Below are positions 1 to 64,000 of a DNA stretch of 64,000 nt, one piece after another (within the stretch, counting starts at the first letter, position 1; each line of letters starts with the position of its first letter). This stretch comes from Cheilinus undulatus (taxonomy: Eukaryota > Chordata > Actinopteri > Labriformes > Labridae): the NCBI RefSeq assembly GCF_018320785.1, contig NC_054870.1, positions 4,226,433 through 4,290,432 of the forward strand, given 5' to 3'. A program made the translations under genes and the position numbers. A model generated the notes under the pieces. That model was not told the origin of the DNA. It did not search any database and worked only from the letters and a program-made list of their open reading frames with translations.

Positions 1-2886
1 GTAAGAGGAAAACAACAATTCTCTGTATGTCAATAAAACATAGATATTGTGTGTTTTTAAAAGATGTTCACTTTAAATTTTGAAGCAAGAACACAACTCA
101 GGCTTTTACAGCACAGCCCAGTCACATGTAACATGTTAATTTTATTCTAGCCAACTTTCATGAAGAAAACACTAAAGCTGGGTTTATGAGCGTGCAGATC
201 CTATCCAGCTAACTAGCATTTAATTGAGATGAGGTGGAACTTTCAGCTCTGGGGTCCCCTAGTGGCTTGTGGGGTCTTATGCCTTTGCATATTCCACATA
301 CAGCAACAGCCCTGTCCTTAGCACTGTAACTGTGCTGCATGAATCTTAGCACTGAGCTCAGGGTGGCTCTTTGTAGACAGTTGGACAAAGATCACAGCCT
401 GGACCTGTTCTTTTTTGGACCTGATCTCGAGATCACAGCTGTTATTAATGCAAATACAGATTTGATTATTTTGTCATGAAACTGTCCTTTGTTATCATTG
501 ATGCTATCATTTACTTTCATTATCAGACACTAGTTTTGTTGTGGCCTAATCATCAGTTTTAAAGTTTGAATGATGAAGTTGAAGTTCTTTAAATATCCCA
601 CACTGATTTATGATCCTTCATCCTGATGGTGTGGTGGTGCCTGGAGAAATGAGTAAACTCCTCCACATTTTAAGCGGCCCATTATTACCCCATTATGTTA
701 TAAACAAAGACAAGTAAGACCGTTATTCATATTTAGTTTACATATAAAGAGCCTTTAATATTATTTATGTTCTGGTGCTTGTCTTCAGAGACGAAGTATC
801 ATTCTGATAAAAATAAAATAATTTACAGCCAAACAAATGTTATGATCACTACTGGCCAGCAGAGGAAACTACACAACTTTTAGTGAACTTTTCCATGTTC
901 CTCTGCAGAGCTGTGGGTATGCTGTGCACCATTGTAATCAGATTACTTTTATGATGCTTTTGGCCTCATAGGAGAGAGGATTTAGAAGTGGCTGTACTCC
1001 ATATACCTGCGTATACCCTGTACTATACCACTATTAACCACCACCCTCCTTCTGTATCTACTCCAGTGGTTCTCAACTGGTGGGTCAGGACCCAAAAGTG
1101 GGTCATGAAGTCGTTTAATTGGGTCGCAAATGTGTGTTTGGAAATATTGGTGGCAAAAGCATGCATTCATAACTATTATTTTACAAACAAACAGAATATA
1201 AAGAACGGATCGTGGGACAAGTAGGGGCCAGGACTTATCGAAGGCTCCAGGTAAACGCTAAAGGGAGGGAGAAATGCAAGCAAACATTAAACACACAGCT
1301 GCTTAACCCTTTACCTACTGAGCTAGCGCCGGCGCTGTGTTTTTTATGTCCAGAGTATTACTGTATTACCATAACTCTGTCAAAGTTTGTCCGATCAGAA
1401 AAATTCTGTGTTGTGTTGGAAAGCTAAGAATTGTGGGCATGTGCACATATATGGTTCATTACGGTACTCACAACCATATGACGTGGGCATTCATAGCAAA
1501 ACACCAGAAGTATCGCGTGACCGCTACACAGATTCTCAACACTGTAACTCCTCGAAAGTTTGCTCAATCTAAAAAATTCCGACGCTGACAGAGAGCTGAG
1601 CTGAGAACAATAATTATTAACCAGGTGCTGAAAAGTCAAGTTCAAGTACTCCTGGGAAAAGGGACCAAAGCTTTCAGACTTATGGCATTTCCTGACTATT
1701 TTATAATAATAACAAAATATGTCCAAATCGCCATTTTTAGACTCAATTAATTACTACTCAAAACACTTTTAAACCCCCAAATCACACATTAATTCACTAA
1801 TGGCATAGATTTCTGTGGAGAACTGGCCATCAGTATTAGCTAATCCCATTCAGCTGCATTCAATAAATCAATAAAGTGAACTGGAGTCTTGCCCAAGACA
1901 TTAGACTGTAAGAGCTTGGGATCAAACCCATGACCGTCTGGTTGCAAGACAACCATCACTACCTGCTGAACCACAGTCTTCAGTTGGAGCTAAGAATGAG
2001 CTTTTTAAACAATACTGGACTAAAGAGAATTACAGAAGTCAAGATGGGAACAAATGAAGGCATGCAGCCATTTCTCCATATTGATTTTAATTTTACACAC
2101 AAATGAAATAATTTCTAAGTAACTTTATCGATGTATATATATGTAAATAAATCTATTATGTTGCTCTGAAAAAACACCACTCTAGTACTCATCCTTTGCC
2201 TCACATTGGCAGATGTCTTGGTACCAGGTTTAATCCAGTGTCATTTGTGGGCATCAGAGTCAGTGGTTAGAGACTTTATGGAAACACTCAGGCTCACTGT
2301 GGAAAATACCAGCGTAATCTGATTGTCAATGTGTCTATTAGGACCAGCTATCACAGAGACACAAATAGACCCACACCCACAGATAAATGCTCACCAGTTT
2401 CTACTGTATCTGCTGGCCTAATATTGTAACCTAAAAATAGCCTTCATGTCTTGACAGCAGCTAAATTGGTCAGTGCTGTCTTGTATTACTGACACACAGT
2501 AAGATGGAGAGCTGCCCTCCAGCCTAATAATACAGCTTTCCATGTATTTATAGGCCTGCAGAGAGTCAGAATAGCTTCTGTATGTGTTGAAAATGAACCT
2601 GGCTGACTGGTCAGGAATATTTAGACCTTGTTCCACAGACAGTTACTATTCATAGCATTCCATTACATCACCACAGAACCGTTCTGGTGGGCAAACAACA
2701 GGTGCTCAGACTCATGCTACAGGTGCAGGGCAGGGCAAGTGTTTGCAGCCTTGTGACAACTGGGCAAGAATCTCTGCTGCTGATGGAAAACTGCGATCAT
2801 CATTTCATTAAACTCCACACAGTAACCCACCAGAATATAATCTACAGTTCTGGCCTACACTGTGCTAATAAATAAATAATCTATAT
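1..2886. other. No gene recognised; repeat fragments only
   Basis: No coding exon supported. At 1064-1120 there is one end of a hAT element (CAGTGGTTCTCAACTGG). A tRNA-derived SINE piece lies at 1908-1982. The rest looks like unique AT-rich intergenic sequence. Confidence 0.5.
1908..1982 (-). repeat. tRNA-derived SINE fragment
   Basis: On the minus strand an A-box-like TGGTTCAGCAGG is followed about 40 bp later by a B-box-like GGGTTTGATCCC, as in tRNA-headed SINEs. It is a fragment. Confidence 0.5.
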
Positions 2887-3819
2887 CAGTGTTCATCAAG
2901 TACATCTGCACAAGGGCCAGTCTCAACAAAAACTCTGGGGGCCAGACTTTCAAATACACAAAAATTAAACAAATATTTTGGTCTGATTGAAGTATTATTG
3001 CAGTAGTATTTGTATTTTCCTTTAAACTACAGGGCAGTTTGAGTCATTACCAGTGAGATCTATCCCTATTATCTATAATGCAGCAGGCCACAAATAAGAC
3101 AGACCTGACAACAGGATTGGCTTGACCCCTGAAAATCCAAGACAATGGGCCCTCCCTTATTGTCTTATAGCACCAATATTAACCCATTTTGACACTTTTA
3201 ACCCCTTTTTGATACTTTTTGCCTCTTAAACCCAATTTTTGCATAATTTTAACCCCTTTTAAACCACATTTCCTGCATGTTTTATCCCCTTTGTGCCACT
3301 CTTTTATCCATTTTTGCCACTTTTCTTCTATTTTTGCCACTATTTAACCCCTCTTTATTACTTTTTTCAACAATTTTTGCAACTCTAAAACATTTTTTTC
3401 CACTTTTAACCCTTTGTTGATACTTTTTTTGCCTCATTAACCCAATTTTTGAAAGATTTTAACCCCCTTTAAACCACTTTGCCCATTTTCCTCCTTTGCA
3501 ACTTTTTGACACATTTTAACCTCTTTTCACGTTTTCTGCCAATTTTGGCAGGACTTCTGCCAACCTTAACCATTTTTAAAATATCGACTAATTTTGACAG
3601 TAAATTTCTGTAAAAACAGATCAAATGGTTAGTCATTCTAAAACTATTTCAATATTAATTGTTTGTGGGATGGATTTAACAGCTGCAGACATTTAAAGCA
3701 AAAGGATACTCTTAAAATCTTCTTTTCTTCCTTTTCTGAATTTAATGATCTTTTGGGGGCCGGACAGGAAGCTTTGGGGGGCCTGATGTGGCCCCCTGGC
3801 CGCCAGTTGATGATCAGTG
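2887..3819. mobile_element. hAT-type element with TSD ATCTATAT
   Basis: Exact 8-bp duplications ATCTATAT flank it at 2879-2886 and 3820-3827. Termini CAGTGTTCATCAA and (inverted) CACTGATCATCAA are hAT-like. Its centre (about 3160-3590) is a degenerate array of TTTTAACCC and TTTTTGCCAC words. No transposase. Confidence 0.85.
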
Positions 3820-4005
3820 ATCTATATGTTGCTGTCTTATGATTCAGCAAGGATGGGAATTATCACCAGGCAACAGCCAATGCTGGTGTTTTTGTTTGTT
3901 GTTTAAATTTGCTCATTCTAGCAGCTACAGTGGAGCAAAATAAAAGTACATAACAGAGTTTGTTGCTTCCCACTCAGGGAAAATAAAACTTCTTTAATGT
4001 GTATT

Positions 4006-5458
4006 AGGGCTGAATGATTTGCAAAATAATCTAATTTCAATTTTTTTTCCCCAATATTGCAATTTAATAGGTGATTAACTATTAGGTTTCTCATCTTGTG
4101 TATTTTTCAACAAATTCAATAAATCATTCTATTTCATACCTTACAATCAGCTAAGAACACTTATCATACATTAAACCATTTTATTAAAAAATTGATACAC
4201 AGTTTTTCTTGGCAGAGAAGGTTCTGCTTAAAATATGTTCCCTTCCAGAGAGTGCATAGCTAGAAACCCCCAAATGGATGGATACCTTTATGACAATGCA
4301 CACTGAAAGCAAAGAAATTATTTCAGAGGTATTTTATCCATAGCAACATGAAACTGAATGTGAGGGTGCAACAAGCTATAAGCTATAAAGGAGGTGGCTG
4401 GGGTGGAGGAGGTAAAGCATTGCCAGCAGCAGCATGGTGCATCAGCATTACCGCAAGCAAGGATGAGTGAGGAGTATGTCATATTTAGATACACTGCTGT
4501 GTTGGGAGAAAGAGCTGTGATTGGCTGTGAAAGCTGGGAGGTGATAATTGGTATCAGCTGGTGAACTAACACTAAGCTTAATCAATTATTTTTGCTCATA
4601 TTTCAGATTTGTTATCAGTTACTTTATTGTAGGGCAGGGTTCCCCAATTAGTTTTCCCAAGGGCCTAAATATCTTAAGGAATGGAAACCAAGGGCCAGAG
4701 GTCAGATTTTTTTCCCACCCATGATGCCATTCAACTTTTTTGGTATGCACAGATTTTGTTTCTTCTAAAATCACAAGTGAATATAAATTATTACTGATGT
4801 TAAGTTACAAACCAGAAAAATGCGCAATATTAGCCCACAATACAACAGTTTAATGTAAAGTTGCATGTGGATTTTACATTTGCAATTCACAGCAAACTGG
4901 GATTAAACCGGAAGTATGTAGGGTGCTTTAAAAATCTGCTCAGTCCAGTCAGATTTAAATGGACAGTTTTCCCTGGTCAGCTTTAAGCCTATTCAAGCTG
5001 GCCGTGTTGTTTTTGGCTAAGAACGGCTGCAGAACATCTGTGACTTAAATTTTTTGCTAGCTGGTCTGTTTGGCTGGTCTGGGAGCAAAGAGCACGTAAA
5101 CACATAAAAGGGTTAAGTGTCAAGAGGAAGTATCAAGAGCATGGTGTAGCATAAGCTCAAAATAGGAGTCAGCAAGTGTGGTTCATATTGAGGCCTTTAT
5201 TTCATGCTTTTTCCTCTTTGTTTAATGTTTTAAAGTGACTCAGTGTGGGCCAGGGTATTTGGTCTGGCAGGCCGGATCTGGCCCAGGGGCCACCATTTGG
5301 GGACGGCTGTTGTAGGGGGTTATGATTTTTACATGACTTGTTCTGATTAAGGTATTTTGACATATATCAAGTTAAAGAAATATTGCAACTTCTGCGATTT
5401 GTAAATTGCAGCAGGCCATATTGCAGTTTAATCTAATTTGCAATTAATTGTCCAGCCC
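4006..5458. mobile_element. hAT-type element (AGGGCTG termini), interrupted
   Basis: The left end AGGGCTGAATGATTTGCAAA and the right end GCAATTAATTGTCCAGCCCT are inverted copies. A younger hAT element occupies 4635-5309. The same family recurs at 62604-63125, sharing a sequence around GCAATATGGCCTGCTG. No clear TSD remains. Confidence 0.7.
4635..5309. mobile_element. Nested hAT-type MITE with TSD TTGTAGGG
   Basis: Perfect 8-bp duplications TTGTAGGG at 4627-4634 and 5310-5317. Termini CAGGGTTCCCCAATTA and, inverted, CAGCCGTCCCCAAATG. It lies within the older element at 4006-5458. Confidence 0.85.
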
Positions 5459-5475
5459 TCCTTTTTATCTAAATT

Positions 5476-5806
5476 CCATCCATCCATTTCTATACCGCTT
5501 ATCCCATTGGGGGTTGCAGGGGGGCTGGAGCCTATCCCAGCTGTCATTGAGAGGTGGGGTACCCCCTGGACTGGTCAATTGCAGGGCTTACATATAGAGA
5601 CAGACAACCAGGCACACTCACATTCACACCCACGGCCAATTTAGAGTCACCAGTTAGCCTAATGAGCATGTTTTTGGTGGTGGTAGGAAGCCAGAATACG
5701 CAGCCAGAGCCCACGCATGCACGGGGAGAACATGCAAACTCTGCACAGAAAGGTCCTGACCAGGAAGCAAACCAGGGACCTTGTTGCTGTGAGGCAACAG
5801 CGCTAA
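5476..5806 (+). repeat. LINE (L2-like) 3' fragment
   Basis: Typical fish repeat beginning CCATCCATTTCTATACCGCTT and continuing with CTGGAGCCTATCCCAGCTGT, CAATTTAGAGTCACCAGTTA and GCACGGGGAGAACATGCAAA. A second short fragment is at 30378-30450, cut by a Tc1 insertion, and a decayed one is near 56015-56100. Confidence 0.65.
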
Positions 5807-8789
5807 TGAATTTTATGTGAAAGGTCAACTTGCGCTTACATTTACTAATTAAATTAACACGTAACCTTTATCAGCAAAGTTGGCATAACTCTAATTCAAT
5901 AAAATATGACCCAAATTACCTCATTCTTTCAAGCTCTTCCAACAAGGTTTCAAGCATTCCTTTAATGTAGCATTTCACCTTAAACTAATGCGATAAAATA
6001 CATGGAAAATTTACATGTAATTTAATTATTTTAAGTCCAGGTTTTTGTCATAAAACATTTTCTGCCAAGACAAGCTTTCAGTGTGGCTCTTCAGTTATTT
6101 TAGACATCCAGTTGCATTGTGGGTAGTCCCAGTCAGGGTTCAAACTGATTATCTTCAGGGGCAACTGCCCTTACCCTCCTGCTTACAGCTCTTCCTGAAA
6201 CTTCCTGTTGAAAGATTTCTGTGAATTAAAGAAATAAAAGAACCACTAAAAGTTTTATAAATTTTTTTTTAGTCAGGGCTCAAAGAAGACGAGAGAAAAC
6301 CAAATATTTTGCTCAATTGTTGGAAACTTGAAGATTCTCAGTTTACAAATGAGTAAAGGGACCATTAGCATTTCTGCTAACAATAATTGGAAAAACATTG
6401 CTTATCCATTGCTAGAGCAGTCTGATTTATTATTTTTGTTCTGTGGGAATGTGCATTAACTGGTATACATTTCTTCCTCTGAAACAGTGTTTTATATCTT
6501 CTAATGCTGTGACCCTCAGGACACACCACTGCCTCTAAAATGTGAACTGGTAAACAAAATTTCTGAAAATGTTAAAACTCCCAAATTTATTCAGAGAAAA
6601 ACATAACAGTTTGGACTTTAGCTGGAGCAAAACATACACCGGACAAAACAGACATGTTTATACATGCTAACAGAGGCCCTGAAGGACATACATGGTGCAT
6701 CTCCCTGTAAGAACTGGTTTCCTGTGATTTCATGGATGTTTTTACTAGAGATCTTGAGAAATTGACCTATCATTAAGCTCCATCCTCCAACCCTGTGAGC
6801 CAATCACATCACGCCCATAGACCTACACAGAAAAGTGTTGACTTTCTTGCTGTTTTAATGACATCTATACCGTTATATCCTAGAAAAATGGTCAAATGAT
6901 GTGCACAGGGTAAAGGTTACACTGCTATGAGGTATCCTGTGACTCTAGAGAAGGAAGTGTTTTTATCCTGCTCTTTTAACCTCACATAAAAACAACAAAG
7001 TGTCTCTTTTGGATTGAGCTATTTGATAGACACAGTCAGCTCATAGTAAAGAAAACCAACAAGAATGTCCACATTTGCTCTAAAGTAAGGAAACAAAGTC
7101 ACAGGTATATATAACCTAATTTATGATGTTGCCAACATGTAAAACTTCACTTTGCAGCAAACTCTGAAATGCAATGTTACTGTAAGTTAGCTTGTTGCTA
7201 ACATTATGGACGATTTAATCTGCAGAGCGTTGGCTCATCATATCATCTTATCAACATGAGCCCAAAACACACTGGCAGCTTTCGATGTGCCTACAAACAA
7301 AGCAGCAACCTCTGGTCCTCAAAAATGAAGCCAATGTGGAAGTGCAAAAAATTGCAATACAGCGAGTTTCCACTTGAGGCTGGCTGCAGGAATACTGGAA
7401 GTCACACAACACGTGTTAAAAAAAGCTGTTTTTTACACCTGAAATAAACTGGTGTCTCATTAGCTAATGTCTTCATGTCCTCCTACTGTACAGGGGGGTG
7501 ATTTTATTTTTTTACCACAATGGCTTAGATTATATTTAGGAAAAACCTCACTGTGCACTGATTGGCCAGTCTCATATGGTTGACAGATAGCTTGACAGGC
7601 AGACGCTACCTTTCTGTCAACCATAATGCTAGCTAGCCAGCTGAAGTCGAGTTAGTGGACGGGCACGGGTGATCCAAAGTTCTGCTAAAACAGCAATATC
7701 AATATGGAGGCTGCTTCAAAAGCAGTTTGAGTCCGCTTACTGTAATCAGATGGTTGACGTCACACAGGCTTAGTCCAATTCTTTTTACAGTCTATGCTCC
7801 AAATGATCAGCCCCGTTACTTTCCATGCACAAACCTACACTGTGGCAGCCATGTGATCCAATCCGCCATGCCACAGCAATTCACGCCACTGTTCTGTTCC
7901 TTGCATGTGCTTTTATGAGAGAACTGCTGTTTTATCTGAGTGGCAGCTGTTTGAGAGCACAGGAGAAGTTGTTTTTGCGCCATCTATTGTTTTACGTGTG
8001 GTATAAGAGGGAGGTCATGCCTGCTGATGAAGTACCATGGCTCTCGACTTGGATCAAGCGCCTGGCCTGGCAGTGGCTGGTGGAAAGTTTCACCGTTGAT
8101 GCACTGCTGCGCTTATGTGTGCAAAGGACGATTGAGTTACTTCGTCGAATGCTACACGATGCTACAGCACCAGTGTGTTTTTGGCTTTAGTCCTCATATT
8201 TTTGTTCTTTGGCCAACAGACAACTGCAGCCCAAGTTGTTCATTAAACTGTAAACTATTTATGTTAACCAAGGTAATGTGCGATTATTTGGAGTGAGCTA
8301 AGGCTAAGGTTAGGATTAAGGACACATGAATTAGCACATCATCATGGAAGAACTTCTTTGTTATTCCAAGATAACGAGATAAGTCAAAATCTTGGCCAAA
8401 ATTATTGGCTATTTCTGCAAAACTGGGTAAAATAAAATGCACATGTGTATGTCTGCTCAGGGCTTCTGTACACCAAAGAGTTTTTGCAGCACACATTCTC
8501 TACCAACTGAAAAACAGCTCTGTGACCATTTCTGGGTCCAGACCTGCCAACTGAGAACTACTTTTCTAGAGTCTGTGGGCATTCCTGTGTTCACATGAAA
8601 ATGAGCAGGTTCTTGAAGGAAATTAAAGATTTTAAAGCACACTTCCAGGTGCCTTTGTGAAACCAAAAATAAAAGACTGTCGTCAAATCTCATCTCAGAA
8701 GCAGTGATCCACACACCATATTATGCATGTTTTCTGACTACCCAAATACGTTGTTCAGCAAACACAGAGATGTTTGATTTCACAGGATG
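5807..8789. other. Intergenic, no gene recognised
   Basis: From 7255 to about 7810 the text (GCGAGTTTCCACTTGAGGCTG, ... TTTTTACAGTCTATG) resembles a common teleost interspersed repeat. A 121-codon plus-strand open frame at 7825-8190 has no family I recognise and sits at the repeat's edge. Elsewhere I see nothing. Confidence 0.4.
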
Positions 8790-10558
8790 TTAGCACAGTG
8801 GGCAGCCAGCCTCTTGGTGCTTGGCTAACAGTGAGATCCTGGAGAATGTCTTGAAGCAGCTTGAGCACTGGTACTTTTTTACTTCGGAGTGTGTTTGGAG
8901 GTGAGCTCGCAGGTTGGATCGGTCGGCAAAAGCCCTGCTGCAGCGGAAGCATGAGAATGGTTTCTCCCCTGCAGAAAGAGCACAGAGATTCAGGTCAGTC
9001 TGGTGCTAGGGGGCTATGCAATGGGTGATATGCACCATGAAGTGAACTGTTTGGCTTAGCTGGAATGGCTCATTTTACTTCAGATGCATACTGGTTCCAA
9101 ATATCTGTTATCGATCACCTTAGTAATAAGCATACAGACTCCCATATCTGTTTTTATCACATTTAGGTCTCCTGAAAACACCCCAGGTATTGTTATCCTT
9201 TATGAAATTCTGCTTCATATGTTGGCTTCATTGTCTTTATTTGGTTGTTCTGTCTGTAAATGCCCTTGATGAAGATGTTTTTATTTCTCTTATTGTGTCT
9301 AAATGCAGTTTCTCCTAAATTTTACTGCACTGAGGTTCCCCTGACCACCATAGCCACAGCCAAAATAAGATTAAAAGTTTTTAAAAAGTGTTAATGTGTG
9401 TATTTTACTGACCTGTGTGTGTTCTGATGTGCCCCTGAAGCAGCCAGGGTCTGGAGAACGCCTTTCCACAGAGTTTACACACACACGGCAGCGTGTGTGT
9501 CCTGATATGCATCTTGAGTGCTCCCAGACTGACGTACTCCTTCTCACAATACTTACAGCTGAAGGACTTCTTACTGCTCCAATCACAGTGAAGCTGTTTG
9601 TGTCTGTCCAGGCCTGAGAAGCTCAAGTGCCCCTCATGACAGTCCAAACACTCAAAGTTTTCCTGGCTGCTGCTCGGAGGGACGACTGGAAAGAGGGCCA
9701 GGAGAGGGAGGGATGGAGGGAGGATGCTCTCTCTCCTTCTGTAGTCTCCTATGACACGCTGGATTTCCAGGCCCACCTTGGAACAGGGTTCGACCTGTTT
9801 GCAGGCTTCTGCAGCGCTTCTTCTGTTAGCTTCAGAAGAGTAGCCTGAGAAGGAGAGGGGGGAGGCTTCTTTCAAGGATGAAGGCTGCAATCGTTCTGCT
9901 TCATGAGGAGAGGAGGGGAGAAACTGGGATCTCTGTTGTAGGCAGGGGCTTGAAGCTGGACGATAATGCTGTGTGAGGTTGTAATTCTGCTGTTGAGGGT
10001 CTTTGTGCATGTCCCTGGAGCTCTCTGTGAATTCAGCACACATTTGGCATTTTAGTTTCTGAGGTGCTGCTGTTGGAGGTTATGATCATTCGTCTAGAGA
10101 TCCACATGAAGAACATTTGCACTTTTCTAAAATTGATTCTTCTTTTGGCAAGAAGATGATGGTGAATCAGTTACACATTTGGCCCTTAAGGTAGGGTGAC
10201 CATATATCCCAATTTACAAGGGACAGTCCCGTTTTCAGGCTCTGGTTCCTGACAAAAATAAATAAAATGCCAATATGTCCTTTTTTTTTTTTTTAACAAA
10301 GCCTGTCCCAATGGAAACAGAGAAAATAGCCAAAACATGCCACTTAAAAAGGCTGCTCAGTAGGGCACCTGTCAAAGAACCTCAAGTTATACATCCATAA
10401 AGAATGGATTGATTATACCTTGTTCAAAACAGCTTTTTTAAGTAAAAACAGCTTTTTTGGGGGTGGGTTGTTGTAGTTTAAGTTAAAATGGCCATAGTGT
10501 ATTTTCAGGCCCAATTTGTTTTTGTAAAATGGCACCCCTGCTGCTGCTGCTGCTGCTG

Positions 10559-10590
<32 letters not shown>

Positions 10591-13500
10591 GTTACTAATA
10601 TTACTATCGTTACTATTATTATTACAGTAATGGTATTCATATTAAATTTTTAAAAGCTGATAGGCCTGAAGAATGGTCAGTGGTCAGTGCAGGTCTCCAA
10701 ACTCTCCAACAAAAGCCTTTTTTGTTTACTGTTGTTGATTAATTGCATTTTTTAAAGTTTGAGTTGATGTTGGAAGATGCTATCACACTTCTATAGTGAA
10801 AAAAAAATCACTTACTATGAGCTCATACGTGTGGGTTTGACAAAATTTAAGTGTCCCTATTTGGAGGATTGAAAATATACTTTTTGAGGGTAGTACGTGG
10901 TAACCTGGATAACATCAGTCCTCTTTTAGCTCTGGTTTCAGTCTCTACAAACTTAAGATACTGCTTTATGTGCTGCCATGTTCACCAACTGGGCCTTCAC
11001 TTGGTCTTTTCGTTGTTGATCTCCAGAGCCGTGGTTTTAAACTGGTGGGTCAGGACTGAAAGGTAGGAATTCATGATATGGGATTGATGCTGATAACAGA
11101 TCAGCTGAAAGTTTTTAGCCAAGATAGAGCCCGATATTTAAATGTAGTTAAAACCTAAATCTTCAGCCCTTTTAAACACACACTTTAAAGTTTCAGGATC
11201 AACAAATTCACACATTTTAGTCCCTAAAACACACTAGAGCAGTGTTACTCCACCCTGCCCAACAAAACAGCCAAACTCTTGGAAGTTACCTTTGCAAGAG
11301 CCACAATCTAAGTGGTAAAAAGTGGCAGAAATGGGTTAAAGTGGCAAAAAAGAAAAAAAAAAGTTAAAGGTCACATATTTTAACCTTTTAAGACAAGTTT
11401 TTATTGGTCTCAGAGGTCCCCAAAACATGCCTGTGAAGTCTGTTGCTGAAAAAACTCTAGTATTGTATTTTTGCATGTCTAAAAATCCCTCTGTTTCAGC
11501 CCTGCTCAGAACGTGCTGTCTGACTCTGCCCAACTCAGGAAACGGATGTGGCTTAATGGTTGTGGCTCTCTTGATACTCTTCTCAGCTGAGGAGGGTGGA
11601 ACTTTCCCCGTTTTCTTTCAAGCAGGGGGGCCAATAAACCCTGGGGGGCAGTGCTTACTCCCCACATGACATCATGAGGGGAAAATCTGAGAACGTTGTT
11701 TCAACACACATTTCCTGAAAAGTGGGGGGGGGTTCCTGTTACCTGATGGGAGTGTGGGCACATATTTTTGTTAGAAAAGCCTTATAAAGTGATTTTTGTA
11801 TAATATGTCCCCTTTAAAAGTGGCAAAGATTGCCAAAAGCAGCAAAAACTGGTTGAAAAGTGGAAAGATGGGGAGAAAAAGCAGTACAAAAAGGGCAGAA
11901 AGTGGTGAAAATTGGTGAAAAGTGACAAATAATTGAGCTAGAAGTGGAAAAAAATGATCAAAAAATGAGTGAAAAGTGACTAAAATGGGCTAAAAGCAGC
12001 AAATGGTGGAGAAATCAGCAAAAAGAGGTACTTTAATAGCAAAAGGCAGCTTAAATGTGTGACAATTGGAAGAAAATGGCAATGAGGGAAAAAATTGCAA
12101 ATAGCAAAAAGGAGGGCAAAAACGGGTAAAGACAGGATAAAAATGACAAAAATGGGCAAAAAGTGGCAGAAATTGATTAAAATTGGCAAAAAAAAAAATT
12201 TCAAAAGGGGCAAAATATTGCAAATTAGGGCTATAAAACATATACAGACAGAAAATAAAGTTTAACAATTAAGTTTTACAATTAAAGCCTACTGGATAAT
12301 TGTGGGAAATAAACTGAATTGTGACTTGCAATGGATAACTCCTGAGGTCAAAGGTTTCCTTTTTAAAGGATTTCTGGGGGAATAATATTTAAATTAGGAA
12401 ACAAAAGAGCCATGTGTTTAGTTAACACTGTACTAGAGTATATAAGCAATGAAGATGAATAGAGAGATGAACAGAAGTCTGTTGGTCCAGCCTACAACTC
12501 TGTAAACTTGTTTGCATATTTACAGCTGGTAAATGGGCGAATTTTCATAGTCAGAATATATACATGCAAATATCTGCAGATATTTTCACATCTGCCAAAA
12601 CCAATTATTCACTTTTAAAGCTAATATCTGCCGATATCGATACAGTGCTAATACGGTTGGTGGATCACGGATGTGTGTCTTGAAAAATACAGTTGAAACC
12701 AGAAGTTGACATACACTGTATAAAAAGACACATAACCTTTTTGTTTCCCTGTTGGACATTAAATCAGACTCATTTTTTTCCTGTTTTAGCTCAGTTAGGA
12801 ATACCAAAATTATTTCTATTTTCTAAATGCCAGAATAATGATTGGGATAATTTCATGACTTTCTCCAAAGTCAGAAATTTACATCCATGTCATTAGTATT
12901 TGGTAGCATTGCCTTAAAACTGTATGACTTGGGTCAAACATTTTGTGTTTCCACAAGCTTCTCTCAGAGTTGTTGGAATTTAGTTCCATTCCTCCTGACA
13001 GAACTGATCCGAGTCAGGTTTGTAGTAGGGCTGCAACAATTAGTCGCCATAATCGATTACGTCGACTATGAAAATTTGTCGACACGGAAATTCAAGGGTC
13101 GACTAATCGTATTGTTGTTTTTGATATTGGTAAAATCAAATACCGACCGGTAAAAACTCTTCTGTACTTGCAGTTCACTACTCAAAGAAGAGAGCCAGCC
13201 TCACACCAGAACATGTTGACATGCTGTTCCTGCACTGTAATTTAGGGAAATTCTAATCTATTGTTCAGTCACTTGGGCTGGAAGTTTAATTTGTTTACAT
13301 TAAGCTTTATGTGTACTGTTGGACTTTGGATGGGCAATTTGCTTTATTTACTTTTATGGACATACCAGTCACTTTAAAGAAAGCCATCCTTTAGTTATTT
13401 GTAACCTGCAAGGCAGGTGAACTGCTACTATTTCAATAGCTACTATTTACGTAAAATGGGGATCCAAAATAGTATGCCAAATAACCGTGATCAGTTGACT

Positions 13501-16500
13501 AATCAGAAATTTATTGATAGATTAGTCGACATAAAAAATGATGATTAGTTGCAGCCCTAGTTTGTAGGATGCCTTGCTTGCACACGCCTCTTCATCTCTG
13601 CCACAAGTTTTCTCAGGATTGAGATCAGGACTTTGTGATGGCCACCCAGAACACTGACTTTGTTTTCCTTTTGTTGCCACTCTGTAACTATTGTGGTGGT
13701 ATGCTAAGGGTCCTGGTCTATTCTGAAGACCCACTGGAGCCCAAGCTTTAACTTCCTGGCTGATGTCTTGAGATGTTGCTTCAATTTTTCTACATAATGT
13801 TCTTTCCTCATGATGCCATCTATTTTGTAAAGTGCACCTGTCCCTTCTGCAGCAAAAAACAACAAATAAACAAAAAAGGGTTATGTGTCATATACAGTGT
13901 ATGCAAACTTCAACTGTTTCAACTGACAAAACGTCTATGGTGTGCTTTTGTTTTAAAATAAAAATCTTCATCTCTTTATATTACATCTTTAGTTCCATCT
14001 CCTCTAAACTGTTCCTTTTTCCATTAGAAACATTTGAGTATGATTAAAAGAAGTAGACACTATGGTCTGGATTTGTCATTAGGAGGTGTCACTGGGTCCT
14101 AGAGCTAGACCAGTCGAGAACCTCTGTTGTAGAGGGTAATGTACTCTGTAAACAACAGAGTCGCTAAATACCCATAGACTCTAGAGGCAATTATGGATGA
14201 GGCCTGAAGGCATTCAAAAGCCCTAGTAACCCACAACCATGTCATCACATAACTAACATATAAAAGATTTGTTATTTAAAGGGGACGTATTATGCAAAAT
14301 TACTGGCCTGTCCACAATCCCCTCAAGTACCAGAAAAATCCATTCCCTCCCCCGCCCCCTTTCTCCACCTTTCAGAAAATGTGTGCTGAAACAATCCGTT
14401 CTCAGATTTTCCCCTCATGATGCCATGTGGGGAGTTAGCCCCGCCTCCAGGTTCTGTTGGCCCTCCCCGTTTGGAGGAAAGTTCTGCCCTCCTCTCCTGA
14501 TCCTCCTCTCAGCTGAGAGGAAGATAAGGGCCACATTCCAGAGTGGGCGGAGTCAGGGGTGGAGTCAGACAGCTCAGGAACATTTAAAGTCATAGACACA
14601 GATACAGCTTGTTCTAACCGGGCCGAAACAGAGGGGTTTTTAGACATGCAAAAGTACAATACAAGACTGTTTTTTCAGCAACAAACTTCACAGACATGTT
14701 CTGGGATCTCTGAGACCAATATAAACTAGTCTTTAAAGGGTAAAATATAAATGACCTTTAAAGCTTATTTGAAGACAGAAGAGCACATGGCAGCTTTTCA
14801 GCTTTAGTGTTAATGGTCTGCTTTCCCCCTCAGCATGAGATTCGTCTAACATTTTCAGGTCCTCTACCGACTAAATTCTTTACAAATTTAAGACTTTATC
14901 GTTTGAATACAATTTTGATTTGAGTTTGTCAATTAAAAACTGAGAAGAAATGCGAAACAATTGTTTTTGCTTATTTAGTGGTATTTTCTGATAAGCTAAC
15001 GCACAAACAAGGTGTGTATTTGTCTTAAAACAACTTTAGTATCAGTGTCTTTGTCCTAGGTGTTTTTTGGCAAAACTCAGAACAGATGACTTTGAATCAG
15101 AAGGGGTCTTTTTACCACTTTAAGAGGAAATGGATTAGTGGCAGGTTTACAGGATAATAAATTACAGAGTTTTTTTGTTGTTCAAATATGAGTCTAAAAC
15201 CTGCTTTAAATACACATTATTCCTTTCAATGATATTGTAAAGGCCATCCCCATCTTGTGCACTTTTCAGCCTAGAAAGTAAATCAGTTTGTCCAAGTTTT
15301 CAAACATTACATCACTGTATATGTTCTGGAGCCTGAGTATGATTCAGTCTTATTACCATCTCTCCTTTCATGGTCCCATTCTGATGTTAATGGAAGTTCA
15401 TCAATACAGTGGGATGGGGAGGGTGGACGGCTCAAGCTCGCTTTAAGGGCTGTATTGGAACAAATACAAAGGTCGAAGGAGGGATTTGTCAGGAGGAGCC
15501 TGGAAGGCCGCTACATAGGCTCTTGAGGCTGTTAAATGGGGCCCTTCTAGTCTCTCAAGGACCTCGGGACAAAGCTGCAACTCTTTGGGGACGGATTTTG
15601 CACCTGCTAAACACAAAACCGCATTTTTGTTTGTGGTCAGACCACACTCTCCTTTTGCTTTTTGCAGTGTTATTTTTATTAAACAGTTTTCAGAGGCAGT
15701 TTAAACATTTAACAGCTTTAATCCAAATCAAATAGCTTCAAATATTATTAAAAAACATCCTGGTATACCAAATGTATGGTTGAAACATCGATGAAGAGGT
15801 TGATTTAAAACATTTGTTGATGTGGCTAAAGTATTTTAAACCACGGTCTGCTTCAGGGCTGAACTATTTTATTTAAGTCTTAACTATTTTAAAAGAATAC
15901 GGAGGAAGTGATGATAATAAATGTGAAACTCAGTAAAAAGCACACTAACTGTTCCCTGCTGTAATTCTTTAAATATCTGTCTGACTGATCCAAAGGCCTT
16001 TCTTTTAATGTGCTCAGTACCCAAAAGACATCAGCACCAATCTGACATCCATGAGGATGTTAGGTGGGTGCACTGAGTTCAGAGTCAGCTCTGATGTTTT
16101 TAGCCAAGGGAAATATTTCTGGCAAATATAGAAAGCCTCCACAGAGACAACAGAACAGCATTTACAGGTTATTTGTGTTAGCACCCTGATAAACTTAACT
16201 TTCCCCAATGATAAAATACACGTGGTACTTTTCTAGTCAGCTAAAAGATATGACGGCAAATAGGCACATTAGAATGATCTTATTTTAGGCCTTATATCTA
16301 AAATAAACCCAGACTTATAATTTAAACAGCTTTTTAATTTCTATAAACAATAGCTTTGAAAATTGAACATACTGAACTATAAAAAATAAGTCAGATAAAA
16401 GTACATTCTTGGTTTTTATGCAGCAAAGGGCCCAAAAAATGAAAACTTCAGAGGCTTTACCTGTTTTACTAATAAACTGTGAGCACATGTGTCTATAGAA

Positions 16501-16769
16501 GGATGAACAAGAGTAAATTATCAGGGTCTGTATTATGGCAGTGCAGTCTCTATGTGAAAGAACTTTAATATTTCTGAATGCCTCGTCTCTTTTTCCTCTA
16601 AACAATGCTGGAGTAAAAGTCCTCTCTCTGCCCGGTTGTTAGCTTCCTGTTCTCCTCTGTGTCAGTGATGTGCTCGGTGGAGAGTCTTACCCTGAGCCTT
16701 GGAGTTCAGTCCTCCATAGCTGCCTTTCTTACTGCTCTGATGTTTCTTCACCAGGAAAGACCGCGGCAT
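8790..16769 (-). CDS. snai3: Snail-family zinc-finger transcription factor, probably Snai3
   Basis: Three coding exons join in phase: 16769-16691, 10069-9413 and 8968-8790, giving 304 aa. Residues 1-9 (MPRSFLVKK) are the SNAG repression motif, which in this family recruits LSD1/CoREST-type corepressors. Residues 166-304 carry five zinc fingers: finger 1 (166-188, C2HC), fingers 2 (196-218), 3 (224-244) and 4 (252-272, C2H2), and finger 5 (280-301, C2HC ending at the C terminus). The linker 28-165 is Ser/Pro/Gln-rich. Family knowledge: Snail proteins are nuclear and repress E-box (CAGGTG) promoters during mesoderm, neural-crest and EMT programmes. The exon 1 tail (SYGGL) lacks the NYSEL motif of Snai1 and Snai2, and finger 1 begins FEC..CH as in Snai3, so I favour snai3; the paralogue is inferred. 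Intron 1 is unusually long (6.6 kb) and full of transposons. Intron 2 is 444 bp. Confidence 0.9.
10190..10900. repeat. Repeat-like segment with CTG/ACT microsatellite
   Basis: In Snail intron 1. AGGGTGACCATATATCCC at 10195 resembles the end of a common fish DNA transposon; its other end was not identified. A compound microsatellite (CTG)n(ACT)n spans 10538-10590. Confidence 0.45.
11229..12230. repeat. hAT-like left end and degenerate AAGTGGCAAAA array, split by a MITE
   Basis: CAGTGTTACTCCACCC at 11230 looks like a hAT terminus. From 11318 to 12215 the sequence is a degenerate array of AAAGTGGCAAAAATGGG-type words, interrupted by the MITE at 11364-11817. This is the reverse complement of the arrays at 3160-3590 and 33970-34600. 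Confidence 0.6.
11364..11817. mobile_element. TTTAAAGG-type MITE
   Basis: Ends TTAAAGGTCACATATTTTAA and (right) TAATATGTCCCCTTTAA are inverted. The interior shares long blocks with 14275-14762 (opposite orientation) and with a fragment at 22845-22997, for example CCTCTGTTTCAGCCCTGCTC. Confidence 0.7.
12690..13916 (-). mobile_element. Sleeping Beauty-like Tc1 relic, interrupted by hAT
   Basis: Left end CAGTTGAAACCAGAAGTTGA and right end GCAAACTTCAACTG are inverted and resemble Sleeping Beauty/salmonid-type Tc1 TIRs. Internal transposase-derived DNA on the minus strand (for example 13572-13840) is deleted and out of frame. A hAT MITE sits at 13026-13559. Confidence 0.8.
13026..13559. mobile_element. 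hAT MITE (TAGGGCTGCAAC) with TSD GTTTGTAG
   Basis: Perfect 8-bp duplications GTTTGTAG (13018-13025 and 13560-13567). Perfect 12-bp TIR core TAGGGCTGCAAC...GTTGCAGCCCTA, with extended similarity around GTCGACTAAT. Inserted in the Tc1 relic, so younger than it. Confidence 0.92.
14275..14762. mobile_element. TTTAAAGGGGAC-type MITE
   Basis: Left end TTTAAAGGGGACGTATTATG and the inverted right end TTTAAAGGTCATTTATATTT. Interior homologous to 11364-11817. Confidence 0.7.
14763..16690. other. Snail intron 1, remaining part: nothing recognised
   Basis: A 108-codon open frame at 15409-15735 has no recognisable family and no splice context. No repeat family was identified. Confidence 0.35.
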
Positions 16770-17050
16770 GTTGTCGCCTGTTCCCGGGACTTGGTCTGGA
16801 GTCACACCGAACTTAACGGAAGCAGCTGTCGCTGAAGGACCGTGCTGGACTCACGGCGGCGGGCTGCTGGGCGTCTGTCCCCCTGAGGCCTCGCGCATTT
16901 TCCCGCTGACTAGCGATGGTCAGGTGTGAGCCAAGGGTCGCGCGAGGGAATTTCCATAGACATTAGAGTCGGACCAATTACAATAAAAGGACAAGTGCAG
17001 GGGGCGGGGTCTGTGTGTCAATCAGCATACCCCAACAAAACAGGTGTATG
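16770..17050 (-). promoter_or_regulatory. GC-rich promoter/5' region of the Snail-family gene
   Basis: The 280 bp upstream of the Snail start codon are much richer in CpG than the surrounding AT-rich DNA. They contain two CAGGTG E-boxes (16921-16926 and 17041-17046), an inverted CCAAT box (ATTGG on the gene strand near 16975) and a GC box (GGGGGCGGGG near 17000). CAGGTG is the preferred binding site of Snail proteins, so self-repression is a reasonable inference. No TATA box was recognised. Confidence 0.5.
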
Positions 17051-17273
17051 AATGGTGACAGGCGTTCAATAGACACTTCAAACTGTCCCACTGCTGGAGC
17101 TGGAGCTGGGGGCAGGGGCGCTTTCAGGAACTATGAGGTCCAAGGCAAAGACCAAGATGAGGTCTTTCCTCATTTATCTGAAAGAAAACAAGGCCGGTTT
17201 TGAAGCTCTTTTCAGGAAACAAAATCCAGAGAACAACAGATAAGGACATACCCAAACTTAAGGTATAAATACC

Positions 17274-17729
17274 CATGGGTGTAGCACGGGGGGGGGGGGG
17301 GGGGGGTGTAGCACAGGGGGTGTAGCACAGGGGGGTGAAAGGGTGCTGATTACCGGGGCCCACAGTAGGGAGGGGTCCTTGAGAAGCCTGCAATGAAAAG
17401 TGTGTTTTTATTTACTATTTCTTAGTAATTTGTGCCAATATTAAATCAAAAGCAACTAATCTAATTAGCCAACATACTGACATTTTTATGAAATAGAATA
17501 AAATAAAATACTGCTACTATTGATGTAGTCGCTGTGAAATAATGCAAGTATATTTAATATAACCACTGTAAAAATGTTGCTCATAAATGGGGAAATTCTG
17601 GTTCAAAAATACATTAAAATGCAGAGATATTTGTAAAAATGAAGCAACATTTGTTGCTTGCCTAGCTGGTTAAGGGGGCCCCTTTGTAATATTTTTTCTG
17701 GGGGCCCTAAATCCAGAACTATGCCCCTG
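17274..17729. mobile_element. hAT MITE with TSD TAAATACC and a 19-G run
   Basis: Perfect 8-bp duplications TAAATACC at 17266-17273 and 17730-17737. Ends CATGGGTGTAG and (inverted) CAGGGGCATAG. A run of 19 G (17288-17306) and shorter G5-6 runs, separated by TGTAGCACA, lie just inside the left end. Confidence 0.8.
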
Positions 17730-17737
17730 TAAATACC

Positions 17738-19683
17738 CATCAGGACTTATCATCATCTTTTCGATGATCATCATAACTTAAATGGACCTCATTTGAGGCA
17801 GTTTTATGTCTCCCAGGTGTAGCTTGATAAGAAATAAGAAAATTAACTTCACTTTTCTGATGCCTGCAGTGACAAAGCGTGCTTCGCTTGGGTCATGCAC
17901 CATTTTGATGGAGGTGCAAACAAACCGCAACACCTCCTGGAAAGATCTGGAGCTGAATGCAATGTCATGCAGTTCTGAGGATGATGCAGGTACCTGGAAG
18001 GATTACTATTCTATGAAAGTTGAAGACAGGACCTCTAGATATTTGTTTTTCAAATTCCCAAGTCATGAAAAGGAACATATGAGAAGGTCAGAGACTGGTT
18101 CACTGAGACGCTGGGTAACATTCAAGCTAGAGCACAGACTGAAGACAGACAGCTGCTGTTTTCAGGGGTGCTGAGATTGAATTTAGGGGCACTTCAGCAT
18201 CCCTGAAAAGGTCTGAAATCACTGATGATACAAAGATTAAATAATACTGCTATGTTCCTCTAGAGTGCACTGGATGCCTCTCTGATAAATAGTTTAGTCC
18301 ATGCTGGCTTTACATTTCATATCATTCCAGTAAAGCCATCACAGATATGACACACAGGTATTCATAAACTTTTCTCTGTTTTTGATGTTTTTAATGTTAC
18401 TGTATGTTCAGAATTATTTAACTTTGAGTTTCTTTGATTTTGTGCGATGTGTTCATTTTTAAAATTGCATTTAAGTGGAGGCTTCAGATGAGCTTCATGA
18501 GTTTTCTGCCTCTTCCTGCCCTGAATATCTATCTATTTCTGTCATTTTAGGTATTTTTTAACTGTGCAAAATAAAATAAATCAGTGAAAGTCACTACAGA
18601 AATGAGCTGCTGAAATATATCATTGTTGTATTTTCATCAAAATGAAAAGAATTTCATGGTTTGACATTTCCATGTTTGACATAGGGTTAGATAAAATATA
18701 AATAAATAATAAATCAGTAAAAATACAAGATTCTAAAGTCTGAAAAAATATATATTAGGTGTTGTCAGTGGTAGGGCAATTTCACAGAGAAAAGTTTGTA
18801 AAATGTTTTTATATTACCCTCTAAATTTTTCACTGAGTTTGATTTCCAAGAAGTCTACGGGTCGGTGAATGGGACAAACAAACAACCGTGAAATAGTCCC
18901 ATTTATCTGTAATCTTCCTGATCACAGGGAAATGGTAATAAATAATTTCAAGTAAATAATTATTCACAGTAATTCTAATTATTGGTGTTATACATTGATA
19001 TCATTGCATTTTTTAAAAATTGTGATACATGATACATAGCAAATTCATTTCTAGTTTGTCATCATAACATTGTTAAGGCTATCAAATTATTATTGTCAGC
19101 ATTATTATTTTTGTTGTTGTTGTTGTTGTTGTTATTATTATTAGTATAATAATAATAATAATTTTTATTATTTTATTATCAGTATTACAATTGTTTTATT
19201 ATTATTATTATTATTTTTATTATTATCATTATCATAACAACTATGGTTATTACAGGCATTTCTATTTTTGTCATGCTTCTTTTCAAGTCTACTGTCATTA
19301 TCATTTACATCTTTAATTATCCATTATGGCATTTACAACAATGGCATATTAACTCAATTGCCTTTTTTTGCTCTGTTTATTATTTTTACACAACTTTCCT
19401 CATTATAAAGCAAAATACATTTTTCTCTTATTTTCCTAAATATTAATGCAAATGACAGTCAGATTATTTTTCAAGTCATCAGCCATTAGAGCATAATTCA
19501 AATGTTTTTGAACAAACTTCATAATGATAGCCATTATATTTTTTAAAAACAAAACCTCAAAATGCACTGTTCCGTATTATTATGCAAAACAGAGTTTTAA
19601 AAGATTTTATAGGTTGTAAAGAACTGAAAATGGTCATTTGTTGAATTTGCAGCATTAGGAGGTGTGTGTGTGTGTGTGTGGGG

Positions 19684-19714
<31 letters not shown>

Positions 19715-20894
19715 CTGTTGTTCAGTGTTGTTGCAGTCCTAAGTTTTTATGCTTTGTTCACATTCACTGATTAAAAAAAAACAAAAAAACACTTTTAACT
19801 GTTGTGAAATTAAAGATATTGTGGCTCAGTGTTAACTGAATTGACTAAAAACTGTTTCAACTACGTTTTTTTCCGTGAGGAAAGCCAGACTAAGATGTCT
19901 GATGATACAGTCTGTTAAAAAGTAAGTTTAGGTTTTGTCAGGAAGAATCAAATGTTCATGTTTGACTGTTGAACATTGAAAATCCATGATATTTCTCCAC
20001 AGTGCAAATAATCAGTGAACACCAGCAGAGATGGGTAGAACTCAGTCACAGTGTGTCGGTATATTTTTTACTATATTTTAGAGTGATAACTGTACTGATC
20101 ATGCATACAAGTGTTTGAATATATGATGATTTTACATTTTAGCTAACGACAGTTTAAAAAGTCATAGTTATGACTAAAAGTGAATATTTAAACATGAGGA
20201 CTTTTTATTGATTAATTCTGGAAATAAATGTTTCTGAGGTTATATGACTAGGCTGTGACTTTGGAGGGGGAAAATAACAAAAATATGACTAAAGCTAAAA
20301 TTTTAATCCAAAGAACAAAATGATAACTTACTGAGAATATTTTCTGCTAAGTGAATACATTCTTTTTTATAATAGCAGGAATATATGAGCAACACTGCAG
20401 TACAAGCCAACAAATATGAATGTTTATTTGTTAGGATCCCCTTCAGCTGTGGTCCAGAGTCCAGCTCTCCCTGGATCCACATTAGAAAGAAGCATACTGA
20501 CAGACACAGTAAATGTACATTAAAAACATAATTAAGCACCACAGTCTGCACAAAACATCACATTTAGGAGAGAATTCGAATTACACTTTACACAAATCAG
20601 GATTTTTTCAAATATACATTAAACTTTACAAACATTTCTGTCACACATAACACCATCAACCACAAAACATTTAAGGCAGAAAACTACAAACAGATATGTG
20701 CATGGTGTGTTTTAAATACGATGCTCCAGAGTGTTTTTAAATTTAATTTTCAAAACTAGATTTGTGTTTTGATTTTTAAACCTCCTGTGCACATATTTAT
20801 GTCCACTTCAACGCTCCAGACTCAATCTTAAGATGTTTGAGGGCTGAAAAAAGCCCCACAGACTTTCTGGGTTTGTAGAGGACGAGGTGCCATT
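17738..20894. other. Intergenic between Snail gene and cyp17a1 3' end; microsatellites only
   Basis: (TTG)n/(TTA)n tracts lie at 19108-19215 and a (GT)n tract, interrupted once by GGGG, at 19661-19714. A 122-codon open frame at 17806-18174 has no family I know. TTTGTTAGGATCCCC near 20426 resembles a common fish repeat. No other gene seen. Confidence 0.5.
20423..20428 (-). terminator. Possible cyp17a1 polyadenylation signal (AATAAA)
   Basis: AATAAA on the minus strand lies about 470 nt beyond the cyp17a1 stop. A weaker ATTAAA at 20747-20742 is nearer (about 150 nt). Either could end the transcript, and sequence alone cannot choose. Confidence 0.25.
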
Positions 20895-21873
20895 TCAACA
20901 TGGCTGGCTCTTGACCCTCTCCCAGCCTGGTCTGAGTGTGGCGTTCACCTTGTACTTGGCTGGCTGGAGGACCACACCAAACTTGCCCTCTAGACTGGGC
21001 AGGGGGTAGCCTGCTGGGACGGAGAGGGTGAAGCGCTGTAAGATGCAGGACAGGAAAAGGAAGAGCTCCATCTTAGCCAAGGCCTCGCCCAGGCACACCC
21101 TGATCCCAGCACCGAACGGCAGGTAGCTGGGTGACGGGATGATCGGGCCTGTGCCGTCACTGTTCAGGAACCGACCTGCAAGGGAAGGAAAACAGGGAAA
21201 TACAACTCAAAATAATGATAATAAAACGGACCCACATGGTAGGGCCAACACTCTTTAGTACACAAACTTATGATTACACATTAAAACCTCACACTGGAAA
21301 CACAGTTAGAGTCTGCAGCAAACCCCCTCCTGAAGGTTTTATTTTTCAGCCACAAAGACCAAATCCAGGTGACTCATGTTTTTCATAATCCCACATCTAC
21401 AGAATCTTTATCTGTAATAGAACAGTTGTCATAAATTTATGAAATTAAGAGCTCCTGTGCAAATCACAGAAAATAAGAAATCAAAAGGAACTACATGGAA
21501 CCTCACATAAAACCACTCTCTATGTTAGGTTAGAGCAGTAATTCCCAACCTTTTTTCCTTAGGGCCCCCCTACTAATCTAAGAAAAGCTAAGCCCCCCAG
21601 GGCCCACTTAGAAAAATTAAACATTAATTTTAACAGTTTTCATTGACAAAATCCTAACATAAATAAATACATGCACATCTTTTTGACTGGAGATCTACGA
21701 ATAAAGTATCCATTATTATGACTGTGTTTAAGGGCTACTCTTAAAAGTAATAATACAAAAAACATCAAAATAAAAAAATAAAATTAATAATAACAATAAT
21801 AACAATGATAATACTATTATTAATATTAGAATAATAAAGACAAAAAGGAGAATGATAATAATAATAATAAAAC

Positions 21874-21907
<34 letters not shown>

Positions 21908-24900
21908 TTTTGATACTATGAAGACAAAATGCCTAAAATCCAAACACAGTTTTAAGTCTGGTGTCTTGTAAATATTTGACTCTGCACTGTTGTTAATTTA
22001 CGATTTTTAAAACTTGATAGTTTTTGAGTGTCTTGTGTCAAAACTTAAGACTTTTAAACTGTGAAATTTCAAGCTTTTCTTGCAAATTTTGGACTATCAA
22101 AACTCTGACATTTGGAGCTCAAATTTCAACATTTTTAATTGTTTTCCCCCCAAAATTGTTAATAATTTGTTAATAAACAGATTCTGTTTTTTTAATATCT
22201 TTTAGGTTGGCTCTAGTACACTGTTGTACACTATATTTTTAATCATGATTAAAAAAAAAATTCATGCACTTCTCATTTGGCAGTGTCAGAGCAAACAGGG
22301 TCATACGGCCCCCCGAGATCTTTCAAACAGGGTCCTGCGGCCCATCTGAGATCTTTGGTGCCCCCCCAGGGGTGCCTGGATCCCAGCTTTGGAACCACTG
22401 GGTAAGCATACAGCTCTGCATTGGCTCAGGTAGGTAATAACACTAAAACAGCTAATGTCCCCATTCTTTATATGATGCAGTAAATAAAGCTAGAGATGGA
22501 TTTGTCCCTCTTACGATGAGTTATCTCGCTCTCTATCGAGTTTCCTTAATGTTTGACTTATTTGGTCTGAGCAGCCACTTGCAAGGTTGCAACATTTTCA
22601 GCATCAGATCCTGAAGTTGTAAACTTTTATTTCCTCTCACCTGGGTCAAAGAGCTCTGGGTTTTTCCATTCCTTCTCATCATGATGCAGAGACCACAAGT
22701 TGATGATGACTCGAGTTCCCCTCCTCACCGTGAAATCCCCGATGCTAGAGAGAGGCCGAGAGACATTAAGAGGAAGTTAAAGAAAGTAAGTGATCTGTGA
22801 ATGAACCTTAAATCGTTGCATGGATTAATCAAGTATTGGATTTTTGCATGTCTACAAACCCCTCTGTTTCAGCCCTGCTCAGAACGAACTGTTTCTGTGT
22901 CTTTCGGGTTCTTGAGGAGATTGTGGACAGGCCAGGGGCATATATTTTTGTTAGAAAAGCCTGAAAAAGTGAGTTTTGCATAATATGTCCCCATTAAGGA
23001 TTATCTAGTCCCATCTTTTTTATGACTCTACAGACAACATAAACCCAAATATTAAACGTAGCTGGATTCATAGACAGATTAGTGTAAAAAGCTTTTTATT
23101 TTATCTGGTGTCAGCTACAAAGAGTGCCACCTTAGCTCTGAGAGTACAGATGTGCTGCTGCAGTTTCTGGCTTGTGAGTTTGCAGATCTTTTACCTCTTC
23201 TCTGCAGAACTGTTCATGAGTTTCCACAGAGCAATAGTTCAAACACAAGGGAAGTTACAGGTGCCTGGATATGTTACTGGTTTTGGATCATGGGGGTCGT
23301 AATCCCGTCCCGTATCTATTGTTTATCGCTCTCATTTCTCTCTGTTTATTTTTGTTTAACACAAGCGATTTAAGACCCTTTAAAAGAGGGGCGACAACAC
23401 CCTAAATCCCATCTCAGCACCCCTAGAATAATAATGAGGGCATTTCCCAACCAGATATTTGAATCTGACAGGTATCTGGTAAATATCTTCTTATTCTTTT
23501 GCTGTTTTTAAGTAAAATGTAGTTATATTTAGCACTTTATCAGAAATATATGCCATGTATCATGTCTGAAAAGGCTGAATGTGGAAAGAAAGCAGCCTGA
23601 TGCTATCAGATTAACATCAGACTGATGACGGGGATAAAAAAGTGGCAAAAACATGGACTAAATACTGAATTACATAATTTTAATTTAAAAATTAACTGCC
23701 AGAATGTAGGTGTTTGCCTGTTATTCACTTTCCCCACATGGAAGCTTCTAAAAAATCTGTACTGGTGATGTGACAGGTTCACATGCATAATGATGACAAC
23801 TATATATGATAATGATGATGAACCACAGCGTATTCTATCAAAAAACACTCACATTTTGTAAGGCGAAACAGCATGTTGTTGTTACTTTAATAAATGATGC
23901 ACATGGTAAAATACCACTTGTTCACTGATATCTCTGTGAACTGAAGACTTGTCTGCATGTCATAATAAATGCTTAAATGACCCCTGGTTTCACACTTGCA
24001 TTCAGTTTAACTGATTGAGTCCTTTTTCTTTTTTCCTCTGTCTCTCTATTTCTTAACTTTAAAATGTTAATCATTCAAACATAAAAAAAGGTATTCCTCT
24101 TATTACAATAATAAAATCAATAAAAACAAAATAAAGATGCTTTTTTGTGTGTTTTAACAGGTATTTTTGATGCTATAATATTGTTTTAAAACTTGCAATG
24201 TCACATGATATCAAAATAGAAAAAAACTTGAATTACCTCTTTGAAAACTTTTTTCTGGTATTTTCTAACTGTGCTTTTGTGTCATAAGTGCATATTTTGT
24301 TTAATGATGTTTTTAATGTGCTAAAGTAGAATGCTTGAATTAGCATCTGTGAATAAGGCTGACACAGCTGAAATGTATGCTGACAAAAACAAACATTTTA
24401 GCATGTATTGTTTAAATTGGTTGTTTTCAAATAGTGTAGCTATGCATGTCTATTGTATGAATTTGATCAACCATGCATTATTGGCCTGGTAGCTGGAGAG
24501 GTGCTGAAGTGCCCTTGAGCAAGGCACTGAACCCCCAAGAGCAGCAAGGCTATCACTCTGACATCTCTCCATTAGTGCATGTCCATGGGGATCCTGTTTG
24601 CACATGCGTGTTTGCATGTAATTCAGCCTCTGTGAGTTCAACAACAGAGTGTAAACTGTAAATTTTCCTTCAGGGATTAATAAAGTAAGACTTAACTATT
24701 GCTACAACTAAACGTCAAGATGGCTTGGATAAATTTAAACGCGGTGTGCTTGAGATTTTGGTTTGGTCTTAGGTGTGCCTTAAGCTAAAAAAAAGTTTGA
24801 AAATCGCAGCTCTAAAGATCACAATCCAGTGCATCACTCACATTCTCTATACTGTCATTGACTTTATTGACCCATAACTGATGAGCTGAGGTATATCTAG

Positions 24901-27900
24901 ATGTTTCACTCCTTGTGGAGGTAGTTGGCAGTGAATAGTTATGAATATGATTGCAGGGTTGTGAGTACCTGCTGTCACTCAGAGCCACATGGGGGATGAG
25001 CAGAGGGGCCACGGGGCGGATCCTCAGGACCTCCCTGATGGTGGCCTCCAGGTACGGCAGACTGCCTCTGTCACTGAGCTGGGGGGATCGGTCTCCTCCT
25101 ACTTTACTGTCCAGCTCCTCCTGGATGTGTCTCTGAACCTGAAAACACACAAACACAGCAAAAATCAATATCCACCAGGAATAAACAGTCTGTTAAAATG
25201 GATACTGTTTGTCTTTTCCATCAGAATTATTGAAGAGTAAGAAACCCCTGATTCAGTCTGTGGAGATTAACACAATTTATAGTTTTTAAGAGATATCTTA
25301 CAGAAATTGTCTTTAATTATATCAAAATAAACACATATATGTGTGATATTTAGCTGTAGTGAACAGGAGACTCTGACTGTACTTACTGAGGTATTTGAGT
25401 AAGACAGAACGTCAGACTGCTGTTTATCATGTAGATCTTTGACTAGTGAGCTTGAAGCACCATGACCATCAATATAACAGTTTTGTTTGCTGGATTATTA
25501 TTTTTATTTTAGCTTTTATTTTGTGAAAATGCTTACTTTAAGTTTAGTTTTTTTTTAGTTTTAGTGTTAGAGTCATGAATCCTGATTTTTGAGTCATTCT
25601 GTTTCTGAATTTCTTTGGTGTTTCCTGTGTTTTTGTGTGTTTCCATGTTGTAGTTTATTCTTGCCCATGTAGTTCTAGTGTTTTCTGTTGTTTAAACCTC
25701 CTGTGTTTGAGTTTTTTTATTTAGTCTGTTTTATTTTGCAATCCTTGCCCCCTGTGTTTCATGTCAAGTTTAACTCCCTGGTGTTTTCCCTCCATTGTGA
25801 GTCCTGAAAACCAAAAAGGGACTTTAAAGAAAACCTCCATAACTGATGAAATGTAAGACAATCAAACTAACTGGGATGTAAGCAAACCTCTCTTTAACCT
25901 TTTAACCTAAATCCTGATTTGTGGAATAAACGTTTCCTTTCAAAACAGTTTTAATGTTGTTCAGTGGGGTCAGAGTGACATCTAGTGGTCGTTAGAGGAA
26001 CAACAGTTTATTGCAAATAAGATTGGTTTTTCTATGTTCAGTGCCCCTGTTTCACTTCCCCCTCCCATGTTTTTACATGGGAGGGGGAAAGAACCAGAGG
26101 GCTCACGCTTCCAAGGAGAATGATCCTCAGACTCACCTGATTAGTGTAACTCTTCACAGGTGTGCAAGCCAGTGCTGACAAAGATAAAGACCTGAATAGG
26201 TTGCAACATGTCGGCTCTTAAAAAAATGTGTTTTTCCATGTAAAAAAAAGGAATTTAATTTCAAACAAAAACTACAGTGTGCCTTGGATGGCTTTTTGAA
26301 GGACAGTTGCAGTTTGTCTATTGTTTTTATTTTAATTTTTGGGATTAAACCCATTTTTTTAGTCACTCATGCAACCACCCCTTCACCAATAGAACTGAGC
26401 AAATCAAGCCCAAAGTTTCCAAAGAGCACCTGCATGTGAAACAACAGACCCAGCAGCACTTCTTTTTGTCTTTACATTCAGCTGGCTTTTTTGTGCATAT
26501 GAAAAGCATAAAAACAGCAAAAATCTAGACTCCATATTAGATGCTAAGCCAAACTCTTACTGAATTGGGCTAGAGTGAAACAAAACCTTCACAGCTTTTA
26601 AGTATAGACAAATACAGCTGAAGAAATGTGTACCATAAAAACATTCCTTCATCCAGATAGGCCCACCAATGACCATTTGAACAGAACTACTGTAGAACCC
26701 AGGACACCCCGGACCCAGAGTTTTACCTGTGGGTAATGGATGAGGTAAGTCACAGCCCATTTGAGCACGGTGCTGGTGGTTTCCACGCCAGCTCCAAAGA
26801 TGTCTCCCACAGTCATGAGGAGGTGGTCTTCACTGAGGCCCACAGAGTCTGCACTGATCTCTGCTGTGTTGTTGTTCTCTGCGCTGCGCTTGGCCCTCAG
26901 CAGAGCATCCAGCAGGTCTCGCTGCACGTGGTCGCTGTAGTCGGCCTGAGGAGGAGTCAGCATGGCCGATCAGTGTGTATTTGCAATGAAGAGTATGGTT
27001 CTAGTCTGGTCTATACCCAGGACCCACCACCACGTTCTTAACAAGAAATCTTGACGCAAATTTTTAAAAATATTCAATCACTCAAATTTATTTATGAATT
27101 GAACAAAGAGACAGGACAAAAAAGTCCAAAAGTGCATCATAATAAAAGCCTGCATGCATTTGTATTAAATTTTACTCAGTTCATGGGAAACCAGATTTTT
27201 TATCCTCCTAGATAACAGGATGAATAATTTGAGATCTCAAGAGAGAAGTGCTACATGTGCAACCAGTGTGCATACAAGCTTCGCTAAGTTGGAGTAAAAG
27301 ACCCTACATTTGCCATCACTGTAACTCAAATAGTGAATCGTGTAGCCTAGCTTAGAAGGCTATTATTGTTAGGCCTATTTGTTTTGTTTTTAATGTTGCC
27401 ATAGGTCTATAGGCTGTGTTTATGTGTTTCTCACTGGTGAATCCATCTCGCAAAGCTCCCATCTGAAGGGTGTGGGCCCGGTTAGAAAGTGACAGGACCA
27501 ATCAGTGCCACTCACTTCATTAAAAGAAGAACAAAGAACAGCGGTGAGTTGTTTTCTTTTCAAAAATGACAAAAGTCGTGTACTGACATGTCTACAGTCG
27601 CCATGGTTCATGTTATGCAGTTCTCTATGGACTTTACTCCTCAGTAGCGGCTACATCTCGTGTTTTGTTGCTCTGATTGGTCCATAAAGATGTGACAGAC
27701 AGAACCTTCATCCAATCACCCTCTGAGTTTTTTTTCAAAGCCTCTGCCCTTCCCCAAACGCTGTGTATGAGAGGTTTTCCAGATGGATGTGTGCCAGGTT
27801 GCAAGCATAAGGGACACCAAAATGTTTTTTTAATGATGGGACATGTTTAACTTTTAGATAAAATTTCTGTAGTCAGGTGGTTATGTCTCACTCTCCCTTC

Positions 27901-29899
27901 CCCAGCCTAAGACTCTATCCACTGTCCTATCAACAACAAAGGTACAAAAGCCCCAAAATACATTTGAAGCCTTACCTTGTGCTGATCATATTGCTTCTGC
28001 AGTAGTTGGTCTCTGACTGCAACACATTGCTTGAGGAGCCGCAGGTCAGCGTTGGGAAAAATCTGTGACAAAGGGACAGACATCATGGATTTGTGTTTTT
28101 AACACAGGGCTGTAGTAATAACATACAGAAGACATCTGAGTAGAATATATTGACTGACTGGGGTTTCCTGATTAAATAAATAAAGGTCTAACAAATATTC
28201 TTCTCTGTAATCCTGTATCAGTTCAGAGCTGGATTTGATGTTCATATGAGGTTTAGATCTACCAATCAAATAACTGTTTAAGATGTTTAAAAGTTTATAT
28301 AATTTAGTATCACTGCTGAGAAGAAAGTCACCAGAAACAGACTAAAGATATAAGATATGCACCATACAGATGTTGCTCTTCACATTTCTGTGTTCTCTTC
28401 TCCTTAGGGTTTTGCCTTCTGTACCACTCTTACTTGTGACGATGAATGACGAGCCAGCTGAAGCACCCAGATACCAAATGACTGTACTTCAGTTTGTACA
28501 TCTATGTTATACATAATCAGTACACCTTCAGTGATGACCTGATGTTAGAACTCGTTTGCCTTCCTCTCATGCAAAAAACAGCCGGCGCATCTTTTTATCA
28601 TTAAGCAAATGAATCTTTAGGGTCACAGGTTAGACTGAAATGACATCTCAATTCAAGACAGTTATGAGGGCATACCAGCTTCAGTCTGACAGTTTCTTTT
28701 GTTCGTTTGTAATGTTTTTTTAAACATATAAATGGATGTAAACAAAGCATTAAGAATTACCACTAGGTATCTAAATGCCCCAAATGGATATAAACAAGTG
28801 TTGGGGTTTTGTCTAAAAGAGTTAGGAGTGCTAATCTCGTCTACCTGTAGCCAGGGGAAGATGTCCACCAGGCTGTCCTTGGCCACCGTATCCACGATAC
28901 CCTGGCTGTAGGAAAGCATGGCCTCAAACTCCGGGTCTCCTCGGCGGTAGGAGGACTTGAAGCAGAGAGCACAGATCACATTGGTGACAGCCCGGGTCAG
29001 CTCAGGGGACAGATCCAGAGCCAGACCAGCAGCTGCAGCCCCAGACAGGACAGTGCAGAGAGACTGAGCCTCTGCAGAGACTGAACAGGACACAGGAGAC
29101 ATACAATCTTTACTTACAAACATGTTTTTAATGCTTAATCCCTGGAAATCCCTGACACTTTTACATCCTCCTGCTGCCTCCAGAACACACTGCATAGAGT
29201 GTCCCCTCCATTTAACTGATAGTGAAACCACTCATTTAGGGAGCTAACCCTTCACATGATTGCATGTGTTAATGCCTGAACAGATGCATCATTCAAACTG
29301 TGCAGTCTTGGTTTAGCAGTGTCAAAAACCATCTAGACTTTGCACTCACTAATCTTTACGATGGCTGCAGAGCCTTCTCCAAACATGCACAGAGCTCCAT
29401 GCACTATTTTTCTGTGAAATCTCCAGGTAGCACTGTAGTCTCCAAATGCAATGTCCTTCCCATCTCTGGTCAGAATATCTGTGGTTACCTTCATCACACA
29501 TGGGACAAGGAGGGAGAGGGTACAAATATGAAAGACTGCAGCTGATAAGGAGAAAAAAAAACAGTGAAGCAGGAGTATACGCACAGTTCTGGGTCTGCCT
29601 GCAAAGATCTTCCCCTTCTTCATTAACACTTCTTTGGCATGAGTGTGATGGTTGACGATGATGACACGATGGGAGCCCATCATCAGAGAGTACATCTGTC
29701 CATATTTCTGCTGAAGCTCTTTGAAAAGCACATGAGGAGCATGTGGGCTCTGCAAACTCAGAAGACTGCCGATGAGCGGTAGGGATGGAAGGCAAGGTGG
29801 CTCCCGAGGACCGTGCGAAGACACCCTGAGCTTCACCAGCAGCGCTAACAAAGTCAGACTCACGGCCAAAAACAAACACAGACACAGAAACACAGCCAT
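20895..29899 (-). CDS. cyp17a1: Steroid 17-alpha-hydroxylase/17,20-lyase (cytochrome P450 17A1)
   Basis: Eight coding exons with GT/AG borders join without phase errors: 29899-29585, 29488-29350, 29080-28845, 28062-27976, 26945-26727, 25138-24969, 22744-22641 and 21175-20895, giving 516 aa. That is the usual fish CYP17 length, and exon 2 (139 nt) equals the length I recall for mammals. Residues 1-25 form a hydrophobic ER anchor followed by a proline-rich turn. The I-helix oxygen-activation motif GAGVETT is at 310-316, the ExxR motif EVLR at 368-371, and the haem loop F444-G453 has ligand Cys451. The enzyme 17-alpha-hydroxylates pregnenolone and progesterone and cleaves C17-C20 to androgen precursors in gonad and interrenal ER. 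I chose Met at 29899 over an in-frame Met at 30025 because the anchor begins there. Borcs7 next door supports 17a1; the 17a2 paralogue is the main alternative. Confidence 0.95.
21536..22395. mobile_element. hAT-like element in cyp17a1 intron 7
   Basis: Ends CAGTAATTCCCAACC and (right) TTTGGAACCACTG are inverted; flanking 8-mers GGTTAGAG and GGTAAGCA match only partly. An (AAT)n microsatellite is at 21859-21906. Confidence 0.55.
22845..22997. repeat. Fragment of the TTTAAAGG MITE family
   Basis: In cyp17a1 intron 6. Shares TTTTTGCATGTCTA and CCTCTGTTTCAGCCCTGCTC with 11364-11817 and ends ATAATATGTCCCCATTA. Confidence 0.6.
24470..24690 (+). repeat. Retroelement 3' fragment
   Basis: In cyp17a1 intron 6. 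Contains CCCTTGAGCAAGGCACTGAA and ends CAGGGATTAATAAAGT, features of abundant fish SINE/LINE tails. Confidence 0.5.
26056..26089. repeat. Perfect 15-bp inverted repeat with TTTT loop
   Basis: TTCCCCCTCCCATGT (26056-26070) and its exact complement (26075-26089) are separated by TTTT. It lies in cyp17a1 intron 5, in an otherwise plain stretch. Confidence 0.9.
27420..27810. mobile_element. Copy of the TIR element carrying a helicase-like start
   Basis: In cyp17a1 intron 4. Shares GTGAATCCATCT.GCAAAGCTCCCA, GGGCCCGGTTAGAAAGTGAC and TTGTTGCTCTGATTGG with the better-preserved copy at 30778-31290. Ends not resolved. Confidence 0.6.
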
Positions 29900-30075
29900 C
29901 TCTGCAGCTGAGGGCCCTGACACAGGGGTCTGGCTCAGTGGATGAAGAGCATTACAGAAGGAGCTGAGTAGCAGGGCCCTGAGCTGCTGCAGGGCCACGC
30001 TTTTATGTGGCTCTTTCAATGCCAAATCCTTGACTCTGTGTGTGAGGCTGTGCCATTTTCAACAAGATAAGAAAA
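29900..30075 (-). promoter_or_regulatory. cyp17a1 core promoter with TATA, SF-1-like and GATA sites
   Basis: Read on the gene strand, a TATA-like ATAAAAG lies at 30006-30000, about 100 bp before the start codon. TCAAGGAT, a close match to the SF-1/Nr5a1 half-site, is at 30033-30026. On the plus strand AGATAAG, a GATA site, is at 30065-30071. SF-1 and GATA4 control of CYP17A1 is established in vertebrates; use of these particular sites is inferred. Confidence 0.5.
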
Positions 30076-30451
30076 CACTTGATTCATTGAATCCTTGCAT
30101 AAACCATGATGCAGCAACTCAAGTGTATCAAAGAGTCAGCTACAAAATCTGAGACATAATGTTGCATAGATGCTCCAGTTCTGAGGCTAATACACTTCAC
30201 CGTAGGGTTTCTATAGCATGTTTTCTTATTGAATTTAAGATGGATAAGCTTGAGTGAAGTATCTGTTCAACTGTTCCACTGCATTATTAATCTAAATATA
30301 TTTGAGTATTTGAACACTGAGAGTTCATTGGTTGAACACAGACTAATTTTATGATCTATTGATACATTTCAGACAAGCTATCCCGGCTGTCATTGGGCAA
30401 GAGGCGGGGCACACCCTGGACTGGTCGCTAGTCAATTGCAGGGCTGACATA

Positions 30452-32364
30452 CACCACTTTCCAAATTACTATGCAGATTGGACTTTAGTGTCATAAACAT
30501 TCAGTTTTTGTTTTTCTAGTAAACGAAGGTGGTATTGTGTCTCAGGGCTCTTTGGATCACTGAAATCAATCTCAGACAACTGTGATCATTAGTTTGCCAG
30601 GTGAGCCCAATTAAAGGAAAACTACTTAAGAAGGACGTTCCACATTATTAAGCAGGCCACAGGTTTCAGTGATGGGAAAGAGTAAGGATCTCTCTGCTGC
30701 TGAAAAGCATTAAATAGTGTAATGCCTTGGACAAGGTATGAAAACATTAGATATTTCAGGAAAACTTAAGCATGATCTAACCTTGCAAAGCAGATGGATT
30801 TGACCATTTCCTTGTTCTTCACTGGTGAATCCATCTTGCAAAGCTCCCATCTGAACTGTTTGGGCCCGGTTAGAAAGTGACAGGACCAATCAGCTAGGAG
30901 GGGCAGTACTTTCAGGTGCAGCAGAGTCGTGACGTAAACAAGCAGCAGCAAGAGCTGGTGCAGTTATGGAGGAAGAGATTAGTGTGGATGCTGCTAAAGC
31001 GCCAGTTTTATCAGAACTTGACATTTCTTCGTTAAAAGAACAAAGAACAGCAGTGAGTTGTTTTCTCTTCAAAAACGACAAAAGTCGGTACTTACATGTC
31101 TGTAGACCCCATGTTTCGCCTTATTGCTCAGTAGCTGCGCACGTGCAGCTTGCTAGCAGCTACGTCACGTGCTTTGTTGCTCTGATTGGCCCATAGAGAT
31201 GTGACAGACAGACAGCCTTTTCTCAAACGTTTCTTATTAAAGCTTTCCCAGATGGATGTGTGAAACACATCCTTCTGGCATGTCAGGTTAAGCATGATCA
31301 TCGTACTGTGAAGAAATTTGTGGCTGATTCAGAATAGACAAGTTTGTGCAGATAAAGGCACAATGAGGAAGGTTTCTGATTAGCTGCTAAAATGTCATTA
31401 CAAAGCAGCAAACAGGTATTTGAAGCTGCTGGTGCCTCTGGAGTCCCACCAACCTCAAGGTGTAGGATCCTCCAGAGGCTTGCAGTCGTGTATAAACCTA
31501 CTATTCAGCCACTCCTAACCAATGCTCACAAGCAGAAACGGTTGCAGTGGGCCCAGAAATACATGAAGACTCATTTACAAACAGTCTTGTTTACTGATGA
31601 GTGCCGTGCAACCCTGGATGGTCCAGATGGAGGAGTAGTGGATGGTTAGCTGCAACGTCAGCAAGGAGGGGGCGGAGTCATGTTTTGGGCCGGAATCATG
31701 GGGAGAGAGCTGGTAGGACCCTTAGGGTCCCTGTGTGAAAGTGTGAAAATGACCTCGGCAAAGCATATAGAGTTTCTGACTGACCACTTTCTTTCTTGGT
31801 ACAAAAAAAAGAACTGTGCCTTCCGTAGCAAAATTATCTTCATGCATGACAATGCACCATCTCATGCTGCAAAGAATCCCTCTGTGTCATTGGCTGCTAT
31901 GGGCATAAAAGGAGAGAAACTCATGGTGTGGCCCCCATCCTCCCCTGAACTCAACCCTACTGAGAACCTTTGGAGCATCCTCAAGCTAAAGATCTATGAG
32001 GGTGGGAGGCAGTTCACATCAAAACAGCAGCTCTGAGAGGATATTCTGACATCCTGCAAAGAAATTCAAAGCAGAAACTCTCCAAAAACTCAAAAGTTCA
32101 ATGGATGCAAGAATAGTGAAGGTGATATCAAAGAAAGACTCCTATGTTAACATGGGACTTGGCCTGTTAAGATGTTTTTGATTGAAATAGCTTTTGATTT
32201 CAGTAAATATGACCTCCTAATGCTGCAAATTTAACCAATTTCTTCAATAAAATTTGAATTATGCTCTAACAGTTGATGACTTGAAAATTATAATGTCATT
32301 TGCATCGACTATTTATGAAAATAAGAGAAAAAAAATCATTTACATAATAATTTGGAATGTGGTG
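30452..32364 (+). mobile_element. Tc1-like element with degraded transposase, interrupted
   Basis: Left end CACCACTTTCCAAATTACTA and right end AATTTGGAATGTGGTG are inverted and bounded by TA (30450-51, 32365-66). Plus-strand transposase remains at about 31392-32036 (MFWAGIMGRELVGPLGS; FMHDNAPSHAAK; ELNPTENLWSILK) with stops and a frameshift. A second element is inserted at 30778-31290. It lies between cyp17a1 and borcs7. Confidence 0.88.
30778..31290. mobile_element. TIR element with 9-bp TSD carrying the start of a helicase-like ORF
   Basis: AGCATGATC occurs at 30769-30777 and 31291-31299, and the ends are TAACCT...AGGTTA. An ATG at 30966 opens a frame with SELDISSLKEQRTAV, which resembles the N terminus of RecQ-like helicases seen in fish repetitive sequences, broken after about 40 codons. 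It looks like a deletion derivative of a larger element. A 9-bp TSD argues against hAT and Tc1; superfamily not assigned. Confidence 0.6.
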
Positions 32365-32409
32365 TACAACCACGTTTTCCAAACTCCTAGGGGCGTTCAT
32401 GTGTTTTCC

Positions 32410-32960
32410 ACTGAAGAAAGGATTCCATCTGTCCACTCTGCCATAAAGCACAGATCAGTGGAGGACTGCAGTGTTGGTTATCCTTCTGGACCTTTGTCCC
32501 ATCTCCACACAGGATCTCTGGAGCTCAGTCAGAGTGACCATCAGGTTCTTAGTCACCTCTCTCACTAAGGCCCTTCTCCCCCAGTGGCTCAGTTTGGCCA
32601 GGCAACCAGCTCTTGGAAGTGTCCTGGTTGTGCAAAACTTCTTCCATTTGAGAATCATGGAGGCCACTGTGCTCTTGGAAAACCCTCAGTGCAGCAGTAT
32701 TTTTTTTGTAGCCTTCTCCAGATCTGTGCCAGTCAACAATCCTGTCTCTGAGCTCTGCAGGCAGTTCCTTTGACCTCATGGCTTGGTTTTGCTCTGATAT
32801 TCATTGTTAGCTGTGAGGCCTTATTTAGAGAGGCGTGTACCTTTCCAGACTACGACCAACCAATTTAATGTACCACAGGTGGACTCCAGTCAAGGTGTAG
32901 AAACATCTCAGCATAGATCCAGAGAAATGGGAGGAACACGGCTGTCAGTTCAAGTACCTG
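32410..32960 (-). pseudogene. Truncated Tc1 transposase (N-terminal part)
   Basis: On the minus strand the frame from 32779 reads MRSKELPAELRDRIVDWHRS and then shifts to a frame (32667-32455) with KKFCTTRTLPRAG and RRALVREVTKNLMVTL, the paired-like DNA-binding half of Tc1 transposases. The catalytic half is absent. Confidence 0.8.
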
Positions 32961-33319
32961 CGTGACATTTGACCAACGTGGATTTGACTTAGAGCTTACT
33001 ATTTATTTACTGGAAAAAATCTCAAGATACAAGCAGTCTATCGTCATTTAACCAAAACACACCAAGAGTTGAGCATGTCGCCCTGCCCTATTTTATCGCA
33101 CAAATCCTTTCAAACTAAAGTCGACCAGCTTCCACGGGCTTTTTGACTTGATACATACGAACAAGAGGCAGAGAGAGAAAGCTACACTTACGTACATAAA
33201 CAAACAATCAGAAGACATAACTCCCCAAACAAGGCGAGACAGTGAGACCCAGATGTTGCTAAACGCGCTGCTTGCTATTTTGGTCTTGCACAGCCACCGT
33301 AGTAAGCCAAAACAAAAAT

Positions 33320-36300
33320 ATGGCTTCAACTGAGTCCCAGCCGAGATTCGGTCAGTCTGTAAAAGGTTTATTATCCGACAAAGTTGGCTCCTGTAGCGGG
33401 GATGTCATCGCTTTGACCCGCCAAGTGTTGAAAGGATCCCGCAGTCAGGAGGTAAAACGATACGAAGCATTTTAGCTGCAGAATTATAGCTAATGCTAAC
33501 AGCTACATCTGAATGCAGCTACAAGCTAACGCACAGAGAACGAGCACATAAGATTACAACTAAAACATTATTATTATAGCTTGATTTCTGTTGCCTCAGT
33601 GCATTTTTATTAAATTGACTGTAACATATTTAGTTAAACAGGGGTAGCATGGCTCAGTTATATTCTGAATGCTGTAAAGAGGAGGGTTGGATTCTTCTTA
33701 TTTTTGATTTATTATCAGCGTCCGTCCTTAACGTGATGTTATTGTCATGTTTTCTCCAGCTTCTTGGTCAGGCAGCAAGAAATATGGTGATTCAGGAAGA
33801 CGCCATCCTGCACTCTGAAGATGTAAGTGTATTTATAGCAGGGCTGATCCATTATGGCGGTGGTTCTCAACCTTGGGGTCGGGACCCCCTTTGGGGTCGC
33901 GAGACACTGAGAGGAGGTCTCCAGATGCCCAAAAAGAAGAATATTTAAGTTACACTATTGCCTCTTTATACCAGTTTTGCTCAATTTTAATGAGTTTTGA
34001 TACATTTTTCCTATCAATTTTGTCAGTTTCAACACAGTTTGGCCATGTAAAACCCATGTTGTCCATTTGAAACCCTTACCACCACTTTCTTTTTCTGCCT
34101 GTTTTTGCCAATTCTAAACCAATTCTTGCCACTTTCGGTCTATTGTTGCCTCTGTTGACGCCATACTGCCATGATTAACCACTTTTGATGCCAATTTTTG
34201 CTCATTTTAACCACATTTCATTATTCGATATGCATATTTTTGCCAGTTCAACCAATTTCTGCCAAATTCTGCCCTTTTTTTCTGCCTTAGTTAACCCTTT
34301 ATTGCTAATTTTTTTTAAATCACTTTTTCATCCCATTTCACCAAATTTCCGCCCATTTTTATCACTTTACGGCCATCGCAGCCACTTGTTAATCCCATTT
34401 TACCACTGTTTATGTCCATTTTTGCCACTTTTACCAATTTTTTTGGTAATTTTTTGACATTTATACATAATTTATGCCACTTCTAACCCATTTCTGCTAC
34501 TTTTAAAATCCAATTTCACCACTTTTTCCACCAATTTTTGTCATTATTGACCAATTTGAGCTATTTTTAACCCATTTTATTCTGTTTTAAGGGATTTGCA
34601 TTTTTAAGAAGGGTATTTACTACACAAATGAATGAAAAGGATATTTGTTTCTTTGAAAGGATTGGTTATTATTCGGGTTGAATAAAAAATCTGTATATTA
34701 CAGCTTAACTTTACAATGGACCATGATTTTGCTGACCTCCATGGTCTCCCAGTTTGTCTTGGCCCCGGAAGGCTTTCCCATTTATCCCCCTTTATGGGCA
34801 GCCTTGTCTGCACATGACTATTCTTGATTATGCATGGCTGTGTTCAACCACATTTAGGTCTAGTGGGGGTCCCGGTCTCTGACACCTTTATTTTGGGGTC
34901 GCAGGCTGAAAAGGTTAAGAACCACTGCGTTATGGCAACAGTTTTAATCACAGTTGATGTCATGGAGGCTGAGATTAAAGTTAAAAACATGATTACTCAT
35001 TGATTTGACCCTATCAATTTCTCTGTGGCAGATCATATGATTAGATGTATTTGTTGTGGTGCTGAGGCAGAGGTCATCAGTTTCTACAAAGTCAGGTTTG
35101 ACAGAAATTTCCCCAAGTGAAGGTTGGAAATATCTTTCTATTTAAATTATGATACAAATGAGTTCATAATAAACACCGGAAAACATTATATGAACTGGAG
35201 GTAATGATACAGTTATCTTAATAAAACAACATTCATGAAATGGCAAAGATATATTTTATCCTTGCAAGCAAAAGAAACTTCTTTAAAAACCCATAGAAAG
35301 CTCGTCAAAAGGGCCAATGCCACAAATAAAGCTTTAATTGTAGTCAAATTAAAGTAAAGCTGAAGGGCTGGTTTCCCACTCCTTTTTAAGATGTTAATTT
35401 TCTATGCCAACTTTCAAAAAAATATGGAGACTTTAATTATTGACCGCTATCCCTGTTTTCAGTCTCACACTTTTCAGTTCATCTCAGTGAGCTTTACTGG
35501 CATAAAAACATGTATTAGCATTGCCAAATCACTGTAGAATTAATATGTACGAATGGATTTATAAATGATTTATTTTTTCAATAACAAAAAAAAAAAAGAT
35601 GTCAGTATGATTATTGGTATTACACTTCTGCTCAAAAGTTTGGGATCACTTGGATTTTTTCTTGTTTTTCATCTAAATTAGTCTGATTCCTGGAGCATCT
35701 CCCACACGATGGATTGGTTTGATGGAGTCTTCCTTTGTACTGCATGGTTAAGCTGCTCCCACAACAGCTCAACAGGGTTCAGATCTGAAGACTGTGCTGG
35801 CTGCTCCATTACAGTCAGAACTCTGGTGGCTGCTTATTCTTTAAATATTTCGTAGAAATTTTGGAGGTTTGTATTGGGTCATTAACCTGTTGTAGGATGA
35901 AATTGGCTCCAAGCAAGTGCTGTCCACAGGGTATCATGGCATTACAAAGTCTTGTGATAGCTTTCCTTCCCCAAGGTCCCTTCCATTCTATACAAATCTC
36001 CTACCATCTCCAAGCCCCCCAGACCATCACACTGCCTCTACCTCTCTGACTGATGGTTTTAAGCACTGTTCTCGCATCTTCTCATTTGTTCTGTGTCTCA
36101 CAAATGTTCCTCTGTTTGCTCCAAAGACCTCAAATTTGGACTCATCCATGCACAACACCTTCTTCCGGTCTTCCAGTGTCCAGTCTTTTTGCTCCCTAAT
36201 TAGTAAAATGGTTTTTAGCCATGCAACATGATTAACTTGGATTAGCAGCCATGCTGGGAGATTGATGCAGAGGATTGACAGTTGCTGATAACTGTTTGTG

Positions 36301-39050
36301 AACTGCATGAGAATGTTTTTCTGTAGAAAACAAAGAAATTTGCTGGTGATCCCAAACTTTTGAGTGGTAGTGTATATAATGTATTCATATTTATAAATAT
36401 GTGGGCATTCTATAAGAAACATGTAAATTTTTCACACTTAACTTCCATTTAGTGATTCAAATGGTCTTAAACTTGTCCTGTTAATATTCTAAATCTGAGT
36501 TAAAATAACGCCTTTATCAGACAGTCTCTGTGTAGACTAAGTTAAGGGGTGTACCTGTCAACTACAAACCAAAACTTTAAGGAAACATTGTTAGAGAAAT
36601 AATTAGTTACATCATTGAGTGGAGTTTGAAGTTCATTTATTTTCAGATCAGATTTAGTATAGTCGCTCAAAGACGTGCGCTTTGACTCATTATGTTTAAC
36701 AATACTCCAGTTAAAGATTACAAGCGTAATAAAACATACACAGCATGCCGGTTTAAACCACCTTTGAGAAGAATGAACATATAAAAGTGCACCCATTCTT
36801 GATTTAAATGTCTCTTTATTTTGTTGTCATCTTTTCTTATTGAAAAGCACAGCATCTCTACTTTCCCCTTACCCACTTTTTGTTCTGTGTTTCTTAGACT
36901 TCTCAAAAGTCTCTCTGCAGCAGAACAGGGGCCTGCTAATTAGTGACCTCAGTCATTTAATAAATCATGCAACTTTTTTTTTTGTTGTTCTTGGTCCAAC
37001 TCCTCAAAACTAGACTGGTTCCACATGACTAAGGTTGTTTACCTCTTTTATCAGCCTCTGGTTGCTTTTCTGTCACCTTTTTAGCTCTCAGAAATTCAAA
37101 CTAACCAGAGTATGCGCTGTGACTCCTTCCGATCCTCACTTAAATAAAAGTCACATGACAACAACTAAAACTGGGCTGCTGCAAAGTAATGGTTTAGTCT
37201 TGTTGTCATGTTCGCGGGACGCTAAAAATTGAAAATTGAAATTAAAATCGATTTATTGCCCAGCACTTCTTCCTGTCAAGTCAGTAACGACAAGTGCTGC
37301 AATTAATCTCAATGCACTTGCAATGTGAGGCTGTGCTATTACATAATTGCATAAAATGCAGCAGTTATTTTTGTATTCAGTATTACTTGAAAGGTTTGCA
37401 AAAAGGCCTGTAAGTTTAGTGGCACTACTGCACTTTGGAAAGGTATCTTTATTTTCAAAAAATGAAAAACTTTGTTTGTTATTTTTTTGCTATGAAGTTA
37501 TTATGAAAGCAGCACTGTAAAAACATCAGGGTGTGATTGATTTTTTTTTTTTTTTGCTACTTAATATTTGTATGTTTTGACTTCAGCTCTGTCATCATCG
37601 CTGCGTTTTCCTTGAGTAGACTCACGGTACCTAGTGTTGTACTCAAGACCACACAATCCAAGACCAAGACTTGCCTGAGACCAGAGTGCACTGAGACCAA
37701 GACAAGACCAAGACTTTTGGGGGCCGAGACCAAGTCAAGACCAAGACCGTAAAAATCGATTTAAAAAAAAAAAACATGACAGGGTTGAACAGTTAAAGAG
37801 CATTCTCTCTCTATTTTTATAGAGGAGACATGCAGGGAACGGCCACAGGCCAGATTGGAACCCCGGCTGCTTACATGGGGCGCACCTTAAACCACTAGGC
37901 CATGTGCTCCCCAACTAACTTCTTGTAAAAATAAATCCCTGTATGTATTTAAAAGCCACTGACAAGTCCAGAATTATTTGAATATCTGAAAGTTAGATGT
38001 TTATCTAGATTTGTCAGGTGAATTAGGCCTAAAGTAAGTGTTGAGGTATTTCTGACTAGAAATAAGGTGTCCGACTTTTTGCAGGTGTAGCTATTTTCTG
38101 TTTTACCAGTGCTTCTCCTTATTTTCACATTAATGAAGTCAAAGAATAGCAGATCAGTGCTGGTCTCGACCAGTCTTGATGGAAAATCCCGAGTCCAGTC
38201 AGTCCAAAAATGAGACAAGACCGAGTAAAATTGCTCTCAAGTCTGAGACAAGACCAAGACATTCAAAATGTGCTCCTGAGACCTGTCTCAAGACCAAGAC
38301 CGTTCTTGAGTACCACAACAATAGGTACCATTGATGTATTATATTGTATTTGTAATTGCAGTATATTAAGTATGATTGCAATCACACATTACCAAATCAT
38401 GCAGCACTGTTAGCAACAGAGTCACAAGGTATGTCCAGAAACAAGAGGCTTTATAATAAGCTTTTTTTTTATTTTTGAGTTCTTTTATTTAACCTTTATT
38501 TAACCAGGTTAGTCTCACTGAGATCAAACATCTTTTTTTTTTAGGGGAGCTGTGGCCAAGAATGGCAGAAGTACATTTTCAAAAATCAAACACACTCAAA
38601 CTCACATGGTTCACAGTAACCAGTAGGTACAGTAATAATAATACTGGTTATAATTAAAGAGGTCTTGTCTTGAGGTGTTCCCGGTTTAAGTTTTATCGTT
38701 TGTCTTTCAGAGCCTGAGAAAAATGTCTATAATCACCACACATTTACAATACCAGTGAGTATCAATCATCCGTGTTTAGAGGTCCTGATATCTTTGTTGT
38801 CACAGGGAATGAATATTCAAACATTATCTCTCTCTGTCTGTCTCTCAGGCAGGAGGCCATCCAGAAGAAGTAAGTCTAAACACAAGCATCACTTTAACCT
38901 TTAGTAGAAACAGTGACATCACTGTCTGAACAGGAAGCCACAACACAAACTCTTGACGCGCTCTGACTCTGCTGTGTTTGCTCATTTTTACTCTGCAGTG
39001 TGGAGCATTCGAAAAACCTGCAAGACCAGCTGAGACACTTACTGAAGTGA
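33320..39050 (+). CDS. borcs7: BLOC-1-related complex subunit 7 (BORCS7)
   Basis: Five coding exons join in phase: 33320-33451 (44 aa), 33760-33822 (21 aa), 38711-38754, 38849-38869 (a 21-nt microexon) and 38999-39050, giving 103 aa (human about 106). The protein matches BORCS7 along its whole length: RFGQSVKGLL near the N terminus, LLGQAARNM at 45-53, ITTHLQYQQEAIQKN in the middle, and a C terminus ending HLLK. BORCS7 is a small coiled-coil subunit of BORC, which recruits Arl8 to lysosomes and drives kinesin-dependent movement toward the cell periphery. The gene is divergently oriented from cyp17a1, the same pair as on human 10q24. Intron 2 (4.9 kb) is filled with a hAT element, a Tc1 relic and a SINE. 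No polyadenylation signal was assigned. Confidence 0.95.
33859..34928. mobile_element. hAT element in borcs7 intron 2
   Basis: Ends GGTGGTTCTCAACCTTGGGG and (right) GGTTAAGAACCACTGC are inverted. Flanks ATTATGGC (33851-33858) and GTTATGGC (34929-34936) match at 7 of 8. Interior 33970-34600 is a degenerate TTTTTGCCACTTTTAACCC array. Confidence 0.8.
35623..36372 (-). mobile_element. Internally deleted Tc1-like element in borcs7 intron 2
   Basis: Left CACTTCTGCTCAAAAGTTTG and right CAAACTTTTGAGTGGTAGTG are inverted and flanked by TA on both sides (35621-22, 36373-74). Minus-strand transposase pieces remain (for example MDESKFEVFGANRGTFVR). It is 750 bp long, about half full length. Confidence 0.82.
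37633..38326. mobile_element. hAT-like element with GAGACCAAGAC repeats, containing a SINE
   Basis: Ends AGTGTTGTACTCAAGACC and (right) GTTCTTGAGTACCACAACA are inverted; flanks share GGTACC (6 of 8 bases). Sub-ends are rich in AAGACCAAGAC words. A tRNA-derived SINE sits inside at about 37795-37916. In borcs7 intron 2. Confidence 0.65.
37795..37916 (-). repeat. tRNA-derived SINE fragment
   Basis: On the minus strand TGGCCTAGTGGTTTAAGG (A-box-like) and GGGTTCCAATCTGGCC (B-box-like) are spaced as in tRNA promoters, followed by CCCTGCATGTCTCC as in common fish SINEs. Confidence 0.65.
38480..38640. repeat. Interspersed repeat fragment, unclassified
   Basis: ATTTAACCTTTATTTAACCAGG followed by TCACTGAGATC is a common fish repeat text. 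In borcs7 intron 2, just upstream of exon 3. Confidence 0.4.
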
Positions 39051-39956
39051 TGGAGAACACGGCCTCCATGACTGCTGGTTACAAGCGTGTCTCTGCAGAG
39101 CCGAAGCGTCTCTGAGGTTTAGAGGTGGAACATGGAATTAATCTGCCATGTTCATCTGCTGGCTGATGAAGAGGGGGGCTGTTATCTCTCACCCCTGCTT
39201 TGGGGGTGATTCTTCACTCAGTTTTAAAACATAAGGGTTGCTCTATAAAGCAGAGACTACGGGAATTTTTTTCTTCAGTTTGTAAAAATTATTTTGTATT
39301 CAATTAACTTACAAAAAAATAACTTTTATTTTGGCTTCTCATAGAAGCAGTTGAATTGCATTTTACTATGCGAAGGATGAAATGTACAGTCGCACTAAAC
39401 TGAGTAAAATGTGGAAGTACACAGAGTTATGGACTGAAATTTGTAAACTAGAATTCTGTTGATTGCATTTTAATTTTGATTTCTCTGTAAATCAGTAAAA
39501 TATTCCAACCTTCAGAAATATTTGACAGATAATTAGTTGAAAAAAGTTCTGGCGAGGACGGAGAGTCCGCAGCCTTAGTGGTTCAAGGATGGAGCAGTTC
39601 TTGGCAGCACACAATGATAATACGTAGAAGCACATGTTTAACCACCTGTGTCTGTGTTCTAACTTTTGTTTGCTGTTTGGCAAGATCTGATCCACTCAAT
39701 GTCGTTTAGTTTACACTGAATTAATGATTAAAGAGTTTTCACTTTTAAAGATTCAACTTTGTTTTGATGGGAGACTGAAAAAGACAAATAAGCATGAATA
39801 AGACCATAGTGAGACTGCAAAAAGAGCTCTGGTTTCTAAAAGGTTCAAGAATATTCATTGTAATTAAAGCTGGGTTGGGACCTAAAGTGGGCTGTAAATG
39901 TATGCCTTAAAAGAAAAATATGTGGCATAAAGTCTCTGATGCTCTGAGTGGACATA
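39051..39956. other. borcs7 3' flank; nothing else recognised
   Basis: Probably borcs7 3' UTR and downstream sequence. No clear AATAAA signal close by. No repeat with defined ends. Confidence 0.3.
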
Positions 39957-40825
39957 CAGTGCTGTGAAAAAGTATTTCCCCCTTTTCTGATTCCTAATTG
40001 TTTTGCTTATTTATCACACTGAAATGTTTCAGATCATCAAACCAATTTTAAAATCACACAAAGAAAACCCAAGTAAATAGAAAAGGCAGTTTGTAAATGA
40101 TAATTTTATTTAAGGGGAAAAAATCCAAACCTATCTGGCCATATGTGAAAAAGTAATTGCCAGTCAAACATGGTGGTGTCAGTGTGATGGTCTAGGGCTG
40201 CTTTGCTGCTTCAGGACCTGGACCACTTGCTGTGATTGATGGAAATCCTGAAGCTAAACGTCTGGCCATCAGTTCATGCCCTCAAGATCAAGCGCTCTTG
40301 GGTTATGCAGCAGGACAATGACCCAAAACACACCAGCAAGTCCACCTCTGAATGACTCAGAAAAACAAAATGAAGGTTTTGAAATGTGGCCAAGTCAAAG
40401 TCTGGACCTTAATCCAACTGAGATGCTGTGGTGTGACCTTAATCAGCAGTTCATGCTGGAAAACCCTCCAATATGGCTGATTTAAAACAATTCTGTGAAG
40501 AAGAGTGGGCCAAAATTCCTCCACAGCGATGAGAAGGACTCATCACCAGTTATCACAAACGCTTGATTTCAGTTATTGCTGCCAAGGATGGAACAACAAG
40601 TTATTCGGTTCAGGGGGAAACTGCTTTTTCACACAGGGCCAGATAGGTTTGGATGTTTTTTTCCCCTTAATAACTATAATTATCATAAGAATCTGCATTT
40701 TGTATTTACTTGGATTGTATTTGTGAGATATTAAATTTGGTTTGATGATCCGAAATATTTGAGTGTGATAAATATGCAAAAAACTCAGGAATCAGAAAGG
40801 GGGCAAATACTTTTTCACAGCACTG
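39957..40825 (+). mobile_element. Tc1-like element with degraded transposase
   Basis: CAGTGCTGTGAAAAAGTATT and its inverted right copy AATACTTTTTCACAGCACTG are each next to TA (39955-56, 40826-27). Plus-strand catalytic-half remnants around 40290-40560 include [10 protein letters not shown] and a broken NPTEMLW region with several frame changes. Confidence 0.85.
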
Positions 40826-41676
40826 TACATCAGTGTATTTTATTTCAATTTGGAGAGACTTAACACAAATTTAACAATTTATTTTACAAATTTAATGAAA
40901 GAGAAATATGCAACATCCTTGGCGATTCGACTCCATTGTGATGGCTGCATGAATTTGAAGGGGGAGTGAGGCAGACAGCAGAAATTGGATACCCCCCTAT
41001 GGAGTCTAGACACTGATGGTGGTGTTGAGAGATGCAGGATCTGATGAGGAGTAGACCTCTGAGAAGCTGCCCAGGAACCAATGAGGTGGCATAATGGAGA
41101 CTGAGGTATGCAGGATGAGATCAGAAGGAGACCTGTGAGGATCTGAGCTAGATGCTGATGAACTGGATGGAGGTGGCTGGGGGGAGGAGGGTTGCAGCAT
41201 CTGCACAGAACGACTGACTCTGAAAGAGAGAATGAAAGATCTAAAATCTGACAGGTGCATGATGATTGGTCAAAGGTTTTGGCAGAATCTGATTAGCTGA
41301 GGACTAAAGAGGGTGAATGCCCACAATCAGCTGATCACCAGAGTGGGATGAGAGAAAGAATAGAAAAGGGAGAGATGTGAAGGAGTGGTGACGAAAGAAT
41401 GAGAACAAACAGTCTTCCTTCTTGAACTTTTGCTGAGCTTCATTTTATCGTATATTGCTGCGATGAGTAAATTTGTTTTGTTTTCTCAAGATCTCTCTCA
41501 TTTATCTTGTCTTTGGATAACAAAGCTAGTCCTCCCATAATTATTTTTGTTCATTTCAAAGAAAACAACACAAACTGACATGTAATCATGGACAATGGAG
41601 ATAAAATAAAAGGTCTTTGGGCTTCTATAAGGATGTGTTTCTGAATGTTTGTCCTGTCTCTTTGTTCAGTCTTTTA
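40826..41676. other. Intergenic, nothing recognised
   Basis: Only short open frames on both strands, with no family resemblance and no defined repeat ends. Confidence 0.35.
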
Positions 41677-42878
41677 CACTATATTGCCAAAAGTATTCGC
41701 TCACCTCCCATTCTTAATCCATAGGGTTTCATATGACGTGGGTCCACCCTTTGCAGCTATAACATCTTCAACTCTTCTGGGAAGGGTTTCCACAAGGTTT
41801 AGGAGTGTGTTTATGGGAATTTTTGACCATTCTTCAACAAGCACATTTGTGAGGTCACACGCTGATGTTGGAAAGAAGGCCTGGCTCTCAGTCTCCACTC
41901 TAATTCATCCCAAAGGTGTTCTATGGGGTTGAGGTCAGGACTCTGTGCAGGCCAGTCAAGTTGATCCACACCAAACTCTCTCATCCATGTCTTTATGGAC
42001 CTTGCTTTGTGCACTGGTGCACAGTCATGTTGGAACAGGAAGGGGCCATCCCCAAACTGTTCCCACAAAGTTGGGAGCATGGAATTGTCCAAAATGTCCT
42101 TGTATGCTGAAGCATTCAGAGTTCCTTTGACTGGAACTAAGGGGCCAAGCCCAGCTCCTGAAAAACAAGCCCACACCATAATCCCCCCTCCACCAAACTT
42201 TACACTTGGCACAATGGAGTCAGACAAGTACCGTTCTCCTGACAACCGCCAAACCCAGACTCGGCCATCAGATTGCCAGATGGAGAAGCACGATTCATCA
42301 CTCCAGAGAAAATGTCTCCACTGCTCTAGAGTCCAGTGGCGGCGTGCTTTACACCACTGCATCTGATGCTTTGCATTGCTCTTGGTGATGTATGGCTTGG
42401 ATGCAGCTGCTCGGCCATGGAAACCCATTCCACGAAGCTCTCTACCACTGTTCTTGAGCTAATCTGAAGGCCACATGAAGTTTGGAGGTCTGATTGACTC
42501 TGCAGCGACCTCTGTGCACTATGCGCCTCAGCATCCGCTGACCCTGCTCCGTCATTTTACGTGGCCTAACACTTGGTGGCTGAGTTGCTGTCGTTCCCAA
42601 TCACTTCCACTTTGTTCTAATACCACTGACAGTTGACTGTGGAATATTTAGGAGCCAGGAAATTTCCTGACTAGACTTGTTGCCCAGGTGGCTTCCTATC
42701 ATAGTACCATATTGGAGTTTACTGAGCTCCTGAGAGCGAGCCATTTTTCCACAAATGTTTGTAGAAACAGTCTGCATGCCTAGGTGCTTGATTTTATACA
42801 CCTGTGGCCATGGAAGTGATTGGAACACCTTATTTCAATTATTTGGATGAGTGAGTGAATACTTTTGGCAATATAGTG
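41677..42878 (-). mobile_element. Near-full-length Tc1-like transposon
   Basis: Ends CACTATATTGCCAAAAGTAT and (right) ATACTTTTGGCAATATAGTG are inverted, 1,202 bp apart, with TA on the left. The minus-strand transposase reads MARSQELSK from about 42741, then, after a frameshift, [11 protein letters not shown]... (42428-41811), then, after another, LVEEWSKIP...KGGPTSYE (to about 41720). DDE landmarks are present: [15 protein letters not shown] and [11 protein letters not shown]. At least two frameshifts make it inactive as read. Confidence 0.92.
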
Positions 42879-43646
42879 TGTTTTGTTTTATCTACAGTCC
42901 AAATTACAAAAATTTGTATTAAATAACTGCATGGTTGAACATTATGGACTTTCAGGTTGGTCCTGATGGGCCCTAAGGATAGAGCCCCCTGCTGTAGACC
43001 ACATCAGGCCTCACTGTGCTGGTGTAGAACAGATGAAAAGTTGTAGGAAGAATTCCCTGAACTCCATGACACTCAGAAACCTATCCAAGAGTCCGTTATT
43101 GGCTACATCATCAGCTCCAACATGTGATAAAGAGAAATGGGACAAAGTTATCAGCAGCCAGAAAGACAAACAGCAGCTGCTTGACCCTGACGCTGTCCCT
43201 GAGGCCACGCTGCTGAGTCTTGTTAGAGAATCCTGCACGTGTTTCACTCTGTGTTGAGGGTTTGCTGCTGTTAAGCTGACTCAGGATGTGTTGTAAGGCT
43301 GGACTAACACAGGGAGCATACTGGCCTTCAGTACAGCCAGTCAGCAGAACACATGTCTGTAGAAGCATCATCAGATTCATATCAGACTGCTTAAGGATGC
43401 TCTAAGGGTTTATGCAAACAGATATTTTACATTTTTAAAGAGATTTTACATTTTTCCACACCAAAATACATCCAACTATTTATACTAGTTAAATATAGTG
43501 TGTCCAGTACTCTTTTAAATGTCGCCAAAGTCTACCATCAATATTAAACCTTTAAGAGTTTTATAAATGTATTCTTTTTAGTTGTTTTTTTCTCCTGCAA
43601 ATGTTATAGTGTTATCTTAAAATGCTCTTCATTTCTATCTGAACTA
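42879..43646. other. Intergenic, orphan open frames only
   Basis: A minus-strand frame 43380-43111 starts with a signal-peptide-like MNLMMLLQTCVLLTGC, and overlapping frames lie at 43247-43011 and 43033-43257. I recognise no family and no splice structure. Confidence 0.3.
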
Positions 43647-44112
43647 CACTGTAAAAAAAATTCCGTTAAATTTACGGTAAAACGCTGGCAGCTGTGGTTA
43701 CCAGAGATTTACTGTAAAAATTACGGTGAGAATGTATGAGAAAAAACGGTGTTTTCATTCTACAACTGTAAATATTACAGTTCAAACCTGTTTTTTTTTA
43801 ACTGTAAATTTCTGTTAAAAAAATACAATATTGTAACCGTTTATACAAGGATTTGCTGTAAAAATAACAGTTATACTGTAACCATATTTACGGTAATTTG
43901 CTGTACAACTTACTGTAATTTGATGTAGAAGTTACAGCTCTATTACAACATTTTCTACAGGGATTGGCTGTAAAAATACGATAATGAAACAAACCTGTTT
44001 ACGGTAAATTACTGTAAAAACACCAGAAATCCTGTAAACCTAAATACAATCTATCTCAGTAATAAAAACAGTAGACCCGTATAATGTTAAACGGTATTTT
44101 ATTATAACTACT

Positions 44113-44499
44113 TAAATTTTACAGTAAATTACTGGCAGCTGTGGTTACCAGAAATTTACCGTAAAAAATACAGTACAAAACATGAGAAATTACAGCTGAT
44201 ATTTGCAGATTTTACGGTAGTAGCAAAATACTGCCCAACTTTAAATTTTACAGTAAATTACTGGCAGCTGTGGTTACCAGAAATTTACTGAAAAAAATAC
44301 AGGACAAAACATGAGAAATTACAGCTGATGTTTGCAGATTTTACAGTAGTAGCTTAATACTGCCTTACTTTAAATTTTACAGTAAATTACCAGCAGCTGT
44401 GGTTGCCAGAAATTTACTGTAAAAAATACAGTACAAAACATGTGAAATTTCAGTTAATTTGCTAGATTTTTGCAGTAGTGCCCTAATACTCCTACTTTT
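44113..44499. repeat. 129-bp subterminal tandem repeat, three units
   Basis: The motif TTTTACAGTAAATTACTGGC recurs at a spacing of exactly 129 bp (ACAGT at 44121, 44250 and 44379), each unit continuing with GCAGCTGTGGTTACCAG. A diverged partial unit lies at 43661-43740. The third unit decays toward its end. Confidence 0.85.
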
Positions 44500-44707
44500 A
44501 ACAAAAGATTCAAGCTCTCTGATAAACAATAAGAAACTCTGCAGTTATATGTTTGCTATAAAAAACCTTTCAACACATCTGATAACTTGTCTGTTTACTC
44601 ACAAAGCAGTTTAGATCTTGGAAAAAAAAGCTTGTGTCCATATGTATGACAGGTAGTCCTTGGTGTAATGCATGAAGATGAAACAAAGTCACTTGCCCCT
44701 AAATGAT

Positions 44708-44842
44708 TCAAGAGTAATGAGTCCAGTCTTGACTGAAGAAGGCCTTCCACTTGGGAAGCTTCACATGGCCAAGAAACTTCATCTTCTTGAAGACTCGAGC
44801 ACAGTTCATCAGGTGTTCTACTTTGGACTGGCTCCATCCTCT
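44708..44842 (-). CDS. Candidate terminal exon of the unrecognised element-borne gene
   Basis: After a pyrimidine-poor but usable acceptor cluster (CAGAGAG), one frame reads about 44 residues, rich in Lys, Phe and Trp (VEHLMNCARVFKKMKFLG in the middle), to a TGA at 44710-44708. Third codon positions are GC-biased relative to the AT-rich surroundings, which favours this frame over a longer Ser/Leu-rich one that overlaps it (44837-44595). Which frame is translated is not certain. Confidence 0.35.
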   Translation of the reverse strand, partial: RGWSQSKVEHLMNCARVFKKMKFLGHVKLPKWKAFFSQDWTHYS

Positions 44843-45298
44843 CTGCAGGAAGTACATATACAAAACAAAGTTAGAGTGATTCAGTGCTTCAGTTTAATGC
44901 CTACACAGATGTAAATTTGAAAAACTAGGCTCTAATAAGCCATGCTTACAATCAGCACAACAGAATAAAATAAACAGTGTGTACAGTACATACAGATCAT
45001 TTCTATAATAGAATATGGTGAAGAAACGCAAATGTACCCACAAGTGACAGCTATTAAGTCAGCAATCACCTAACAACAGCCAATTACTTTTTCCGTTATT
45101 GATTATAATGAGACAGTTATGACATATTAATTGCAATTTGCTTTTCCTTTATAGTTTAGAGCTGTGGTGCCCAGGCTTGTATCCACTGAGCTCCCCCCTC
45201 CTTCACATATCCAAGAAGATATGGACCCACACAAAAAAGTGACATAGCTATTGCTGTAAAAACTAAACATAAATTTGAATTGATGTCATTGTTTAAAG

Positions 45299-45784
45299 AA
45301 GTTTTAATTTTGGCAGATATTTTTAATTTTAGTCTTAGTTTTAGTCTTTAAGTGAAATGAATTTTAGTTTCAGTCACATTTTAGTAATTTCTGTCCATTT
45401 AGTTTTAGTCCATAAAAAGTCCTCACATTTTAGGTTTTACTTTTAGTCCAAGCATTTATTGTCTTGCTTAAATCTGGTACCAAGTCATAGTGGGATGTTC
45501 TCTGCACCCTGCCAAACCTGGGGTCCCTGCTTTCTACAGCTGAGAGACAGAAGAGCTACAGCTGCATTGTTTTTTGACATAATTACCCACAGTGGAGAGA
45601 TATCATGGATTTTGAATGTCTGACGAAAACTACATTACATTCTAGTCAAAAACTAAACTTAGTTTTTTTCAGTTTTAGTCATCACAGATCTATTTTTGTT
45701 AGTCTTAGTCTAGTTTTTGTCATGGAAAACAAAGCTGTCGATGAACATTTTTAGTCATAGTTTTAGTCGACGAAATTAACACTG
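45299..45784. mobile_element. hAT-type MITE with TSD GTTTAAAG
   Basis: The segment is flanked by identical 8-bp GTTTAAAG (45291-45298 and 45785-45792), the hAT signature. It ends ACGAAATTAACACTG and begins AAGTTTTAATTTTGG, a diverged inverted copy. Inside, TTTTAGTC-type motifs repeat densely. Confidence 0.8.
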
Positions 45785-46050
45785 GTTTAAAGCTACACAC
45801 CATAGCCCAAACCACAAGTGTTAGCAAAAGACCTTGGTATGAACCATTCATAAGGGTTATATTGTGATTTTAGGTAGATGAACCACAAGATAAATATTTG
45901 CAAACTATGCTCTTTATTTATATATTTACTTGTAAGACCACCCAAATAAATATAGAATTTGCTTTTACATGTAAATATAATATATAATTTTATATATAAT
46001 TTCTATATAATTTTCTTCGGGGATGAATAAAGTTATTATTGTATTGTATT

Positions 46051-47616
46051 AGGGTGAGCCTACCCATTAAGCCCAGGCACCATTTAAGCCCACTTGCGAC
46101 TTTGAAGTCAATTTAAAAAAAAAAAAAGAAGAGGGGCCTTTCTTATGCTATACATTATTTTGTCCAATCACACAATTTCTTAATTATATGTCAGTTTTTG
46201 TTTGACACCAATCACATTTGTAGATATTGAAAAAGGCCCGCCTACATTTGTGCAGTCTCAAGGAGGCTCAGATAAAGTCGCCTCAAAACTTTGGTGTTTT
46301 GGGACCCCTCAGAAAGAACCTCTTTTCAACCATTTTCAGCCACTGACTTGTTAAGTACTTTCATATTATGTAATTTGAGAGATTATTGATTTGTTTTTTT
46401 GTGTATAAACAGGTAGTTTTTTGTAATTTCTTACTATTTAGTTTTATGTGAAAAGATGAGTCATGCTAGCTAGCGTAGCAAGCTAATCACTAGTCAATAC
46501 ATGTAGCCCTACTGATAGATACACTGCTTAATGATTAAAAATGATAAGTACACAAACTAAGTGTTTTCTGATTCATTTTACATAAATCTTACATAAAACT
46601 TTGAACAAGAATTCCTTGATAATTCAGAAAGTTTGGCAGAAGAGGAATAACTGTGATGGCAAGTTTTGCAGCATATTTAGCCTACAGGCATTTCTTTAAA
46701 CATTTGTTTAATTTTGGTGAGAACATATTATCTTCATTTCCCTGGTAGTCACTGTAGTACCATTTAAGCCCAGTGTGTTCCATTTAAGCCCATCTGATGT
46801 GTTTCAATAGAAAAAAATGAAATTTTGAGGTTTGATAGCTTTTCGCTGTAATCCTGTGTTGGATGTTGTTATACTAACTTCATTAACACGAGTACATCAC
46901 AGATCACACACTGACCAGAAGAATTGTTATGTCAGTTAATTTTGCATAATTATTTGTTTATAGTGAGAAAAATGCCAACAAAAAAGAGGAATTACAGCAA
47001 CTGTCCTAAAATCATCATTGTTACAGCCAAACATTAAATCCAAGTTCAATAAGATATTGTTGATTCACTGTAATGTCATTTAATACTTTTAAAAACAAAC
47101 ACATTTTTTTTATTTTGTCAATATTGAATCAAATTTTGTCAATATTAAATAAAATGTTCAATGAAATGTTAAATACTGAAGCCAATGAAAATTAGGTTTA
47201 GGCCTACTTAGTCATGTTTGTGGTGGTCCATTGTTACAAGCCAAACATTAAAGCCAAGTTCAAAAAATAAATTGTGTTTAACATGTATAACATGTTACTG
47301 AATTAATATATGTTTACTACTTGAAAAATGTAATAATTTTTTAAATTTCTGTCAATAAACGTGGTTGTGGGCTTATTTGGAACACACGTGGGCTTAAATG
47401 GTACTTAGGTACCAATTAAGCCCATGCCAGACTTTTGACTTTATTCATAACATTTCTTTAATTTGTTCTCTAAAATATGCATAAGTAAATAAATATACCT
47501 TCAAATGAGGGATTAATCCTTCATTCTAACAAATGATCATGTTTATAAACCATCTTAGTATCTATGAAAAATACGTGAACTTAGATTTTGGTGGGCCTAA
47601 TGGGTACACTTATCCT
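46051..47616. mobile_element. Non-autonomous TIR element with recurring TTTAAGCCCA motif
   Basis: The left end (AGGGTGAGCCTACCCATTAA at 46051) and the reverse complement of the right end (AGGATAAGTGTACCCATTAG ending at 47616) match at about 20 of 25 bases. ACCATTTAAGCCCA-like motifs recur inside at about 46070, 46760, 46785 and, inverted, 47385. No coding capacity seen. A target duplication could not be fixed. Confidence 0.5.
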
Positions 47617-47929
47617 AAATGCTTTGGGCTACAAAAGGATTTTGCTGTAACAAAGATGATGGGTGCTGAATTTTAAATCAATCATAATGAAAACATATGA
47701 CTCACACAGAAAACTGTATTGGCCCCCATATGGTGTGATCATCAGAACACTGAGAACAAGCTGGACAAAGCAGTGGCATGGCAGTATTCTGGGTATTTCT
47801 ACATGACCAGATTAATGCAGTGCTTGGTGTAAACTACATAAAATAAACATAAAATGGCTTCATGTTGCTTAAAGAAAGATTAATCTAAAGAATTTATTGA
47901 GGTATGTACAAATACTGTGCAAGGCTTAC

Positions 47930-49411
47930 CATTATTTTTCCTTGATAACTGGCGTCTTTTTAGAAGAGTGGAATACCGGAGACAGTATAAAGTAATGGAG
48001 TCCTAGTCACTACTAGCAGAAGAAACAGGACCTTAAAAAAGAGTAAGGAAAAATAGAAAGACAAGGTAAAGCACCAAATCATGTCAACTTAGAAGTTTTG
48101 AACACTTATGTATGCACTGATTGCAAAGTACTATCCAATTTTTGAATTCACTCAAAAAAGGAGGGGACCCAATCTCTTCTTGTCCCGTGAGCTGAATGTC
48201 TTGTCACATCCCTTGTGTTTTGTGGCAGAAGCTACAGCAGACACAAAATGCAGACATACATGTAGAGTGATCCAGCTGTTAAGCAGTTATCAGACGGGTG
48301 TTGCTGTGTTTATATGTTCTTCTAAAATCAACACTAAGCTGTGACTGGTGCTACCCTCTCCACTTAGAGTGTGTGTTGATCCCACAGCTCTGTAAGTCAT
48401 CTTGCTTGCCCTTGCGCTTTTTCTGCTCACAACAGTTTTGGTTTAGAAAAAAATGCTGCACATCTATTTCTTTTTTGTTTTTTAAATTTGAAAATTTGGA
48501 TACTATCAAACCTAAAAATCTGAACCAGAATCTTTATTGTCATTGTACACAAGTACAACGAAATTTTGCACAGTTCCATTCAGTGCAATTATTATTACCT
48601 CTGCCAAGGAGGTTATGTGATCGCAGGATTTGTTAGTTTGTTTGTTGGCAACATAACCCAAAAAGTTATGGATAGATTCTGATGAAATTTCCAGGGAATG
48701 TCAGAAATGGCAAAAGGAAGAACTGATTTGATTTTGGGACTGATCCAGATCATCGTCTGGATCTAGGAATTTTTAAAGGACTTTTCACTATTGGGAGATA
48801 GGGCTAATGGCGGAGGTCTGCGCTCTCTGAGTGCTTTTCTAGTTTATTATTGCAACTGCTCTGGGATATGTGCTGTTTTTCAGTCTGTTAGTTTTGGCTC
48901 TTATTGTCCTGAACCGTCTTCCTCAGGATAGCAGTTGTTACAGGTGACGATAACACAGTTATAAAAATAACTGATATTGTATCATATGATGCACACAGCT
49001 GGAAGGAAATAAAACATTTTGCCAGCATTACACTATACCATATAACTACCTCTAAAGAGGAAAAATTATTACCTCTGTAGGAACTCCTGAGTGGATCCCA
49101 ATGCTGGTCAATGCATAGCATGAGCTGCCTTGAAGCCTAGCAAGAGGCTCCTGGGAGGATGATAAAAGTAGAAAAGAATTACAAGCAAATCATCCATTAC
49201 CATCCAAATGAGTCCTTAAAGTGTTTCTGAGATCCACTTACTACAAAAAACAATACATGGGGCAGGCTTTCCACTGGTACCCCATCTGGCAAGAATGTTT
49301 CAACAAGGCAAAAGAGGTTGTCTTCTTTTTTGTCGAAACAGGAGAGAAGCCCTTTATGTCCTCTGAGCAGCCCTCCAACTGTCCTCTCTGAATCTTGAGC
49401 TTTGTGGCATC
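47930..49411 (-). CDS. Three linked exons of an unrecognised gene inside a CACTA-like element
   Basis: Three minus-strand open segments have consensus acceptors and donors and compatible phases. 49411-49242 (170 nt, enters in phase 1, ends in phase 0) encodes a segment with LLSCFDKKEDNLFCLVE and ends PHVLFFV. 49150-49073 (78 nt, phase 0) encodes EPLARLQ...SGVPTE. 48002-47930 (73 nt) encodes DSITLYCLRYSTLL and a basic tail. A terminal exon is likely at about 44842-44708, where a K/W-rich frame ends ...SQDWTHYS then stop; joining it in phase needs the third of three clustered AGs or a missed exon. A possible first exon is 51244-51174 (Kozak-like AAGATGG, donor GTAAGG) in a CpG-rich block. I do not recognise the protein; it is not an obvious transposase. 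Upstream exons between 49.4 and 51.2 kb are unresolved. Confidence 0.5.
48521..48850. repeat. Two adjoining interspersed repeats
   Basis: 48521-48590 resembles a common fish retroelement 3' segment (CTTTATTGTCATTGTACA...). 48590-48850, with CTCTGCCAAGGAGGTTATG at one end and CTCTCTGAGTGCTTTTCTAG at the other, matches a short repeat I recall from many animal genomes. Class not assigned. Confidence 0.5.
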
Positions 49412-50536
49412 CTGCAAAAATCAAGTGAGCTATTAAATCTTTAGTGCCATGACACTGACGTGCACATATCCCCATTGTGCATTTAGGAGGTGCTGGAGCC
49501 AACAGGTAGTGCCCAGGACCACCACAGTCCACCACCACACTATCCACCTTATTCCTGGGGCCGCTACTGTAAATGTGAATATGGGTGAAACCTCCGGTGC
49601 CAAAACAGAAGTAGGCTACATTAAATACATGTATTCTAGTACAGCAACTAACTATGGATGCTAACAAAGAACGACAGTTGTTTCAATAGGAATTCTTCTG
49701 GAATTTGTAAATATTTATATTTTTGTTATCAGATGTTCACATTGTTTGTATTATAAGCTGTAGATAAGTAAATAAGGTGGATACCACATTATTCCTGGGG
49801 GTCTACTGTAGCTATGAATGGAAGTGGAACTTCCAGTACAGTAACAATAATAGCAAAAACATGATTTTTCCAAAGGCTTACTAAAGTGATTTAGTGTCAA
49901 CAGTGGTTGTTCTGAAATAAATAAATATTTGCTGTAATAAATACTGCTTCGTTTTTGTTAAATCAATGAGCTGAAATGTTTTAATCATATTTTCTGTAAT
50001 GCTCAGTACCTGTTGCTATGTTCATGGTACTAATATTATGACAAAGTTAAATATGTCTCTCACAACATGCTGTCCACTGTCTAAGTGCATCGGGGATGTG
50101 ATTCTTTTAGTATTAATTTATCATTAATTCTTAATACAAAACTTGACATTTACCAAACTGAAGAGCTGGCAACTTGAGTCATGGATAATTTTATAAATAT
50201 AATTCCCATATTTAAGAGGGATTAGTTTGTAAAATGAGAATTTCAGCAACTCCACAAACTAGAAATGTATCTTTTTATACCGATATAAAGCTACTAAAGT
50301 TAGCTAAATATGCCCTTGTAGGTTATCTAAAGTAATGTCATCAATTTGAACTCTCCAGTAGAGGCTAGAGAAATAATAATAATATTATCCCGTCTGAGGT
50401 GAAGCAGTCTAACTTTATGTAGTTTGGTATTAAAATTGCTTTAATAGTCACGTTTAGCATCTCGTTTCTATGCAAAGTCCCATTTAGATAGAACGGAGCG
50501 GAAGTAGCGCCCATATTCATGGAGGGGTAGGAATAA

Positions 50537-51076
50537 GCTGGAAAGCCTGCCTCAGGGGACTCTGAACACAGATATGAATGTGACTCTGAACACAGATATG
50601 AATGTGACTCTGAACACAGATATGAATGTGACTCTGAACACAGATATGAATATGACTCTGAACACAGATATGAATATGACTCTGAACACAGATATGAATA
50701 TGACTCTGAACACAGATATGAATGTGACTCTGAAGGGGAAAAATCCTTCACCTTAGGTCGCTCTGAAGCATCAGTGCTGCGGCGGGACTCTCACTTTTTG
50801 GCTAGGGGACATCACGGTCCTCACGGTCACTCCCACCTCATCTGGAAAACTCCGTCCTTTTTCTTTCCCTCTTCCCAGTGTTCCCAGTATCCAACCGCCC
50901 ATTTTTTGTGCATTTTTCAAAAGTCTGAAGTGGGCGGAGTTAGCTCTGAGCTTGGGGTTCACTTATGGACCCCAACACAGCAAGTGTTAAACGTTCTCCA
51001 CGCTAAAATGACAGCAAAAAATACAAATCATACAGCAATGTTGGCTGGTCTAGAATTGAAACAAAATGCCTCCTGA
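50537..51076 (+). CDS. Long plus-strand open frame through the minisatellite, uncertain
   Basis: The frame stays open for about 179 codons from just after a TAA at 50534 to a TGA at 51074, without needing an early Met (first Met about 50774+). It opens next to an acceptor-like CTGCCTCAG, runs through seven SEHRYEC/YD octapeptides, then a His- and Ser-rich region and a C terminus ending LELKQNAS. It may be an exon of a plus-strand transcript or simply a consequence of the repeat's 3n length. No family is recognised. Confidence 0.2.
   Translation, partial: AGKPASGDSEHRYECDSEHRYECDSEHRYECDSEHRYEYDSEHRYEYDSEHRYEYDSEHRYECDSEGEKSFTLGRSEASVLRRDSHFLARGHHGPHGHSHLIWKTPSFFFPSSQCSQYPTAHFLCIFQKSEVGGVSSELGVHLWTPTQQVLNVLHAKMTAKNTNHTAMLAGLELKQNAS
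50558..50734. repeat. 24-bp minisatellite, 7.4 copies
   Basis: Seven complete copies of a 24-bp unit starting GACTCTGAACACAGATATGA, then a partial copy. Units 1-3 and 7 end AATGT and units 4-6 end AATAT, so a sub-block was probably amplified. The length is divisible by three, so it is open in more than one frame: an SEHRYECD octapeptide on plus and an SYLCSES-type repeat on minus. Confidence 0.95.
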
Positions 51077-51169
51077 CCCATTTAACTTCTACCTATAAAC
51101 ACGTGGTGTTACTGAATGAAAAGAACTCAAGAAATATTTGACACTACGACAAAAGAAGTTCTACATACC

Positions 51170-51450
51170 TTACCAATAGCTCGTAGGCTGATGCTCCGGG
51201 TGACGTCGAATTAATACACGCCAATGTCCTGCTTTGTATTCCATCTTCGTTTGCAGCCCGTTCTGCGAGCAGACAGCAACTTTATGAAATATTTCCGCGC
51301 ACACGAGACCACAGAAGACACGAAAACGCTGTAGTTTACCAGGCAGCCGTTGGCGGTTTGATTTTCCAACGAACCACACACGCATGCGTATAAGGTCCTT
51401 CTTTCCCCGCGCCTGCGCGAAACCGTATTCGCGCATGGCAATTGACTGCA
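51170..51450 (-). promoter_or_regulatory. CpG-rich block, possible promoter/first exon of the element-borne gene
   Basis: This is the only strongly CpG-rich stretch in the 9-kb element, with repeated CGCG, GCGC and CGCATGCG sequence near 51380-51440. On the minus strand an ATG at 51244 in good context opens a 23-codon frame (MEYKAGHWRVLIRRHPEH...) that ends at a GTAAGG donor at 51174/51173. The block could instead serve a plus-strand transcript; promoter function is inferred from composition only. Confidence 0.3.
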
Positions 51451-52926
51451 ACCACAGTGCGCAAACGCATTTCGAGAAAGCAGCACTGTTTGTGTACATG
51501 GAGGGAGGTGACTGAAAACTGTTCACTCTGGAGCTCGTTTCCAAATTGTTCCATTTTTAAACACCCAAACCGCTGTTCTAGTACAGACAGAATAGAAAAC
51601 GTTCCTGTGTAGACAGGGTTGAATGGCGACGGGAAACAGTTTTTCAAAATTATTTTTATATATTTATTTTTTATATTGATACAACTTTATTGAACAGATT
51701 CCAATAGTTAATACAGCATTGGCACATGAAACAAAACGTATTTACTAGACATAAATAACCCCACATACAGGTAAAGAGAAGTTTAGATTAAATTACATAA
51801 GGTATGAGAAGTAAATTAAAATTTCAGAAACTAAACCATGGTTTCATATTGTTTTTTTTTTTAAGAAAATTTTTTTTCCCTTAGAAATCAATTTGATAGA
51901 CTATATGTACAGTTCCCATTCATTTTTAAAACTGATTATGGAGGGTTTCTTGTCATTCTATTTGCATTCATGTTTAAGTTGTTTAACCAGTAAAAATAAC
52001 TATTGTATTTATATAATGTATATACTATATATTCAACTGTGTTATATACATATTATATATACAGTATGTATCTCTCTCTCTCTCTCTTTATGTATATATA
52101 AAATAGTTCTTTCCAATTACCTTGTTATATTTCCTATCGGTAATATGTGTCATCCAATTTCAGTTCTGAAAGATTGACTGAAACATTAAAGTACATCAAT
52201 GTATTTTGTGTTAGATGCATTAAAGGAAGTGGAATGGCTTTACAAATGCAATGGCATTCTTTGTGAGAGCAATTAACATCATTCTTTTCCAATAAATCAG
52301 TTAAACTAAAATAATTGACCACTTTCATCCATCAAATTAAGAACAAACAAAATGATTTTTGGTACCATTCTTGGTTTCAATAAGGTTTTCATATTAACTG
52401 TAACTGTCCGTTTATTTCACAAGGCAGCATCATGTGGTGTAGCACTGAGAAACAAATGTGAACATAACAACAAATTGGTGCTTGTTCACAGGTTTTGCAG
52501 GTTGACAGGTTTTTACTGTATTTTCTACAGAACTTTCCTGATCATGCAGTATTTTTAACCTCTTGTCCCTGCTAAAATTACGGTATGTGATTGCAATTTT
52601 TTTCACAGATTTTTACTGTGAATTTAAATGTACATGAGAGAAAAGTCTGTAATTTTAACAAAATACTACTGTAATTTTTAGAGTAATTGCCCGTCTTGAA
52701 GATTACAGTATTTTTCCTTTATTTTCACAATCTTCTTTCGTTTAAACGGTACAATTTTGTAATTATTACGTACTTTAATTGTAAAAATTTATGTTTCATA
52801 CCGTTGCTTGATTTACAGCAATTCTGTGTATTTTATACAGTAATATATGTTTATTTGTTTTACGGTCTTTTACTGTTGCTATTTGACAGTCTTTTGCTGT
52901 ATTTTCTACGGACATTTTTTACAGTG

Positions 52927-55900
52927 TAGTCATTTTAAACAAATCAAAGAAAGGTGCAATGGTCTGCATAATGCACATTTACATGCTAAAAAATGTACCC
53001 TCTGTCTTTGGACATTAAATCCACATTTTTATGCAATAATGTGCATTAAAGTCATAGTGCAGAGGTGTCCAAACTTTTTCCACTGAGGGCCACATACAGA
53101 AATATATAAGAATGTTGGGGCCACTTTAATATCCACAAGGTGAGGTATATGAAAGTCTTATAAAACCATTTAACTTATGCTTAGTGAGTATGCCTAAATG
53201 GATAGTTCAGTGAGGAAACACAGATGATTTGCAACTATAAATATTTCTTTATCAGCAGTTATTAATTAGGACTTAGTGCTGTTATTTATGTTTGCCAATT
53301 TGGCTGCCCTGGGATCCCCCCTGCCATTCTACAAGCCTACATGGAAAGTTTCAGGCAGGAACAGCGCACGTTCCTGGTCTTCCTATGCCGAAAAGCAAAC
53401 TCTAAGGCAGGGAGAGAAGCTTCAAAAACACAAGAGCAGAGCAGGCATCAATGACAACAGAACAACACTAACAGAGTCAGAGGCAGTATGAAGGAGGAGC
53501 TGGGGTGGAGGAGGGTTGCAAAAGCAGCCTTGCATTAGATCAGCTGATCGGGGAAGAGCTTGACTCCATGCCCTGCCTGAACTAAAGCTAAATGCTCGAT
53601 GTAATGGCTGACAAGGCAAATAGACAACCATTTCCAGGTTTTTTGGGGGCCCTAGCTGCCACTGGCTCAGCCCCTGAAATATTATTTGTACTGGTATTTG
53701 CTGCTAAATCCGGGGGTGATAGTATTCCGGCACTGTGCCGGCTTTCCGGCGTGGCGGCGTTTGACTGCTGGGAAAAAAAAAAAAACTACTTTTGTGAGCT
53801 TGTTTATGCGGGACAGCCTGATGTCAAGTCCCGAGTCAATAAAGATGACTGACAGTGTCCATCAACCACACCAGGCTTACTAGCCAATCAGAAGTACAGC
53901 GGAGGCGGGTCTTGCGGAAGACAAAGCTGAGGTTGATTTCCTGCTCTGCCGTTCAGTGAATCTACCGCTGATGAATCCCTATCAGGGCTTAAGCAGTACA
54001 GGTGTCATTATGTTTAAGTGGAGCCGCTGCTATAACCCAAAGTCTGAGTTTAAGGCACGTAGTCTCAACGATGTGAAAAACGTGTTTCTACTAGCTGACT
54101 TCTCCGTTAGCCTCGTCCTCTCCAGTTACGCACAGAGTGAGAGGACAGAGCGCTCAGTCTGCGCTGACCTCTGATCAAAGATTCATGTATAAAAAAGGCA
54201 TTTTCTCTCCGCTAATATCGTAGCTGCTTCTTTTATGTTAACACGCTAATACGCGTCTGAGTGTAGCATACAGGTCTGATATGACATTCATTTAGATTAG
54301 CTCTATAAACATCAGAACCCAGTGTGATACGACAATATGGATCAAACTCTTAACAGGGCTTAATGGGTGTTTAATAACGTTAGGAATAGTTTCCTATTAC
54401 TCCCAGTATCAGTAAATATATAAGGGGTGTCCAAACTGTGGCCTGTGGGCCAACTGTGACCCTTGGTCCTTTTGAATTGGCTTGTAAGGAATCCATTAGA
54501 AATACCCACATAAGAACATAAAACTTAACTATATTTCTTAGTTTGACTAGGGATGCACAATATTGGGGTTTATATAATACAGGGATATTTACAAATTAAA
54601 TTTAGCTGATATCAATACCAATATATAAATGTAGTTTAGACCTAACACTTCAGTCCTTGAAACACAGTCTAAGGATGAACAAAGAAACAAACTTCAGTCT
54701 CTAGAACACTAAAGTTGAAGTTATAAGGATGAACACAGAAAAAGACTTCAGCTGTCCGTTGTTGGCGCCAAAAGTAGAAAAAAAATTGATGAATACAAAC
54801 AAAAGGATTCCAGCAGCAAATAGCAGCACAAACTGAGCTCATTTGCTCCTCTGTCTGATCTCCAGGTCTGATTTCTAAATCACACTGCTCTGATCATCTT
54901 CAAGCACCAACACTTCTATAAAGTCAGTCAGCTTCCAGCTGTTTGCTCTTGTTTTGTGTCTGAATGTGGAGATGAACCATCAGCGTCTCTCTTCTCTGTG
55001 ATTGGCTGTTTGCTTTGGTAGACATTAATGAGAGCTGTATTTTAGTCTGTGGTTTTGTATTTCAAGTACATTCACTTACTAAGCATGTATTTTGGTCACA
55101 TGTTGGTTTTAGAGCTGTAACAAACATTTTATATATTGTGCTACAGGTTTTTGTTCTGTGCTACAAGATTGTCAACCTCTGTAGCACCAGCGCTACGGGC
55201 AGAAAAAGTTTACGTGCAGCCCTGCTTTAATGGATGGTTGCTAATCAAATTTTATTGAACAACCGCTAGAAGAAGCCTCACATGCCCCCATAACATTGTG
55301 ACCATTAACTTTTATTATATTTCAGTCAGATCCAGTACTTTTGTTGCTATTGGCCTTCCTATGTATACGTCCCCCACCCGGGAAAAAGTTCAGGCTCAGG
55401 ATTTTTTTTCACTATCGGCCATGTAAATCTCCTCAGGGAGTTTGAAATCCAGATATTTTTATTTTGTTGCCAGTATTTTACCGTGTACAGCGTTGTCTCA
55501 GTTTAGTCACATCCATCAGTTCTTCTTGTTGAGATGTTTGTCTACAGAATTAGCATGATAGCTTCCTGTTTAAATGTGGCCATATTTCATTTTATTTCTA
55601 GAATTTGATGTGGGACCATCAAACTTGGACTGTGGACTACATTTCGCCCCTGGCCCGCAGTTATAGGTATAGCATGTGAAATTGGGAATACTGGCAAACA
55701 TCTAATGGTCAGATTCTTGATGTCAACACTGGTTCTGGTGGTGAATGTGGCCGTCAGTGGGAATTAAAAAATGTTTAACTGCTCAGTGTTTCTTTCTGTG
55801 GATGATGGAGGAGTCTATGGACAGGGATCCTCCTTATGTACGAATAAAATACTTGAGTTAATTTACTTAAAATCAAATAAATCTGATTAAATGCAGCTGT

Positions 55901-56612
55901 ATTTTACATTTAATCAGATATAAAACTATATGCCTAGGAAGATCACAGGTCCAAACCTTAGTTATGATCATTCTGTACAACCCATTCATCTTCTGTCTAC
56001 AGTGATTATGCCATGTAGGCTGCAGGGGCCCGGAGACAATCAGAGCCGTCATTAGGCGAGGGTACACCATGGACCGGCTGGCAGCCAATGACAGGGGTCT
56101 CTGTAAACCTTTAAACCTTTATCTCCCTCAGCTGGGAGCTGTTGATAGATGTCCTTCTCATTGTTATTATGAATCAGCTGACTCCGAATAAATGCTATAG
56201 ATTGATTGACTGGCTGAATATGAAGTACATTACAGTGCACTATGTAAAGCAGGGTTGGAAATTAGCAACCACCACCAGCCAAATGCAGGAATTTTTGAGC
56301 AGTGTCTGGTGCATTTGTCCATCCTACCAACAGTCTGATTTTGTGACAGTAAAAAGCATAAACTGAGTCCTAGCTTTCAGGGTGTTTACGATCCAAACCG
56401 AGTGGACCTAATCACTAACTGACCAAAGAACCCTGCCTCCTTGTCCCAGAGCTGCTGTCACTGTTTACAGTCTGTGTGATTTGACTTTCTATCATATGAA
56501 TCGTGCTGCAGCTGGAGCTGCTTAAGATCTTTAAACTGATGTTTCATTTGTCTTAAGTCCAAGATAGTTAAATAAGGTTTGAATTCTGGTGAGGAATTGT
56601 GCACAACATATC
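52927..56612. other. Intergenic with hAT termini; no gene recognised
   Basis: AGAGGTGTCCAAACTTTTTC at 53062 and GGGGTGTCCAAACTGTGG at 54424 look like left ends of hAT elements; matching right ends were not found. Short open frames around 53.3-54.2 kb have no family resemblance. Confidence 0.4.
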
Positions 56613-57748
56613 TAAACTTAAAACAAAAAATAAGGCAGTTTGTGTTTGGTACATTATTTCTTTGTTGTAACAATGCTTCTTGGTAGTAAATCTTACACCG
56701 TTGGAAAGCCTGTTTATTACCCTTTTAAATGATGCCATATTTGTAAGGATCATGCATTTGTGGGATGAGCAGCAGAGCTGAGTATGTGGAAAAATGTGCC
56801 AAATCTTCTCTGCCAATGCTAAACAGCTGATTTTGCTGTTGACTTTTTCGGTGTTTGGTGGATTGGATGATTGAAGTTTGAAGAAACAAGACATTTTGAC
56901 AATTCAACAGTTTATTTATTTAACAAACAGGAGCCTCAGTAGCGTGTGGAAGGACCATGCACAACAACAACAGCCTGGCTCCTCCTCCTCATGCTGGTCA
57001 CCAGCCTGGTCACACACTGCTGTGGGATGGCATCCCATTCTTCAACCAGCATTTGTCGCAAGTCAGCCAACGTGGTCGTGTTGGTCACTCCGGCACGAAC
57101 AGCACGCCTAAGCTGATCCCACAAGTGTTCAATGGGGTTAAGGTCAGGACTGCTGGTAGGCCATTCCATCCTCTCCACTCTCAAACTCTGGAGGTAGTCT
57201 CTGATAAACCCCACTCTGTGGGGGCGAGTGTTGTCATCTTGGAGGATAGAGTTCTTGCTGACAGGGTGAAAAAAAACAGTATTCTTGGGGTGTTGTCTTC
57301 TTAGGACGCCAAATTCGCAGTCTGTCTCTGACATCCCCCGTTACATGGAACTTGGCCTTCAGTTTGGAGATGGTACTAGGGTTCACTCCAAACAAAGCTG
57401 CAACTTATTTTTGCGGAACACCAGCTTGAAGTTGCGCAACCGATGGGCCCTATCCAGATCAGTCAAACGTTCCTGGGGGTACCAGAAGCTCAAAACAAGA
57501 GTCAATAGTAACAGCAAAATAAGCTGTTTGGCATTGGCAGAGAAGATTTGGCACATTTTTCATGGGCAAACCGAAATACTCAGCTCTGCTGCTCATCCCA
57601 TAAATTCATGATCCTTACAAATATGGCATCATTTAAAAGGGTAATAAACAGGCTTTCCAACGGTGTAAGATTTATTACCAAGAAGCATTGTTAAAACAAA
57701 GAAATAATGTATGCAACACAAAATGCCTTACTTTTTGTTTTAAGTTTA
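56613..57748 (-). mobile_element. Tc1/Tc3-like element with long inverted repeats
   Basis: Sequence 56613-56850 recurs inverted at about 57510-57748 (AACTTAAAACAAAAA, ATTATTTCTTTGTT, AACAATGCTTCTTGG, GGAAAGCCTGTTTATTACCC), so the TIRs are about 240 bp. Between them a minus-strand transposase C-terminal half (57334-56936) keeps LQDDNTRPHR and [20 protein letters not shown]. The N-terminal half is deleted or scrambled. Confidence 0.88.
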
Positions 57749-58366
57749 ATAACCACAAGTCTGAAACTCAAAATGCAGAATCAACTTCCAGTGTCCCCGT
57801 ATGTCACGCAGCAAACGTTTACACAACCAAAAACAAACATGGTCGAAATTGGTTTAAAATGAGCACGACCTTAATGATTGTGATAACTCTCCTAATAAGT
57901 CATGTCGAGGTTTTTTTAGTAGATCTGATGATCCATCTGCAGATTAAAAAATCATAAAGAAAGAGGAGGAAATGATCAGTTAGCAGAAAGGGGCGATTTG
58001 GCATAGTGATGAAATTGATTAAATGTATTCAGAGTTAAAGTGTGACCACCCCTGTTAAGTTTGGTGATGATTGACATAAGCACTGTAGAGTTATAGAATC
58101 AAAATAGTTGGCACACTTTAAAAAATATGGAAAAAAGGTTTTACAACTTTGGGTCCTGTCCACAGCTCTGCCTTATGGTGAAAACTCCCAGTTTGCACAA
58201 TGTTAAATCTCTATCTTGTATACAATAAGCACAAAGAAACTGGAGAGATTCTGATGAAATCTGTAGGTGGAGATCCCTCAGATGTGACAACAGTGATGCA
58301 GCCCAGAGCAGCCAATGGCCAAAATATGACCTTTAACTGTTTGTAGTGTGTTTGCAAATATTAAAG

Positions 58367-58683
58367 CCTTGGTTCCCAACCTGTGGTCTGGGACACCCTT
58401 GTGGGGGTGTGAGGGTCTGTCTGCTTTAAGGTTGGTAAAAGTAGGATTGTGGGTAAAATCAAGATAAAACACATGAATGGTTCATACAAAGTCTTTTGGT
58501 AGTAACACTTGTGTTTTGGGCTGTTTTGTTTGACTTTAAATGATGAAAACAGTTCAAACTGATGTGTATTTTTGACAGCAATAAGTCACTTGTTTGTGTG
58601 TGTGTGTGTGTGTGGGGAGGGGGGGCACAGCTCTTCTTAGATATGAAAGGGGGGGCTCAGTGGAAAAAGGTTGTGAAACACTG
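58367..58683. mobile_element. Short hAT MITE
   Basis: Ends CCTTGGTTCCCAACC and (right) GGTTGTGAAACACTG are inverted. Flanks TATTAAAG (58359-58366) and TATTAGAG (58684-58691) match at 7 of 8. A GT microsatellite lies at 58594-58614. Confidence 0.7.
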
Positions 58684-58691
58684 TATTAGAG

Positions 58692-61303
58692 GATGGTCCA
58701 AGATGACTTTTTATTTTGTCTAGATTTGATACACAAGTGTACCGACTTGATCGTTGGACTTGCACAATTCCACGTAAACACAACAATCTTCCCCTGGGAC
58801 CAATTTTCTGGAAGGTTTTTAGGACTTTTTAGCCATGTCTAGCCCCTCAAACAAGTCACAAAGTGTCGGAAAATTATATCTAAGAACACAGATACAACAA
58901 AGTCCTCAATCCAAGGTCAGTTCTCAGGCCCTAAATATGGACCTCCAACTGGGTTGTTTATTGTAAGGTGTGACCAAACAGCTGTTTGGGGAGGAAATAT
59001 GGAATCAATCTCTCACTATCTGCATAAACTGTCATTTTCATGTTGCTAGCAGAAAGCTTAGTCTTCCTTGTCATTGAGTTTGGTGTTTATTTTTTTTTAG
59101 CTCAGTACTCGATGCAATACTTCACCAAAAATATACTCAAGTAAAAGTAAAAATAGTCTCTTTTAAAACTACTCAAAATAGCACAAGTACATAAAAAAAT
59201 CTACTCAGTTACAGTCATTTGAGTAAATATAGTTACTTTCCACCCCTGCTCGTACCAAGCTGTTCATCTTGTCTTTCAGTTTCGGCTTATTTACAGTTAA
59301 ATCTGAATTTTTTTTGACATGGCTGCAGTGGAGACTCAAACAAGACAGATGACATGCCAGTGTGTTCTTAAATAGTTGAAACATTTCCTTTTGTCAAATA
59401 GCCTATAATTTGAATACCAGAATTCTTATTTTTTTTAATAATATACCTCATCTCATTATGCTTATGTTAAAAAAAGTGTGGTAGATTTTTTAATCCTCCA
59501 GTCAAAGTGGAAGGTAGGTAAAAAAGCTGTGCCAAGTAAGAACCCCAGTTAGTCCCTCGACACCTCAGGGAGGCGGGTCTGTGAGTTCTGCTGTTCCTGA
59601 GACCTCCCTCCTTTTATCATAAGGTAACATCTCTAGATTTATGACAGGTGATGGCATGCTACATCCCTGCTGATTCACAGTTAACACTGACGCTTACTAA
59701 AGCAGTTACCAGCTAAAATAAATTTTAAAGACGAAAACAGAATTTTAAGAGTAACTTGTGCTTTAAAGAAACGACACCAAACATCAGATCAGAGAATTTA
59801 TTGCAAACATGAAACTGATCAAAACCGTTTTAACAGCAGCATCTGCGCTCTTCAACATTCTTCAAAACAAAAGCAACATTTCAGGTAAACAGAAAAAATA
59901 AGCATGCATTCAATAATGCAGGTAAAAATTAAAACCATCCATTTGAGTTTCTGAGTTTTGATTCTCAAAGTCAATGCAAAGTCTTTGAAGTAGCAGTCAG
60001 ATTAAAACCAGCATTTTCAATGGTTCTCTCATGTGATTCTGATATAAAAGCATGACAAATGTACATGTCTACTCAAACATGGCCCTCTCTGTAAGCAGCA
60101 GAGTAACACATATTGCTCCCTTTCTCAAATATTTCAGATAAATATCCCAAGGTGCAACAAGGCCGATGAAGGTCATACACCTCCCTGACAAAGGGACATT
60201 TAAAGGGGACATATCATGTCCACCAAACCAAATTTGTTATGGGTGTTTTGGGTATCAAAATATGAAATAAACTAGCCCAGGCATTTCTGTGGTACACTTA
60301 TGTACGTCTGAAGACATGAAACTGAACAGTCTGTTCAGAATCTGCTCTCCATGTGACATCAGAATGGGAGTTGTTACAATAAAACCCACCCGTTACCTGG
60401 CATCTCCATCTGTAGTTCTCCACCCACAGCCATGAAAGCACTCAGCTTTATTCCTGTTGAAACTACCACAGAAAGATGAAGGTAGAGTGAGATGGAGCTC
60501 ATATGCGTCTTTAAATAGACACCAAGCATTCCATAAAAGCCGTGTAGAGCTGGTTTAAACAGGGTCAAATCCTCCTCTGGTGCTTCTTGATCTATATATT
60601 TTGACTAAAGTACCGGAGAAGGTTTCATTTAGACCACATGGGACTGTGCTCAAAGGCTGAAAAGGGGGTTGATATGTCACCTTTAAACAATCTGAAACCC
60701 TGTAGAGAGACCCTAGTTCAAAAAGGAAAAGGTGGCTTTGACACTTTAAATCGCTAAAGCAGAACAATCATCGAGTCAGAAGAGCAGGCTGGATGGCCTT
60801 TCATGGATCAGAGAGATTAAATACAGCTTCATTCAGTCTGAGATCACTACAGCAGATGAAACAGGTCCTCCTGTTAAACCAAAGGTCCTTAAAAATCAGA
60901 GCAAAGATATAAATACAGAAAAATTAAATCAGCAGTAAAATAAACCGAATGACACCTCATCATGTCAACAGCATCGGTGTTGACATCAGTGCATTGGAGA
61001 AAGGTCCACAGTTGCATTCAATGACAGCTGAGTCTACCTCTCATATTACAGTAACAACATGTTTACAGCAGACCGAACCGAGGCCAGTCCTGCAGCAGCA
61101 GCAGGCTCACCTCTGCATGACAGACCACTGCTGTCAGGAACCAAGCATGCACAACAAGCACGACACAAATACTCATGAGTAATAAAAATAATAAGTTCTG
61201 ATAGAGTCAGGAAGGAAAGAAAGACTTGATTTGACTTGACCTGAAGTCATTTCTCCACATGAAATCAAAATTTTGACTAATCATAGTATACATTCAACCT
61301 GTA
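58692..61303. other. Intergenic or distal 3' UTR; contains one MITE
   Basis: No coding exon. From about 59780 the minus strand shows an AATAAA (near 59800) preceded by about 1.4 kb of mixed-composition sequence that could be the 3' UTR of a minus-strand gene beyond the window, but nothing proves it. The MITE at 60199-60687 is listed separately. Confidence 0.25.
60199..60687. mobile_element. TTTAAAGGGGACATATCA-type MITE
   Basis: Left TTTAAAGGGGACATATCATG and right GATATGTCACCTTTAAA are inverted. Termini resemble the family at 11364 and 14275, but the interior differs. Confidence 0.7.
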
Positions 61304-61499
61304 CACTCTGGTCACTTTATTAGGGATACCTGTTACACTGCTGAAGTGATGATCTGCTGAAGTTCAAGCTGAGCATCAGAAAGGAGAGGAAAGGGCTTTA
61401 AATGTGCTAATATTGGTGATGTTGGTCTGAGTATTTCACACACACCTATCTACTGGGATTTCCAAACAAAACCACGTCTAAGTTTACAGCACTATTTTC

Positions 61500-61953
61500 T
61501 GGTGACCCTCTTTTTAGGAGGTACAAGCCATCATGACCCAATCCAAAATGGACCTGATCTATACATCATTCAGAAAGTTAATTCTTTACTAAAAAGTTTT
61601 TGACAAAAGCATGACAACTTCATTTTACATGTTATTGCTTGTCGAGCGTGCTCTCTGTGCCGTCCTGGGCTGGCTGGTTCTAACCTGGCTAACGTTAGCA
61701 CTGGAGTCACTCTGGTCCTGACCTGAAGCTTTCTGTTGTACGGGCCCTTTACGTCCGTCACATTAGCGTTTTTTTTTTTGCCTTCCGTAGCATGCATGAC
61801 TGTGACTTGAGCTCTCCTGCCATCCAGTGGCTGGTAGAGCCTTGTTTTATGTTTTATTAAGGTGGAGAACACGAGTGTAGGGCGGAAAACTCATTTGGCA
61901 ACCCAAAAAAGATCTCCCATGATCCACCTGTGGGTCAGGACTCAGAGAGAGTG
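61500..61953. mobile_element. Nested hAT MITE 1 in the Tc1 element
   Basis: Flanks GTTTACAG (61492-61499) and GGTTACAG (61954-61961) match at 7 of 8. Ends CACTATTTTCTG and (inverted) CACTCTCTCTG. Confidence 0.7.
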
Positions 61954-62017
61954 GGTTACAGAGAAAAAGAAAATCTCCAGTGAGCAACAGCTCTGTGAAG
62001 TTACTGCTGATGGCAGA

Positions 62018-62263
62018 TAAGGCTGAACTATTTTGGAAAATAATATAATTGCGAATTTTTCAAAAATGAAAAAAAAAAAAAAAAAATTACAGACTATTCT
62101 AAAAATGGCATCTAAATGATTGCATATGTCATACATAACATCTCTGCAGCAAAAAAAAAAAAACAAAACTTTAAAACTGGTATTTGGAAGTAAATTTCAG
62201 GTCAAAAAAATATTGTACATTTCTGTGATTTTTTTCTCATATTCGATTAATTGCCCAGCCCTA
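62018..62263. mobile_element. Nested hAT MITE 2 in the Tc1 element
   Basis: Flanks ATGGCAGA (62010-62017) and ATGGCAAA (62264-62271) match at 7 of 8. Ends TAAGGCTGAAC and (inverted) TAGGGCTGGGC. Confidence 0.75.
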
Positions 62264-62603
62264 ATGGCAAAGGTTAGAATGACCAGACTGGTTTGATCAG
62301 AAAAAGGCAGCAATAACTCAAATAACCGCTCAGTATAAACAAGGTATGCAGAAGAGCATCACTAAATGCACAACATGCCAAAAATTGAAGCAGATGGGCT
62401 TCAGCAGCAGAGGAAGACCGCACCAGATGACACTTCTGTCAGCAAGAACAGCAAACTGAGACTACAGTTCACATGAACCCACCAATATTGGACAAGGATG
62501 ACTGCAAAAAGTTGCCTGGTCTGATGAGTCTCTGTTTCTGCTGCCATATTTAATTTGGTTGTAAAAGTATGCCAGACCACTAACTACTGAGGCACATCCA
62601 AAG

Positions 62604-63125
62604 TAGAGCTGGGAAATCAATCAAAAAGTAGATTAAATTGCAATATGGCCTGCTGCCATTTTCAAATCGCACAAGGTACAATATTTCTTTAACCTGAAAT
62701 TCATGTTGAAATACCAGCTCAAAACTTTTTTTGAAGCAGAGAAGTTATGCATTGCATGACCATGCAATAATTCAAGTGCCATTTTCTTTAGAATAGTCTA
62801 CAAAAATCCTGCTTTCTTCATTTTTGTACTTTTTTCTTGTTGAATATGAGAATGACATAAAAATGATCACTCCCTTCAAAGCAACAATTCATATCCAATT
62901 TGCAATATGGGTTAAAATCATCACATTTAGGCTTTTTTTTTCAAAATTGTTCATCCCTTGTGTAGTCTTGTGTTGGTTATAATATAGATTGCTTTATTGC
63001 CTGTGTTTGTTGGGAAATACATAAGATGAGGAACTTCAGGAATAATCGCATTTCAAATCACACTTGCAATACTGGGTAAAAAAAAAAATCGCAATTATAT
63101 TATTTTCCCTTATTGTTCAGCCCAA
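62604..63125. mobile_element. Nested hAT MITE 3 in the Tc1 element
   Basis: Ends TAGAGCTGGGAAATCAAT and (right) TTATTGTTCAGCCCA are inverted; flanks ATCCAAAG and GTTCAAAG match at 6 of 8. Related to the element at 4006-5458. Confidence 0.7.
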
Positions 63126-63284
63126 GTTCAAAGTCACTTGAACCACCTTTCTGATGATCGGTTTGAACTTCAGTCCACTGTCTTCACCTTAATCCACACG
63201 ACTGAATCCATTAAGTGATTATATGATTAGGTGTATGAGATCATGAGCAGTTTGCAGGTGTACCTAATAAAGTGATCAGTGAGT

Positions 63285-64000
63285 TTATTTAAATCAACAC
63301 TAAACTTTAGTTTTAATTTTAAGTTATCAACTACTTTACAAAACAAATAACCCCTGTCTGTTTCAAAATGCATATAAAAAGCTTAAATGACTGACTCATT
63401 AATGTGAACATTTTAACTAACCTTGTTATTCATTCTTTTACGGCTGAAAACAAAACAACATTTATGTTAAAATAAACTTTTAACAAGACTTCTTACTCAT
63501 AACTACTGTAACAAACTCAAAGTGGGACGACTGAGACAGTAACCGTTCATTAATACTAAGCTACCTCTGACGTTTTCACTTCCTATGCTGCAACTTTTAA
63601 AACAGGAAGTGTAAGCAGACTCTGGGGTAGCGATCTGATTTTGTAGTTTATGGGAGACGTGGTCCCGTTGTGGAACACCTGACAAATTTAAAAGGTTAAT
63701 GTCTGATGCTGGCTTCACGAGCCGACAGGAAGTGACACAGCTGTTGACTTCAAGTAACCACAGCAGCCACCGAAAATTCAGACACGAACCGTCTAATGAC
63801 TGAGTCCAGCAGCAAAAAAACAATTCATTTCCTTCAAGTAATATCCTCCCTTATACGCTGTTATTTTTCATTTCCCAGACTTCAACATTACTTTTCATAA
63901 AAATCCTAAAGAGGGGGATGAAAGCTTCTTCCTTTTTGAGGCAAGATGATCCTAGCATCTTTTGTTTCTGCATTGCTTTGTGCATCGTTGAGGCTACTCG
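63285..64000. other. No gene recognised
   Basis: A 106-codon minus-strand open frame (63823-63503) has no known relatives and no splice support. No defined repeat. Confidence 0.35.

Follow-up and report, generated by a model that had tools for sequence, protein, structure and literature searches.

The window, a stretch of 64,000 nucleotides of Cheilinus undulatus DNA, contains a 9.3-kb CACTA-like element (positions 43647-52926) that has been multiplied as a whole; its nearly identical copies number roughly 150 or more. The ends of the window copy and the TA duplications that flank it (43645-43646 on the left and 52927-52928 on the right) were located exactly. The sequence CACTGTAAAAAA has its first letter at 43647, and the perfect inverted counterpart, 12 bp long, closes at 52926, the left terminal inverted repeat occupying 43647-43658 on the plus strand and the right one 52915-52926 on the minus strand. 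The subterminal repeat regions, both annotated on the plus strand, extend over 43647-44546 and 52427-52926, and the left one includes a 129-bp tandem unit (44112-44479, 2.9 copies) whose copy number varies among element copies. Copies of the motif ACNGTAAA/TTTACNGT number 23 within the left 900 bp and five within the right 500 bp, against means of 0.54 and 0.28 in first-order shuffles, and there is only one in the 7,880 bp that separate the two regions. CACTG...CAGTG ends and perfect 2-bp duplications were present in all 30 copies in which both junctions were read, and the duplicated sequences were TA in 23 copies, TG in four, CA in two, and AA in one. Ends and duplications were found in 21 of 21 copies (17 TA, 2 CA, 2 TG) and in 9 of the 10 copies selected by way of an interior exon (6 TA, 2 TG, 1 AA). 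The element has the CAC..GTG inverted ends, the 2-3 bp duplications and the subterminal repeats that characterize CACTA/EnSpm (CMC) transposons. The inverted CACTG termini, TA duplication and subterminal repeats that a preliminary description of this DNA had placed around 9.3 kb were therefore correctly recognized.

Searching for other copies by means of the ends, as that description had proposed, found 159 exact occurrences in the genome of the first 39 bp of the left end. The transposon family is recently amplified: pairwise identity among 20 copies compared ranged from 97.7 to 99.8%, and the terminal branches in the copy tree measured 0.08-0.83%. The description had also taken the whole to be one large CACTA-like element, and three counts agree that ends and interior move together. 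The interior was near-complete in 19 of the 20 copies picked by their ends, both ends were found in 9 of the 10 copies picked by an interior exon, and interior exons adjoin 50 of the 51 left ends inspected on five contigs. The single short internal-deletion copy encountered, L028, is 2.7 kb long. A 0.9-kb internal deletion has itself multiplied, since 46112-47042 is absent from three of the 20 fetched copies (L009, L012 and L018) and these group together as one clade in the tree. That two unrelated MITEs flank ordinary genomic DNA by chance is exceedingly improbable. Short ends by themselves would give the same picture, but dispersed sites hold the same interior between the same ends, with a separate duplication at every site, and separate MITEs are therefore excluded.

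The interior has an uneven composition. A CpG-rich block at 51147-51646, a putative promoter on the minus strand, reaches a CpG observed/expected ratio of 1.41 at 51147-51446 compared to 0.30 for the whole window, in keeping with the block noted originally. The ratio is 0.21 across 44148-50247, while in the element ends and in the island it comes close to 1 or exceeds it. A stretch bounded by 27-bp inverted repeats of 81% identity (46049-47618) is possibly a nested older transposon, two interior stretches recur elsewhere in the window at 67-79%, and 50558-50734 is a 24-bp tandem repeat, the copy number of which varies. Rfam and tRNA scans of the sequence produced no match.

The splice-compatible exons mentioned in the preliminary description were recovered on the minus strand. 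Candidate exon 2 (49242-49411) and candidate exon 3 (49073-49150; 26 codons, phase 0 on both sides) each have an acceptor and a donor, and the candidate terminal exon, exon 5 (44708-44842), has an acceptor and an open frame of 44 codons plus a stop. A candidate first exon lies within the CpG-rich block, also on the minus strand, with its ATG at 51244 and its donor at 51173; its frame would enter exon 2 in a phase that is closed in 19 of 19 copies read. The visible chain comprises about 127-131 codons. It can be read without interruption as far as the final stop in 12 of 20 copies, among them the window copy, where this holds for one of the three entry phases; seven copies are closed in all phases and one is devoid of exon 3. 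Exon 2 comes in two main lengths that differ by 13 bp, and the window copy belongs to the short type. The open short-type copies (n = 9) are open solely in entry phase 2 and the open long-type copies (n = 3) solely in entry phase 0, so one upstream exon could serve one type only. The number of possible chains was counted in one copy, L027, which has 174 in-phase three-exon chains, a count inflated by the 24-bp tandem repeat, and none on the opposite strand. Twenty shuffles of this copy gave no chain in 18 cases, three chains in one, and eight in another. On a human codon-usage table, the in-phase frame of L027 scored highest of the three for all three exons, and several non-exon windows outscored the exons. 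Another candidate exon, near 47930-48009, was rejected because its length differs among copies and exons 3 and 5 already join in phase without it.

Conservation of the exons was compared among copies. Seventy-six bp of exon 3 agree exactly between the window and 30 of the 31 fetched copies read there, L010 lacking the exon, and the 165 bp around it (49002-49166) carry one substitution among 20 copies when 12.3 were expected. Exon 3 was also identical in 150 of 150 genome matches, which is not evidence of conservation because these were just the best 150 of 191 candidates. The exon-5 frame had no stop in the best 150 of 197 candidates and was identical in 122 of them, compared to 126 of the best 150 of 196 for another reading frame of that DNA. 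This alternative frame included seven copies at 95% and two with a stop, and the exon-5 frame none (best 150 in each case). This comparison of the two frames gave no clear sign of frame-specific conservation or selection.

The preliminary description had recognized no transposase inside the element, and Pfam searches led to the same result with ten reading frames of the window, with 99 of the 109 L027 frames of at least 38 residues, and with the spliced peptide, which had no match of any kind. The best single-frame E-values, 0.005 for DUF1137 (below its cut-off) and 0.006 for 7tm_7 and SWT1_3rd, are about what chance would give with 99 queries. The spliced peptide produced nothing significant in a PDB search (best E-value 0.69). 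A search with PF02992 had no match in the genome and is uninformative because the control genomes were equally silent. A protein fragment from fish, presumably of an EnSpm-like transposase, had 105 matches in the genome, with open frames of up to 914 amino acids, long ones lying for example on contigs 17, 6 and 20; none lies within the element of the window, and Pfam did not recognize the fragment. These loci are a possible source of transposase. A diverged parental exon was not found among the best 150 of 288, 197 and 191 candidates, which element copies fill.

The explanation that we favor, tentatively and at somewhat less than an even chance, is an element moved in trans that carries a gene-bearing genomic segment, in the manner of Pack-CACTA elements. 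It belongs to a large DNA transposon family, recently active, whose ends are of the CACTA type (EnSpm/CMC); a transposase encoded in another part of the genome may recognize these ends and mobilize the element in trans. The interior would be a genomic segment with a CpG-island promoter, few exons, and introns holding older repeats, trapped between transposon ends and then carried as a passenger. Movement in trans is suggested by the lack of a recognized transposase inside, the amplification of two exon-2 types, and the multiplication of the 0.9-kb deletion; a passenger origin is suggested by an interior that is CpG-poor relative to the ends and island, by the insert bounded by inverted repeats, and by the two stretches that recur elsewhere in the window. 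Against this reading, the parental gene was not seen among the best candidates searched. A family moved in trans is expected to yield many short derivatives, and 50 of the 51 left ends inspected retain interior exons, L028 being the single short copy encountered. With 12 of 20 copies still open, decay of the chain in the others is no proof of its dispensability. On the choice originally offered between a captured gene and the element's own protein, the CpG-poor interior and older repeats lean to capture, and the scarcity of short derivatives points the opposite way.

The rarity of left ends that lack the interior (one of 51), together with an exon chain that exceeds chance on one strand only in L027, the open chain of the window copy and eleven others, and the almost invariant stretch around exon 3, would fit an interior gene encoding the element's own unfamiliar protein, a transposase or accessory factor, with the open-chain copies autonomous or recently so. 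We consider this rather unlikely: the visible chain is short, has neither a Pfam domain nor a significant PDB match, shows no clear frame-specific conservation, and occurs with two amplified exon-2 types that have no possible common upstream frame. It is also fairly unlikely, if a shade less so, that there is no gene and that the exons are open by chance within a long non-coding interior hitch-hiking between the ends. The lack of a Pfam or PDB homologue, the similar identity of the exon-5 and alternative frames, and the well-placed ATG of the CpG island that feeds a closed phase of exon 2 would agree with it, but the excess of chains in L027 over its shuffles, the top score of the in-phase frame in all three exons, and the promoter size of the CpG island argue against it. 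Of the enclosed spliced gene first described, then, the joinable exons and the CpG island stood; the working gene is putative, and neither a homologue beyond the family nor clear selection was found.

Animal CACTA/EnSpm (CMC) elements have 5'-CAC..GTG-3' termini, 2-3 bp duplications, subterminal repeats, and large size (PMC12730594, PMC1636069, PMC8978399); the element of the window shares all of these and differs in that no transposase was recognized inside. The SmTRC1 paper suggests a CCC core for those animal ends that it could delimit, whereas the ends found here have CACTG (PMC1636069). Plant CACTA elements, as a Chenopodium study indicates, captured host gene fragments (PMC8978399), and the likeness lies in CACTA-ended elements with gene-like segments. 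In the present case the host is an animal and the parental gene was not identified. Arabidopsis Pack-CACTA and morning glory Tpn1 elements reportedly captured host gene fragments as well. Metazoan Pack-TIRs, also TIR transposon ends enclosing non-transposon sequence in animals, are for the most part single-copy, with mention of four multicopy cases in the part of the survey at hand (PMC8277862), in contrast to the 9-kb unit described here, which has roughly 150 or more copies and no parental copy seen. The element was not described in the literature covered on this end sequence, animal CACTA elements and CACTA gene capture, with Repbase and most subscription papers outside that coverage.

If the interior was captured, this would be CACTA-type gene capture in an animal, with far more copies than the multicopy cases mentioned in that portion of the Pack-TIR survey, and a CpG-island promoter would have been spread to more than 100 places. 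If the interior belongs to the element itself, it would encode a new kind of transposition protein. We regard as improbable the proposal of either a vertebrate transposon with CACTA-like ends that depends for its movement on a small spliced protein of an undescribed kind, which its open copies would encode from a CpG-island promoter, or a gene-bearing vertebrate segment that CACTA ends captured and that was multiplied, promoter included, to well over 100 copies within a short time. Under either reading the family is young, and it should therefore be possible to measure its transcripts and insertion polymorphisms.

Counting by eye, 22 exon-5 copies have no exon 2 among the matches listed. The expected spot of the left end was read in 10 of them, and the end was present in six and absent there in four. 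One of these four, C2, has an exact left end 936 bp away, a little beyond the stretch that was read; in the others (C21, C13 and C20) the surrounding 250 bp are a few bases off the window sequence. An exact left end adjoins 9 of the other 12 copies.

The element, a CACTA-like DNA transposon copy at 43647-52926 (9.3 kb), starts at its 5′ end with CACTGTAAAAAA, its 3′ end is a perfect 12-bp inverted copy, and TA is present on either side. A subterminal motif was found at 23 sites in the left 900 bp, at 5 in the right 500 bp and at 1 in the intervening 7,880 bp. These features bear out the preliminary description; termini, target duplications and subterminal repeats are all as described for CACTA/EnSpm elements (PMC12730594, PMC1636069, PMC8978399). 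When the element was compared by BLAST with the remainder of the window, two parts of its interior found partners (67-79%), whereas its ends had no match.

The genome (1.17 Gb, 46 contigs) was searched for other copies. The left 204 bp were found with 100% identity at at least 40 places (best 40 of 401 candidates scored), and the first 39 bp occurred exactly 159 times (reversed control, 0). Both ends were present in all copies when 10 kb were fetched at 20 of the 40 places, and a perfect 2-bp target duplication flanked these and the window copy (21/21; 17 TA, 2 CA, 2 TG). Nineteen fetched copies measured 8.3-9.9 kb and had a near-complete interior, with internal deletions in some (exon 3, a candidate exon, was absent from one, L010); L028 was a 2.7-kb deletion copy. 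Because this sample had been picked by the left end, 10 copies were also picked by interior exon 2. Nine had both ends and perfect duplications (6 TA, 2 TG, 1 AA), while the sequence read for the tenth fell within expanded repeats and reached no end. On contigs 1-5, exon 2 or 3 lay at most 9.5 kb inward of 50 of the 51 exact left ends, and exon 5 was beside 47, among the matches listed (100 of 159 ends, best 150 exon matches). The element is a single unit. Two separate MITEs flanking DNA, the contrary case named in the preliminary description, are excluded, since ends and interior occur together in end- and interior-selected copies.

Complete copies (n = 20; 19 fetched plus the window copy) shared 97.7-99.8% pairwise identity and had terminal branches of 0.08-0.83% in the tree; the movement is therefore recent. 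A 0.9-kb deletion (46112-47042) was common to L009, L012 and L018, which form one clade, and the copy number of 24-bp and 129-bp tandem repeats differed among copies. The 24-bp repeat, at 50558-50734, is free of stops in several frames of each strand. Within the element, the region 46049-47618 is bounded by imperfect inverted repeats of 27 bp (81%) and contains AAGCCCA-type motifs in several places; it is possibly a nested, older transposon.

The CpG-rich block reported inside the element was confirmed at 51147-51446 (CpG o/e 1.41 vs 0.30 for the window). It stands before three minus-strand candidate exons with GT/AG borders: exon 2 (49242-49411), whose two main length types differ by 13 bp; exon 3 (49073-49150); and exon 5 (44708-44842), the last two joined in phase 0. 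The joined chain was open through the final stop in nine complete copies of the short type, entered in phase 2 only (window, L009, L013, L014, L017, L018, L019, L024, L025), and in three of the long type, entered in phase 0 only (L016, L022, L027); it was closed in all phases in seven (L011, L012, L015, L020, L021, L023, L026). Any single upstream exon could, as judged from these phases, serve only one length type. A well-placed CpG-island ATG enters exon 2 in phase 1, which was closed in 19/19 copies read. Across the window copy and copies L009-L040, exon 2 had unusually numerous length variants. Several of them recur in copies that the tree does not group as sisters, a hint of gene conversion or of repeated slippage.

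As to the spliced gene proposed earlier, the exons and their splice borders stood; the interior is a gene-like segment, unproven as a gene. In L027, 174 in-phase three-exon chains were counted, all on one strand, and 20 shuffles gave 0 in 18 cases, 3 in one and 8 in another. The in-phase frame of each exon was the best of three on codon usage (human table), and 165 bp around exon 3 had 1 substitution vs 12.3 expected, which is suggestive only because the stretch was chosen as the lowest of many windows. That the interior holds no gene is rather unlikely. Against a gene, some non-exon windows outscored the exons with the same table, Pfam scans of window frames, L027 frames and the spliced peptide gave no convincing family, and the spliced peptide had no significant PDB match. 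Among the 150 copies scored for the exon-5 frame (best 150 of 197 candidates), 122 had the query peptide unchanged; for an alternative frame of that DNA the figure was 126 of 150 (best 150 of 196). The alternative frame stood at 95% in 7 of its scored copies and had a stop in 2; neither was seen among those scored for the exon-5 frame.

The interior is CpG-poor (o/e 0.21 over 44148-50247), with large introns, older repeats and a separate CpG island, and looks like ordinary genomic DNA between ends. Such a segment would have been taken up between transposon ends and then carried as passenger. In its genomic-looking interior the element can be likened to plant CACTA elements with captured fragments (PMC8978399) and to metazoan Pack-TIRs, in which TIR ends surround non-transposon DNA (PMC8277862). 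We tentatively favor a passenger carrier moved in trans. Against it were counted the near-constant company of left ends and interior among the matches listed and the chain open in 12/20 complete copies; no parental locus appeared among the matches listed (best 150 of 191-288 candidates per search). That the interior encodes the element's own protein is rather unlikely.

Pfam recognized no transposase inside the element, which agrees with the preliminary description; this suggests movement in trans. A 205-aa fragment, which we take to be a fish EnSpm-like transposase, had 105 genomic matches, with open frames of up to 914 aa, and none within the window's element copy. Pfam gave no match for this fragment either, so that its silence alone is weak evidence; the PF02992 profile had no match in the genome, and control genomes were equally silent. 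The matching loci, 28-75% identical to the fragment, make up a family of long open frames on contigs 11, 17, 12, 6, 16, 20 and others, and are a possible transposase source.

Elsewhere in the window, open frames recognized by eye resemble Tc1/mariner transposase remnants (41811-42458, 31650-32036, 56936-57340), a Snail-type zinc-finger exon (9405-10079) and a cytochrome P450 N-terminal exon (29333-30058). The segment 42003-42401 has a second copy, at 93%, in the DNA flanking L001, one of the other copies of the element.
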